Shown in pieces: positions 1-64,000 of a stretch of 64,000 nucleotides of DNA (position 1 is its first letter; each line of letters starts with the position of its first letter). The notes beneath the pieces are model-generated. The model made no database searches, was not told the origin of the DNA, and worked only from the letters and a program-made list of their open reading frames with translations. The DNA comes from Cyrtodaria siliqua (taxonomy: Eukaryota; Mollusca; Bivalvia; Adapedonta; Hiatellidae): the NCBI GenBank assembly GCA_037043455.1, contig JAWPHD010003249.1:62001-126000 (forward strand), written 5' to 3'. The translations under genes and the position numbers were made by a program.

Positions 1-206
1 TGACGAGATTTCTAATTATGATAAACACACGTTGCATCAGTCGAATACAATGAATACAGTAATCTAGGCGCCAAAGTAGGGGACACTTAAGGGTCATGTG
101 GATCAGAAATCCATGGGGACAATGTAGCAATATGATCAGGGCAATAATCGACCATCGCGAAACTTGACATTTTGGAACCTAGAATACAAATATGCTTGAT
201 ATGTAG
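1..206. repeat. Divergent dispersed repeat
   Basis: Resembles 9948-10105 in the same order: 'gagatttctaatta' near the start, a 'ggggac' block, 'ggtcat', then 'ttttgg' at the end. Many substitutions and small indels separate the copies. No coding potential seen. Family unknown. The Ty3/Gypsy element is inserted just downstream. Confidence 0.4.
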
Positions 207-211
207 GATGT

Positions 212-455
212 TGTATTTATATGTGTCTTCATATTAATGAATTATAATAATGTAATTCCTACGATTGGAATGTACTAAATAAAAGAACGACTCTGTGTTC
301 TAACAACGATGTTTATTCATTGAGTGACTGTATGAAACTGTGCCTGCTATTAAAGAGGCAAAGTAAAGTTAAGCATGTAGAGTATGTGATCAAGGGCAAT
401 AACAGTGTATAGTAAAATGTAGTATTTATAGATAGTAGTTATACATCTTGAAACA
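212..455 (-). repeat. 3' LTR of the Ty3/Gypsy element
   Basis: A 244-bp direct repeat matching 5379-5622 with no difference I can find. On the minus strand it carries a TATA-like CTATAAATA (423-431) and, further along, AATAAA (312-317), as expected of a U3-R-U5 promoter and poly(A) unit. Confidence 0.95.
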
Positions 456-466
456 TCTCCCCTCTG
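456..466 (-). other. Polypurine tract
   Basis: The minus strand reads CAGAGGGGAGA immediately before the 3' LTR. A purine run abutting the LTR primes plus-strand synthesis in LTR retroelements. Confidence 0.85.
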
Positions 467-1143
467 CAAAATTTAAAATAATGTTTTTATTTTAAACACT
501 TTAAAAAGTCATTATAACTATAAGAATTAATTTGCAATATTAATACAAATCAAAAATGACAAACTTTAAATTCAGAAAATCTTTCTGTACAGCAAATGTG
601 AGACATTAGCTATTAACAACGGAATGTGATTAATTTTATGAACTGTGAGTCTAAGTGCTACAAGACAGCTGGATATGCCATTAATTCACCACAAAATTAG
701 AGAATTAATCGGACATTAGGATAACAACATTTGTATGGCACATAAATAGGAGAATAATTGACTACGCCTAGAAGATTAAGTGCCGAGATATATACCAGAT
801 ACAAATAACTGTAAAATGATCATATATTAACAGTAATCAGAATACCATATGTGATAGCAAGAGACAGTGACATTATTTGAATAAAATGATCATGGGAAAA
901 TAGTTCTCATTAATTCTCAATTAACTTGAGTTCAAATAGTTTCCTGTGAGCTAATGTACTGTGTCCAAATCAATTTGTTTCGTCAATTCCATCCTTTCAA
1001 ATTAGCTGTCAGTTTAAAGGATAAATTGTTCACAAATCTTATACAGCACTTGTTGATGTGTCGAAGTTAATTTTCAACGGCAGTAAAAAATTCCGACATT
1101 GATAAGTTTGACATTTGATAAGTTCATGTAAACATTGCAAAGT
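467..1143 (-). other. Noncoding 3' region of the Ty3/Gypsy element
   Basis: About 680 bases between the integrase stop and the polypurine tract. AT-rich, with no long frame on either strand and no envelope-like sequence. Confidence 0.6.
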
Positions 1144-2321
1144 CTAGCTGTCTATGTTTTTGTTTTCAATATCCAAATTGCTGATGTATTTTGGATTCGG
1201 TTTAATTTGACGGCCAGACCTAGTCGTATATATTTCTGATTTTGCTGTATTTTGATTGGCATTTTCCTGAGTAGAGAGAGAGATCTGTGGTGAGGTTTCC
1301 TGTGGGGATTTGTCTAACAGGGGGATTTTGGATGGGGTATTTGGTATTTGGGTTTCATTTATTGCTGACGGTAGCAAAACCTCGTTCTCTGTGAAATCGG
1401 GTTCTGGGGAAAATATTTGTTCATTTGTCTTCATAAGATGACGTCTGTTTCTAATATACTGGGCACCATCTGGTGTACGGATTTGGTATGATCTGGGGGC
1501 TTTCTGATCCGTAACTATACAAGGTTTCCATGTTCCTTGTTTATACCTAATAGTTTCTCCTATTTTCAAAGGCTTTAGGGGAGCGGCAGTTTTGTCATAA
1601 TTTTCCTTCTGTTTACTTTGCTTCGAAGCAAGGGCGGATCTTACTTTTTGGGGAGTTTCAGCTTTTGGGCACAATTTTTCTACATTCATAGGTAGAAATG
1701 ATCGAATATTTCTGCCCATTAGCAGCTGTGAGGGGGAGTAACCTATGTTTAAGGGAGTCGCGCGGTACTCTAATATTGCAATTAGAGGATCGGTTCCGGC
1801 TTGCTTTGACTTTTTAAGAATGCGTTTCACGATTCCTACATACTTTTCGGCCATACCATTTGAATTACTCATGTACGGTGAAATAGTGACATGATTAATG
1901 TCCCATTCTTTTGTGAAGTTTTGAAACTCGGAAATTGTATAGAATGATGCATTATCAAAGATAAGTTTCATTGGAATCCCGTGTCGCGAAAACCAATTTC
2001 TCATTTTCTTTATAACCGAACTAGTTTTCGTGCTTGACAGTTTCTCAACTTCGAAATAGTGCGAGTAATAGTCAACGATTAACAGGTAATCGTTACCATC
2101 AAGAGTGAATACGTCAGTGGCAACGTTTTGCCAGGGGTACTCTGGTACTTCATGTGAGATCAGAGGTTCTTTGGGATTCGAACATCGGTGTTCGAGACAA
2201 ATTTCGCATTGTTGTACTACTCTTTCGATATCTGACGTGATTCCGGGCCAGAACATTGTCAAACGTGCTCTATTTGTCACCTTATCTATACCGAAGTGAC
2301 CAGAATGTAAAATATCTACAT
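1144..2321 (-). pseudogene. Integrase region of Ty3/Gypsy pol
   Basis: Catalyses strand transfer of element cDNA into the genome. The HHCC zinc-binding start (HSGHFG, then CEIC) is followed by a core with acidic residues in ATDVF, IFDNA and NGMAEKY (DDE pattern) and a C-terminal module ending RNRRHL. The tail is hydrophilic, rich in Pro, Gln and Asn. In an intact element this is continuous with RT-RNase H; here a single base appears to be missing near 2316-2323, shifting the frame relative to upstream pol. About 379 codons remain open with all three catalytic residues, so the damage is slight. Frame and motifs are seen directly; the missing base is inferred from where the expected zinc-binding sequence continues. 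Confidence 0.88.
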
Positions 2322-3701
2322 ATTTGACCTTAGAGCTTTCGGAATGAATAATCGCTGACCTTTGACGATAATATCGTCAATAACCGATAATTCATCGCGA
2401 TAATTCCAGTAGTGACTTAACTGTTCAGGGCATTGTTGACGTTTTTCGGGCCATCCATTTTGAATGACGTCTTTGAGCATTTATAACTCGGGGTCTTGCT
2501 TTGTGTGTGACCTTATTTCTTGCATTTTTCTATCACTGACAGGTATTTCTTTCATTACGAAATTGACGTGATGGTTGGTAGCCTCAGATAGTTCTGGGTA
2601 CGTGTCTGGCATGAAATGTCTTGACAGAGTATCGGCTAGCGGTATTTCTGTACCGGGCTTGTGTTCAAGAACTATGTCATAGCCTTGAAGTTGTAATAAC
2701 ATTCGCTGTAATCTCGCGGGTGCACTGTGCATTGGCTTTTTCATAACTGCCAGCAGCGGTAGGTGGTCAGTTTGAACCAAAACACGGCGTCCGTAAATGT
2801 ATTGGTGAAAACGTTTACACCCGAACACGATTGCGAAAAGCTCTTTTTCTATTTGCGCGTAATTTACTTCAGTAGGGGTCAATGACTTACTAGCGTACGC
2901 GATTGCTCTATTTTCTTGCAATAGACCTACACCTAAACCATATTTCGAGCTGTCACATTGCATGATTAATGGTTTGTCGGGGTCGTAAAAGGCAAGTACT
3001 GGACCAGGACATTGTGTCAACAGGTCTTTGACTTTCTGGAATGCCTCCTTCTGAGGTTCCTCCCAGTGAAATAATACTTCTTTGTTCAATAACTGGCGTA
3101 GCGGGCTAGTTATTTCAGATAAGTTCGGCACGAAACGCGCGAGATATACAACCATGCCTAATATGCGTTGTAACTCTGCCCTATCTTTCGGCGGTTTCAT
3201 GTCTCTGATCGCAGATACCTTTTTAGGGTCAGGCTTTAACCCATCCGACGAGAGAATATGTCCGAAATATCTTAATTCCGACATACCGACTTCGAGCTTA
3301 TCGCGGTTTAAACGGATGCCCTGCTGTTGGCATCGTTCTAACACGTTCCTAAGGTTCTGGTCGTGTTCTTGAACCGTACGTCCGAACACACATATGTCAT
3401 CACATATGACCGCGCAGCCTTCAAGACCGTCCAGGCATTCATCCATTTTGCGCTGAAACTCGTCTTGGCTTGAAACAAGACCGAACGGGAGCCGTTTATA
3501 CATAAATCGACCTATCGGGGTATTGAACGTGGTAAGAACTGCGGATTCTTCGTCTAATACCATTGACCAGTAACCGTTTTTGCAATCCATTTTCGTCCAT
3601 ACTTTCGCATCTGAAAGCATTGGCAAAATGTCATCAAGCGTTCTCATTGGGTAATGCGGCCTTGATATAGCCTTATTAAGGTCCTTTGGGTCGAGACAGA
3701 T
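2322..3701 (-). pseudogene. Reverse transcriptase-RNase H region of Ty3/Gypsy pol
   Basis: Copies element RNA into DNA and degrades the RNA strand. RT palm motifs are visible: WTKMDCKNGYW, RLPFGLVSS and the catalytic VICDDI. The RNase H module follows with QCDSSKYGLG, AYASKSLT, EKELFAIVF and QTDHLPLL. The frame is open from just after the TGA at 3702-3704 to a TAA at 2481-2483, continues in the same frame (KDVIQNGWP) and then meets the frame change near 2320. The TAA is probably a CAA-to-TAA change, by comparison with how related elements read through. Two lesions therefore sit in this domain, and the copy should not make a full polyprotein. Confidence 0.9.
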
Positions 3702-4424
3702 TCAGACCTTGTCTTTACCTGGCTTGCTTACAACAACCATTGAGTTGACCAATCGGGTAGGCTTTTTTACTTTTTCTATGATCCCGGACTTTTCCATTCG
3801 GGTCAATTCATTCTTGACTTTGTCTTGCAAAGACACAGGGACGCGCCTAGGGGGGTGTACAACTGGGGTAATTTCAGGGTTAACCTTAATTGACACCTCA
3901 CCGTCAAGGCGGCCAATACCAGTAAACAAAGTGGGGAATTCTGAAAGCACAGATTCCTTACTTAGGGGTTTGCTATCTACAGACATAACCACTTGGATAA
4001 GGTTAAAATCAATACATGACCTTAGTCCAAGGATAGGACATCTACTTGTGTTGTCATCGACAACATAAAAGACCATGTTGTCTGTCTGAGAGTGTCTCCT
4101 ACATTGGAGGGTTATTTTTCCTAAAACATTTAGGTTTTCGCCATTGTATGCTGTTAATTTGCATTTAGCCTTTTGGAGAGGGGCCTTGACCTTCAGGCTT
4201 TTAAAATGGCTTTCGGGCAAGATGTTACAGCTTGCGCCGGTATCTAACTTGAAGGGTATTGAAACACGTTGGGGGCCAACCAAAATATTACAAAATACCT
4301 GATCACTCCTGATAGCATCCACGTAAAAATCCAAGTCATCACTAGTGTCACTTAAATTTTCTTCGAGTTCACATATTTCTTTTTTGTTTTGTCTGCACAT
4401 TTTGTGAAAATGATTCCATTTCAA
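3702..4424 (-). pseudogene. Protease and start of reverse transcriptase
   Basis: This frame begins inside the second gag zinc knuckle (NHFHKMC), then carries an acidic linker and an aspartic protease with LDTGAS, which dimerises to cut the polyprotein. It ends in the fingers of RT (GIIEKV, SMVVVSKPGK). It stops at TGA 3702-3704, directly before ICLDPKDLN, a position where related elements usually have Arg; a CGA-to-TGA transition is the simplest cause (inference). There is no ATG at the 5' end: the frame is normally entered from gag by frameshift or fusion. Confidence 0.88.
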
Positions 4425-5182
4425 ACATTATTGCATTGTTTTCCCTTGGCTGGGCACGGCGATGATTTGTTGTGGCTGTATCCACAGTTTGGACATTTCT
4501 TGGAAGGCGTCGATGTCGGCGGATGTTGTCTGGCTTCCTGCAGTGACTTCCGGTTGGGCGTCTTCTTGGGTATGGATGGTTTTGATTGTTTAACTTCTCT
4601 GTGTTTTCCACGGATGGCTCCAACTTCGTGTGGTGGATTAGAGCCATGATTTATTGTCCTGAGTTGTTTTTGGGCGTACTCATAGCTTTGTGCGATTTGA
4701 ATCGACTTTTCAAGTGTCAATTTATCACCTTCGCTCAGTAGTTTCTCTCTGATTTTCTTTGAGTTTAGTCCAAACACAAGACGATCACGTATCATCTCTT
4801 CCTTATTTGGATAGTTGCAGTCTTTTACGTGTATTTTTAGTTTTGTTACATAATCCTCGATGGATAGTTGTTCCTGAACAATATTGTTAAACTGGTACCG
4901 CTTGAATACCGAGTTAACCTTTGGTTCCACATACCCGTTGAACTTCTCATATAATTTGCTGAGTTTTTTTGCATCATCGGCCGATAAGTCCCATGACTTA
5001 AAAACTTCACGGCCTTTGTGGCCAACCCACAATAGCAAGTACGTGCATTTCTCTGCTTCGTTTTTATCAGTTAATGGACCACTGAATATTAATGAAATAT
5101 GTTCATGAAACTGCTTCCACTGTTCAATAAGGTTTGATGAGTTCCAATCAATTTTGGGTGTTGGAATTCCTGTTAATTCCAT
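4421..5182 (-). CDS. Gag capsid-nucleocapsid protein
   Basis: Predicted 253 residues from ATG at 5182, about 200 bp inside the 5' LTR. The N-terminal capsid-like part (WKQFHEHISL, LLWVGHKGREVF) is helical; the basic C-terminal part has one complete zinc knuckle (CPNCGYSHNKSSPC, C-X2-C-X3-H-X5-C) and then CPAKGKQC. The stop at 4421-4423 cuts a second knuckle whose His and last Cys continue in the -1 frame (NHFHKMC). In Mag-group elements these two knuckles are normally contiguous. The product would coat genomic RNA in particles. This frame is itself unbroken. Confidence 0.88.
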   Translation of the reverse strand: MELTGIPTPKIDWNSSNLIEQWKQFHEHISLIFSGPLTDKNEAEKCTYLLLWVGHKGREVFKSWDLSADDAKKLSKLYEKFNGYVEPKVNSVFKRYQFNNIVQEQLSIEDYVTKLKIHVKDCNYPNKEEMIRDRLVFGLNSKKIREKLLSEGDKLTLEKSIQIAQSYEYAQKQLRTINHGSNPPHEVGAIRGKHREVKQSKPSIPKKTPNRKSLQEARQHPPTSTPSKKCPNCGYSHNKSSPCPAKGKQCNNV

Positions 5183-5364
5183 ATTTGAAACACTATATTA
5201 CAGTTTAATTACTTCATAAAACTGTAGAAATGAATGTTATTAATCCGTTATAAATAAATTCTTATTGTGGAATGTTAGATTAACGGAACTTAAATTCACT
5301 CTCTGAATTTAAATGTTAAAATTTCAATTAACACAAAATATCCTTTTGATGTTAAATCAAAAAA

Positions 5365-5378
5365 CACTTCTGACACCA
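5365..5378 (-). other. Primer binding site (tRNA-Leu-like)
   Basis: The minus strand reads TGGTGTCAGAAGTG directly next to the 5' LTR. It complements a tRNA 3' end of the form CACTTCTGACACCA, which fits tRNA-Leu; the identity is from knowledge of tRNA-Leu 3' ends and not from a search. Confidence 0.8.
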
Positions 5379-5622
5379 TGTATTTATATGTGTCTTCATA
5401 TTAATGAATTATAATAATGTAATTCCTACGATTGGAATGTACTAAATAAAAGAACGACTCTGTGTTCTAACAACGATGTTTATTCATTGAGTGACTGTAT
5501 GAAACTGTGCCTGCTATTAAAGAGGCAAAGTAAAGTTAAGCATGTAGAGTATGTGATCAAGGGCAATAACAGTGTATAGTAAAATGTAGTATTTATAGAT
5601 AGTAGTTATACATCTTGAAACA
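5379..5622 (-). repeat. 5' LTR of the Ty3/Gypsy element
   Basis: Identical copy of 212-455 by eye. The TATA-like CTATAAATA on the minus strand lies at 5590-5598. The outer end is followed by the target duplication GATGT (5623-5627). Confidence 0.95.
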
Positions 5623-5698
5623 GATGTATGCAAACGTAGAAGCCAAAGTGGAACAGTGTAGGATGTATGCAAACGTAGAAGCCAAAGTGGAACAGTGT
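5623..5698 (+). repeat. Two-copy 39-bp tandem repeat
   Basis: Unit 'gatgtatgcaaacgtagaag...cagtgtag' occurs at 5623-5661 and again from 5662. The Ty3/Gypsy element sits exactly at the start of the first unit, sharing its GATGT as target duplication. Confidence 0.85.
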
Positions 5699-6788
5699 CG
5701 GCTCACAGAACGCAGTCACAGCATGTTAAACACCAAATACATGCAATATATAAACAGTTGAATGTAAACACGTTCAGGGATAAAACACACGAATAGGTTT
5801 ATATCGGGGTTTGGATGCACCACATCCCAATATAACTCGATTCTTACGGATGGCGGGAGGTGTACAGTACTGGTTCTACCCGGGAAAAGTGGGTGATCTG
5901 CCTCCACCACGAAAAAAAAAATATCGTCATATATAACCTTACATGTGTTGAAAATGACGTAAAACATCATACATACATACACACAAACCCTATTGTTCAT
6001 TGGTCTTGTTATAGCGCTACTACACCAGTAACATTACATTTGTTTAAAATACTTGTATTGATATCGATTGGTATTTGCCATGGAAAATTCATAATTTCTT
6101 TTCAACCAGTAACTATGTCAAACGTAAATCAAAGTGATATACACTAGTTAAATATTTGTGTTTTCTGGAAATGAGTACCGGTCTACCTTACACTTTTAAA
6201 AAGTTCAGCAAAATCGCACATTCAGGGGAGATGAACGAGTTGATACTACTCCTTCGGGAATTGTTAGGTCAAGTCTAACTTCTCTAACAACACTAATATA
6301 TATATGTTCAACCTTAAAAGAATCACCTACAAATGCATAGTATGTTCAGCGAATGATTGAACTTGCAGCGTCTGACCCAAAAACTGCAAATAAAACATAT
6401 GGCCTTGATATAATGTTGAGTATTACGAAAGGAAATTTGATTTACTACACATGTTAGATAAGTATAAGATAGCTAAACACATAGCTGACGCAAATATAAT
6501 CAATACGGTAAGGGCTAGATCGTCTTAATAGGCGACTGCAATTAAATATTGAACGATATATGCCAGAGATGTATGTTAATAGACATTATACAATATTAGA
6601 ATGGAACAAGTTAAACAAAGGGCAATAATTTTGTAATAAATTAGGCATTCAAGAATGTATGATATAAGGGACATAATATCATCAGTTGCTATGAAGTTTG
6701 GGAACATCACATGCACAACTGTTTGAGAAATAAAAGTAATAAAACTGTGTTACGGGACGCGACGTTCCGGACAGAGTGATTCCCATAT
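5699..6788. other. Intergenic, no gene seen
   Basis: No convincing coding or RNA gene. 5855-5960 resembles 22370-22470 (shared 'gtgtgttgaaaat', 'aagtgggtg' and 'tccacca' in order), a diverged dispersed repeat. The short frames here lack recognisable domains. Confidence 0.5.
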
Positions 6789-7206
6789 AGGTCTCATTAA
6801 ACAGTTATTTCCCTTGCCTGTCACGGTAGGAACTTTCTGGAGCTTAAAAAAAATATCTGTGTTATTCGGTTCTTGTTTATTTCTTAAAATGTGCAAATAT
6901 TTTCTCTTTTTTTGTTGCAGGTGACACGAATGGGACAAGTTCATGATTTCATACAGATTAGGATATGCCTGAATGTTTCTGAGCCCAGATCTGAGAATCT
7001 AATACTGGGTAGTGATACATGTGAAAACTATCGATATAAAAAAAGCAAATTGGTCAACCCCGTGTTTTTTTCTGGATATTTCGCGCAACAGACATCAAGT
7101 TTCACAAAGAAAATATTTTTAAGAAAATTCATTTAGTTCTATAGTGGTCCAGAGGGGTCCTGCTACATATGCAGAGCTATGTAAAATTAACTGTGTTGTG
7201 AGACGT
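6789..7206. mobile_element. Short TIR element, GGTCTCA family, copy 1
   Basis: Starts ggtctcattaaacag and ends ctgtgttgtgagacg, an inverted pair. The interior matches 9329-9786 closely, except that this copy lacks about 40-75 bp present there. It contains a pyrimidine run ending in 'ttgttgcag', which looks like a splice acceptor. No transposase, so non-autonomous. Superfamily unclear; no clean target duplication seen. Confidence 0.6.
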
Positions 7207-7452
7207 TTAACCAAACCTCATCCAGTCCAGCAGACGCTTACTCAAACAGCAGCTGATTGATGCAGATTTGTGTTTTCTGAAAAAACAGCCTTCAAAATGG
7301 AAACAAGTGAGTTTGAGGATTGTAAAATGGCATCAAGTGTGGATATTAACAAGTATTTAATGATTTTACAGTGTAAAATTGACTATGGTGTAAGACATTC
7401 GGACTGTATGCGGTACAACAACAAGCACCTTGGATGGAGTAATGCATAAGAA

Positions 7453-7764
7453 GTGTGGTTACTTTCAATATGGGAGACAATCCATTCAACTCGGACCAAC
7501 ACCCACTTATCTGAACGTTTCCGCACACATTGCAACATATATATATGTAAAGAGTGTCTCGGGTTTGCTTCGGAACCTTCATGTGAGCTGCCTTGTAATA
7601 ATAATGTGTGTCCGAGATATGACCAGTTGAGCTTGGAACCACATCCAACAAACTGTGAGAGAAACAGATGTCTCCACACCACACCGAATCTATACATGGG
7701 ACTTGGACAGTATCTAGACTGCATGCTTGAGGAAATTATAAGTAGTGTTGCTGTAATCAAGTAA
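7453..7764 (+). CDS. Cysteine-rich hypothetical ORF
   Basis: A 103-residue frame with clustered cysteines (HCNIYICKEC, then CELPCNNNVC, then NCERNRC) suggestive of a small metal-binding or disulfide-rich exon. I do not recognise a family. The antisense strand is also partly open, so coding status is doubtful. It lies between two repeats, with no promoter or splice signal I can defend. The flanking 7207-7452 shows nothing further. Confidence 0.22.
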   Translation: MWLLSIWETIHSTRTNTHLSERFRTHCNIYICKECLGFASEPSCELPCNNNVCPRYDQLSLEPHPTNCERNRCLHTTPNLYMGLGQYLDCMLEEIISSVAVIK

Positions 7765-7844
7765 TGTATCACATTATAATCATACCCCACCCATTTCAAA
7801 TGTACAGCATTCATTTGTAATAACTAATTGTACTAAAGTCTATT

Positions 7845-8400
7845 ATTTTTCACTCGTCAAGAATGTCGGTCGCATACAGCCTCACATAAAGTAACCTTCC
7901 GTTGAGTAATTTATTTGCCACTTTGTCAAGAATGTCAGTTGCATACAACCGCACGTAAAGTAATCTAATACGTAAAAAAAATTGATTCGTCACTTGTCAA
8001 GAATTTCGGTCGCAAACAATCTGACGTTAAAAAACCTTGTGTTGCTTAAAATAACTTGTTTGTAACTTGTCTATAAACTTGGTCGCTTTCAACTTTATGC
8101 AACCTTACGCTAAATAACATTACGTAAAATAATGTAAATGTGTCGCTCGTCAAGAATGTCGGTCACATAGCACAGTCAGCACAGCATACAGCCTTGTGTA
8201 AAATAACCTTATGTAAAATAATTTATTTCTCCCTCGTTAAATACATCTATGTCGGTCGCATACTGCCTTGCATAAAAAAAGCTTACGTAAAATAATTTAT
8301 TTGTCACTTGTCAAGAATGTCGGTTGCATACAACCTCATGTAAAATTTATAACTTTAAGTAAAATAATTTATTTTTCAAAAATGTCGATCGAGTACGCTT
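7845..8400 (+). repeat. Minisatellite, ~65-95 bp unit
   Basis: About seven diverged copies of a unit containing 'cttgtcaagaatgtcggtcg', 'catacaacct' and 'acgtaaaataatttattt'. Copies vary in length and sequence. Confidence 0.8.
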
Positions 8401-8535
8401 GTCTTCTCTCATCGTTTCTTGACATTTGTAAAAGCGTTTTGTTTGTAATTTTGTGTCAGTTGTCGAGAATGTTTGAAACTGTTGTACTGAATTTATTTAA
8501 TTTCAGACGAATATATTATTAAAGTATAAATTCTC

Positions 8536-9016
8536 AGTGTTGACTTTACTTGACTTGGTTTGACTGACTATTGACTTGACTAGACTTGATTTGACTGACT
8601 CAACTGCACACCCTACATAATTTGTTTATGATTTGACTCACCAAAACTTGACTTGACTTATACTTGACTTGAAATTGACTTGACTTGAACTTGACTTGAA
8701 CTTGACTTGAACTTTACATGAATGTGTGAAACTATTGTATTCAATTTAGTTAATTTTCGGATCAATATACTTAGAAAATTGTATATGGATATATTTTCAC
8801 TTCGGTCTTGACTTGGCTTGACTTGACTATTGTTTGAATCGACTAGAATATAATTAACTAGACTTGACTTCACTAGACTAGACTGATTCAGCTGCTGAAA
8901 GTCTGCACAACTTGTTTATGACTTGACTCAATGTAACTTCCTTATTACTTGACTCACCATAACTTGACTTTACTGAACTTGACTTGAACTTGACTTGACT
9001 CGACTTGACTTATACA
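8536..9016 (+). repeat. TTGAC pentanucleotide satellite
   Basis: Blocks of (C/A)TTGACTTGA repeats interrupted by unique AT-rich segments (for example 8710-8800 and 8880-8935). Pattern is obvious by eye. Confidence 0.9.
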
Positions 9017-9328
9017 TTATAATTTAAATATGTAACACATTTTAGGTAAAGAAAACATAACGCTCAATGTAGAAATAACAATACTGATAATTATTTTACT
9101 AAAGAAGGAGTTATTAAAGATACACCTTTGTCGTCTCTATGCAGTCCTATACATTTTCGAATTACCTAGATCTCAATTTGTCGAATCCATACGTTGTCAT
9201 ACTTTATGCTATAATTTCACAAATAGTCGCCCGATGTGGTCAAATGAAGCCATTTCATGTAGGGCTTTAACGTAAGTTTCTTCAGAAAAGATTTTCGTCG
9301 CAGGTCGCGGAACTTTTTTGCCTTCAAG
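9017..9328. other. Intergenic, nothing recognised
   Basis: AT-rich sequence between the pentanucleotide satellite and the second GGTCTCA element. No domain-bearing frame. Confidence 0.5.
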
Positions 9329-9786
9329 GTCTCACTAAACAGTTATTTCCCTTGCCAGTCACGGTAGGAACTTTCTGGAGCTTAAAAAAAGATCTGTGTT
9401 ATTCGGTTCTTGTTTATTTCTTAAAATGTGCAATTGTTTTCTCTTTTTTCGTTGCAGGTGACACGAACGGGACAAGTTCATGATTTCATACAGGTTAGGA
9501 TATGCCTGAATGTTTCTGAGCCCTGATCTGAGAATCTAATACTGGGTAGTGATACATTTGAAAATGTCAGTGAAATGGACAAATTTAAAAATTTAAGAGG
9601 GTCTCTTCAAACTATTGATATAAAAAAAATCAAAGTTGTACCCCGTGTTTTTTTCTGGATATTTCGCGCAACAGACATCAAGTTTCACAAAGAAAATATT
9701 TTTAAGAAAATTCAAGTTCTACAGTGGTCCAGAGGGGTCCTGCTACATATGCAGAGCTATGTAAAATTAACTGTGTTGTGAGACGT
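9329..9786. mobile_element. Short TIR element, GGTCTCA family, copy 2
   Basis: Starts ggtctcactaaacag and ends ctgtgttgtgagacg. Nearly the same interior as 6789-7206 but longer, retaining a block around 9560-9630. Also contains the acceptor-like 'ttcgttgcag'. Both copies lie in the same orientation 2.5 kb apart, so a segmental duplication is as likely as two insertions. Confidence 0.6.
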
Positions 9787-9947
9787 ATAGCACCAGAACA
9801 CCTGTCTTTTCACAAAATCATTAAAAACTATTACTTCCACAGAACGTCTGAGAATAAATTACCAATAAATGGTATTGTTAGTACTCACAATTGCATATTT
9901 GAATGATAGATAATAAATAAGGGACACAAATATACACCTGGTATAAT

Positions 9948-10105
9948 ATGATGAGATTTCTAATTAAGATTAACGCTGGCATCACACGTATACAATAATA
10001 TATTAAAAGGAGAAGAAGCAGGGGACCGGAACGGTCATATGTATCAGGGAACAGGAGAACCATTGGCCATCGAGAACCTACATATTTTGGGACTTAGAAG
10101 ATATT
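9948..10105. repeat. Divergent dispersed repeat (partner of 1-206)
   Basis: Shares ordered blocks with the first 200 bases of the window. Unknown family. Confidence 0.4.
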
Positions 10106-10723
10106 GTTGTTGTTGGAAGTATTCAAAAATAGTAAGACTCACGTAAAACAGCCATTAAAACGCATTTAAAGTAATCAGTGAGACCAATCCCATACATTAC
10201 AGGGGTTTAATATAGGGATTACGCCATGGAACAAAATCGAAGAGGTTTAAGCTGTGTCCCAAATTTTAACCTATTGTCCATATAATAGGTTTATTTTATA
10301 TACATGTAATTACTTGTTTTATGCATGCACATACATGTTTCAATAATGATATATTAAATGACAGACACAAAGTCCACTGCTACGAATACAATTTACTTAT
10401 TAGCATAGAAAATATTATCTTAAATATTAATAAAGATTCATAACGCCTTCATTAAAACATGGGTGTCTTTTTACCCCCAAAGCTTTCAGAACATTGTTTT
10501 ACTGTTTGTCATCTTCAATTATATACATGTACAATATTTACCATATATACTGAGCTGTCAGATTCGCGATCGACATTATCAATACATTGTTCTTATATTT
10601 AACATTATATCCAACATAAAGCACACTAAAACGCATGACTATTTAAAATCATGTCGCACAGCCTATTATCACGAATATCAAACGTACTTTAACGTATTAG
10701 TAACGCTTCTGAACCATATAATT
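10106..10723. other. Intergenic, nothing recognised
   Basis: AT-rich; one 88-codon plus-strand frame at 10463-10729 without recognisable domain. No RNA gene seen. Confidence 0.5.
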
Positions 10724-11398
10724 AAGTAAGTAAGTAAATAGTTTATTAAAATGACATGTGCATATACAATTCAAAGTCAAACTTATATGAAATAATTGTT
10801 AGTTAAGCACCCGGCCCAATGGACCTATAAGTCACTATCTATAAATAATAATATTAAGTAAATCACATGATATAAATATCAATTGTTATATAAATTGAAT
10901 AAATCAATAATAAACAGTTCAGTGGATATTAAATATGATTGGAAATTTATAGCAGACATTATAATTGATAATACAGTAATTTATGTAAAAGTATAAGTTG
11001 AGTTGCGTCTCTTAAGAAAAGCTTTAGATATGTATTTTGCAACTTTCCTCTGAAGATTAAGCATAATAAATTTAAGATTCTCGTTCTTAGCAAAAGTTAA
11101 AACGTCTCTGTAATTATGTTATATCATTATAAAAAGAACAGTCTAGTAATAAATGGTGTTCATCTTCAACAGCATTATCATTACAATATCTACAAAGTCT
11201 CTGGTTTTGATTCTCGCCGACGTATCTCTCAGTTTCAATTCTAATTGGTAGTATACCACAACGAAATTGGGCTGAAATAGATCGCTCACCCTTAGTAAGT
11301 GTCATTTTTACGTAGTTATCGGTAACAAAAATATATTCTAGTATATCAAGAAATGAATAGCCGATCACGCCCAACATGAATTGTATCGTTGTAATTAT
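10724..11398 (-). pseudogene. LINE ORF2 C-terminal fragment with 3' tail
   Basis: The minus strand encodes the end of a non-LTR retrotransposon ORF2: ISAQFRCGILPIRIETER, then the zinc-like CRYCN...DEHHLLLDC, a damaged junction near 11114, and a tail readable as KVAKYISKAFL. A ~250-bp AT-rich 3' UTR ends in a short (TTAC)n run at 10724-10740, the usual microsatellite-like 3' end. The 5' part (endonuclease and RT) is missing, consistent with 5' truncation during target-primed reverse transcription. Clade (CR1/L2-like) is a guess from the C-terminal cysteine pattern. Confidence 0.75.
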
Positions 11399-11424
11399 TC
11401 TATGCCTGTTTTAATTGATTGTGT

Positions 11425-12320
11425 TCCTTACTTTGTGGCTTTTTAGGATTTTGTTGTTATATTCATAGATACATGATCATCTTTTTATTTTACTTATATG
11501 GCCAATTACTGCTACCTAGTGTGTAAGAGAATATATCCTGGCAATGAGTTCCTTACTTACACTGTCCCAGCAAGGTGTTCATTACTTACACTGTCCCAGC
11601 AAGGAGTTCATTACTTACACAGTCCCAGCAAGGAGTTCCTTACTAACACTGACTCAGCATGAAGATCCTTACGTATACTGTCCCAGCAAGGAGTTCATTA
11701 CTTACACTGTCCCACCAAGGAATTCTTTACTTACACTGTCCCAGAAAGGAGTTCATTACTTACACTGTCCCAGCAAGGAGTTCCTTAATAACACTGACCC
11801 AGCAAGGAGTTCCTTACTTACACTGTCCCAGCAAGGAGTTCATTACTTAGACTGTCCCACCAAGGAGTTTTTTACTTACACTGTCCCAGCAAGGAGTTAT
11901 AAACGTGAGTTCATACCCAATTGCGTTCTGGTAGCCATGCATTCCGCTTGCGTTCATTGTTCGTTCCTTTTGCATTCCGTTTGCGCTCCGTTTGCATTCC
12001 GCTTGTGTTTTTTTTATAAATGCATCAATTTAAAATGCATTCGTTTTATAAATGCATTATTTTATATGTTTTTAAACTGTATTCCTCAACGCGACGGGAG
12101 AAATGGAGAAAATGCACTTGCGTTCGTTCTTGCAGCGTTGTGTGCGTGTGTATTTTCTTTCTTTCATTTGCAAATGTTTATACCCATTATAATACATGGG
12201 CCTAAATAACAGGTTATCGATGACACTTTACACGTATGTCTTTATTTTAAGTATAGTTACGTTTATTGTACTAATTACTACATACAAACATTTCGTGTGG
12301 CATATTTAACATAATAATAC
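11425..12320 (+). repeat. Long dispersed repeat with 29-bp minisatellite core, copy 1
   Basis: Homologous to 41605-42900 on both sides of the minisatellite: left flank 'ttgttgttatattcatagat', right flank with repeated 'attccgtttgcgctccgttt', then 'cacttgcgttcgttc' and 'ataacaggttat'. Probably a single repeat family with an expandable core. No coding domain. Confidence 0.8.
11541..11900 (+). repeat. 29-bp minisatellite, about 12 copies
   Basis: Unit 'actgtcccagcaaggagtt' followed by 'cattacttac' or close variants. Because 29 is not a multiple of three the array rotates through all frames, and none contains a stop, giving a long artefactual frame across it. Confidence 0.92.
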
Positions 12321-12325
12321 ATACT

Positions 12326-12545
12326 GCAAAGGGGATCCCTTAGAAGCAACAAACACAAACAAGAGATAAAAGTAGCAGACTCGGTTTTATTTTGTCTGCT
12401 CATGAGAGGTAATGTGAAGTGCAACACCTCTCACGCCTCCTAACACCGGCGTAAGCGATATTCTACTTAAAGCCACACAAATTGGGATTGATGCTCCCAA
12501 AGGACCAGTAAGTAATAACACTACTGATTTGTAGTCTGGGCGACT
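12326..12545 (-). repeat. Structured repeat family R, single diverged copy
   Basis: Reverse-complement relative of the tandem units at 54751-55548: 'gcaacaaacacaa', 'actcggttttat', 'catgagaggtaat', 'cacgcctcctaacaccgg' and 'aaaggaccagtaa' occur in the same order. It retains a perfect GAGAGGT/ACCTCTC stem and a shortened CAGAC/GTCTG stem. Confidence 0.75.
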
Positions 12546-13026
12546 TACGTATACGTATACGTATTAAGTTAAATGCAAATACAATTAGGACCATACACAC
12601 TCCTTTAAAATCACTGGAATGACGCGTTGTAAAAAAACACATACATCTGGAGTAATTATAACTTACAAATACATACACACTGCATACAAACAGTTTTTAA
12701 ATAAATAGCAAAAGGCGCATAGTATCCATAGATGTACGGTTTTAAAGATGCATGTATTGCCATATATTGTCAATATAAATATCAAAACAATTGAAAATAT
12801 GTTTCATCCCAAAATAAAAATAATGACTTATTCGTCCAGTGCAATTATGGAACATAACCACACATATATTCGCCTGGCTCCCGCCGACAAATAAAAACGT
12901 TAAATAGGTTTTGTTTTAACCATTGTATTGCATTCGTCTCCATCATGAAGAAGTAGTGAGGAATCTATCAATGTAGTATATATGCTTATTTTAGTTGGCG
13001 ATCATTTTGCCGTTGAGTTCCCTTGA
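12546..13026. other. Intergenic downstream of the SLCO pseudogene
   Basis: AT-rich, no gene recognised. This is the 3' flank of the transporter pseudogene. Confidence 0.5.
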
Positions 13027-13139
13027 TTATACTTCTGTTTCACTATCCGCAACTTCAGGCATCGCCATATCCCAACGTTTGAGTTTTCTTGCATTGAACA
13101 TAGCAAAGGATAAGATCATAAGCGCCATACAACGGAAAC
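13027..13139 (-). pseudogene. SLCO paralogue A, last exon
   Basis: Acceptor 'ctttctatgtgcag' then 36 codons to TAA (13027-13029), including AMFNARKLKRWDM, the last helix and start of the cytosolic tail. Entry phase matches the donor at 13820. The tail is shorter than in paralogue B (68 codons). Confidence 0.85.
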
Positions 13140-13819
13140 CTGCACATAGAAAGGCAGTAACAAAACCAACAAGCTTCATGTGGTTTACACTTGATTTGAT
13201 TCTTGGCTATTGATGACAATATGATTTTGATATGATTTCTTTTAAAGTTCTCCAGCCATGTTTTGTTTCATGAACATGTTTATGTTTATTTTAATCGAAA
13301 TCAATATACAACAATAGATATTTACAATTCACACTTTGCAATATCTGTGAAAAGCGAGAATAAGATTTTATTTGTTGACGTAGAAAACTTTAAACAGGTA
13401 AATTAATCCACAGGTTAATGTATTTATCAATTATCTGGCAATAGTTTTGCAGCTATACAATTCAGATTTACCTCATTTCCCCGTGCAGTCAGGCAGTGGT
13501 AAAAGTAGTATCTACTTAATACTTATTTTTACTTACAACTTAGTAGCGGATTTAAATATATGTTTCTCTCCGGGACTATCAAGAAATATTCATATGATGT
13601 TTAAGATTAAAATTTGTTAATTGATAATACTACAAAAAGGGTGGCCATTCATCTTTAAGCAAAATACTGTTTGTGATAACAGATAGTAATCAAATTATTT
13701 TAGGATGCTCATTTACGAGGGTTTAGAATATTTTGTCTTAACAGATAGGCATGCCGATGCTCATTTAATAGTTTATTAAGTGTAATGTGTTGGATAAATA
13801 ACGTAACTCCAACATTTAC

Positions 13820-13960
13820 CAATCATGAGTCCATGTATTCGGTACCGTTGCCATTCTATGTTGTAGTAAGCACAGTATTTTCCCGATGTCGCCGCCGTAC
13901 TCCACGCCAGACATGTGCCGTCAATTAAATTGCCACTTATGATTGGACCGGGCAGCCATG
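13820..13960 (-). pseudogene. SLCO paralogue A, penultimate exon
   Basis: A 141-bp exon, same length as 61143-61283. Encodes WLPGPIISGNLIDGTC, the conserved 'PGP..G...D.TC' signature of OATP helix 11, and NIEWQRYRIHGLM. Acceptor 'ccttccttaag', donor GTAAAT. Intact in itself. Confidence 0.88.
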
Positions 13961-14943
13961 CTTAAGGAAGGTACGAATATATAACAGGCATAGGCAAAAA
14001 TGCATTTCTTTGTATTGACGTAGCAACTGTTGTAATGAAGGCAAACTGTTACCTCTGATGTTTATCATCAACATCATGTTTATTGTTAATTCTATCATTC
14101 AATATCATTGTAATAAACAGCGTGTTTATGTTGCATTCTTATTTGGAGTGTTCTGGTACAGAACTTTTTAGAGAGTTATCAGAGTATAAATAAGGCCTTG
14201 TGAGATTGATAGTTGTTCAGTAGTTCAGTTTTTTATCCAGTATATTGTGAAAATAAAATTCATATTTGGTGCTTTTAGATTAAAACATATATTGTGAGAA
14301 GATTTATAATAGAAATTATTGTGTTCATCTATTCTAAAAGTGATGTTGGATTATTTAGACTACTGGTATTGTGGAGAACTAAACCAGAAAGACTCAAACT
14401 CTGTTTGAATTAAAGAGACACATGACAATTTAGATCAAAGGGATACTTGACGATTTCGATTAAATGGACACTTGCCAATATTATCGGAACTTTATATTTA
14501 AATTGGGTTTTAAAGCAATACTGTATCTCATTTATGTCTAATCTATGTCTACTGTAAGCGAATATTTCTCCTTGTACTGTATGAATAAAGTTGTTGATTA
14601 TATTTTAAAAATTGTTCTTGGTGGTTTTTTACTTCTTTTCTTGTTACATTTTACCCGTGACAACATATATATAACAGATACATATAGATCACACATACAT
14701 AACTGTCCATTTACTTTAGTCGTTAAAGAGATGAATATAGAAATAAAGAAAAAACAAAAGATAGAAATATTTTAGAAAAATGCATGCTAACTCAGCCAGT
14801 AAGACTCTGTATTAAAAAAAGACGGCACATTTTAATTTTTGCATTTTAGTCAACATTATAATTTCCTGACTGATTTAAAAAAAAACGGTCGTAAAAAAGA
14901 ATCTGCAACTTTTGTTAATGACCTTACTAGATACTGGAGACAC

Positions 14944-15009
14944 CTAGCAAGTGATGAGGTTGCCGCTGATAAATCAAGTCCAAGGGATTTACCCTTCTCA
15001 CCCGCGCTC
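14944..15009 (-). pseudogene. SLCO paralogue A, short exon with altered donor
   Basis: Homologue of the 65-bp exon 61659-61723 (SAGEKGKSLGLDLSAATSSLA). Acceptor 'ctgttttcag' is good. The donor, G|GTAAGT in paralogue B, reads AG|GTGTCT here; using it adds one base and puts the next exon out of frame. Confidence 0.82.
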
Positions 15010-15218
15010 CTGAAAACAGTAGTTGTATGTCATAGACACCGAGGTATATATAAAAGAGCATATTTTTAAAAAAAAATTATATGGCTAAATTTAAATGGTT
15101 ATCAAAGACAACAATCAGCAAAGCAAAGCAAAAGCAAAGCTTTGAATTGTGAATTTGATACAATTATACCACCAGCATGTAATCTGAAATAGCAATGCTG
15201 CCCAGTAATGCTGCTTAT

Positions 15219-15375
15219 AATGATGATGGTGGTGGAGGTGGAGGTGGTGATGATGATCATGATCATGATGATGATGATGATGGTGGTCGTGAAGGTGGTG
15301 GTGGTGATGATGATCATGATGATGGTGATGATGGGGTTGGTGATGGGGATGGTTATGAGAGGAGGAGGAAGAAGT
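15219..15375 (+). repeat. GAT/GGT-rich microsatellite in SLCO A intron
   Basis: Imperfect (gat)n and (ggt)n run, 'gatgatgatcatgatcatga' type. The Asp/Gly- and Ile/Thr-rich frames across it are artefacts. Confidence 0.9.
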
Positions 15376-15790
15376 TGATAATGAGTGTACATACTTAATG
15401 TTAAGAACGGTTATTATGTTAATGTTGACGATAAAGCCCGAATTGTCTCCTATGAAATTCTCAAAAACAGATTAAGGAAAACAGAAAATAAGAACGATTT
15501 TTGTCTACAATTTAGCCAATTTTATTTGTAAACGTGAGGTTTCCTTGCTTTTGACATATTAAGAGCAACAGGTATAGAATACAAACACCTGGGTGGAGCA
15601 TCGTGCAGGGTTAGATGGATAATGTATACATTTAGTAGTTGTTATAGTTATAAAAAATGACCATAAAATTAATTATTGAAACAGATAGTAATTACAATGT
15701 AGGGTTGTGAGCCTTACTGGCGATGATTATAATAACGATACTGACCACGACAACGTCGTGACGGTTGTGATAGTAGTATTCAATACTATA

Positions 15791-15930
15791 CAATTATGGA
15801 CTTTTCAGCTGTTATACATGATGTGATATGCACCAAAAAAATCATTATTGACCGAGGCGATAGCCGAGGTCAATAATGATTTTTTGGTACATATCAACAT
15901 CATGTATAACAGCTGAAAAGTCCATAACTG
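15791..15930. repeat. 140-bp near-perfect palindrome
   Basis: Left arm from 'caattatggacttttcagct' is repeated inverted on the right, ending 'agctgaaaagtccataactg'. The centre is 'gaccgaggcgatagccgaggtc' split around 15860. Few mismatches over ~68-bp arms. Probably the hairpin end of a foldback element; it lies in an intron of the SLCO pseudogene. Confidence 0.9.
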
Positions 15931-15932
15931 TT

Positions 15933-16230
15933 TTATTATATAACCCTCAATTTAATGGAAGTCAAACGCTTGATTGCATTTAATCAATATCATCCGAACG
16001 AGCTTCGGAAGTTTCCGTGATCATCGGAACGCGCCTCGGAAAATTCCGTAGCGTACGGATAAAGGCGAATGATATTAATAGGCGGCTCGTGGGATTCCCC
16101 GGTCTTCCCCTGTTACTATTTATAAAACTGGTCAATATCAGAAAAAAACAGGTCAATATCGCTAGATATTTTTTCTAAAAAAATACTTTTTAGCCAATGA
16201 AAACGCGTCTATTTATAGGTTATATAATAA
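15933..16230. mobile_element. MITE-like element beside the palindrome
   Basis: Bounded by inverted ttattatataacc (15933-15945) and ggttatataataa (16218-16230). The interior has several 'cggaa'-type inverted pieces. No coding. It ends ~40 bp from the truncated SLCO exon at 16271. It may form one foldback element with 15791-15930. Confidence 0.55.
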
Positions 16231-16270
16231 TAATGATTATTATTATTATTAGTTTCTTTATAATTATTAT

Positions 16271-16391
16271 CTCGGCGTCGAGAAAGTTTGCCACGAATTT
16301 GGAGGAGGAGTAGGCCCATATCATGTTGCAGCCCGTTGGACAGAGCCCTGATTTTACCGCCCTCGGGGATCGACGCAAACTCGGAGTAAGA
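16271..16391 (-). pseudogene. SLCO paralogue A, broken exon (end of Kazal loop, helix 10)
   Basis: Homologue of 63186-63340. Encodes PTGCNMIWAYSSSKFV. Three lesions relative to paralogue B: the acceptor CAG reads CCG (16392-16394); two bases are missing in the stretch around 16350, shifting frame; and about 55 bp including the donor side are replaced by an AT microsatellite. A Cys codon (TGT) has become TTT. Confidence 0.88.
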
Positions 16392-16690
16392 CGGTAAAGA
16401 AGATTAACACCAAGTACTTTATCATGAACAGAGTCGTGCTGCATTATTTTAATTTAATCTGGAACCTTGTTTATTATTATTTATCAAAAGCATATGTAGT
16501 TAATATCCATAAAGTATCTGAGAGGAAGAATTATAATTGCTTCCCTTAATATAGTAGTTCTGTAAGTGAATATACACTTTGAATGAAACGTAAATAAATA
16601 GTATTACATATCTTTGCATACATTATTTGAACAATTAATCATATAGAAACGACCTTTGCTAACCGAAACAGTGTTGAACAATATGATTAC

Positions 16691-17042
16691 GGCCTCACTA
16701 AACAGTAATTTTTGCGGTATAGAAAGTAGTAGTTTGTTTCGCGGTTTTAAATATGTTTAAGAATTGCTCACAGATATGGCAGCTTTCATGGATGTTGAAG
16801 AAAAGTAGCAATTCTGGTCCAAACTATATAGGGAATGCTAAAAGTAATGCGATGGATGACACTACTCAAAAAATAAAAAGGCCAGCATACCAGGTGTTGT
16901 ACTTTTTGTGTGGGAAAATATCTATTTCATAAAAAATAGTGAATTTTACCTTGGAAACTGTCTGTTCAGAATATTCTAGTACACTGTATTGCTATATAGC
17001 CGACAGAGTAAAATACTAGTATTTTACAGTGCGGTGAGACCT
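16691..17042. mobile_element. Short TIR element, GGTCTCA family, distant copy
   Basis: Starts ggcctcactaaacagtaat and ends ttttacagtgcggtgagacc, an imperfect inverted pair. The interior does not resemble 6789-7206 or 9329-9786, so only the termini are shared. Lies in an SLCO pseudogene intron. Confidence 0.5.
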
Positions 17043-17405
17043 TAACAGTATTAAGTATCTCAAGACTCTATGTCATTTTCGTCCCAGTGTATATAGATCT
17101 ACTAGTTCATGATAATTTATAAGTATGGACATGTCGGTCAGTAGCATTGAGTATCAATGTCAGTAAACCATGAATAGTTCTTATTTATTTTCAAATTGGA
17201 GGTTAGCTTGTACATTTATTTTGCATAAATGTACATCCAATCAATTCGAAGTAAGCAGTATGACTTGTCTTTCAGAATATCTTACTTTTTTAAATGAGAC
17301 ACAACATGTTGCATTTTATTTTTATTTATTGAACTTATTCTACCTTTAGCAAATTGAATGTCAAAATGCATTACTTAAAATTGCATTTTGTGTAAACATT
17401 ACTTT

Positions 17406-17523
17406 AAGGGAGCCGTCCGTAGAGCCGGCGTGACACGGCGAGAAATAATTCAGTCCGTCATCCCCACAAATGGGCAGAAATGATGTAGAGTTGCAATCAC
17501 ACAACGACTGCATCGGGGCAGAC
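17406..17523 (-). pseudogene. SLCO paralogue A, Kazal-loop exon
   Basis: 118-bp exon after acceptor 'tattgtttcag', donor GTAATG. Encodes CDCNSTSFLPICGDDG and NYFSPCHAG, the Kazal-type cysteine loop diagnostic of OATPs. The cysteine expected right after HAG is Ser. Entry phase (one base) fits the exit of 19788-19980, and exit phase 0 fits the start of the next exon in paralogue B. Confidence 0.88.
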
Positions 17524-17902
17524 CTGAAACAATAAATATATGTTTGTCTTTTTCGAGATATATTGAAGCGGTATAGTTAATGGCCTGTTTTCATTTTTCT
17601 TTTAAATTTCAATCCGACCATATATTCAAACATGATTTGAAAATAGCGAGGCTGTGTACACATAAAATCGAATTAAGCCAACCAGTAGGCCGCATTGTCT
17701 AATGAATGTAGCCCTGTCTTCATCACTCTTAATGTAGTGTCCCCTTTGTGATAATTTAATTTACTTGATTTAGTTTATGGTAAAGTGTGGACTTAAGCAT
17801 TGCATTTGGGTGCTGTGGTTTCTACATAACAATGTTCTGCTTGTTTCAATAACTTACATATATAGAGGATATTTGTTTGTTTTGAGTTAATATAGCATTT
17901 CT

Positions 17903-17956
17903 TTTCATCGAGAAGTGAGAAAACGTATATCTGATTTTTCTCACTTCGAGATGAAT
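17903..17956. repeat. Stem-loop 'ttcatcgagaagtgagaaaa'
   Basis: Inverted arms ttcatcgagaagtgagaaaa and ttttctcacttcgagatgaa around ~11 bases. Likely centre of a foldback MITE; outer limits not resolved. Confidence 0.7.
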
Positions 17957-19787
17957 ATAAATCCTATATTCACGACAAACCAACATATGTTCTATTTATT
18001 ATATACTCACAACCTAGAAATGCATGCAGAAAAAACATTATGCGCCAAAAAACGACCTCAATGACGCCAATAACGTCTACAACGTAAACAACGTCAACAG
18101 TTGCATGACGTCATTTTGAGTGAAAATATATTACATTTTCACATGTGAAATACAAACAATGAAAATATAAGGTTTTATTTTAATCATAAAATCCATTATT
18201 TCGCTGGAAAGTATATAATAAAAGGTAGTCCTTAACAAAATATATTCAATCTTATTTTGATATTATACTCTACTGTAAAAATATAAACTTGAAAAATCGT
18301 CAAATTTAAACAAAAATAATTGTTTGAAAAGGATAATCCGATTACTGATATTATGCTGTGTTTCCTTTGAGTGTGTTCACGTATCATCGTGTAAACAATC
18401 AGAATGCCTTGTCATTTGAATATATTTTGATTGAATTGTTAGCATATTTCCGAATTGTGTTAATAAAAGTTTGACTATTATTTTGCAATGCACCGCTTGT
18501 TCAGTTTTTGACCCACTTACAGTTCACCGCTATGCTTTATTCTTTGATTGTGCGATGACCCGACATAGTGTGGACCCTATGATTAATTCCACATAAATCC
18601 TGAAAAGACGGTAACTTAGATGTTTGTGTTTAATCTTGTCGTGTTGTACCGTTACTGGTGTATTCTCTTGTTTGTTCGAAGACATAGCTTGGCGGGGATT
18701 CCTTTACGTGCACTGTCACGCTTTATTGTTGTAACACTGGATTACGATTGAAGTTTGCTACACCCTAGCACCTGGTCTATACTCACAGCTGCCTTTTCAC
18801 CTCAGACCGTTTCAAGGCAGTACCCATATTGTCACCCATATTATGTTGTGGTGTCATGTACTTTGCTTCTACACTAAACCAAATTGCTAAGTATCAACCT
18901 AAGAATATGCCAATAATATTCTCATTGTTTTGTGTATTTTTAGCTTGATTAGAGATACGGTTAAACTGCAAAATTACGAGTGTAAATCGCCTGCCCTGAT
19001 TGCATGAACATAGTTTACAATTTTAAAGTCAATGTGTTTTCTTAGAAATAAGTTATAACATTTATACAACTGGGTATATAGGATTGTATTAAGTACTTCG
19101 AATTAGTGAAGCTTTCGATGTTCCTAATTCTAAAATATGCTAGTTAAAATTATTTTGACATCATGTTTTACTAGCATTACCACTGCAAATGCGTTTGCAA
19201 AAGAAATTTTCGAAATATTTAATGTTAACGCTGAATTACATTTACTTGAATTTCAAACAATATTCAATTTAAAGGGAGGTAATCTAAGATTATCCATATT
19301 TCATTTTTTTATAGACGGAAAATCTGCGATAAATGGGTCAATTTTTTATGTTTTTTTCTATTATTTCATACCAATTTTTAGAATTTTATATCTTTAAGCG
19401 ATCTTTGACTCATGTTATGTGTTTTATCAGTACATCTCATGTTTTCATATAAAGGGAGGGTAACTCTCAAAAGATGTAACAATTTAAACAAAAATTAAAT
19501 GTTTTACAAACTATGGGTCAAAACAAAATACTTATCATGTATCTATTCTAAAATATATTTAAAATAAGAAAATTAGTTAAAAACAAATGTTGATAACCCA
19601 CCCGGTTTAGCGCAAGCAGCTATAAAAGTCGGCAAAATAGAACATTCTGTTTGAATTTGAAAGTTATTCATCTACAGGAAGCGGTTAATATTAAAACGAC
19701 AAAGCATCAGACTTATCTCATCATAAAATATATATATAATAACAAATTCTCGTATATTTTCGATCACTTGCCCTATTTTCTCCGTAC
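17957..19787. other. SLCO A intron sequence, no gene seen
   Basis: AT-rich intron-like DNA with small palindromes (for example ttacattttcacatgtgaaat near 18131). The one plus-strand frame at 19137-19397 has no recognisable domain and low-complexity composition. Confidence 0.45.
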
Positions 19788-19980
19788 CCAGACTGAAGAT
19801 AAGGATTGTTCATTTCTTGATGAGAACATCCCAGGAACATAGACACGGTCGTGACCAATATGACACCAAACCCCAGACAGATGGCGGTGCGGATAGTAGA
19901 AAATGGCGTCATCTTGAACTTCTTGGTGACATAACCACCTATAACTGACCCTATACTGAATAATGATATGCTTGATACGC
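19788..19980 (-). pseudogene. SLCO paralogue A, exon for mid-protein helices
   Basis: 193-bp exon, acceptor 'acttttttacag', donor GTACGG. Encodes SLFSIGSVIGGYVTKKFK and GFGVILVTTVSMFLGC, matching the OATP segment before the Kazal loop. Frame intact; exit phase pairs with the Kazal exon. Confidence 0.85.
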
Positions 19981-20589
19981 CTGTAAAAAAGTAATATTCA
20001 GTGGGGGGTTTTAAGCCTTGTTCCTCACTTTGAGCACTGTTAGGATAACACGCAAATGACGTAATTTCTTGCATACATTAGGATATAAAATTACATTTAG
20101 TATCATTAGTCGCCTAGTAAAGCATAGTCACGTCATTGTACACATTTAGATATGTTCTAAAATATAACTACGCATATGGTTTCCATCCTAGTAAACTTAT
20201 AGTACTTCAAACACCGAGATGGAACAATATGACTAAAGTAAGGGGGTGCATTATAGACGTAAATTAGTCGAGGGGATCTTGACTTAGGTAAACACACGAT
20301 ACACAAGGCTTCTAATTCATCATCCACTTTAAATCAGGCTATTTGATAAGAAACAACTAAAAGTATTCCAAATAAATATATCTAATACATCACAAATATG
20401 TTCGCCTGGTTCATCAAAATGGATTTGAATGGTTCCCGCCCTGTCAATAATAAAGCATTAACACAGAGCGTAGCAAGGTTGTATGATCAAGGAAATGCCT
20501 TAGGGAGGGTGGTTCTAGGGTTTACACAAAAAACATTGTGTCTATTAGAGAACAACTTTGGGTCGTAAATTTGATAATCAATTGATATC

Positions 20590-20960
20590 TATGCGTTTAC
20601 AAGTTCAAATGTTTCTAGTTTTTACTTATCTGGTGTACGTTTTTTATCTGTTATGCATTCAAGGATAAGAAATTTATGTAGAAATCTCAATAATGATATT
20701 TTTCAAATCATTTACGCGAATCGCCTCAATGCAATTGCGGCCAGGGTAATGAAGATGCAAATCATTTCTTCTTTGAATGTGATTAATGTAATGTAGAAGG
20801 GTTCGAACTCTTTCAGTCAACACTTTAGTTTCATCATTTAAGCCCAAATGCATTATTATTTGGAAGGTTAGATCTACCCAACACAAGAAAATGGTTTGAT
20901 TTTTTAATTGCGTTCAAAACTTTATTAGAGATAGTCATCTATTTACTTTTTGCAGTTCAA
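20590..20960 (+). pseudogene. LINE ORF2 C-terminal relic
   Basis: One plus-strand frame reads CNCGQGNEDANHFFFEC, the cysteine-histidine end motif of many non-LTR ORF2 proteins. Another reads LPNTRKWFDFLIAFKTLL downstream. Several frame changes and stops. Sits where an SLCO A exon is expected but not found. Confidence 0.65.
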
Positions 20961-21186
20961 TGTTATCTGTTCTGATCAACCAAACCGAAAAATGTCACGT
21001 ACGTTGCATTATTCTTTCTTTCTTCCACTTCTACTTCTCCTTTAGTCTTTATTCCTATTTTCTACTATATTTATCATCTTTATATCTTAACATGTATTAA
21101 CATATTTACATGTTGAAGTTAATCCAGCTTACTGATACGTGTTAACAGCATTAGCCATGCATAATATTTGTTAAAAACTCCATTGT

Positions 21187-21256
21187 AAGGAAGGGCCGAA
21201 ACTAATGTGGGTATCATTGTGGCCCGACTCGGCGCTCTACCACTGGACCACGTCAC
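21187..21256 (-). other. Degenerate tRNA-like head (SINE remnant?)
   Basis: The minus strand reads GTGGTCCAGTGGTAGAGCGC, close to a tRNA D-arm and A box. No good B box or cloverleaf follows. Probably a SINE or tRNA fossil. Confidence 0.3.
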
Positions 21257-21446
21257 TCCACTTACTGCACATTATTACACATATAGATGGTGTGAGATGG
21301 ATAAAATACATTATCGATACGAACAGAAAATTAAAAAAGGTAAAGTCCAAAAATAAAATATCATTATTACTGTGATCAAACTGCTTCAACATGTTTATTA
21401 TAAGCGATGCTGTTTTTATGAAATACATATATATATATATATATAT

Positions 21447-21875
21447 GAGCCGCAACACACGAAAACGTCCCTTCGGACGTTTAGACGACAACGTCATAAA
21501 GTAACAATTTATGACGTCGGCCGGTAATCAGTTTATTACTAATCAAATTCCTCGTCACTTCTGTGTTTTACCTAATTATTATATCATAGGGAATATGTTT
21601 CTTAATATGAATAGTTGATGCGTTAGAAAATGGTAATTGTTTATGTTTTTTGTTGTTAGTTAATCAACGACGTCGTCCAAGACGCCGACGTCAACGTCAA
21701 AAATTAATGGTGAGTACGATCTTTAAGTTTCAAATTGAGATAAAATCATTTTTAATTAAGATATCAACATAAAATAAAGAGATTTTTAAAGAGAAAATCA
21801 CCGTGTTTTTTAAACATCAAAAAAGATAAAATGTGAAAAATTTGTCTGAAGGGACGTTTTCGCGTGTTTCGGCTC
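21447..21875. mobile_element. 429-bp MITE with ~32-bp TIRs
   Basis: Left end GAGCCGCAACACACGAAAAC followed by GTCCCTTC; right end inverted, GAGCCGAAACACGCGAAAAC then GTCCCTTC. Flanked by (TA)n on both sides, fitting insertion at TA. No transposase. Confidence 0.85.
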
Positions 21876-22369
21876 ATATATATAAACATGAGTGTTCGGT
21901 AGGCTTGTTTGACAAGTATTTACACGAATCGCTAGCTAGCGTCTTCGACGTTTTACGAGTTTTATATTTTTCTTTCTCAAAACTACCAATACAAATTGAG
22001 TAAAAAGTAAAATGACAAAGTTAGAGGGAGGTAAATTTCTATCTCTGTACTCTGTTGTCTCTGGATCAATGCATAGTTCCGAGCTATCAGTCAAGCTTAT
22101 ATACCATAGAGATTTGACCCAGTCAAAAGTACATTAGGTATTTACACCTGTAACGAAAGCAGACACTACCTCACAAATATTGTACAATACAATGGAGCAC
22201 ATAGCCAATGGGTGTGAGCACTTGACCCATGAACAATAGAGGACGGACTAAGAAACTGAAGGTTGGAACTAAAGTGCAGTGCTTGTAAATATTGACAATA
22301 TGTTCTATTCTATTTGGGTTCGACATGCAAGTGAGAATGAGTCGATTCTTAAGGATTGCGGATGTATAT

Positions 22370-22470
22370 ATTACTAGTTCTGCCCAGAAATAAGTGGGTG
22401 GTCTACTTCCACCACTAAATATCGACTATCATGCATAGCCTCTGATGTGTTGAAAATTGCAATTCCGTCC
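22370..22470. repeat. Diverged dispersed repeat (partner of 5855-5960)
   Basis: Shares 'aagtgggtg', 'tccacca' and 'tgtgttgaaaat' in order with 5855-5960. Family unknown. Confidence 0.4.
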
Positions 22471-22593
22471 TAATTGTGACGCCTCCACATTGTAGTTAGA
22501 CTTACATTCCAGTTTCAGTAAATCATGAACAATAACCACTTACTGAATCTAAATTCACCTTCAAAACACCGTCTTATCTGAATACAGTTTTAC

Positions 22594-22880
22594 CCTTTAT
22601 ATCTTTTACTAATATTGGCCATTTCATTTCCTTCTCTTCTGAACTCTGATATCCCCATTTAACGAAGTGGTCATCTTTAATTTCCATGGAAATCAAAACA
22701 TTGGCAAAGCTATCAAAATGGTGGCAACACCTACAACAACGAACCCCACAAACCAGGCGCCAATAAAACATGTATCCGAAGACGGTATATCGTTCTCGTC
22801 TCCTGATCCATCATCATCATCGTCATAATCATCATCATCATCTGTCCCATGTATGTTCCCATAAAGGGCATCTTGTAATA
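22594..22880 (-). pseudogene. SLCO paralogue A, exon with Asp tract and frame break
   Basis: Encodes a (GAT)n-derived DDDDDYDDDDDG tract, then CFIGAWFVGFVVVG, the classic OATP 'WVGAWWLGF' helix. An in-frame TGA follows LPMF; a different frame, open to the donor GTAAAA at 22593, reads MKWPILVKDIKG, like the OATP segment before the next helix. So there is either a nonsense change plus drift or a small indel near 22695. The acceptor end is uncertain (several AGs between 22860 and 22900). Confidence 0.78.
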
Positions 22881-23095
22881 TACAACTATTTAATTCCTTA
22901 GAAGTCAATGGTTACAACTATTTATCAGAGGGAGTGACTACTGACCCGAAAAGGGTACTATTGAACGAGGCGACACGCCAAGTGCAATGGTATACATCAA
23001 GAGTCAGTAGGAGGATAAATAATTATAATCCATTGACTCCTAAGGCATTACATAATTATTTTATTATATATCATAACAGTTTTGATTTTTTACTA

Positions 23096-23222
23096 CAGAT
23101 CGACTATTGTACGGCCACGTGACGCTGCGTCACTGACACAGATCGACTATTGCACGGTCATGTGACGCTGCGTCACCACTGACACAGATCGACTATTGCA
23201 CTGTCACATGACGCTTTGCTGT
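23096..23222 (+). repeat. Three-copy tandem repeat, ~52 bp
   Basis: Unit 'cagatcgactattgcacggt' then 'catgtgacgctgcgtcac', three times with small differences. Confidence 0.85.
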
Positions 23223-23429
23223 TTTTTAATAAAAAGCGTCAAAGACAAAGATGTACTAAATTTGCTATTGCACGGTCAAATGATGAACTATTGAACGGTT
23301 GGCATATTTCCAATGAGAATGGTCAAACATATTTAATTACACGTGACTGCATCTAGACCAATGAAAAACGCTTATGTTTTATGATATATATTCTGATAGA
23401 CCAGATAGAGTAGCTTTTGAGTAATACAA

Positions 23430-23650
23430 AGAGTACGGATGTTAAATTCCTCAATACGACTACTAGCTCTAGAAATTAGAATAAGTTGAGAAAGAGGTTG
23501 CTAGGGGAACATCCCCATCTGAATGCGGATAATAAACGATGCCAAATTCAAATCATCTCTCTTGTTATAGATTTTGTTTATGATTTCTCCATGTTCAAAC
23601 GAGAGATGCAAGTCTAGGAAAGAAGCGACAGTATCAGAAACATTAGCTTT
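23430..23650 (-). pseudogene. Reverse transcriptase relic
   Basis: A minus-strand frame reads KANVSDTVASFLDLHLSF and INKIYNKRDDLNL, then shifts frame to HSDGDVPLATSF. This resembles the downstream part of RTs common in mollusc genomes (pattern '.FLDL.....KIYDKRDDF'). Short, with frame breaks. Element class not certain. Confidence 0.55.
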
Positions 23651-23796
23651 GTTGAATGTGAGTTCGTTGATATAGTAGAAAAGAAGGTATTGCCAATGTA
23701 AGGTACCGTGAGGTATCCTTTAAGGTTTCGATTACATCTGTAGCATACGGTTCGCGTGGAATATACAAAATATGACGTCTTATTTAATAAATACTG

Positions 23797-24225
23797 AAAA
23801 GTGGATCCATTGGAAGCAACAAACACAAACAAGAGATAAAAGTAGCTGTCTCAGTTTTATTGCGTCTGTTCATGAGAGGTAACGTAAAGTGCAACACCTA
23901 TCACGCCTCCTAGCACCGGCTTAAGCGATATTCTACTTTAAAGTCACACATATTAGCATTGATCCAAAGGACCAGAAAGTAATAACACTACTGATTTGTA
24001 ATCGGTACAACTTTTTAAGGCTGCCACACAACACTAATCAAACGCTAGTGTGAATGTCAATAAACACTGAAAAGTGGATTCCTTGAAAGCAGCAAACACA
24101 AACAAGAGATAAAAGTAGCAGTCTCCGTTGTATTGAGTCTGTTCATGAGAGTTAATGTTAAGTGCAACACCAATTACGCCTCCTGACACCGGTTTACGCG
24201 ATATTCTACTTTAAGTTATTTTTTT
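23797..24225 (-). repeat. Structured repeat family R, two tandem units
   Basis: Two ~260-bp head-to-tail units (from 23797 and from ~24057), reverse orientation to 54751-55548. Both contain 'gcaacaaacacaa', 'catgaga' and 'cacgcctcc'; the junction reads through 'aacgctagtgtgaatgt'. The second unit is cut by the SINE at 24233. Confidence 0.75.
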
Positions 24226-24232
24226 TTGTTAA

Positions 24233-24425
24233 ACGGCCCATCAAAACATTAGTTAAGTTAATCAAGCCGGCCAAGAGAAAGGAGCAGGAAACATCGGAAT
24301 CCGGGAAAAGTGCCCTACCCTTAGTATCGAATATATTTCTGTGGTCATTTAACGTACTCGGCGGATTGACTCCGATAGAGGATACCGCCCAGTCTGCAGC
24401 ACCATCATACCGATGAGGTTATGGA
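24233..24425 (-). mobile_element. SINE, diverged copy
   Basis: The reverse complement matches the SINE at 42613-42832: 'gagtacgttaaatgacca', 'tattcgatactaagggta', 'cccggattccgatg' and 'gatgggccgtttaac' in the same order. Substitutions are frequent. Confidence 0.7.
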
Positions 24426-25224
24426 AAGTTACACACTAATGAAACCCAGTGGGCGACAAATAAGACTCAGTGCAAATGTGCGGCGCCCTCATTGCGTTTG
24501 GATGATGAGGACTTTAATATTCGTAACCTTTGTATAACTAAAACGCTACTCAGTCAGAGCTACCGATACTCTAAACTTCGAAACAACTTTGCAAAATGAT
24601 ATTATCATAAAAGTAGATATAAAAGTCGAACAGGACATGTAGCATTCAAGGACCACAGGCAACCAAATACACGCATAAAAAGAAACGTAACCCTGATCTG
24701 CTTTTAAAATATAAAAGTAATTTAAGAATTCTTCTGCGACAAAAACTATCACAATCTGACATATGGTTACGTGATCTACAAACTCCGTAAGATCATTGGT
24801 CATGATCACTTTCATCCACTCTTTATTCTACTTGTTTACAACACGTGTATCAAAGGGGGTTATAACCCTATCATTTTGCATTTTGCAACAGTGCATGTTC
24901 AGTGGTTAATCAATCTACAGGTAACCACTATTCTTACTCTTTGATTTGATTGACCGGACAGATTGTGGACTCTATGATGACGTCTACCTAAATTTCAAAG
25001 AACGGTTACGTTTGATGTTTGACTCAAATCTTGTATTGTGCCCTTGATTGTTTATTCCCTTGTTGCTTTGGCTTGACGCAAAATGTGTGTATCATCATAT
25101 ACCTTCTGGGTATCGATACATTTAAGGTGATAATTAGGCATATGCTGAATATATCTCCGCAACAACAAATTTGAAAACCATTCAACTAAGGATCATCCAT
25201 GTGAACTTTAGCACAGTTTCTGAG
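24426..25224. other. Intergenic, dispersed-repeat fragments
   Basis: 24610-24670 ('gatataaaagtcgaacagga', 'gtagcattcaagga') recurs at 59745-59800 and loosely at 26415-26450. No gene seen. Confidence 0.45.
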
Positions 25225-26450
25225 AACAAGATTGTTTAAAGATTTTCCTTATATAGGTCTTTATAAAACTTGTGACTCCTGTGGCGGGGCCAAATGTGAC
25301 CTAGGATCACCATTTGAACAAACTTTATAATGTAGATAACCATAAGCTTATAGTAAATGAAAAGTATTAAACCACTGGCTTTGTAGTTTCAGAGTAGAAG
25401 ATTTTTTAATATTTCCGTATACAAGTCTATCTAAAACATGTGACCCCTGTGGGGAGGCAAATGTGACCCCAGGGTCACCATTTGAATAAACTTGGTAGAG
25501 GACTATAACCCTATAACAAATGCAAAATATTAAATCTCTGGCTCTTTTAGTTTTAGAGAAGAAGATTTTCTCAAACGTTCCCCAATAAAAGTCTATTTAA
25601 AACATGTGGTCATTATTTGAACAAACTTGGTAGAAGACCATACTAGTGAATGCAAAATATTAAACCTATGGCTTTTAAATTTTCAGAGAAGAAAATATTT
25701 CAAGTATTTCCCTATACAAGTCTATGTAAAACATATGATCCCTAGGGCAAGGACAAATGTGACCCCAGGGTCACCATTCAAACAGACTTTGTAGAAGACC
25801 ATAAGCTTATAGTAAATGCAAAATATTAAACCTCTGGCTTTCAAACTTTAAGAAAGAAGTATTTATTTAATCGCTCCCTTTATTAGTCTATGTAAAACTT
25901 TGACCTCCGAGGTGGGGTCAAATTTGACCCCAGGGTCACGATTTGAACAAATGTAATAGAGGACCATAAACTGATGCTACATTCAAAACATGAGAGCTCT
26001 GTGCCTTGTGGTTTCAGTGAAGAAGATTTTTTACGTTTTCTTATATAAGTCTATGAAATACATGCAAAATCTCCATATACAAACTTTAGGCCCCCAGGGC
26101 ACGGCCATTTTTCACCCCAGTGACCTCATTTGAACAACATAATAGTCTAGGCGTTGGCAATCATTTAAAAAGAAAAACTGTGTATTGGTTCTTGAGAAGA
26201 AGATGTTTTAAGATTTTGACCATATATGATAATGGCGGCCATTTTGGATGTCGCACTGACCTAATTTGTATGATACCTCAGTATCATCCATGTGACATTT
26301 GGTCAAAATTGGCCAAGCGGTTTCTGAGAAGAAGGCGTTTGAAGCAAAAGTTAACGACGGACGACGACGACGACGGACGACGGACAAAGAGTCATCCCAA
26401 TAGATACAAATGTCGGACAGGCCCTGTAGTATTCACAGGACACAGTCAAC
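25225..26450 (+). repeat. ~155-bp minisatellite with GACG tail
   Basis: About six diverged units with 'agaagattttt', 'tatacaagtctatgtaaaac', 'ggggtcaaatgtgacc' and 'cagggtcaccatttgaacaaac'. It ends in a (gacgg)n run near 26355-26385, and then the 'acaggccctgtagtattcac' motif. Divergence rises toward the right. Confidence 0.85.
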
Positions 26451-26704
26451 CAACAACAACAACATGCATACAAAACAAACAACAACTAGAACGAATTCGA
26501 CGGCGAGGCCGTCGTAAAATACCCACGTTTTATTCACACAGGTCACTTCCCCCGCCCACCCCAACCCAACCCAGCCCCACACACGGCCCCACAGTATATA
26601 CAATGTAATCCCTTCATCAAAATGTTCATTTGAGAAATAATGTTTAAATAAATTGTCCCCCTGTTACCCTCCACCCAGACTCACCCACTCCAACCCGAAC
26701 CCCA

Positions 26705-27535
26705 GGGAAGACGTCCGAGTTTTAAATAATAAATCATTTGACATGCTGTGTATCTCTTTATAAGATGACTTTTATACCAAATAATGTGCAAAAGTCTGAA
26801 AAAATGACACCGTAATTGCATTATTAGTGTATTTGATGCCCCTTCCTCAGGCCCAACTATAACATAGGAGGAAACAAATACAAATGTTTACAGTGTAATC
26901 CCATCATCATGCTTCATTTGAGACATAATTATAAAAATTAAAAAAATCCCCCACCCCCACCTCCCCCTCCCCCACCCCACCACCTCCACCACCCCCACCG
27001 GGCCCCCGGGCAGACGGTCCGAGTTCGATATAATAAAAATAATAAACTTTTAATATGTTGCTTATCTTTAAAACACGTTTACATACACAAAGTTATGTGC
27101 AAGAATATCGAAAATTGACAGTGTAATTGATTTTTTGTGTGACCCCACTGAGGGACCCTGGGTGCAGAATCATCATCATAATGTTTCATTTTAGAAATAA
27201 TTTCAAAAAAAAAAATGAAAAGATAATTACCCACCCACCCTGGGCCCCAGGGCAGACGTTCGAGTTACAGTGTAATTGAATTTTTAGTTTATTTGATCTT
27301 TTGACAGCCCCTCCCCCGCTGTGAGGGCCCCTGGGCTCGGAGCCAAAAATAATAGTGCTCTTGCACGCCGTCATCATATGATGATATCGTACACCAAGTT
27401 TGGTTGAATTTCGTTTAGCGGTTTAGGAAGAGATGCGGTAACGGACAGATGGACAGACGGACGGACGGACAGGCGGACGGACGACGGACGCCGCACCACG
27501 GCATAAACTCTGCTAGCCTTTGATCAGTAGAGCTA
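26705..27535 (+). repeat. Long dispersed repeat, copy 1
   Basis: Collinear with 62012-62850: 'gtccgagttttaaataataa', 'ataacataggaggaaacaaa', C-rich block, 'gcagacggtccgagttcgat', 'ctgggtgcaga', and a closing (gacgga)n run. Not coding. Confidence 0.85.
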
Positions 27536-28284
27536 AAATGAGGGGGACCATTTTTAGCCCCAAATTTCGCTCCAAATTATGATTTCCCACTCTTTGACCT
27601 AATGCAATATACACATTTAAAATGTAGTTATCTGATACTGTACAATCTGTTCATTAATAATAATACACGGACTTTTTTGGTACTCATCAGTGTTTCCATA
27701 TAATGTTTCTTAAGTGCTGAAGAAAACTAAGCTTTACAGATGATGGTGACCTACGTTTGGTATTGATGTGTCTGATTATGTTTTTGTTTTTTAAAAAACC
27801 CTATTCAAAAAGCTGATGTTGTGTGACATATTTTGAAGCTTTTTCTAAAACAAGTGGTGGTGCTAGTTTTGAGAAGAAATGACAAACTATACATATATCT
27901 ATATAGATGGATGTCCCCGCTATTGGAGTGCTTCACATATTATAAGGAAATTGTTTCATAAATTGTATATGTCATCCAACACGACGGTGGTCGGCTGGAT
28001 GGTAGTTTACATTATATGCCCTTCCACCATTTGCATAACAATTTTGTTAAAAGCACGAGTTATAGAGCCTGGCTTTATGATGTTGTCTAATGATGCCGAA
28101 TACATGTGTAAAGTTTCAATCCATTATGAAAAGTTCGTGTAGTTTTGAAGATACAAGCTAACATACAAACGTTCAACAAGACGCAGAAAATGCAGACGCA
28201 GACGGCGATCAAGCGTTGACAATAGCATGTATTTCTTCGAAAAATTCCAGATAAAAATGGTTTCCGGGCAATACTTTAGTTAGG
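27536..28284. other. Intergenic, no gene recognised
   Basis: A plus-strand frame at 27879-28142 lacks any domain; its 3' part resembles common repeat tails ('aaagtttcaatccattatg'). Nothing else supportable. Confidence 0.45.
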
Positions 28285-31200
28285 TTTTTTACCTACACTA
28301 TTAAAATGATTAAAAGACTAGCAAAAACTTCGAAAAACCACACTGGACATTTGCTTCAAGAAATAGAATTCAAAATGGTGTATCATAAAAGTAAATATCA
28401 ACGAAATATCGAGACGTTAAACATTGCGGAGATATATTCAGGAGGTTGTTTATATCTATAAATATCTGATTCAGAATAATCTGAAAAACTGATAATAAAA
28501 AAAAGAGTTGTCTACACCATCTGAGTTACGTGGACGTTTAGTAGAATACCTCTGAAAAATCAAGATTCAGTAATATCTTATCGAATACAATTCTGAAACA
28601 GAAGCGGCATGGTCAACAAAGTTTACTACCCACAAAGCGAACTTTACGTGGTTATCAAGCTCGTAGCTACACTGAGGCACACCGAGGCAGTTGTCTCGTA
28701 GAACTTCGGGTTTATGTACAGAGGCCTACTTTACACGTAGATAACTTCAATATCGATAAATAATCAATGCATGAGAAAAATGCCGAAATACATTACGAAA
28801 AACGAAAAACACCAACCACCACCCAGATTAGCTCCGGAGAAGAACAAATGAACATTCCTCAATCTAATGAATGTACACCAAAAAACAATTACACCAGTTA
28901 CGCATGCACGAAAGCCGGAATACAAAGGGAAGAGGAAGTTAACCATGGACACTAGAATGCGCTTGACGACTACTGTACGATGTTCTGTTCGCATGCGTAG
29001 GAAGGAAAATGATTCAAAATTATTGGCAAAGGACATACGCAACTCTATCAACCATGTTCTTGGTTTCTACCAAAACTGCAGCAATTTTTGCTAAAAGAAA
29101 TTTACAAATTCAATGTAGCAGACGACAACAGAGACGTAGATCCCGAAAACGACATTGACAGTATTTTTGAAGAACAGAGTTCATACTGGTATTTACCAAC
29201 TGACAAAGAACTGGATAGTTCTCGCCTTCCATTCAAGTCAACGCTTAAGAATAGCTTACTTCAGGATATCATAAAGGATGTGACGGTCCTCCTTAATAGA
29301 TTGGCAGAAAAGAGTGCTAGGTTGATTTGAAACTTTACCACAAACTTAGAGGAAAGTTGGATGGCGATACGAATGAAGTTAGATAGAGGGAAGGTTGTTA
29401 ATCGATGTGGAGCATCATCTCGGCAGGCCCCTTGTTTCGTGGGGGGAGCTTTGCGTAAAAAATTGGGACCACCGTGGTCACCAATCGCTTTTCAGAAGGC
29501 AACTGGGCAGAAACCAGGTGATTCTTTTATTGAGACCTTTCGGCAAAGGAACATGACCTTAAATCGCTCAATAAAATCCAAAAATGGAACTGGGGTATTA
29601 GATGATACACCAAATGTAAGCACAGAAGAAATGAGAACGTTATGTCAGGAATTCTTAGACAAGACAGTTAAAACAAATGATGAAGAAATTGAAACTATTG
29701 AGCAGACCTCAAAAGGGCATTCGTCAACAACAGTATGGAGGTCTGAAAGAAAGGTTCGCTTAACCAGCTCCAATTTCGGAAAGGCGATGCTGCGACGACC
29801 TACCAACACATCAAACAAAGTGGTAGCTACAATGATATATCCCATTTTCAAGGAAATATTAACACAATTGGAGGTATTACTCAAGAGCAGAATACTATAA
29901 TAGAATACAAGAACAGAAACACTGGGGTCAGGTTGAAGCGAAAGGTTTAACCATATGTAAAGACCACATCTTTCTTGCATCATCCACAGACGGATTTGTA
30001 ACAGAAAAAAATGGGGAGAAGGCTAAATTGAAATTAAGAACCTTTTACAGACGAGCAAAATGTCAATACAAGATGCAGCTCTTAAACTTCCCATCTTCTG
30101 TCTAGAAAGTAAAGGTGGCAAAATAACACTGTAAATCAGGCATCCATATTATTACCAAGTTCAAGGGCAATTAATTATTCTACAGTATGAGTGGTGTGAA
30201 TTTTGTAGTGCGACGCACAGAACCACATGAAATGTTTATTCAGAGGATCCATAGAGACACTGAATTATGGCATGACATCATGTTGCCAAAGTTGGAATCC
30301 TTCTATATGAAGTTTTTATTGCCTGAATTGGCATTACCCCGACATGGTACATCTTCTGGAATAAGAACGCCTATTGCTCCTTGGGTAAGTATAGTATTTT
30401 AGGGTCTCACTACAATTCAACAAACTATTGCATGAAAAATCTAATTTACAAAACTACTAGCAGTTTTCACTTTGACAGTTTGCAACACTCATTGTTCGGA
30501 GCAAGGGGTGGAGTTTGTGATTTTTTGGAAGGAGAGTGTCTTAAAGTTTGGCCCTTTAAACATATAATATGCCCCAGTGTTGTAAGAAATCATGAAATTG
30601 GGAATGGAGGACACCATATAGTTGCTTTGATTAGAATATGGGCATCATTCTTGATATTACACATGCGTAATACAAAAATATGACTTGAATCGAGGTTTTA
30701 CGGTGCACCAACACAAAACGGTTATATGGCGCCAACAGGAATAAACATTACTGGTTCCCTCTCCATTTACATCTAGAGAGAAATATGCAGAATGGGCCTA
30801 GAACCATCTCACCTGCGGAACTGCAGAGTGGCAGCAAAATCTCTGTTATACACTCTGTTTCGCTTGAGTGTTGCTAATTGTTCTCTGATAACACTTAAGT
30901 AGCACCTAAAGCAATACAGGGATCATGCTAAAGAGCATTAATAAAATGATAAAATGAGCATGAATTAGCGGGTATTGATAATTTAAGGCACCTGTTCAGA
31001 CAGTATGCTTGAAAAAAGTAATTGCCCATCAGTCGTCATCCAAAATATGTGAGTATCTGCCAACATGTAACGTCTAGCATCAGTTTGAAAACTTAATACA
31101 TTTAACATGTTTTAATAATAAACCAACAGTCATGTGAATGCTTACATATGATATTATATGCTTAGGTTTATATAGCATTGTTAAAAACATGTATTTCATG

Positions 31201-31745
31201 TTCATTATTATAGGGGATATGACGAAGAAAGGAATACTTGTTTTTGCCCCCTAAGGGTGGGATATAGTAGTCGCACCGTCCGTCAGTTCGTCCGTACTAT
31301 CGTGTCCGGTAAATAACTCTGAGTCAAGGACAGATTTTCAAAGAACTTCGCACAACTGTTCATCACAACAACACTGTGTCGCAAGCACAGTCCAGAAATG
31401 TTCACCAGAACAAGACGACGCGTCATGCGGGAAAACTCAGGTTCCTAGCTTCAATGTAAACGTGACGCTTAGAGGTCAGAAGATGCCTTATGACCCTGTA
31501 TTTGAATGAAGTCATCTTACTTGTGTCCAGTGTATAATTTTGTTGTCGGTTGAGGGATGTTAATATAACCTGGCAGAAATGTTCACCATAAGAAGATGAC
31601 GTGTCGCGTGCAAAACTCAGGTCTTGTGGAAATACAGACAAATACTTTAGGGGCATTTGTCACTTATATTGAAATTTCTTGTTTAGACGTTTATGTTGAT
31701 GTCTGAAACTGTAAAACTAGCTGCAGACAACCACAAGTGCGTTTA
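28285..31745 (+). repeat. Left arm of a ~9-kb imperfect palindrome
   Basis: Its reverse complement is found at 33520-37425, collinear over the whole length with indels. Blocks compared by eye around 30190-30420 are near 95% alike; other parts are lower. The inner end is 'gtctgaaactgtaaaactag' (31703), inverted at 33548. The arm carries a decayed Mutator-like/YqaJ gene and part of a ~130-bp repeat (31240-31660). Confidence 0.92.
28867..30402 (+). pseudogene. Mutator-like/YqaJ exonuclease gene, left arm copy
   Basis: Collinear plus-strand frames: 28867-29094 (AKDIRNSINHVLGFYQNC, then C-rich end, like the 'HVFG.H..C' end of Mutator-like transposase domains), 29088-29330, 29361-29900 (GPPWSPIAFQKATGQ; KVRLTSSNFGKAMLRRP, the start of a YqaJ recombinase/exonuclease fold), 29930-30100 (FLASSTDGFV with the catalytic-type Asp) and 30187-30402. 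YqaJ nucleases resect DNA ends. At least three frame changes or stops; the TGA at 29328 replaces a Gly codon (GGA) present in the right arm. Confidence 0.75.
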
Positions 31746-33519
31746 TCATATATACTGTCAATAAAACATCTATAACTTTACAGGACCTTAGTTTTCTCCA
31801 GATTAAACTTCAATATCAGCCATGTTGGAAACACTTTAAATTCACCTTCAATTTTACTACAATCATGTCCTTTCTCCTAAACCTCACACTTTATATACAC
31901 ACAAAAATGTTAGAATATATTTCAGAAAATGATCATGGATTAATAATTTCAAGTGATAATTGTAATGCTTCAAAATGGCGATGTGTTCTTTAATAGACAC
32001 AAATATACCTCGAATGAGTTCCATCTTGCGACACTGTTTGTGTTGTTGCTGGTGCGGACTGAGCTGTTCCTGTCTGTATAGTTCTCTGTATGATGAAGAA
32101 AGTTTAACAACCATTATTATCATTAATAACATATGTGATTTCTATAACATGAAGTAACTAATGGTAAAATAGCATTCAAACAAATGTCATATTATAAAAT
32201 GAGGACCCCTTGTTGGATCAGTTCTACATAGAGTTATTATTAAAAAAAACATTATTGTTTTTATTTTATTTATTTTTTTCTCGTAAGAAGCCTTGATTCA
32301 TGGGTTCATTTTTTTAATGGGGAGCCCCTTGTTGAATCAGTTTTACATAGAGTTATAGGGAAGAACTTCAAAAATCTTCTCTTAAGAGATAAAGGTTTAA
32401 TCTTTTTTATTTATTATCAGCTTATGGATTCTCTACAAGTTTTGTTCAAATGGTGACCCTGGGGTCAAAATTGGCCACAACCGTTTGACATAGACTTATA
32501 TAGGGAAAAACTTAAAAAATCGTCTTCTCTGAAACTACAAGAGCCAACAGTTTAATAGTTTGTATTTACATTCAGCTTATAGTCCTCTACCAAGTTTGTT
32601 CAAATAGTGACACTGGGGTCAAATTTGGCTCTGCCCCTGGGTCACATGTCAAACTTGGTTTGAGTGTTTATATTAATGTAAGTTTTAAAGCTTTCCAAAC
32701 TTGAGTAAAATACATCCCTACCCATGAAATAACAAGACCTTCTGATAGTAGCCGTAGTAATGAGATGAAGTAATCAGATTGTTAAATATCACATGGCCAG
32801 GTTATTAAAAAGTAATCATTGATTGTATTACTGTATTATACATGTACACACCTGCTAATATTAAAATACAAGTTTCTAAGAAAGTATGTGTGTTACTACT
32901 GATTGATTCACTGAATAACGTTGAATATCTGCTTTAAAAAAATATGTGAGGAAATATGTCCGGATGAGATTGTGCTTCTGTTCTAGTGTCTTGTAGCATG
33001 GCCACTGAAACTTATCTTTGTAATAGCACAGGTGTAAATTGTTTAATTGAAAATAACACCTGTCAGAATAACAGTTACAATAACAATTAGAATAACAAGT
33101 TCGAGTATGGCAGTGAGCTGAAATGGACATGCAACAAAACAAATAGAGTATGGTTTCATGTCGTTGTTTAATTTAAACACCTCGATGTTAAATTAACCAA
33201 CTCAATGAAACCATACTGTATCCATTACAGGTAAAGAACAGGTGGACCTTGTAATCCACCTCACAACCTTGAATATTGATTTGCAAACACAAGTGAATGG
33301 TAAGCAACTGTGATGCTTTAGGTAATAAAAGTATATTGACTATTAAGAAAACTTGATAAATTTCAAGTATGAAATTTATCAATACCTGTGAATCAATAAC
33401 GGCATTGTTTGATGGAGACGGGTCGATTTGTGTTCTCTTTTTCTGGCAACGTTTCTTTCAACCGGCTGTTTGTTTTGGGGCAATATACTGAAAATAAAAA
33501 TGCATGAACATTTACTTAA
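31746..33519. other. Spacer (loop) of the palindrome
   Basis: ~1.77 kb not shared between arms. 32180-32660 holds the ~155-bp minisatellite of 25225-26450 in reverse orientation ('caagtttgttcaaat', 'gaccctggggtcaaa'). The remainder is AT-rich without a recognisable gene. Confidence 0.7.
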
Positions 33520-34207
33520 AGTATAAACGCACTTGTGGTTGTCTGCAGCTAGTTTTACAGTTTCAGACATCAACATAAACGTCTAAACAAAAAATGTCAC
33601 TGTAAGTGACAAATGCCCCTAAAGTATTTGTCTGTATTTCCACAAGAGTTTTGCACGAGACACGTCATCTTTTTATGGTGAACATTTCTGCCAGGTTATA
33701 TAAACATCCCTCAACCCGGCAACAAAGTTATTCACTAGACACAAGTTATATGCCTTCATTCACATACAGGGTCTTCTGACCTCTAAGCGTCACGTTTACG
33801 TTAAAGCTACGGACCTGACTTTTCCCGCATGACACGTCGTCTTGTTCTGGTGAACATATCTATAAACGGATGACAAAGTTATAGACCGGACACGACTAAC
33901 ATGACCTCTATCAAATACAGGGATGTATGACATCTTCTGACCTGCAAGTGTGACCTTGACCTTGAAGATACTGACCTGGACTGTGCTTGCGACACAGTGT
34001 TGTTGTGGTGAACAGTTGTGCGAAGTTATTTGAAAATCTGTCTTTGACTCAGAGTTATTTACCGGACACGATGGTACGGACGAACTGGCGGACGGTGCGA
34101 CTACTATATCCACCCCTTCGGGGGCATCAACAAGAATTCCTTTCTTCGTCATATCCCCTATAATAATGAACGACATGAAATACATCTTTTCAACAATGCT
34201 ATATAAA

Positions 34208-34622
34208 AAAAGAGTATGATAATGGACCTTTGGAAACGGCCGAGCACGACAGATACGATATATTGCAGTCTCGGTTTGATTGAGACTGTTCATGAGCGGT
34301 AGTGAAATATGCTAGCTACCGCTCACGCCCTCTAGCCCCGGGTTGAGCAGAACTCAATATTAATAAAACCAATAGTACACAATTTCAACCATCCCGAAGG
34401 TGGCATGCATACGGCGGTGGACATGGAGTTATTTCCTTCCCCATGTCGTACGGCGTATGGTCCCAGCATCCAATAAATTTAAATGCCCGAAGAGTGAAAT
34501 AAATATAATGGAATTTAGTTGGGAGCAGCGGTTATGAAGCCTGCGTATCACAAGTAACAGCCAAAAGACTAAATCAAAAACCAGGCAACATATCCTATAA
34601 GTGGTTAAACAATACCCAAAGC
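34208..34622. mobile_element. Insertion specific to the right arm, with a family R fragment
   Basis: The left arm reads straight through between 'cttaggttta' and 'tatagcattg' (31163-31180), whereas here ~415 bp intervene. 34258-34345 is a family R fragment whose stems are CAGTCTC/GAGACTG and GAGCGGTAG/CTACCGCTC. The remainder is unidentified. Confidence 0.75.
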
Positions 34623-35315
34623 ATAAACCTAAGCATCTAATATTATATGTAAGCATTCACATGACTGTAGGTTTATTATTAAAACATGTTAAATGTATTA
34701 AGTTTTCAAACTGATGCCAGACGTTACATGTTGGCAGTTACTCACATATTTTGGCTGACGACTGATGGGCAATTATTTTTTTCAAGCATACTGTCTAAAC
34801 AGGTGCCTGAAATTATCAATATCCGCTAATTCATGTTCATTTAATCATGTTTTTTAATGCTCTTTATCGTGATCCCTGTATTGCTTTAGGTGCTACTTAA
34901 GTGTTATCAGAGAACAATTATCAACACTCAAGCGAAACAGAGTGTTTAACAGAGATTGAGCCAGTAATGTTTATTCCTGTTGGCGCCATATAACCGTTTT
35001 GTGTTGGTGCACCGTAAAACCCCGATTCAAGTCATATGTTTGCATTACGCGTGTGTAATTTCAAGAATGATGCCCAAATGCTCTCATCAAAGCAACTATA
35101 TGGTGTCCTCCATTCCCCATTTGTTGATTTCTTACAACACTGGGGCATATTATATGTTTAAAGGGCCAAAATTTGACGACACACTCCGTCCAAAAAATCA
35201 CAAAACCCACCCCATGCTTCGAAAAATGAGTATTGCAAACTGTCAAAGTGAAAACTGCTAGTAGTTTTGTAAATTAGATTTTTCAAGCAATAGTCTGTTG
35301 AATTGTAGTAAGACC

Positions 35316-36842
35316 CTAAAATAATATGCTTACCCAAGGAGCAGTAGGCGTTCTTATTCCAGAAGATGTACCATGTCGGGGTAATGCCAATTCAGGCAAT
35401 AAAAACTTCATATAGAAGGATTCCAACTTTGGCAACATAATGTCAAGCCATAATTCATTATCTCTATGGATCCTCTGAATAAACATTTCATGTGGTTCTG
35501 TGCGTCGCACTATAAATTCACACCACTCATACAGTAGAGTATTGAACTGCCCTTGAACTTGGTAATAATATGGATGCCTGATTTTCATTTCAGTGTTATT
35601 TTGCCACCTTTACTTTCTAGACAGAAGATGGAAAGTTGAGAGCTGCATCTTTTATTGTCATTTTGCTTGTCTGTAAAAAGTTCTTAATTTCAATTAAGCC
35701 TCCTCCCCACTTTTTTCTGTTACAACTCCTTCTGTGGATGATGCAAGAAAGTTGTGGCCTTTACATATGAGAAACCCTTTTGCTTCAACCTCACCGCCAG
35801 TGTTTCTGTTCTTGTATTCTATTATAGTATTCTGTAATACCTCGAATTGTGTTAATATTTCCTTGAAACATGGGATATATCATTGTAGCTACCACTTTGT
35901 TTGATGTGTTGGTAGGTCGTCGCAGCATCGCCTTTCCGAAATTGGAGCTGTTTAAGCGAACCTGTCTTTCAGACCTTCATACTGTTGTTGACGACTGCCC
36001 GTTTGAGGTTTGCTCAATAGTTTCAATTTCTTCATCATTTGTTTTAACTGTCTTGTCTAAAAATTGACATAACGTTCTCAGTTCTTCTGTGCTTACATTT
36101 GGTTATATTCTAATACCCAAATTCCATTTTTGGACTTTATTGAGCGATTTAAGGTCATGCTCCTTTGCCGAAAGGTCTCAATAAAAGCATGACCTGGTTT
36201 CTGTCCAGTTGCCTTCTGAAAAGCGATTGGTGACCACGCTGGTCCCAATATTTTACGCAAAGCTCCTGCGAAACAACTTGCCTGCCGAGATTATGCTCCA
36301 CATAGATTAACAACCTTCCCTCCATCTAACTTCATTCGTATCGCCATCCAACTTTCCGCTAAGTATGTGGTAAAGTTTCCAATCATCCTAGCACTCATTT
36401 CTGCCAATCTATTAAGGAGGACCGTCACATCCTTTATGATATCCTGAAGTAAGCTATTCTTAAGCGTTGACTTGAATGGAAGGCAAGAACTGTCCAGTTC
36501 TTTGTCAGTTGGTGAATACCAGTATGAACTCTGTTCTTCAAAAATACTGTCAATGTCGTTTTCGGGATCTACGTCTCTGTTGTCGTCTGCTACTCTTGGA
36601 ATTGTAAATTTCTTTTCGCAAACTTTGCTGCAGTTTTGGTGGAAACCATGAACATGTTTGATAGAGTTGCGTATGTCGTTTGCAAATAATGCTGAATCAT
36701 TTTCCTTCCTACGCATGCGAATAGCACGTCGTACAGTAGTCGTCAAGCGCATTCCAGTGTCCTTGGTTAACTTCTTCTTCCCTTTGTATTCCGGGTTTTC
36801 GTGCATGCGTAACTGGTGTAATTGTATTCGGTGTACATTCAT
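35316..36842 (-). pseudogene. Mutator-like/YqaJ exonuclease gene, right arm copy
   Basis: Better preserved N-terminal frame: 36291-36842 is open for 183 codons (TTTVRRAIRMRRKENDS, NDIRNSIKHVHGFHQNC, DVDPENDIDSIFEEQSSY). YqaJ part in pieces: around 35870-36290 the antisense of KVRL-type sequence, ASSTEG near 35730, and 35316-35588 with YYYQVQGQFN, a conserved late YqaJ motif, and FMKFLLPELAL-like sequence. Frame changes near 36290 and stops around 35640-35700 break it. Mutator-like assignment is an inference from the 'DI.N...HV.G.H..C' pattern. Confidence 0.75.
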
Positions 36843-37540
36843 TAGATTGAGGAATGTTCATGTGTTCTTCTCCGGAGCTAATCTGGGTGGTGGTTGGTGT
36901 TTTTCGTTTTTCGTAATGTATTTCGGCATTTTTCTCATGCAGTGATTATTTATCGATATTGAAGTTATTTATGTGTAAAGTAGGCCTATGTACATAAACC
37001 CAAAATTCTACCGTGGCAACTGCCTCGGTGAGCGTCAGTGTAGCTACGGGCCTGATAACCACGTAAAGTTCGCTTTGTGGGTACTAAACTTTGTTGACCA
37101 TGCCGATTCTGTTTCAGGATTGTATTCGTGAAAATATTACTAAATCTTTTCAGAGGTATTCTACTAAAGGTCCACGTAACTCAGATGGTGTAGACAACTC
37201 TTTTTTGTATTATCAATTTTTCAGATTATTGTGAATCAGATATGTTTATAGATATAAACAGCCTCCTGAATATATCTCCGCAATGTTTAACGTCTCGATA
37301 TTTCGTCGATATTTAAGTTTATGATACACCATTTTGAATTATATTTCTTGAAGCAAAAGTCAAGTGCGGTTCTTTTAAGTTTTTGCCAGTCATTTAATCA
37401 TTTTAATTGTGTAGGTAGAAACTTGGCAATAGTTTGGCAACGGCGAAGGAAAGCAAGCAGTTCTTATTCATAGAAGGTATAAAACTTTTGTGAAATGCAG
37501 TAAATGATTGTGTAATAAAGGGAGACAATTATTGTAATAC

Positions 37541-37870
37541 ATGCCTAAATGTTCAAGTAAAATAAATATAAAGGCTTTGTTTGACATGCTTAAACCTAGT
37601 GTAACAGGTGTGGGTACTGACAAAAGCATGAAAATAGTTCTGATCATTGATAATGTATCTGTACTTCTAGATGTGGGAATTGCTTTGAAAGACGTGATCG
37701 CTTTAATTCAGTATTTAAAGACGTTCGTTACTGACGTTCTTGGAGGGAGGAGTCTCATCAGTGGTGTGAATAACGACCTTGTTGCTGATGACGAGGAGGG
37801 AAGTTTGATCTGGAAGTTCAGGCAACACTCTGCAAACTTGTGTCCGATTTTATATCTTTTTTTTTTTTGA
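37541..37870 (+). CDS. Hypothetical ORF beside the palindrome
   Basis: A 109-codon frame starting MPKCSSKINIK with a hydrophobic middle (IVLIIDNVSVLLDVGIAL) and acidic ADDEEGS segment, ending in a poly-T-encoded FFF. I do not recognise it. Amphipathic, codon use unremarkable. It lies between the palindrome end and a LINE and could be an exon or chance. Confidence 0.25.
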   Translation: MPKCSSKINIKALFDMLKPSVTGVGTDKSMKIVLIIDNVSVLLDVGIALKDVIALIQYLKTFVTDVLGGRSLISGVNNDLVADDEEGSLIWKFRQHSANLCPILYLFFF

Positions 37871-37969
37871 AGTATGCGTACTTGACAGTGGGTACTGCCG
37901 TAATGTTCATGGGCAGGTATAGAATTTACACATATTAAATATACAGTCAACTTATATTACATATACTTC

Positions 37970-39365
37970 TCAAATCAGAGATGGAAAATTTCTGCATCTT
38001 TGCATCTGTGCAACATATACGGTTTCACAGAATACGTTACGATAGTGAGTGGCAAAGCCGTCGGCTACATTAGGTTCGGGATTAAACGTTACATCATTGA
38101 CTGTTATCATTTCGCAAACAACAAGTTTGGACCTATTTCTTATTAACTTCCAAAACAACCTATAATCCAGTTCCGCTGCGTCGTCCAACTCTTTATATAT
38201 TAAGTCCTGATAGGTTTCGGACGCGGTGCGCTGTATATGGCGGAAGTGTGACTTCGCACGTTTATAATCAGCATACGATTGGTGAATAAACCCCCTACGT
38301 TTACCCATTGAAATCCAAATACGCCTGTTTTGTCTAGATACGGTATGGGAGTCTTTTACAGCCTGTGTCCAATATGGCTTAGCGGAAATTTTGAATGTAC
38401 TCTTGGGTAGTGACTTCATCGCCGAAGAGTGACGCGCTTCTACTATTAAACAGGAAATGTCCTCAGATGAAAGACTATCTTATTGCGGATCTATAACTCT
38501 AAGGCTGTTAGGTAGTTCTCGTTGGTATTCTGAAGCGAGCTCTCACCTTGTGCCAGGCTATGCCAACACGTGTTGAATCAATTTCATCATATGTTGTAAA
38601 CGGTACGTCAATGGTCGCAAGGAAAGGGAGATGATCAGAGGATTCTATATACGATTCATCAACGACATTGAAACGCTTGATGTTTTGGAACATGTTAATA
38701 TCGACTAAGAAGGAATCATTCATTGATTTGGTGGGGTGAAACTATAAAAAGGGTCATTATTTATTTCGGATAGGTTTACAGGTACCAGTACATTTTCGTT
38801 TACGTTGTGTGTAAACAATTTGGATTTAGCTGGAGATCCTGATTTTACCAAGTTAGGGTTGCTAATGTATTGCGCATTAAAGTCACCTGTAAAAATGATA
38901 TTCCCTTCCGAGGAGTAGAACGAGGTAAGTGCAAACAGTTCACTGAGCGTTTCTTGGAACGGTATTATAGCGCCATCAAAAGGAAGGTACACGCCAAATA
39001 TATAATATAGCGCCGTATTGGGTATTTTAACCTGCATACCTATGATACGGTCACTTACGATATCTTCTATCTTCGATATAAATTTATTAAGGTGTTTTCT
39101 GTACAGAAAGGCTACATCCCCGAATATACATATCCTGTGTACAGTCTTCAACAGATAATGACACGTAATTTTGGTGAATACTATCTAGGAATGTTCTAGA
39201 GTGAGTTAATAACTTGTGTTTACATATAATAGATATATCTATGTTATGTTTATCCAACATGCATGACAAAGGGTAAGCAGATGACATAACATCTCTAACA
39301 TTCCAAAATAATATGGACAGAAGCATGATTAATATAGTACAGATTATATTGCGCATACAAATCAT
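37970..39365 (-). pseudogene. LINE ORF2, endonuclease and linker, broken
   Basis: APE-type endonuclease that nicks target DNA. Pieces in order: 39087-39365 (ILFWNVRDVMSS, IDISIICKHKLL), 38720-39151 (IFTGDFNAQY), 38508-38723 (ESSDHLPFLA) and 37970-38419 (KPYWTQAV, FIHQSYADYKRAKSHFRHIQ, FWKLIRNRSK, the linker before RT). The 'GDFNA' and 'SDHLP' catalytic motifs are present, while the 'E' of the first motif is Lys (CKHKLL). At least three frame changes. RT absent. Confidence 0.82.
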
Positions 39366-39700
39366 TATGTGTATATATGTGTGTACAATAAACGCTAATA
39401 AAATTGGCTACCTAGCCAGGTTTCATGGGCAAGTCTATCTTCCCCCGTGTTGTTAGACCAATAACTATCGCCATGTCTGAGTTCGTCTTTAGTGTATCTG
39501 TCCGTGCTTATAGCCTCATGTTTGTCATCGTCGTAGTACTGGTTAGCATAATGATGTCTGTAGGAGTCACGTGATATATCACGTGACCTGTTATGATAAT
39601 TGCTATCTTGATGAGCTTGCCGTTGACGTTGCTGTCGTTTGTTTGTTGTTCTGTCTTGTCTTGTTTTGCTATTCTCTGACCGTTCATTCTGCCAGTTAGA

Positions 39701-40375
39701 TCAAGTAACCCACTTTCTAAATACCATTTCACGTGGCCAGAAATCATCACTCAATACAGCATCGTCAAATTCGCTAGGCAAATTGATTCTGGTTGAAGTG
39801 CTAAAAGTATTGTGGAACAGTCTAGTAAGATTTGTATTTTTTATACCTTTTGGTTCCAAACAGTCATAGAAGTCTCCAGCACTTACATCCGTTTCAATAT
39901 TTCCAATATAGAATGTTGATATTTTCTTTCCGCGAACTGCTGTAAAGCGACCATGATCAGCAGGTATCCCATCCATGCTCTCTGCACGATGACGTTGCTT
40001 ATCATCTGCTTTAGAAGTCACGAAAGGGGCATTGGTGGGAGACTGTTGCATCGGGGTTGCTTTACGGTCAGTGCTCGAAGACGCATTACGTTTGTTATCA
40101 TGCTTAGTGCCATTTGAGCGGACATGAACAGTTTTATCATTTTTCAACTGAGAGTTCTCACTAGAGTTGTTCTTTACGACAGGTACAGGTTGAACGTTTA
40201 TTGTTTGGTGATCAGAGTCAGTTTTACTAGTTAGTCTATTCACAGGTTGGGCACATACCTGGGCGAATGATCTAACACTATCAACCGTGGTAGGCGGTTT
40301 ACAATTAGCGGCTGGGGTTAAGACAGTCATGTCATTTATCTTCGGAGTATGGTCGTTGTTGGCTGGAAGATGCAC
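39701..40375 (-). CDS. LINE ORF1 protein
   Basis: A 224-residue frame: low-complexity N-terminus (Ser/Thr/Pro/Asn-rich, NDHTPKINDM) and a C-terminal fold starting STFYIGNIETDVSAGDFYD and ending DDAVLSDDFWPREMVFRKW, typical of LINE ORF1 nucleic-acid-binding domains. It would coat element RNA. Ends upstream of ORF2 by ~340 bp. The frame is intact. An ATG further upstream is not excluded. Confidence 0.7.
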   Translation of the reverse strand: MHLPANNDHTPKINDMTVLTPAANCKPPTTVDSVRSFAQVCAQPVNRLTSKTDSDHQTINVQPVPVVKNNSSENSQLKNDKTVHVRSNGTKHDNKRNASSSTDRKATPMQQSPTNAPFVTSKADDKQRHRAESMDGIPADHGRFTAVRGKKISTFYIGNIETDVSAGDFYDCLEPKGIKNTNLTRLFHNTFSTSTRINLPSEFDDAVLSDDFWPREMVFRKWVT

Positions 40376-40910
40376 ATTACTAAGACGTATATTAGGCTCC
40401 GCCTTACTAGTATTAGATACAAGTGGTGCATTCTCAGATATCTTGACGTCATTGAATCTCGTAGAGTGTTAAAATACACGTTTAATGCTTTTTTCATTTT
40501 TTTCGTATTGGCGAGTTACATTTACACAGAACATAGAATAATAATAAAAAAAACTACATAGGAGCCAATTTATTAAGCTACTGAAACGTAATATGTGTTT
40601 ACATATAAAAGGAGGATCCGATTAGTGCAGTATCCTCAATTATAGATTTTGAAATTTTAAGTTTATTACTCTAACTCGATAAATCCCCATTTAGGCCGTG
40701 CCTTTTTCATATTAATATATAAATTACATGTATTGCCAACATTATTCATGGAAATGCTGGAACCTGGAGCCCGACTAAGAATTTTAGTCATAGATTTATA
40801 GTAATCTCAATCAAAGATCCAAAATATTCCTTAAATTAATATTTAATCAGTCCATATTTAATCAAATAATTTATAATTACTTATTATTGCATTGGAGAAA
40901 AAAAAAAAAA

Positions 40911-40974
40911 TAGGGACTTGAACGCGGATCTTCTGCATAGAAGTCGGGAGCTGTTACCATTAGGCCACGGCATC
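40911..40974 (-). other. tRNA-Arg-like sequence (pseudo-tRNA or SINE head)
   Basis: The minus strand reads GTGGCCTAATGGTAACAGC, near the tRNA-Arg D-arm, then GACTTCTATGCAGAAGATC and GTTCAAGTCCC (B box), followed by a T12 run like a Pol III terminator. The acceptor 3' strand does not pair with the 5' strand (CCCTA against GATGCCG) and the anticodon stem is imperfect, so it is not a functional tRNA. Confidence 0.55.
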
Positions 40975-41476
40975 AAACGCGTGACGTCATAATTAAATAG
41001 TTTATATTCTAATGTGTTAGGCTGATTCACTCAGGCAAGACCTGAATACTGTGAATAGTAGCGTCAATAGTGCTTATTAAACTGCAAAGTCAGTTGAAAT
41101 TGTTCTATTTAGTCGTATTTATCGATAATTGGTCGATAGTGGTCACTGGCGAGACAGTTAGTCAGTCTGATCTATCCTCATCGATTGCGGAAATTAACGA
41201 AAAGTTCCGATGGCATTGATCATACAAAGTCGGCCAATTCCATCATTCTTCGGTTATAGCGAGATGTTGCGAATGGCACCCAGACAAGGGACACCGCAGA
41301 AGAAGCCCGAAATGAAATTACCATGCCTATCAGCGAAAGTAACTACTGGTTTCCCGTTCCGTAAGCTTGACTCTCATATACTTGGCCGAAATCGGAAACC
41401 AAAGGGATATTTTTTTTCAAACTCATAGTATGTGGACAAAACTTGATACCGTTAAGGTGATTTTCATATATCCCAC

Positions 41477-41541
41477 ATTAGGCTCGGCAGAAAACGAAGA
41501 GCCTCACCATTCTTCGTTTCGTTTTCTAAGCCTCGCCTAAT
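41477..41541. repeat. Imperfect inverted repeat
   Basis: cattaggctcggcagaaaac and gttttctaagcctcgcctaa face each other around ~20 bases. Foldback-like; nature unknown. Confidence 0.65.
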
Positions 41542-41720
41542 ACACATGATAGTAAAAGGCACTGACATAATATTCTCTATATTTTCCTGTTGCTATGGGT
41601 ACTGCCTACTTACTTTGTGTCTTTCTAGGATGTTGTTGTTATATTCATAGATACATGATCATCCTTTTATTTTACTGATATGGCCAATAACTGCTGCCTT
41701 ATGTGTAAGAGAATATATCC

Positions 41721-41953
41721 TGGCAAGGAGTTCCTTACTTACACTGTCCCAGCAAGGAGTTCATTACTTACATTGTCCCAGCAAGGAGTTCCTTACTTAC
41801 ACTGTCCCAGCAAGGAGTTCCTTACTTACACTGTCCCAGAAAGGAGTTCATTACTTGCACTGTCCCAGCAAGGAGTTCCTTACTTACACTGTCCCAGCAA
41901 GGAGTTCATTACTTAGACTGTCCCAGCAAGGAGTTCCTTACTTACACTGTCCC
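41721..41953 (+). repeat. 29-bp minisatellite, about 8 copies
   Basis: Same unit as 11541-11900, more homogeneous. Open in all frames. Confidence 0.92.
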
Positions 41954-42612
41954 TTTGGCTGGGATGTCAAAATGGTAAGCGTGAGGTTTGGTGCATCCTA
42001 ATACCTGGTTAAAATCCAATCGGCCTTTTTTGTAACTGTCCGTTCCAAGTCGGTCCCCCTGTTGTGAGCCCTTTTATGTATGTGGTGTCGCATACGTTGA
42101 TGCTATATTTGCATATTAGTGTTATTTGCTTTTATTGCAGGGTTTTGGTTAAATGTTTTTATGAATATTATATTTCCTGTTCGACTTGCATATACCCTTT
42201 GTGATTTTAGAAAACATATCAATTGCAATTTACTAAAACATTATAAACTTGCAATGCATACCAATTGGGTTCAAGTAGCCATGCACTCCGCTTGTGTTCC
42301 AATTTCATTCCGTTTGCGCTCCGTTTGCATTCCGTTTACGTTTTTTATAAATTCATTTTATTAAAATGCATTCTTTTTATAAATCCTTTTTTTAAAAATG
42401 CATTCTTTTTATAAATGCATTTTTTTAATATTTGTTAAACTGTATTCCTGATTGCAACGAAGTGCGTGCATTTAAATGCACAAATCGAAAAAATGCACTT
42501 GCGTTCGTTCCTGCAGCGTTGTGTTTGTGTGTTTTTTTCTTCATTCCATAAGAATATAATACATCGGCGTAAATAACAGGTTATTCATGACACTTTACAG
42601 CCTGTCTTTATT

Positions 42613-42832
42613 TCCCTTAGCCTCGTCCTTCTGATGGGGACGTAAACCGGGCGGTCCCGTGTATCGGTCTATCCTCCGAGCACGTTAAAGAACCATAGGA
42701 ATCTATTCGATAATAAGAGTAGGGCACGGTTCCCGGATTCCTATGTATCCTTTCTCTCTCTCTGGGGCGGCTCTAAATAACCTATACTGTGTTGATGAGC
42801 CGCTAAACAACATTCATTCATTCATTCATTAT
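42613..42832 (+). mobile_element. tRNA-related SINE with (ATTC)n tail
   Basis: Absent from the homologous block at 12240, so a clean insertion. Contains 'ttctgatggggacgtaaacc', 'gcacgttaaagaacca', 'cccggattcctatg' and 'gatgagccgctaaacaac', ending (attc)4. Flanked by TTATTT-like duplication. Wording is typical of molluscan SINE bodies; exact family not asserted. Confidence 0.8.
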
Positions 42833-42900
42833 TTTTACGTATGTACTATTTACTACGTATAAACATGTCGTATGGTATATTTAACATATATATTTATATA

Positions 42901-43481
42901 CAATATATATATAACAATATATATTTAAACATTTGGTAAAATACTGAAGAAATTTGAAATCTCATTTTTTTATTTAATTATATGCGAGCAGTTTTAAAGT
43001 CAAAATGAGGTAGGAGTAATAAATCTAATTTTAATGTGTTACTAAAACTGAAGATTGTCATATGTCCCTTTAATTTCGCTTCAGCACATTCGAAGTATTT
43101 TTATGCCGTATCATCCATTCTGGGTTTTGAAATGTCAGTGTAAAAGAAAATAAACTGTTTTAATTTGAATGTCCTGGTGATTTATGAAAATAAGTATAGA
43201 ATTCACTTCAGGTGAGATGTATGTTCATTAACATGTTTTTGTATCTCAACTCTGTTTTAGCGAATGCTTAAACAATCACTCACCAGTTATTATATATGTA
43301 GGTTTTCTTTGCCATGACTTGCATTTTCGTTTTACCTTGCAAGAAAAGCATTCCCTCAGATATTTTCATACATACCATGAAAACGTGAAATTCCACTTTT
43401 AATTTGTTCTTAAATGTCAACTATTTGATTCATTTGTGGGGTCAATTTTGAATTATGGGAGAGCACTGTAATAACGACACA
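42901..43481. other. Intergenic, nothing recognised
   Basis: AT-rich, no domain-bearing frame or repeat signature. Confidence 0.5.
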
Positions 43482-43910
43482 TATAAATATTTTTTAAACT
43501 TTAATAGATTTGGCAAATATTGGGCGTGGCATGGATTGAATGTTTAACAATTGGGCTGCCGGTAAGCACAAAAGACCATTATGGCAAGCCCTTACAGCAG
43601 AAAGCATAAAGCAAAAAAGCAAATTGAATATTACAATATTAAGGACATAAATACATGTGCACCAAATTAAATGTTCATTATGAAAGCAACTTTTCTGATT
43701 TAAGCAAGTGTTGAAAGCACGGTTGATATTCAAGCATAATTACAAGTGCACCGAATTCAATCAATTGAAATGTTTTTTAGCAATTCGTACGGACAGCAAA
43801 TTTGTATATAATTTATGTTTAGATTACAATTCAGTCTCTGGGTATACAGGAGCTGAATAAAGTTAAACTGAAAGTTATATGTCCTTCCTTTCACACCTTC
43901 GCTGCCCGCC
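43482..43910. repeat. 429-bp near-identical duplication, copy 1
   Basis: Same length as 48290-48718 and identical except for one substitution I can see (ggacat/gaacat). Both copies start tataaatatt and end gctgcccgcc. The second copy lies just downstream of the Ngaro-like element, so this may be a terminal or split-repeat segment of that family. Confidence 0.92.
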
Positions 43911-44647
43911 GATAATTAAACACTACAACATTTTAACACAACTAGGTGTAGTCCAAAAGTTCCAGCAAGTATGTAAGTGCACTAATGTCCATGCCACGTA
44001 AGTAATTGTTGACTAGGTAAGTGGATCCAGATGAAGACATCAACTGAAAATATATAACTCAGAGAAAGCAACATGAAAATGGCCATTTATATTTGGTGAA
44101 CAAGGGAACAATGGCTGTTATTTTCAGGAAAAAAGAGACCATTGACACATATTTTTAGGGAACAATGGAACATGACTTTACAGGAAATAAAATTCTGACA
44201 TCTAGTTTTAATATTTAAAAAAAAATCACAAAAAGTTAACATTTCAAACAATATCTTTGTGATGACAGTGTTGCAGCTATAATTACTGTAGGACAACATT
44301 TTGGGGAACATTAGCAAATCTTTTAAACATTAAAAATACTTTTAGAGAACGGGAACATTAGACAAATAATGTTGGGGAACAAAGCAAAATAGTTGTTGGG
44401 AACAAGGGAACACCAACTCATATTTTCAGGGAACAAAGGAAAATGTACCCCTTCCATCCTCCTGTGGGCCTCAATAATAAGAAGAAGAATGAATAAATCA
44501 TTAAATGCAATGTACAGTTTGAAAGGGGCAAATTGCATTTATCATATTGTTCTTACTGAGGGGACACTGATTAAAACAGGCAAAACATAATATGTTCAAA
44601 ACGTTTTTTGATGATGATAATAATGAATTCAAGTATATATACAGTTA
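43911..44647. other. Intergenic with irregular 'gggaacaa' repeats
   Basis: 44095-44440 contains many loosely spaced 'gggaacaa' and 'ggaacatt' motifs, suggesting an old decayed tandem repeat. No gene. Confidence 0.45.
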
Positions 44648-44888
44648 CTCAGTCGCAAAAAAAAATTTACACTTTGAAAATTTTACTTTACACCCCTGTC
44701 CTTTTTATCAAGCAATTCAACCTATTGAGAAAAAAAATGACAACATGATATTGGCAATAGAATGATAACAACTTTGGTACCAAACATGACGTATATTAAT
44801 TTTGGAATTTATACATTTTATTCTAAAAAAAACTCATTGCACACTTTCTTTCACAACTGAGCTGTATACACTTTCTTTTGCAACTCAG
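44648..44888. mobile_element. Compact CTCAG MITE (241 bp)
   Basis: Starts ctcagtcgcaaaa and ends ttttgcaactcag, flanked by TA on both sides (44646-44647 and 44889-44890), as in Tc1/mariner-type elements. Its reverse complement matches both outer parts of 55810-57479 ('ttggtaccaaagtt', 'aatatcatgttgtcat', 'gcttgataaa', 'ggacaggg'). Lacks the minisatellite of that copy. Confidence 0.88.
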
Positions 44889-44890
44889 TA

Positions 44891-45916
44891 TAATTAGATT
44901 AAAACGTTTTAGACTAGCTTGAAAGAAACTAAACTGCCAAATTCAGCATTTACCTCACAGCTTCAAGTATACACTGTCGTGATATAACTAAACTGAAAGA
45001 TTGTTAACTTTATACATACATTGTTCCAATTGCTTTTTTACATTTTTTATATTTTGCCAGAAATGTTGATCTTTTCTATGTTATTATTTATTACTAAATA
45101 TATGCAAACTGTTACCTGTGTATTTAGCCGATTACACTAAATATGATTCACAAATAGATGAGAGATGGGGATAATTGTAACACCACGGTCCATCTGTCCT
45201 GATCTTACCTTGAATAAGAACCGTCTGTACAAGATGGCAAGTTGCATTCACTTCAGTGTATGGGTTTGAAGAAATTCAATCTGTGTGTGACCCAATGGGC
45301 TACTCCTAAAAGATGCTAGTGTCACCATCCAATGCTGGTTGTAAATGCCTGACAGAATAATGCAACTATCAGTCACAGACAACCATTTAAATATAAACAA
45401 AGGATAGATGACTCTTTTCTTGAAGATGTTCAGCGTGATGCAGCCCTTCTGTAGTGTAAATCTCATTTTTGCTTTTCACTGAAAAAGCAGTTCCAGTAAA
45501 TCCTGGTGTTTCATCTCTGTTCTGGTCTGTTGTGTTCCGGTGAATCATACCACTGGTCTATAATTATGTCATAAAACAAATACAAACAATTCCGGTTTTT
45601 AAATTCTATAATGAGGTCATTTTTATCATACCACAGATATGACTTAAAAATCACTATCTGAGTCAAATAAATGAGAACCAGACCATCCGCCATATTTTAA
45701 ACGATAGGACACCCACCTGTATGGGCACAAAAGAATCTGGACTTATGATTGTGTTTAGTGTAATGTATCTATCTACAGTCTATAGTGCTGCCACACAGGA
45801 ATACCACACCATAGTACACACAGGTGTGTGTGTGTGTTTTGTGGGTCGTTCGGTGTGTGTGTGTGGGGGGGTGGTGGGGGGAGGTATTTTGAAATGAACA
45901 AATCTAGGGGGTGAGG
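44891..45916. other. Intergenic; GT-rich microsatellite at 45815-45890
   Basis: A minus-strand frame at 45248-45466 has no recognised domain. (gt)n and G-rich runs near 45825-45885. Confidence 0.45.
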
Positions 45917-47094
45917 ACCCAGCCAGCAATCCTATATCTAGCCTTCATCGGCCCCATATTTTTTTTTATATAGGACCAGTATCGCAAACGATATCGGCCT
46001 GAGATCGGCGTGCCCATCGGCTTCAAGTCGGACCGATATCTTGTCGGCAGCCGGCTACACATCGGTCCAATATCGGTTAGATATCGTTTTAGTTTACTAT
46101 CCATCATCGGTTAGACATCCTTTTAGTTTACTATCCATCATCGGTCCAATATCGGTTAGTTATCTATCCAATATGTATCCGATATAGTTTCGACCTGAAG
46201 TGGGCCCATTATGACAGATAAACATCAAATTCGTTCTATTGTCACCATCCAGCTAGCACAGTATGTAGCTAGAGCATCGGATTACCAATCCAAAATACAT
46301 GTATATGTTTCGCAACATACAAGGTTATCGGGCATTTAACTCCGTCCGATTTTTTTATCAAATCAATTTAATGAATACTCACTACCTTATATATATCTTT
46401 TTTTAGGTGCTTATCTCAATTAGCTCGACTGGAAAAATATTCATTAGCAATAAATAAAACTCTTGTGGATGTAGGCAATATAAGTAGCATCATTTTGCAA
46501 TGTAAAAAATGACATTTGCGAGGAATATCTGTTCACATTAACAATAAATATACAATATTCAAAATGACGTCATTACCTCCATTTATGGCGTGTTATATCG
46601 GACTGACAGCGGCCCAATATATGGTATCAACTGATGCAAACTACGTCGGCCTGACGTTGGCCCGAGATATAATAATAGACATTAGAAGAAATGTGCTATA
46701 TTCATTCAGATTAATGCATTGAACAATTAATTTGACATGCCAAACAAACAAAAAAATTCAAAAAGTGGAAAATATTGAAATAATCGGCTCTACGTCAGCC
46801 CGACGTCGGCATATCCAACATTTAGCCGACATCTGACCGATATCTTTTCAGCCAATCATAAAAAAAAACACATAAACCCAGTCAGCAAGCCAATATCGGA
46901 CCGATATGTTTCCTATATACATATAACAGATAGACATCGGGCCTTGCCGCTCTGTTACTGATATCGGTAACAGAGCGACAGTCTGCATAACGGCCCGATG
47001 TCTATGACAGATAACGGATACATCGGGCCGATCTGCCGACATTCCGACCAATAACCAAAATCTATCAGATATGGTCATGGTGGCTGGGGAGTGG
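45917..47094. mobile_element. TIR element rich in 'gatatcgg' palindromes
   Basis: Left end ggacccagccagcaa, right end inverted in tggtggctgggg. The interior is dense with 'atcggtccaatatcggtta'-type motifs in both orientations and a perfect hairpin 'gctctgttac' / 'gtaacagagc' near 46950-46977. No transposase frame. Possibly a composite of two related copies. Confidence 0.55.
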
Positions 47095-47261
47095 TGGGGT
47101 GGCTTGTAGTCTAAGACTTTCCAGGAGAGGGAGGTCTGTGAGGAAACTTTTCCTCTTTTTTTTCAGGGTGGTGGTGGGTGGGTGTCGGGGGGGGGGGGAT
47201 ATTTTGCAGATTATTCTGGGGGGAAGACTGAAGAAACGCTTTCCGTTCGCGGCGAGGTAGT

Positions 47262-47388
47262 GTGTTAAAATACACGTTTAATGCTCTTTTGAAATTTTTC
47301 GTATTGGCGAGCATCAACGTATATGCAGTTACAAAGAACGTCAGAATAATAATAAAAAACTGCATAGGAGCCAATTTATTAGGCTAGC
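47262..47388 (-). mobile_element. LINE 5' UTR fragment
   Basis: Matches 40466-40590 closely: 'gtgttaaaatacacgtttaa', 'ttcgtattggcgag', 'aggagccaatttatta'. Only the first ~125 bases of the element are present here. Confidence 0.8.
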
Positions 47389-47394
47389 GGCGAG

Positions 47395-47680
47395 GATGGT
47401 TTGTCCATAAATAATTAATCATTTAAACTTCTTATTCTTCCAGTACTGTGCTGGGTTCCTCTGGAACATCTTCGCACAACGGTGGAAATTTACATGAGTG
47501 ATGGAAAGTTCAAGGTTAAGTTAAAACTTGCTCAACATAAACCCACAAAAGTGTTCGTACGAAGTGAAAGAAATTATAATCGATTTGTCCACAATTAATC
47601 ATTTAAACTAGCTCAACATCAACTCACAAAAGTGTTAGTACAAAGTAAAAGCAATCCGAGTCTTCCAGAAATTACCTGAG
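47395..47680 (+). repeat. Two-copy repeat
   Basis: 'tttgtccataaataattaat' (47400) recurs at 47584, and 'gctcaacataaacccacaaa' (47529) recurs at ~47610, with changes. Between here and 48290 nothing is recognised apart from a polypyrimidine run at 48201-48244. Confidence 0.7.
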
Positions 47681-48289
47681 TTGTCACTAGTCGTCTGCAA
47701 ATAATGTCAATATTTTCTATTGTTACGTCACTGATTTTAACACGCGCTAATTTGCATAATGTGGAAAGTTTCCGGCCAAGACAATTTAACCTTCATACCG
47801 AGTGTTTACAAATAAAAAAACATACTAAATGAATAACTCACATATGCTGCTGGTGTTGGTTAATCATTGTTCGCTCTGCATTTGTTGTCATTTTGAAATT
47901 TCCCACGGAAACCACATATTTTCTAGAAAGCCTTAGTTTCGCATTTGAACTCTTTAAATATTCTGCTGCACATATTCTATAGGACTTTGTGAAGGAGTCT
48001 GAGAGACTTTCAAATTATTTCTGAAACTCTACTCTAACCAGTCATAACGGAAACGTTGCACAAAAAACTGTTTTAAAGAAAACAAATCAGAATTTCGAAA
48101 CTAAAACTCCTATAGTGGGAGCCGGTGTCTGCGTTAGAAATGCTTAAAGCGTGACAACGACGATTTACCATCAAAATCGAGACACATAGATTAGCAATTA
48201 TCTTCTTTTTTTTTTTCTTTTTTTTTTCTTTCTTTCTTTTTCTCCCGTTACCGTAAAGTTCGCTTGCGCTTCTCGCTAGCTGTGCTCGC

Positions 48290-48718
48290 TATAAATATTT
48301 TTTAAACTTTAATAGATTTGGCAAATATTGGGCGTGGCATGGATTGAATGTTTAACAATTGGGCTGCCGGTAAGCACAAAAGACCATTATGGCAAGCCCT
48401 TACAGCAGAAAGCATAAAGCAAAAAAGCAAATTGAATATTACAATATTAAGAACATAAATACATGTGCACCAAATTAAATGTTCATTATGAAAGCAACTT
48501 TTCTGATTTAAGCAAGTGTTGAAAGCACGGTTGATATTCAAGCATAATTACAAGTGCACCGAATTCAATCAATTGAAATGTTTTTTAGCAATTCGTACGG
48601 ACAGCAAATTTGTATATAATTTATGTTTAGATTACAATTCAGTCTCTGGGTATACAGGAGCTGAATAAAGTTAAACTGAAAGTTATATGTCCTTCCTTTC
48701 ACACCTTCGCTGCCCGCC
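48290..48718. repeat. 429-bp near-identical duplication, copy 2
   Basis: See 43482-43910. Lies immediately 3' (element sense) of the hairpin at 48722 and the SGNH frame. Confidence 0.92.
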
Positions 48719-48721
48719 ATA

Positions 48722-48773
48722 TGGATGGGTGCCCGGACACTCCAAGTCATTGAGTGTCCAGGCACCCATCCAC
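48722..48773. repeat. Hairpin with ~21-bp stem
   Basis: tggatgggtgcccggacact and agtgtccaggcacccatcca are inverted copies with one mismatch, separated by ~9-11 bases. Lies between the SGNH frame and the 429-bp repeat; possibly a 3' end structure of the Ngaro-like element. Confidence 0.9.
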
Positions 48774-48888
48774 CGCCAAAAATAGGGGAATCATTTTTTG
48801 GCAGCAGCGAAGTGTGCCTACAAAAAGCAAAAATCCTAATGCCACGCCCAAAACAGAAACGGTGCCAAAAAAGCATATATTGTCCTAA

Positions 48889-49494
48889 TCACTGCCTACT
48901 TTCGATGAAACATTCAAAACCAGCTGCTAACTGGTTAAGAAACAAGTTGTTTCCCACATTTGATAAGTGAACACCATCCTGTTCAAGACAGGTATCATCA
49001 GCTTGAATGTGTGGGTGTAGCAGATAAAGGCCCCCAATATCTATTATCGCCTTAGCAGCATAACTGTTTAGCCGTTTTCTGGCCCTTTCCATGGCAGCGG
49101 GGTTGTTAGAATAACGCCATGAAAACCTATGAAGTATTTGAGACCAAATAACGACTACATCAGGCAAATTGTCCCTAAAAAACTCAGTCAAAAGCTTAAC
49201 ATGCTTTCTAAGAACCTTCAATGGGTATTTCCCTAAATCATTTCCCCCACAGTGCAGAAAAATGTAGGATGGGACTGGACCATATTCCAGCAGGTACTGA
49301 ATCTTGCTCTGCACGTCTAGGAGACCCAAACCACAATAGCTATGCCACCATACTGTTACATGAAGTCGTCCAAGGCCTAAATTGAGCCCATCTGGTCTTG
49401 TACGCGCCACCAAAAACGCTTCCTTGACAATCGATGAACCCAAACACCAGATTGTTTTATCACCTAAAATGACTTGGTTATTGTTAATATTTTG
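48889..49494 (-). CDS. SGNH/GDSL hydrolase domain of the Ngaro-like element
   Basis: Esterase-type fold. Block I IWCLGSSIVK (Ser), a Gly block, block III FLHCGGNDLGK (Asn) and block V EQDGVHLSNVGNN (Asp and His) give the full SGNH set. About 200 codons, open from just after a TAG at 49495-49497. No ATG precedes block I, and the frame is the same as that of the recombinase, which ends at TAG 49519-49521. So it may be made by readthrough of two UAG codons or by another route. Substrate unknown. Confidence 0.85.
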   Translation of the reverse strand, partial: QNINNNQVILGDKTIWCLGSSIVKEAFLVARTRPDGLNLGLGRLHVTVWWHSYCGLGLLDVQSKIQYLLEYGPVPSYIFLHCGGNDLGKYPLKVLRKHVKLLTEFFRDNLPDVVVIWSQILHRFSWRYSNNPAAMERARKRLNSYAAKAIIDIGGLYLLHPHIQADDTCLEQDGVHLSNVGNNLFLNQLAAGFECFIESRQ

Positions 49495-49518
49495 CTAATA
49501 ACGTGACTGGTTTATTAG

Positions 49519-50520
49519 CTAATCTGACATAAGTGGGAGAACATGCACTGGGAAACGAACATAAGTTTTATAAGCCTCAGAACTCCATCTCCCCATTGCT
49601 TTAATAGACTCGGGGAGGAAACCTCTACTTGCGGCTAAAGTAGCGGCCCCTATTCTGAAAGAATGTGATTTGTATCTTGAATAGTCAATGCCAAGAAAAG
49701 CTAATGATTTTTTTAGAACAGCTGAAAATTGGTAACGGGACAATGGACGCCCATCAAAATGACAAAATAAAGGACCCGGTATATGAGGCCGTACCGTAAG
49801 AAACTTTTCAAAGGCATGTATTGGACACAAAGTGCCTCCAGATCTTGTAAATTTCAGAATGATGCCGCGACCGAACTGATCTGTTTTTGAATACCTAACG
49901 TGTATAGCCAGAGTCCCGTTCTGGGAACTCAAACTAATATCCTCAATTGATAAGACATTGGCCAACGGAGCCCCTTTTGTGACTGCTAGTTCACCAACCC
50001 TAAAAAAGCCGCAAAACGCCAAAGTAAATGCTGTACTAAATAAAGTGGACTCATATGTGTTTGTACAAACTACATGCAATTTTGCTAGAACTGACGACAA
50101 TATTGCTGTTGTAATTGGAAGACGGGCATCTCGTTTTTTCCCAACTCGCCTAAAACCTTCTAATAATTTCTCTACGATGAACTTTTTTGTGACATCCTCG
50201 ACATTCTTAACTTTGCACTGAAAACCAATGGAAGTAGTGTATAATCGTGCAGTTGAATACGATAAACCCTCCAAAGACAGCCAAGCTATAAAGTGTGTTA
50301 AGTGTCCTAATGCTGGGGGCCAGATATCAGGTAAACTGTAACGACGCCTGAACAAGCAGAATTTATTCAGGCCAACATTATACGAGTCTATGGTGTTGGA
50401 CGCTAAGGACAGATTCAGTAGTCTTGTAGCTTCTCCTTGCAAATCATTGAAAGAAACTCCGGAGGCAATGCCTCTGGCTCTTTTCTGGCTTCCGGGGCTA
50501 CATGGCGAAATCTGGTCCAC
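49519..50520 (-). CDS. Tyrosine recombinase of the Ngaro-like element
   Basis: 333 residues. Inserts element DNA by site-specific-type recombination through a phosphotyrosine. All catalytic positions are visible: Arg in GFFRVGEL (~175), Lys in RYSKTDQFG (~210), His-X2-Arg in KSHSFRIGAATL (~290), Trp in MGRWSS and the nucleophile Tyr in YKTYVRF (~320). The N-terminal core-binding helical part begins LNLSLASNTIDSYNVGLNKF. Overlaps the end of the RNase H frame by 106 bases in another frame. Intact. Confidence 0.93.
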   Translation of the reverse strand: MDQISPCSPGSQKRARGIASGVSFNDLQGEATRLLNLSLASNTIDSYNVGLNKFCLFRRRYSLPDIWPPALGHLTHFIAWLSLEGLSYSTARLYTTSIGFQCKVKNVEDVTKKFIVEKLLEGFRRVGKKRDARLPITTAILSSVLAKLHVVCTNTYESTLFSTAFTLAFCGFFRVGELAVTKGAPLANVLSIEDISLSSQNGTLAIHVRYSKTDQFGRGIILKFTRSGGTLCPIHAFEKFLTVRPHIPGPLFCHFDGRPLSRYQFSAVLKKSLAFLGIDYSRYKSHSFRIGAATLAASRGFLPESIKAMGRWSSEAYKTYVRFPVHVLPLMSD

Positions 50521-52203
50521 TGTTTGCGAGAAATAGCATCAGCTATAACATTATCATGTGTAGAGATATGAGTGGCTTTAAACAATATATTGTGCTTCAT
50601 GGCCAGCAAGACAAAGGGCCTGATCAGATGCATTAGTCTCTGTGACTTGGAAGATTGCTTGTTGATGACCTGAACCAGGGCTGCATTGTCAATCCTCAAC
50701 ATAATTTTTTTATTTGCCAGAATGGCTCCCCACAGAAACATTGCAAGAAGCACAGGATCCATTTCTAGAAAAGTAATGTCCCGCAAAAATGGTACTTTTT
50801 TGCCAAGGAAAAAATGACCACCTCCCTTGAAGGAAACAAGCAGCGCCCAATTCTGCTGAACCGGCGCTATCTGTAAACAGCTGCAAAGTATCACTACCAT
50901 ACCAAGAACTGTCTGAAATTACAGAAATGCCATTAAATCCTGTAAGAAATGTTAGCCATAGGCTGAGGTCTTCTCGAAGCTCGCAAGAAATCCTACCTTT
51001 ATGATGTGGCTTACGTAGACCAGACATTGCATCATATAAACGCCTTATAAATGCTCTACTAGATCTTACTGCTTGGCAAAAAAGATTCAACATGCCAGAT
51101 AGAGACTGAAGCTCCCTAAGAGTGACCTTTTTCTTATGAAGGAAACTATTTATAATATGAATCAATTTCTCAATTTTGTGCAATGGTATGCGAATGACCA
51201 TTTCATCTGAATCGATTTCCAGCCCCAGAAAGACTAAAACTGTAGTAGGACCAACAGATTTGTCTTCAGCAATAGGGACACCTACTTCAGAACAAACCCG
51301 AGTAAAGGTTGAAACTAATGTATTACATGTTTCAGACCCACGCTCCCCCGCGAAAATAAAGTCATCAAGAAAATGGTCAAGAGTGACAAAGCCTGAAGCG
51401 AAACTGACAAGCCAATGTAAAAAAGTAGAAAACTTCTCAAACAGGGCACAAGAGATACTGCAACCCATAGGCAAACATTTGTCAATGTAAAACTTTTCTC
51501 CAACTTTTAAGCCTAACAAATGAAAATCCTCTGGATGTATAGGTAGTAACCGAAAAGCTGATTTAACATCCCTTTTTGCCATTAGAGCAGAATTACCAAG
51601 ATTAAAAATCATTTCCACCACCTTGTCAAATGAAGTATATTTTACTGTACAAAGATCAGCATTTATCCCGTCATTAACACTGCTACCTCCTGGGTAAGAC
51701 AAATGAGTTATCAAACGCCAAGAGCCATCTGACTTGGGCACAACACCAACTGGAGACACTTTTAGATTGGCCACGGGAGGGGAATCGAAAGGACCAATCA
51801 TTCTCCCTAAAGCGATTTCTCTATCAAGCTTTGATTTCAATGCTTGAAAATGCTGATATGCAGACTTTAAATTTTTTGCATCTGATTTTTGTCGTGAACC
51901 CGTGTATTGAAGCTTAAAACCATTATTGAATCCATCAGCTAACAATTTTGCATCGTGTCGGTTTGGATATGAAGCTAAATAGTTCTGTAATGTCGACACA
52001 TTAATAGGACTTTGGCCTAGGGCCCATAAATCGGACGGACTGACTTCTGGGTCTTTGTGACTGGTAGAAAGTGGGCGAGCCCTGGGGTGCAGGGGCTCGC
52101 ATAGGTCTGCGCCATACATTTCCCTCTGGTTTTCTGGCAAAACACGACCTAGAGGGATGATCACCAGAACATGACAAGCACTTATGACTGTATGAACACA
52201 CAT
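50415..52203 (-). pseudogene. Reverse transcriptase-RNase H of the Ngaro-like element
   Basis: RT: GVVPKSDGSWRLITHLSYP, LMAKRDVKSAFRLLP, LPMGCSISC and the catalytic HFLDDFIFAG, then GLEIDSDEM. The RNase H begins LFTDSAGSAELG (Asp) in the RT frame; its remaining part (TFLEMDPV with Glu, LRIDNAALVQV with Asp, HDNVIADAISR) is in another frame. The switch is at an A6 run (minus strand, about 50796-50801), so one base is probably lost or miscalled. Starts overlapping gag by ~200 bp. Otherwise undamaged. Confidence 0.9.
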
Positions 52204-52979
52204 GTCGAGAACACTGGCTCAAGTTAAAATCAAAACATCTTTTCTGGGCAAAATGACCAACAGTACTAGCACCAGCTTGACCACTTGAGGACATATAAAG
52301 TAGCCAAAGCTCATAATCAATTTTCCCCCATGGCATTGAAGGGTTAGAGGCAAGACGCAGACGAAATTGTTGGTCATAGTGCTTCCAACCGAAACCACCA
52401 TGACGCTTTGCCCCAGTTCTAATGACATTCATGTATTTCAACAATTCCTGGACTTTCTGCGGATGAGCCGATAAATAGATGCTTGAAAAGATCAAACATG
52501 CATCGGTCCACGTTTCAATACTCAGCTGTTTTGACATGGGGTTGGTAGGTTTGACCATCAACTCACCAAGTGGAGATATAACCAAATGTTTATCCTTGTC
52601 CATGGGAACCTGAGTCTCCAATAAACTGGCAAGATCAATGTACTGGCCAGCTATAATCTTAGACTTAACTGAATGGGATACAGAGAACCCAAGTTCCGCA
52701 TGAACGCTTGGTAATGCAAAGATAGACGGGTCTACGTCTAATGTACCTGGCAAGCCCGAGTCCACTGGCACTACTGGTAAAGCGCCAACACCGACATCAA
52801 CTGCGTTCACCGGCAAGGGAGACACATGTACATCCAACTGGGGAGGCCCACTGGTTTTTGAGGACTTTGGCGGCTGAATCTTGGGAGACACATGTACGTC
52901 CAACAGGGGAAGGCCACTGGTACCCGCGGACCTAGGCGGCTGGGTCTCGGCAAGCGCCGACTTTTCCGGATGGGGGCAT
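52001..52979 (-). CDS. Gag-like protein of the Ngaro-like element
   Basis: About 300-320 residues with Pro/Val-rich N-terminus containing two LDVHVSP repeats, a central folded part (WTDACLIFSSIYLSAHP, GKIDYELWLLYM) and a Cys/His cluster CFDFNLSQCSRHVCSYSHKC then CSGDHPSRSC, then a basic tail. The frame opens after a TGA near 52980 without ATG; an ATG (MHRGKRAS, ending near 53032) lies upstream in another frame, joined at a T4/A4 run (52962-52965). So the true start is probably at that ATG and one base is off. Confidence 0.82.
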
Positions 52980-53065
52980 CAACCACGGGAACTGGCAGAG
53001 TAGTAGAACTGGCTCGCTTTCCTCGATGCATTTTTGCAGTGTGATTATGAAAACAAAACAAACAA

Positions 53066-54129
53066 ACGACGAATAAACCCTAGCAAACAGGGAAATATAC
53101 ACATCTTCTAACATTACTACAAATGTTTTACAATAACTATTTGCAGTCTTCATCTCTTTATGTATATGATGTGCTTAAAGATTATTATAATTTATTTATT
53201 TATTTATTTTATTATTATTATTTTATTTTATTTTTTTTTTGGCAACTTATATCGAATATATATACCATTTTATTTTTTATTTTATTATTATTTATTGATC
53301 GATATATTATTATTATTATTTTCTAATTTATCGAATATTATTATTAATTCTTTTTTTTTTTCTTTTTTTTTATACATTTTATTTATACATCATTACTGTA
53401 CAAATATTCCATTGAAATGTATTCGAAAGCATTACTCGTACAATTTAAGTAAAAACAACCCACTCAATGGAAGTGATTGTTCAATAAATTCAAAGACTAG
53501 GAAGTTGCCAATGTTTACCATTGCAGAACGACCCCGATATTGATGACTTCACTCATAAACTGCACAAGATGAGAATTCACCGATCAGGTTATTTAGTGCA
53601 GAACTTAACATCGTGGGAACTAACAGCGTGGGAACCTATGACGTCACGCCACATTCCACATTTCGGCAATACTAATTAAATAATTTACGAGAACGTTTAT
53701 TTATCGTTTATATCAATTAGAAAAGGAATCTCACAGGATATAAACAAAAGAAGAGACGAAATGAAGCTTATGTTAATAAAATTGAAAGAAAAACATGGTC
53801 TGACGAGAATCGAAAATGGCTGACCACACAAAGGAAATTAGAAAACGTTATTTGCATCAGGCAACAACGGGAACATCTGAATGAATAAATCGAAACTAAT
53901 ACGACCTAATCGAAGATAAAATCAGGAGCAATAGGATTATTACAAATTCATAGATCCTGCGAGTCTGAATTAATAAATATAAGTTTTTAACTGTAAGCTC
54001 AAAGCATATCTCACCTTTGTTAAGATAGTAGGAGACAGGAAAAGGGAGTTGCCGGTGTACATGTAAGAATAACTTCGCCGTGAAAATTACTCAATCTCAA
54101 TAAGTTTAAAACAGCTGGTGTGTCATCCC
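53066..54129. other. AT-rich low-complexity and intergenic
   Basis: 53180-53400 is almost pure A/T with (ttta)n and poly-T, giving meaningless hydrophobic frames. 53400-54129 has no recognised feature. The 5' end of the Ngaro-like element must lie here but is not delimited. Confidence 0.6.
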
Positions 54130-55677
54130 ATAACCATTGACTATAACAGATATTATAGTCAGTATTATTGTTCGGAAATTTGAGGTTATACAAAATCAAA
54201 GAAAAATATCCTTTATAACGCGTTATGTAAGAATACTTAAATACTGGTTTAAATTATTGAAAACAGATAACATAATATGTATTAGCATTTACATATCGTC
54301 ACTAAAGGATTGTGAAAATGGGTGTACAAATTGGACATCGAATGTAAAAATATGTTAAACGAATATGGTTTTACAAGTGTCTGGAATGACCCAAATTGTG
54401 TTAAAGCTAAATACTTTGTTAATACGTTTAGACAAAGAGTTGTTGATTATTTCATACAACGATGGTTTGTAGATAAGGAATCAAGTGGTGTACTTGAATT
54501 ATATAATAACTGTAAATTGAGTTTTAATTATGAATCATACCTTGATATTGTACCATGTAATCCCAGACCATATTTAACAACATTCAGAATATCAGCACAT
54601 TCGTTAAGAATACAGACCGGTAGATACTCTACTAATAGAATACCTAGAAATGAAAAATATTGTCAATGCTGTCACAGTATTGATTTGGAAAATGAATACC
54701 ATTTTGTTTTGATTTATTCTTGTTACAGAAGAATTTGGACAATTTATATTCACACTAGCGTTCGTTTAGTGCAGTATGGCGGCTGTAAAAAGTCTCCCCG
54801 TGCTACGAATCAATAACGAGCTCAATATGGGTGGCTTTGAAGAAGAATACAGCTTAAGCCGGTGCTAGGGGGCTTGAGAAGTGCTGTTTCTTTCATTACT
54901 TCTCATGAACAGACTCAATAAAACCGAGTCTGCTGCTTTATTCTCTTAATTGTGTTTGTTGCTCTCAAAGGATCACCTTTATCAGGATTTATTAACATTC
55001 ACACTAGCGTTCGTTTAGAGCAGTGTGGCGGCTGTAAAAAGTATCCCCGTGCTACGAATCAGTAGTGTTATTTTTTACTGGTCCTTTCGGACCAACGAGC
55101 CCAATATGGGTGGCTTTGAAGTTGAATACCGTTTAAGCCGGTGCTAGGGGGCGTGAGAAGTGTTGCTTATTTCATTACTTCTCATGAACAGACTCAATAA
55201 ATCCGAGTCTGCTGCTTTATTCTTTTAATTGTGTTTGTTGCTCTCAAAGGATCACCTTTATCAGTATTTGTTAACATTCAAACTAGCGTTCGTTTAGTGC
55301 AGTGTGGCGGCTGTAAAAAGTCTCCCCGTGCTACGAATCAGTAGTGTTATTTTTTACTGGTCCTTTGGGACCAACGAGCCCAATATGGGTGGCTTTGAAG
55401 TAGAATACCGCTTAAGCTGGTGCTAGGGGGCGTGATCAGTGTTGCTTCTTTCATTACTTCTCATGAACAGACTCAATAAAACCGAGTCTGCTGCTTTATT
55501 CTATCAATTGTGTTTGTTGCTCTCAAAGGATCACCTTTATCAGTATATAATAATAGACCTAGTATATTTAAATTCTTAGAATTACTGCACACACAGGATA
55601 AGAATATTGTTATAAAGTTAGCGCAGTATATTAGTACAGCTTTAGCTGTAAGTAATACAATCTTGATTTATTAAACA
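54130..55677 (+). pseudogene. LINE ORF2 C-terminus split by a repeat array
   Basis: Plus strand. 54130-54745 reads through YVRILKYWFKLLKTDN, then NMLNEYGFTSVW, TFRISAHSLRIQTGRYS and the end motif CQCCHSIDLENEYHF. It breaks off after RRIWTIY at ~54748, and the sequence resumes at ~55546 with NRPSIFKFLELL and IKLAQYISTALAVSN to a TAA at 55675-55677. The intervening ~800 bp are three tandem units of family R. So the repeat array inserted into an existing LINE. RT and endonuclease parts are missing. Confidence 0.85.
54751..55548 (+). repeat. Structured repeat family R, three tandem units
   Basis: Units at 54751-54999 (249 bp), 55000-55278 (279 bp) and 55279-55548 (~270 bp); the first lacks ~30 bp present in the others. 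Each has 'cactagcgttcgtttag', 'ggcggctgtaaaaagt', 'ccccgtgctacgaatca', 'gcttaagc', a stem around 'tcattacttctcatg' and a hairpin cagactc-aataaaacc-gagtctg with AATAAA in the loop. Units 2 and 3 also have a 'tggtccttt.ggacca' hairpin. No frame, no LTR hallmarks. Confidence 0.9.
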
Positions 55678-55809
55678 GTGTTTAACTCTTTTGTATTTTC
55701 ATCCTCATGTATCTGTTATTCAATATTAATATTGCTCATAACAAATGTACTTTTGTCTAAAAATTGGCGCTTGGCTTATTATGCATGGAAAATTATGTAT
55801 GTATATATA

Positions 55810-57479
55810 CTCAGTTGCAAAAGAAAGTGAACACTGAGTTTTGTTTAGATTTAATTACAAAATGAATATGCCATGCTTGGTACCAAAGTTTCTATCATTC
55901 CAGTGCTAATATCATGTTGTCATTTGTTTTTAGCTATACTGACCAAGGGCCAGCAGAGCTTATGGGATGGGAGTTGTACGTCGTCCGTCGTCCGTCGTCC
56001 GTCCGTTAACTTTTAACTATCGTTAAGACGATAGGGCCTTCATTTAAAATCTGATCTTTACCAAACTTTAAATATAGTTAATATCAATGAAAGCTCAGAT
56101 AAGTTCGAAAGCCAGCCAGATCGGACCAGTAACAGCGGAGTTATGGCCCTTGATTTAGTTAAAAATGCTATATTTTGCCTTGTTAAGACGATAGGGCCTT
56201 CATTTTGCATCCGATCTTTACGAAACTTTACCAGATTGTTAATATTAATGATAGCTCGAACAAGTTTGAAAAGCGGCAGATCAGACTAGTAACAGCGGAG
56301 TTATGGCCCTTGATTTAGTTAAAAATGATATATTTTGCCTCGTTAAGACGATAGGGCTTTCATTTTTTATCCAATCTTTACCAAACTTTACCAGATTGGT
56401 AATATTAACGAAAGCTCGGACAACTTCTAAAACCGACTAGATCGGAAAAGTACCAGCGGAGTTATGACCCTTGCTTTAGTTGAAAATGCTATATTTTGCC
56501 TCATTAAGACGATAAGGCGTTCATTTTTTTCCGATCTTTACCAACCTTTACCAGATTGTTAATGTCAATGATAGCTCGGACAAGTACAAAAACCAGCCAG
56601 AGCAAACCAGTAAAGCGGAGTTATGGCCCTTGATTTAGTTAAAAATGCTATATTTTGCTTCGTTAAGACGATAGGGCCTCCAATTTTTATCTGATCTTTA
56701 CCAAACTTTACCAGATTGCTAGTGTCAATAAAGTCTCAGATAAGTTCGAAAACCAACCAGATCAAAACAGTAACAGCGGAGTTATGGCCCTTGATTTAGT
56801 TAAAAATTCTATATTTTGCCTCGTTAAGACTATAGGGCCTTCCTTGCTCATCTGATCTTTACCAAACTTTACCAGATTGCTAGTGTCAATAAAGTCTCAG
56901 ATAAGTTCGAAAACCAACCAGATCAAAACAGTAACAGCGGAGTTATGGCCCTTGATTTAGTTAAAAATTCTATATTTTGCCTCGTTAAGACTATAGGGCC
57001 TTCCTTGCTCATCTGACCTTTACCAAACTTTAACAGATTGTTAATGTCAATGAAAGCTCGGAAAAGTTCGAAAACCAGTCAAATCGGACCAGTAACAGCG
57101 GAGTTATGGCCCTTAATTTCCTTCATTTAGTATCTGATCTTTACCAAACTTTACCAGATTTTTTTACTTTTTTATCTTTTATTTATATTTCTTTATTATT
57201 ATTTTTTTTTTTTTTTTTTTTCTTTTTTGTGATTTTTATTATCTCTACTGGCCAGGTTCGAAAAACAGCCAGATCGGACCTAATGGCAGAGTTATGGCTG
57301 TTGATTTAGGTAAAAATGATATATTATGCCTCTTTAAGACGATAGTCACTCGCTTCATTGATGTTATAAGAGCAAGCCATATTGTTTAATAGGTCAAATC
57401 ATTAAGGGACTGTCGCTTGATAAAGAGGACAGGGTGTAAAGTAAAAATGTTAAAGTGTCCAGTTTCTTTTGCGACTGAG
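55810..57479. mobile_element. CTCAG MITE expanded by a minisatellite (1670 bp)
   Basis: Ends ctcagttgcaaaagaaagtg and, inverted, cagtttcttttgcgactgag, flanked by TA at 55808-55809 and 57480-57481. The outer ~140 bp (left) and ~100 bp (right) match the 241-bp copy at 44648-44888 in reverse. Between them are ~1.4 kb of 160-bp tandem repeats. Confidence 0.9.
56010..57350 (+). repeat. ~160-bp minisatellite inside the MITE
   Basis: About eight units, each with 'gttaagacgatagggcctt', 'gatctttaccaaactttacc', 'gaaaaccagccagatcgga' and 'agcggagttatggcccttga'. Two adjacent units (from 56822 and 56984) are nearly identical over 162 bp. A poly-T run breaks the array at 57186-57222. Preceded by (cgtc)n at 55979-56003. 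Confidence 0.93.
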
Positions 57480-57481
57480 TA

Positions 57482-58609
57482 AATAACGATGAATATATTA
57501 AAACATTGAAAAATTAGTACATATACTTTTATTTTGATTCACGTGTTCACTGTTTATTGTACGTAATCATAATAATATATTGTAAATAGCAATGCATTAA
57601 ACGGAGAACAAACATATACTGACGGTCAATGAAAACGCACCAATAACTCCAAATGTTTATGCTGTTGGATTATTCACAGACCATCTGGAATAAAACTGCT
57701 GAAGCCATATTTTCTATTGTTTACGTATTCAGTTTTCATACCTAACTTGTCCTACGTGTTTATGTGTAGGCTTTCATGACAAGCAGATACGCAGTTATTT
57801 GCCTGATCATTTAACATTGTTTACTATGGATAATCATAAAAAGAAAACTGTTTTACTAATTTTCAAGCTGCACTAATCAGTCTCGGAATAAATTCCAATT
57901 GGTTTTGTTGCCCTTTTTATTGTTTGACTTCTTACAGTAGTATGCAATGAATGTTTTTAAGAAAATGATTTTTTTGTGTGATGTGACTGAAGAAACACGG
58001 AAATGCACGTGTAGCATTTCGTAAAAGCAATGTGGAATGCACTAAATCCAGATATACACGTAAAACATGTTAAATGTCGACTAGTTGTGTGGGTTATATC
58101 ATATGTTGTCCAAAATTCTAACTTGTACATGTAATTTGATGTGCGTTTTCATTGACCGTGAGTATATCTTGCAATTTATGAGTCGCGCAGTTGGTGTGAT
58201 ACATCGTACATTTTTCTAAACGGAAATCGACAATTATTCTTGTCAATATGATATCTATTTATGGCAAACAACATAGAATACATTTTCAGGAATAAAAAAG
58301 GTCAATTGTTTAAAGCTATACAATATATAATTAATCATGTAGAGCACACCAGCGCAATATGTATGACTTATCTTTGCACTACCATATAGGGTGTCGACTT
58401 GTGGTTTCATTTGTACGACCCATGCCTGACTTAATTCTCAGGATTTGGGATTTGTTAATTCGTTTTGTCGTTCTGTTGAATTTGAAATCGAGTACTGATT
58501 GAAACACGGTATATAACGATCTCGATACTGTACATAATTATACCAATACACATGCGTCTCTCGGTTCGATAACTTCCTCTAATACAGCACAATACTATCA
58601 TGCATTATA
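57482..58609. other. Intergenic, nothing recognised
   Basis: AT-rich, no domain-bearing frame, no clear repeat. Confidence 0.5.
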
Positions 58610-58960
58610 GCTGAAACGACAACACGATATTACGACAAATACCTCAATATGTCGTGCTGGCGCCCTCTAAATGTCGAGTTGTCGCTTAAAATTGGTCGTG
58701 TTGTATGGTCATCGCCCCGCCAACACGGCGACACGACGACTCGACAAATAAGGTAAACGACATATTTAGGTATTTGTCGTGCTGTTTTGTTGTCGTGTCG
58801 GCGGAGCGAAGACACGACAACACGACGAATAAAGCCTCTAACACGACATTTTCATATCCGCCAACATGACAAATCGACAAAGAAATCTTCGTGTTGGCGC
58901 CTTCTGAATGTCGAGTTGTAGCACAAAATGTGTCGTGTTGTCATGTCTTCGCCCATGGCA
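58610..58960. repeat. 'cgacaacacgac' repeat with internal inverted copies
   Basis: 'ttggcgccctctaaatgtcgagttgt' type block occurs at 58657 and 58893, and 'cacgacaacacgac' motifs occur in both orientations around a centre near 58800. Diverged foldback-type repeat. Confidence 0.6.
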
Positions 58961-60192
58961 CAAATCAGGCATCATATGAAACAGTGGCTCAAACATTAAA
59001 TAAATGTACTGACCTAAGTATAGTCATGTTTATAAGTCCACTACATTCTCATTAAACATCATACGACAATTACATTAATAGCAACATTGAAGAACATGAA
59101 CTGCAATTTCGAATTTCGATTATACATCAAAGTTCGTGACAAACATCGACATCGTTTTGTTTATAAACGTACAGGTTATTGGTGTAGGCAGCACATGCAT
59201 ATACGTGCAATTACAAATATTTGCAGACGTGTATTCTACGTATATTCTATAGCGTTCATGATCAGAAAAAGCTGGAATAAATTATCTGAAGTAAACGTAT
59301 ACTCTCCGAACAAACTAATGTAATATGTGTGCCTTATACGTTATAAGTACCCCGTTTATGATGCCACTTATGACGCTATTTCTTTGACATACTTAGATGT
59401 GTTTATCAAATATATTTCTTGGATTTAATTTAAAATATAAGGTAAGAGCTTTAATGTTAGTTGTGTATGTGTTATGTTGCATCCGGTATAATAAAGTGTA
59501 CAATCTGTATTCAAATCCATGCATTTGAATGTGGTGTATTTGAAGATTATTGAGTATGTGCATTGTATGTTTCATCCAAGCGATTTTGCTATGACTGACA
59601 ACTTTCCTATATAAAACGTATCCTTTATATACCCGTATTCCATGGGAAGCGATATCGACAAAATTTCGTAATTAATGAAGCGGTAGGCACCTCCTACATT
59701 TTAAGCGCGCGATAATATCATTCATATATGCCAAAGGAAATATAGATATAAAAATCGAACAGGAAAAGTAGCATTCAAGAACGACAGTCAACCACAAACA
59801 CACACACAGAAACAAAGAACAACATTTAAAGATGAATAAAAGGTCAAATAAAACATCACAAACACAAACGGGTTGACAATTGGGTTACCGCCTTGGAACT
59901 GTCAGTGGCAAAAAAGGCCGTTGGGGTTTAAATCTGGTTCTGTGGTGCACCAAACCTCACACTTACCTACTGTCAACCCAAAAAACGGGACAGTGTATAT
60001 AAAGAAATCCCCGCCATGAACTATTCTTTAACTAAAAAGGCAGCATTAATAGGCAGTACAAGTAAAACATACAATCCCAGCCTAGCAAATTAGCTAAAGA
60101 TACACACTATTTGTTGTCTCGAAAAGGATTTGTTTTGTTTTTATAGGGAATGTGTAGCTTTAAGGGCAATTATAAAAGGTAATGGCATGTGT
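58961..60192. other. 3' flank of SLCO paralogue B, repeat fragments
   Basis: A plus-strand frame at 59087-59323 is not recognised. 59745-59800 resembles 24610-24670. 59870-59970 ('ggcaaaaaaggccgttgggg', 'ggtgcaccaaacctcacact') resembles 62935-63020 and, inverted, 41970-42030. Confidence 0.45.
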
Positions 60193-60401
60193 TCAAACAT
60201 TATGTTGTATCCATCCTCTTCTTGAAGGTGGTGAACCTATAGGTTGTATTGTATATATTGTTTTAGTTGACACTCGGGGTTCCTTAGATTCGTCCTCTAT
60301 TTCAATGCGCGTTTCTTCTGGTATATATATGTCCCAGCCTTTCAGTTTCCTTGCCGTGAACATAGCAACGGAGAGTAGCACAAGCGCCACACAACGGAGA
60401 C
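60193..60401 (-). CDS. SLCO: SLCO B last exon
   Basis: Acceptor 'ctttctatgtgcag', entry phase matches the donor at 61143. Reads LRCVALVLLSVAMFTARKLK, then an acidic/polar tail ending RRGWIQHNV. No PDZ-type ligand at the end. Confidence 0.88.
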
Positions 60402-60531
60402 CTGCACATAGAAAGGCAGTAATAAAAATAACAAACTTTATGCGTATTTGTCTATTGATGATGATGATTATGATGATGATGATGTTGATGATTATGATGA
60501 TGATGATAACGACGACGACGACGACGACGAC

Positions 60532-60563
<32 letters not shown>

Positions 60564-63340
60564 GGATGATGAGGATGATGAGGATGATGAGGATGATGAT
60601 GATTAACAGAAAAGAAAAATGTTTATAATGTTTCTTGTGATGTGGTAATTGTGGTTTGTTTGCAATATTGTTTGAAACAATATATATTTACACAAGAAAT
60701 GCGCATATATTTATATGCATGTTGTATATATGCATGTTGTATAAAGTATTTTCTATCTGCCTGCACATGTTTTGACCACGGATAATGTGGAATAAACAAT
60801 ATATAAGTTTTTGCTTCTATTGGGTACCGATGTTCATCAACATTAACCATACATAATGAAGAGGTAGAGGACGAGGGCAATGGGGAGGAGGATGAGGCGT
60901 AAGACCAAGCTGAAGTGTGAAGAAGGCATACTGTTAATGCCTTTTTTTAAGCAAGGATACTCTTAATGCCATATTTGGTACTGTGCCAAAGGTTTGTTTT
61001 GTTTCTGCATTGTTATTTTTCATAACAGATAGTTATGCAGATGCTCATTTAAATATTGCGTTTGATGAAGTATGGTCTATCTGCCGGGGGTTCGGAGGGG
61101 TGTGACATGTGGTGGAATAAATAATAAAACTCCAACGTTTACCAATCATGAGTCCATGTAGTCGATACCGTTGCCATTCTATGTTGTAGTAAGCACAGTA
61201 TTTTCCCGATGTCGCCGCCGTATTCCATATAAGACAAGTGCCGTCAATTACATTGCCACCTATGACTGGACCGGGCAGCCATGCTTGAGGAAGGTACGAA
61301 TATATTAGACATACACAAACGTGCATTTCTTTGGAAATGTACATTTACCTCAGTAACTGTTGTTATGTAGGTACACACATAGTACAGACATACATACAAT
61401 GCCCAAGGCTTTATATATGGTCATTTACTACAGTTGTTAAGTACGCACATTACAGTTTTTGAAGACGTGAAGCATTCATTTATGTAAAGGATAAAGCCGT
61501 AAACTGTCGCCAATTGGTCAACATTTGCATTTCTTGGCTGATTTTCGAAGGGGTTGTTTCTAAGTACCGCTTTGGTGTTATTAACATGATTGTTCAAAGG
61601 TAGTTTTACCAGTCCATTAATCTTGTTTGTTCGACATGGGAATACGCAAGACACTTACCAGCTAATGACGTGGTGGCCGCTGAAACCCCAAGACCAAGGC
61701 CTTTACGCTTCTCGTCCGAGCTCCTAAAAATATCATTTATATGTGAATATATCGTGAGAGCAACTCAGGCGTTAGATTCACCCATCCATTTTACGCTTGA
61801 GCATATAGTTATCATTTGCAACAAAACAAATTCAAAGCTTGGAGGAGTTGATGTGATATGCAGGTTGATTGAAACAATTATTTTAACAATGCTGATTTTA
61901 CTTATGATGAATTGGATAAAGCTGATTATAATGTTTTAGTTATAAAGGTGATTATGTTGCATTTGGTGATGATGATGATGGTGTAACGCCAGAATTGCCG
62001 ACCTTGAACACTCAGTGTCCGAGTTTTAAATAATAAATAATTTGACTTGCTGTGTATCTCTTTATTGGATGACTATTATACCAATTAATGTGCAAAAGTA
62101 TGAAAAAAAGACACCGTAATTGCATGATTAGTGTATTTGATGCCACTTCCTCCAGGCCCAACTATAACATAGGAGGAAACAAATGTATACAGTGTAATCC
62201 CATCATCATGCTTCATTTGAGACATAATTATAAAAAAATATCCCTCCCCAACACCTCCCACCCACTGGGCCCCCGGGCAGACGGTCCGAGTTCGATATAA
62301 TATATAATAAAAATAATATAATCATTTAATATGTTGCATATCTTTTATAGACGTTTACAAACACCAAGTTATGTGCAAGAATATGGAAAAATGACATAAA
62401 AGTGTAATTGAATTTTTAGTGTATTTGACCTTTTGACACCCCTTATGGACCCTGGGTGCAGAGCCATCATCATAATGTTTCATTTGAGACATAATTACAA
62501 AAAAATCAATATAAAAATGACCAAAAAAAACCGCCCTAACTCTGTGACCCAGTTTGCGAAATATAAAAATCGTTTGATATGTTGTTTATCTTTTATAGAC
62601 GATTGCATATACCAAGTTATATGCAAAAATATGAAAGAAATGACATAAAACGTGTAATTCAATTTAAAGTTATTTGACATTTTGTCCCCCCCCCCCCCCC
62701 CCCCCTGGGGGCCTCTGAGCTCGGAGGCAAAAATAATAGTGCTCTTGCACGTCATCATATGGTTATGTTTGGTTGAATTCCGTTCAGCGGTTTATGAGGA
62801 GATGCGGTAACGGACAGACGGACAGACGGACAAACGGAGGCGATTTTAATATACCCATTTTTTTTCAAAAACGTGGGTATAATTACAATGTTAATAAGAA
62901 ACAAGGCATGTGACATCAAAAACACAAGAGGCTTGACAATAGGGCTAACGCCTATGAACGGTCAGTGGCAAAAATGCCGATTAAGGTTTTAACCAGGTTC
63001 TAGGAAAGACCAAACCTATGGGAAATACAATGCTGGTGACATATGCCTGACAATGATAATAAAGATACTGACTACGACAATGGATATAACCGCGATTAGT
63101 ATGCTAGTAACGTGCATTATAAATTATTATAGATTATTAGTATTAGTTTATTTATAATTATTATTAAATAATTTAAAAAAAAAACCTTAGTAATACTATG
63201 AAAATTAACATCGATCCGATTGCGATGAGTAAGTTTGTCACGAATTTGGATGAGGCGTAGGCCCATATCATGTTGCAGCCCGTTGGACAAAGCCCTGTCT
63301 TTGCCCCACCCCCGGGGATCGACGCACACTCGGAGTAGGA
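60193..63340 (-). CDS. SLCO: SLCO/OATP organic anion transporter, last four exons
   Basis: Sodium-independent plasma-membrane carrier of organic anions. Exons on the minus strand: 63186-63340 (155 bp), 61659-61723 (65), 61143-61283 (141), 60193-60401 (209), together 190 codons including TGA at 60193-60195. All junctions are in phase with GT-AG borders. They encode the end of the Kazal loop (ECASI, GLCPTGC), helix 10 (AIGSMLIFIVLLR), the 'GLGLGVSAAT' segment, the OATP signature PGPVIGGNVIDGTCLIW, a short extracellular Cys/Tyr loop, and the last helix with ARKLKGWD and a ~47-residue cytosolic tail. The 5' exons lie beyond the window. The same architecture with matching exon lengths appears, decayed, at 13027-22880. 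Confidence 0.9.
60440..60604 (+). repeat. GAT/GAC/GAG trinucleotide microsatellite in SLCO B intron
   Basis: (gatgat)n, (gacgac)n and (gatgag)n blocks, just 5' (gene sense) of the last-exon acceptor. The plus-strand Met/Thr-rich frame across it is an artefact. Confidence 0.92.
61143..61283 (-). CDS. SLCO: SLCO B penultimate exon
   Basis: 141 bp, same length as 13820-13960. Acceptor 'ccttcctcaag', donor GTAAAC. Encodes WLPGPVIGGNVIDGTC and YYNIEWQRYRLHGLM. Confidence 0.9.
61659..61723 (-). CDS. SLCO: SLCO B 65-bp exon
   Basis: Acceptor 'gatatttttag', donor GTAAGT. Reads SSDEKRKGLGLGVSAATTSL. One base completes an Arg codon from the previous exon, and the last base joins the next exon as Ala. 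Confidence 0.88.
62012..62850 (+). repeat. Long dispersed repeat, copy 2, in SLCO B intron
   Basis: Collinear with 26705-27535. Includes a C20-type run at 62685-62706 and closes with (gacggaca)n. Lies within the intron between 63186 and 61723. Confidence 0.85.
62930..63025. repeat. Dispersed repeat fragment
   Basis: 'ggcttgacaatagggctaac', 'ggtcagtggcaaaaatgccg', 'ttaaccaggttct' match the order of 59870-59970. Confidence 0.6.
63186..63340 (-). CDS. SLCO: SLCO B exon: end of Kazal loop and helix 10
   Basis: Acceptor 'ttactttcag', donor GTTTTT after AAG. Reads SYSECASIPGGG, CPTGCNMIWAYASSKFV and LIAIGSMLIFIVLLR. The intact counterpart of the broken exon at 16271-16391. Confidence 0.88.
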
Positions 63341-64000
63341 CTGAAAGTAAGATAAAGGTGTCTTTATTTATCATCCTACTTGTATGATTTGATTTAAATT
63401 TAAATATAGAACAATTTCAATACAGAACGCTTTTTTTTTAAGTATTTATACAATGTATATGTACGTAATAGCATGTCCATAAAGTATCTGTTTGCCATGG
63501 GACAAGCAGTATACTAGCTTCTCTTACACTAGTATTTATGTTTCATATTAAAGGCTCTCACGTAATATTCACATATAAATTATATTTTAGGAGCTCGAGC
63601 GAGAAACGTAAAGCCCTAGTGTCGGATGTGATATATAGAGTGCGGTGTGATATATACCAAGTCTATCGAGTGTTGCAATAGTAGCAGTATTCTACTAGTT
63701 ATGTTCATGTTCTGCCAGAGGGAAGTGGTATATCCAGTAAAATCGTGTTAGTGATAAACTGGGCCATTTAAACTGAATACACTTTCGAAACGATCAGGTT
63801 TAGGTGAGTATTTTTGTGTCGACAATTATCATTTACAGTTCATTCTAACACGACCTCTACAGTCTTGCATATGCACAAAGAAGAGAGACAGCTGTATGTT
63901 ATTCTACGATAAAATACAGATGTTTCATTAATTCCTCGCGTATATTTCATCCGTTGGAAGCGCCACTTTACATGACGTCACTTGGTAAATATACGTCACG
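63341..64000. other. Upstream SLCO B intron sequence
   Basis: No further SLCO exon (for example the Kazal-loop exon) is recognisable before the window ends. AT-rich, no repeat identified. Confidence 0.5.

What the first reader, a model, noticed from the sequence alone, without database searches (positions are those of the whole stretch)
54751..55548. Repeat family R has two stem-loops supported by compensatory base changes
Seen: stem 1 reads CAGACTC/GAGTCTG at 54.9-55.5 kb but CAGTCTC/GAGACTG at 34.26 kb, an A-T pair swapped to T-A. Stem 2 reads GAGAAGT/ACTTCTC at 54.9 kb, GAGAGGT/ACCTCTC at 12.4 kb and GAGCGGT/ACCGCTC at 34.3 kb, two positions changed on both sides. AATAAA sits in the loop of stem 1. 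Not all copies keep both stems (24.1 kb and the third unit at 55.4 kb are degraded). Inference: selection at RNA or single-strand level during spread, so a structured non-coding mobile RNA rather than a plain satellite.
Basis: partly seen in the sequence, partly recalled or inferred. Interest (0 to 1): 0.8.

Follow-up and report, generated by a model that had tools for sequence, protein, structure and literature searches.

The report
Retrozyme-like mobile RNA without hammerhead
A very abundant 280-base non-coding repeat in this animal genome seems to spread through a folded RNA that is copied as a circle or chain of units, like known retrozymes, yet no hammerhead ribozyme was found in it.

Summary
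The stems, the compensatory changes and the array are real. The array (54748 to about 55550, period 279) belongs to a large superfamily: the two-stem pattern occurs 55,856 times in the 2.88-Gb genome at up to two mismatches, reversed control 0. Over 16 real copies 93% of stem cells pair and the covariation score beats 500 of 500 shuffles; the changes separate families, so independent events are few. The R unit consensus folds on the + strand at z = -5.8, and pairing between two families is kept better than chance on that strand. Of 78 arrays, 68 end at one 3' site; start points are uniform round the unit (68 insertions, KS p = 0.17); sizes run from 0.4 to 11.8 units. A third family with 628-bp units keeps the same tail-to-head junction. 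This fits reverse transcription from a fixed tail on a circular or multimeric RNA, as proposed for metazoan retrozymes. No hammerhead was found in the units examined. Best reading: a retrozyme-like, hammerhead-less retroelement superfamily. Transcription, circular RNA and ribozyme activity are inferred, not shown.

The parts
54748..55553 (+). R array: three 279-bp units (about 54748-54993 with a 31-bp deletion, 54994-55272, 55273-55546), starting at unit position 4
55154..55184 (+). Stem 2 of the middle unit: TGAGAAGT 55154-55161 with ACTTCTCA 55177-55184
   Evidence: read; counted over families
55189..55211 (+). Stem 1 of the middle unit: CAGACTC 55189-55195 with GAGTCTG 55205-55211
   Evidence: read; counted over families
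55079..55254 (+). Head-tail panhandle of the middle unit: 55079-55100 against 55233-55254, enclosing both stems (21 of 22 pairs in the R consensus)
55255..55276 (+). Tail CCTTTATCAGTATTTGTT running into the head AACATTC.. of the next unit; in other copies the insertion ends at CAGTATTTATT
23784..24214 (-). R-related insertion of about 1.5 units, degraded stems, intact 3' end
12312..12546 (-). w12-family insertion of about 0.8 unit
34200..34460 (-). Part of a w34-family copy (5' limit not determined); w34 units are about 616-628 bp where tandem
54316..54750 (+). Open frame interrupted by the array (reads like the end of a LINE reverse-transcriptase ORF; identity recalled, not searched); it resumes at 55543 as VYNNRPSIFKFLELL

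Best explanation
R, w12 and w34 are a superfamily of non-coding, non-autonomous retroelements. Their unit is a compact folded + strand RNA: a head domain, a head-tail panhandle that encloses the two covarying hairpins, and a tail that in R and w12 ends in CAGUAUUUAUU. A reverse transcriptase supplied by another element starts at the fixed tail end and copies a template that offers no unit-length 5' end: most likely a circular monomer RNA copied round and round, otherwise a long multimeric transcript. It stops at a random point, which leaves arrays with a constant 3' end, a random 5' end and 0.4 to about 12 units. The two hairpins are probably part of the structure that processes the RNA or recruits the enzyme. 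Shown from sequence: structure, covariation, strand bias, end geometry, shared junction. Inferred: transcription, circularity, the enzyme, any cleavage activity.
For: 3' end within about 6 nt of the unit end in 68 of 78 arrays, 5' end near the unit start in 11 of 78. Start points of 68 insertions uniform on the circle, KS p = 0.17. Sizes 0.4-11.8 units; with the single-unit w12 query 16 of 30 exceed one unit. Array interrupts an open frame that resumes behind it. Units of an array share fixed variants: 69 in 28 arrays against 1.3 +/- 1.5 for random composition; in six arrays (L001, L002, L013, L021, L038, L044) the other variants are all private to one unit. Tail-to-head junction homologous in w34, about 70% over 234 bp. 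R consensus + strand z = -5.82 (0/200), - strand -2.84 (1/200), w12 -3.85. w12 structure tested on R: 2 broken pairs against 10.1, P = 0.0002; R structure on w12: 7 against 12.6, P = 0.010. Stems covary.
Against: No transcript or circular RNA data. No excess of target-site duplications beyond weak short matches (13 of 71 with 6 nt or more, about 8.2 expected; several fall in the tail) and no target consensus, unlike ordinary LINE insertion. No partner element with the same tail was recognised in the fetched loci. Several arrays have higher-order repeats (L041, L014, L017, L019, L022), and partly shared variants are more numerous than in random composition (134 against 93), so some amplification is at DNA level. 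The decayed window unit itself folds no better on + (z -2.93) than on - (-3.45). Many R units have lost a stem-2 pair.
Confidence: 0.6

Rival explanations
1. Linear multimer model: genomic arrays are transcribed through and the linear multimeric RNA is reverse transcribed from a tail with 5' truncation; no RNA circle is needed. Arrays look homogeneous because recent, still homogeneous arrays are the parents.
For: Gives the same end geometry; arrays of up to about 12 units exist as sources.
Against: Array-wide fixed variants (69 against 1.3) and all-private remaining variants in six arrays ask for homogeneous parents each time, and 5' truncation should shorten arrays every generation. Many arrays are heterogeneous, which would be inherited.
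Confidence: 0.25
2. Rolling-circle DNA transposition (Helitron, Helentron or HINE kind, or one-ended replication of a DNA circle), as described for oyster arrays.
For: No clear target duplication, hairpins near one end, short dispersed arrays as in oyster HINE elements (PMC7492417, passages).
Against: The other end is random (uniform starts), there are no constant flanking modules on either side, no significant target dinucleotide, and pairing is kept on one strand with G-U pairs.
Confidence: 0.08
3. Plain satellite DNA spread by unequal exchange or extrachromosomal DNA circles; the stems are chance or shared by descent.
For: Higher-order repeats show DNA-level amplification in several arrays; the compensatory changes are few and family-wide.
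Against: One fixed end in 68 of 78 arrays, interruption of another open frame, covariation and strand-specific structure.
Confidence: 0.05

Closest known systems
Metazoan non-LTR retrozymes (Cervera and de la Pena 2020, PMC7229834: first part of the text, passages, sections 14 and 17; review PMC7761336, passages only)
   Same: Dispersed short tandem arrays of about 150-450 bp units (350-390 bp in Mytilus), from dimers to large multimers, low G+C, no LTR, no protein, highly self-paired RNA; the proposed model is tandem cDNA from a circular RNA by a foreign reverse transcriptase.
   Different: The hammerhead that defines them was not found in R, w12 or w34 units; w34 units are about 628 bp; here the 3' end of insertions is fixed and a two-hairpin domain is conserved instead. 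RNA circles were shown for retrozymes, not for R.
SINEs with a highly conserved central domain (recalled; one search gave a listing only)
   Same: A conserved domain shared between families with partly different bodies, constant 3' end, 5' truncation.
   Different: No tRNA found in the one locus tested (L002); insertions often longer than one unit; the families also share the tail-head junction.
Oyster Helentron-associated HINE elements with satellite-like arrays (PMC7492417, passages)
   Same: Short satellite-like arrays dispersed through a mollusc genome; palindrome near the 3' side; no target duplication.
   Different: HINE arrays are framed by constant left and right modules; R arrays have unique flanks directly and random left ends.
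Penelope-like elements (from the papers above and recall)
   Same: Tandem copies, 5' truncation; proposed to supply the enzyme for retrozymes.
   Different: R has no protein gene; no Penelope element was searched for here.

Membership tests
Metazoan non-LTR retrozyme | Type I hammerhead ribozyme in each unit | tested here: not met
   Rfam: window at gathering score; L002, L006 and L055, L075, L072 at E <= 10: no hammerhead. Core pattern CTGANGA..GAAA absent from doubled R, w12 and w34 units on both strands. A divergent or unknown ribozyme is not excluded.
[quoted passage not shown]
   Units 277-279 bp in arrays of 0.4-11.8 units; w34 tandem spacing 616-628 bp.
Metazoan non-LTR retrozyme | Abundant circular RNA of unit length | not testable with these tools
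   No RNA data.
Metazoan non-LTR retrozyme | Highly self-paired unit RNA | tested here: met
   R consensus z = -5.82, w12 -3.85, one w34 unit -3.31 with 20 shuffles.
SINE mobilised by a LINE | Target-site duplication | tested here: not met
   71 insertions, match lengths close to permuted control: 13 with 6 nt or more against about 8.2 expected; gapped test: only L027, inside another tandem repeat, stands far out.
SINE mobilised by a LINE | tRNA-, 7SL- or 5S-derived head with Pol III promoter | tested here: inconclusive
   No tRNA by ARAGORN in L002 and no Rfam match in the head; promoter boxes not tested experimentally.
Helentron/HINE | Constant left and right modules with subterminal inverted repeats | tested here: not met
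   Unique sequence directly at both ends of arrays; left end variable.

The most novel reading that the evidence does not exclude
The parts that the three families keep (two covarying hairpins with their UGAA linker and AAUMAAACC loop, and the head GUGCAGUGUGGCGGC..GUCUCCCCG) are an undescribed self-cleaving or self-circularising RNA that takes the place of the hammerhead in a superfamily of some 56,000 copies spread by rolling-circle reverse transcription of RNA circles.
Probability: 0.25. Interest if true: 0.92.

Novelty: new variant of a known kind. Interest (0 to 1): 0.72.

Why it matters
If R is copied from RNA circles without a hammerhead, then either another ribozyme fold or a host pathway makes circles for retroelements in animals. 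It would also explain how short satellite-like arrays scatter through animal genomes. The geometry used here (fixed 3' end, 5' ends uniform on a circle, variants fixed per array) is a genomic test for circular or multimeric RNA templates that can be run on any assembly.

Tried and rejected
Rfam on the window at gathering score: 0 matches. Rfam at E <= 10 on five loci: no ribozyme; weak chance-level hits only, of which ncS16 in an R tail (18.8 bits, cut-off 48) and DnaX in L072 (16.6 bits, cut-off 35). Hammerhead and HDV-like pattern scans: none except one implausible HDV-like candidate on the minus strand of w34; one hammerhead-like core pattern in L002 lies outside the array and is at chance level. 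tRNA in L002: none. Target duplications; gapped scores of L016 (14.5) and L023 (16.0) slightly exceed the control maximum of 14 but their matches are 28-44 nt off the junctions. Target consensus: +4 A p = 0.0019 among 35 positions, not significant after correction. A first KS test (p = 0.0001) was wrong because the units were one base too long or short; corrected. 'Few partly shared variants' does not discriminate (14 of 28 arrays; random composition 25.8 of 28); the array-fixed count does. R-w12 consensus covariation alone is not significant (1 both-changed pair, P = 0.32). IMG/VR pattern scan: 0. Six motif strings in the paper library: 0 papers. Listings for tandem, bivalve, retrozyme and circular-RNA terms (top 3-15 of each listed) showed no title on a hammerhead-less retrozyme; PMC11721086, which contains 'lacking ribozyme', was not opened. 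Repbase, Dfam and subscription papers are not held, so the repeat may already be named there. Whole-genome hammerhead search uninformative: 73 of 281,730 candidates scored and nothing rang in the controls either.

Dropped before counts: likely duplicate loci L025, L026 and L061 (not); arrays under 100 bp or without 100-bp flanks; searches also need the unit 3' end, which 10 of 78 arrays lack. One search used a three-unit query and scored 40 of 7589 candidates, so R array sizes are biased upwards; one search used a single partial unit and scored 40 of 6494.

Full report
What is there. The finding is a tandem array of a 279-bp repeat, R, at 54748 to about 55550 on the + strand. The window lies in a 2.88-Gb assembly held without a name; that it is a bivalve is my guess from the look of its repeats and was not tested. 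The array interrupts an open frame: the left side ends ..CYRRIWTIYI and the right side goes on as VYNNRPSIFKFLELL. It reads like the end of a LINE reverse-transcriptase ORF (recalled, not searched). So the array arrived as an insertion.

Abundance and families. The pattern CTCATGAACAGWCTCAATNAAACCGAGWCTG with up to two mismatches occurs 28212 + 27644 times, reversed control 0 + 0. I compared 40 R arrays found with the whole array as query and 30 loci found with the 12.4-kb copy as query, which belong to a sister family, w12, with 277-bp units. The 34.26-kb copy belongs to a third family, w34; four pairs of w34-type sites in the first 100 listed lie 616-628 bp apart. One such dimer was fetched (L075). 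From the domain through the tail into the next unit's head it is about 70% identical to R over 234 aligned bp. The three families therefore share the order domain, tail, head across the unit junction; w34, seen here in one dimer, has extra sequence between head and domain.

Covariation of the two stems. On 16 real copies of the three families and older relatives, 93.0% of 256 cells form standard pairs (shuffles 85.7 +/- 1.1, 0/500), 17 cells changed on both sides (6.1 +/- 1.6, 0/500) and the score is 0.274 against 0.146 (0/500). Five pairs changed on both sides against 3.2 expected is weaker (23/500). Three are in stem 2 (G-C/A-U, A-U/C-G, G-C/A-U) and two in stem 1 (A-U/U-A, G-C/A-U); two of the five rest on a single copy each. 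Copies inherit such changes, so independent events are few. Genome-wide the stem-1 swap is essentially a difference between R/w12 and w34: of the first 100 listed sites 42 are A-T, 53 T-A, 4 A-A and 1 T-T (counted by eye), and of 100 listed of the 277 sites with G or C there 3 are G-C or C-G. In stem 2, of 100 listed of 617 sites with G or T at one position, 33 are G-T, 31 T-G, 24 T-T, 5 T-A, 3 G-C, 3 G-G and 1 G-A. Many R units have lost one stem-2 pair, and the 5' arm of stem 2 is the most variable ten-base block of the unit.

Structure of the whole unit. The R consensus folds at -95.5 kcal/mol, z = -5.82 (0 of 200 shuffles); its reverse complement gives -2.84 (1 of 200). w12 gives -3.85 and a single w34 unit -3.31 with 20 shuffles. 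The window copy itself gives -2.93 on + and -3.45 on -, so the strand difference shows in the consensus, not in this decayed copy. The fold is a head-tail panhandle that encloses the two hairpins; R has 21 of 22 head-tail pairs, w34 20 and w12 19, while 400 base shuffles of the R head reached 20 at most. A structure computed from w12 alone and tested on R has 2 broken pairs against 10.1 expected (P = 0.0002); from R tested on w12, 7 against 12.6 (P = 0.010). On the minus strand P is 0.41 and 0.048, and the fraction of changed pairs that is kept equals the null. A 60-pair consensus over ten copies of the three families has ten pairs changed on both sides (3.3 +/- 1.4 expected, 0/500), among them a position with C-G, U-A and G-C in the three families. 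That structure was derived from the same sequences, and w34 is one row there. An R-w12 consensus comparison alone has one both-changed pair (P = 0.32).

How copies insert. Of 78 arrays of at least 100 bp with both flanks, 68 end within about 6 nt of the unit end, CAGTATTTATT, and 11 begin near the unit start. Of 12 insertions that BLAST starts at unit positions 1-4, seven carry a further 5-22 nt of the preceding unit. Corrected start points of 68 insertions are uniform round the unit (KS p = 0.17; 71 with duplicates p = 0.28). Sizes run from 0.4 to 11.8 units; in w12, found with a single partial unit as query, 16 of 30 exceed one unit and 7 are shorter. Target duplications: 13 of 71 insertions show a match of 6 nt or more where about 8.2 are expected from permuted flanks, longest 9 in both, several within the tail. 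No significant target consensus in 64 insertions.

What the template was. A unit-length linear RNA cannot give 1.3 or 5.6 units, and a linear RNA cut at the unit boundary should leave many insertions beginning there (5 of 68 within 5 nt, 2.7 expected). Units of one array share variants fixed in all of them: 69 over 28 arrays against 1.3 +/- 1.5 for arrays made of random units, which argues against jumping among a pool of RNAs. In six arrays the remaining variants are all private to one unit, as expected if all units were copied from one monomer. Other arrays show higher-order repeats (L041 repeats every four units; also L014, L017, L019, L022), and partly shared variants exceed random composition (134 against 93), so arrays are also reshaped at the DNA level. 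I prefer rolling-circle reverse transcription of a monomer RNA circle; a transcript of a young homogeneous array is the main rival.

Comparison with known systems. This is the life cycle proposed for metazoan retrozymes, in which a primed circular RNA yields tandem cDNA copies (PMC7229834, sections 14 and 17). The hammerhead that defines them was looked for in R, w12 and w34 units and not found; the whole-genome hammerhead search was uninformative. So R works like a retrozyme but is not filed as one. Oyster HINE elements also carry short arrays (PMC7492417, passages) but have constant flanking modules, not seen here. The conserved two-hairpin domain and the conserved head are the natural candidates for whatever processes the RNA; nothing here tests activity.

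Noticed in passing
window 11541-12066 and 41723-42428: Two places carry the same 29-bp minisatellite (GCAAGGAGTTC.TTACTTACACTGTCCCA) followed by similar TTTATAAATGCATT-type repeats: probably two copies of another dispersed element with an internal array.
   Followed up: no
window 56020-57119: A 161-bp tandem repeat, about 7 copies (also read as 320 bp), 0.5 kb downstream of the R array.
   Followed up: no
R unit positions 161-170 (5' arm of stem 2): Most variable ten-base block of the R unit (6.9% mean over 159 units; position 166 is 42% non-consensus, mainly A/G), while the partner arm at 181-190 has 2.5%. The asymmetry is unexplained.
   Followed up: partly
L022 and L026: Two contigs hold the same eight-unit array with the same flanks (units 0-0.4% apart), probably haplotypes or a duplication.
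   Followed up: no
L055:2536-2608 and 2783-2855: Two tRNA-like stretches about 247 bp apart, just below the Rfam cut-off (27.5 and 22.7 bits, cut-off 29): perhaps a tRNA-derived SINE.
   Followed up: no
L041, L014, L017, L019, L022: Higher-order repeats inside R arrays, for instance identical units four apart in L041.
   Followed up: partly
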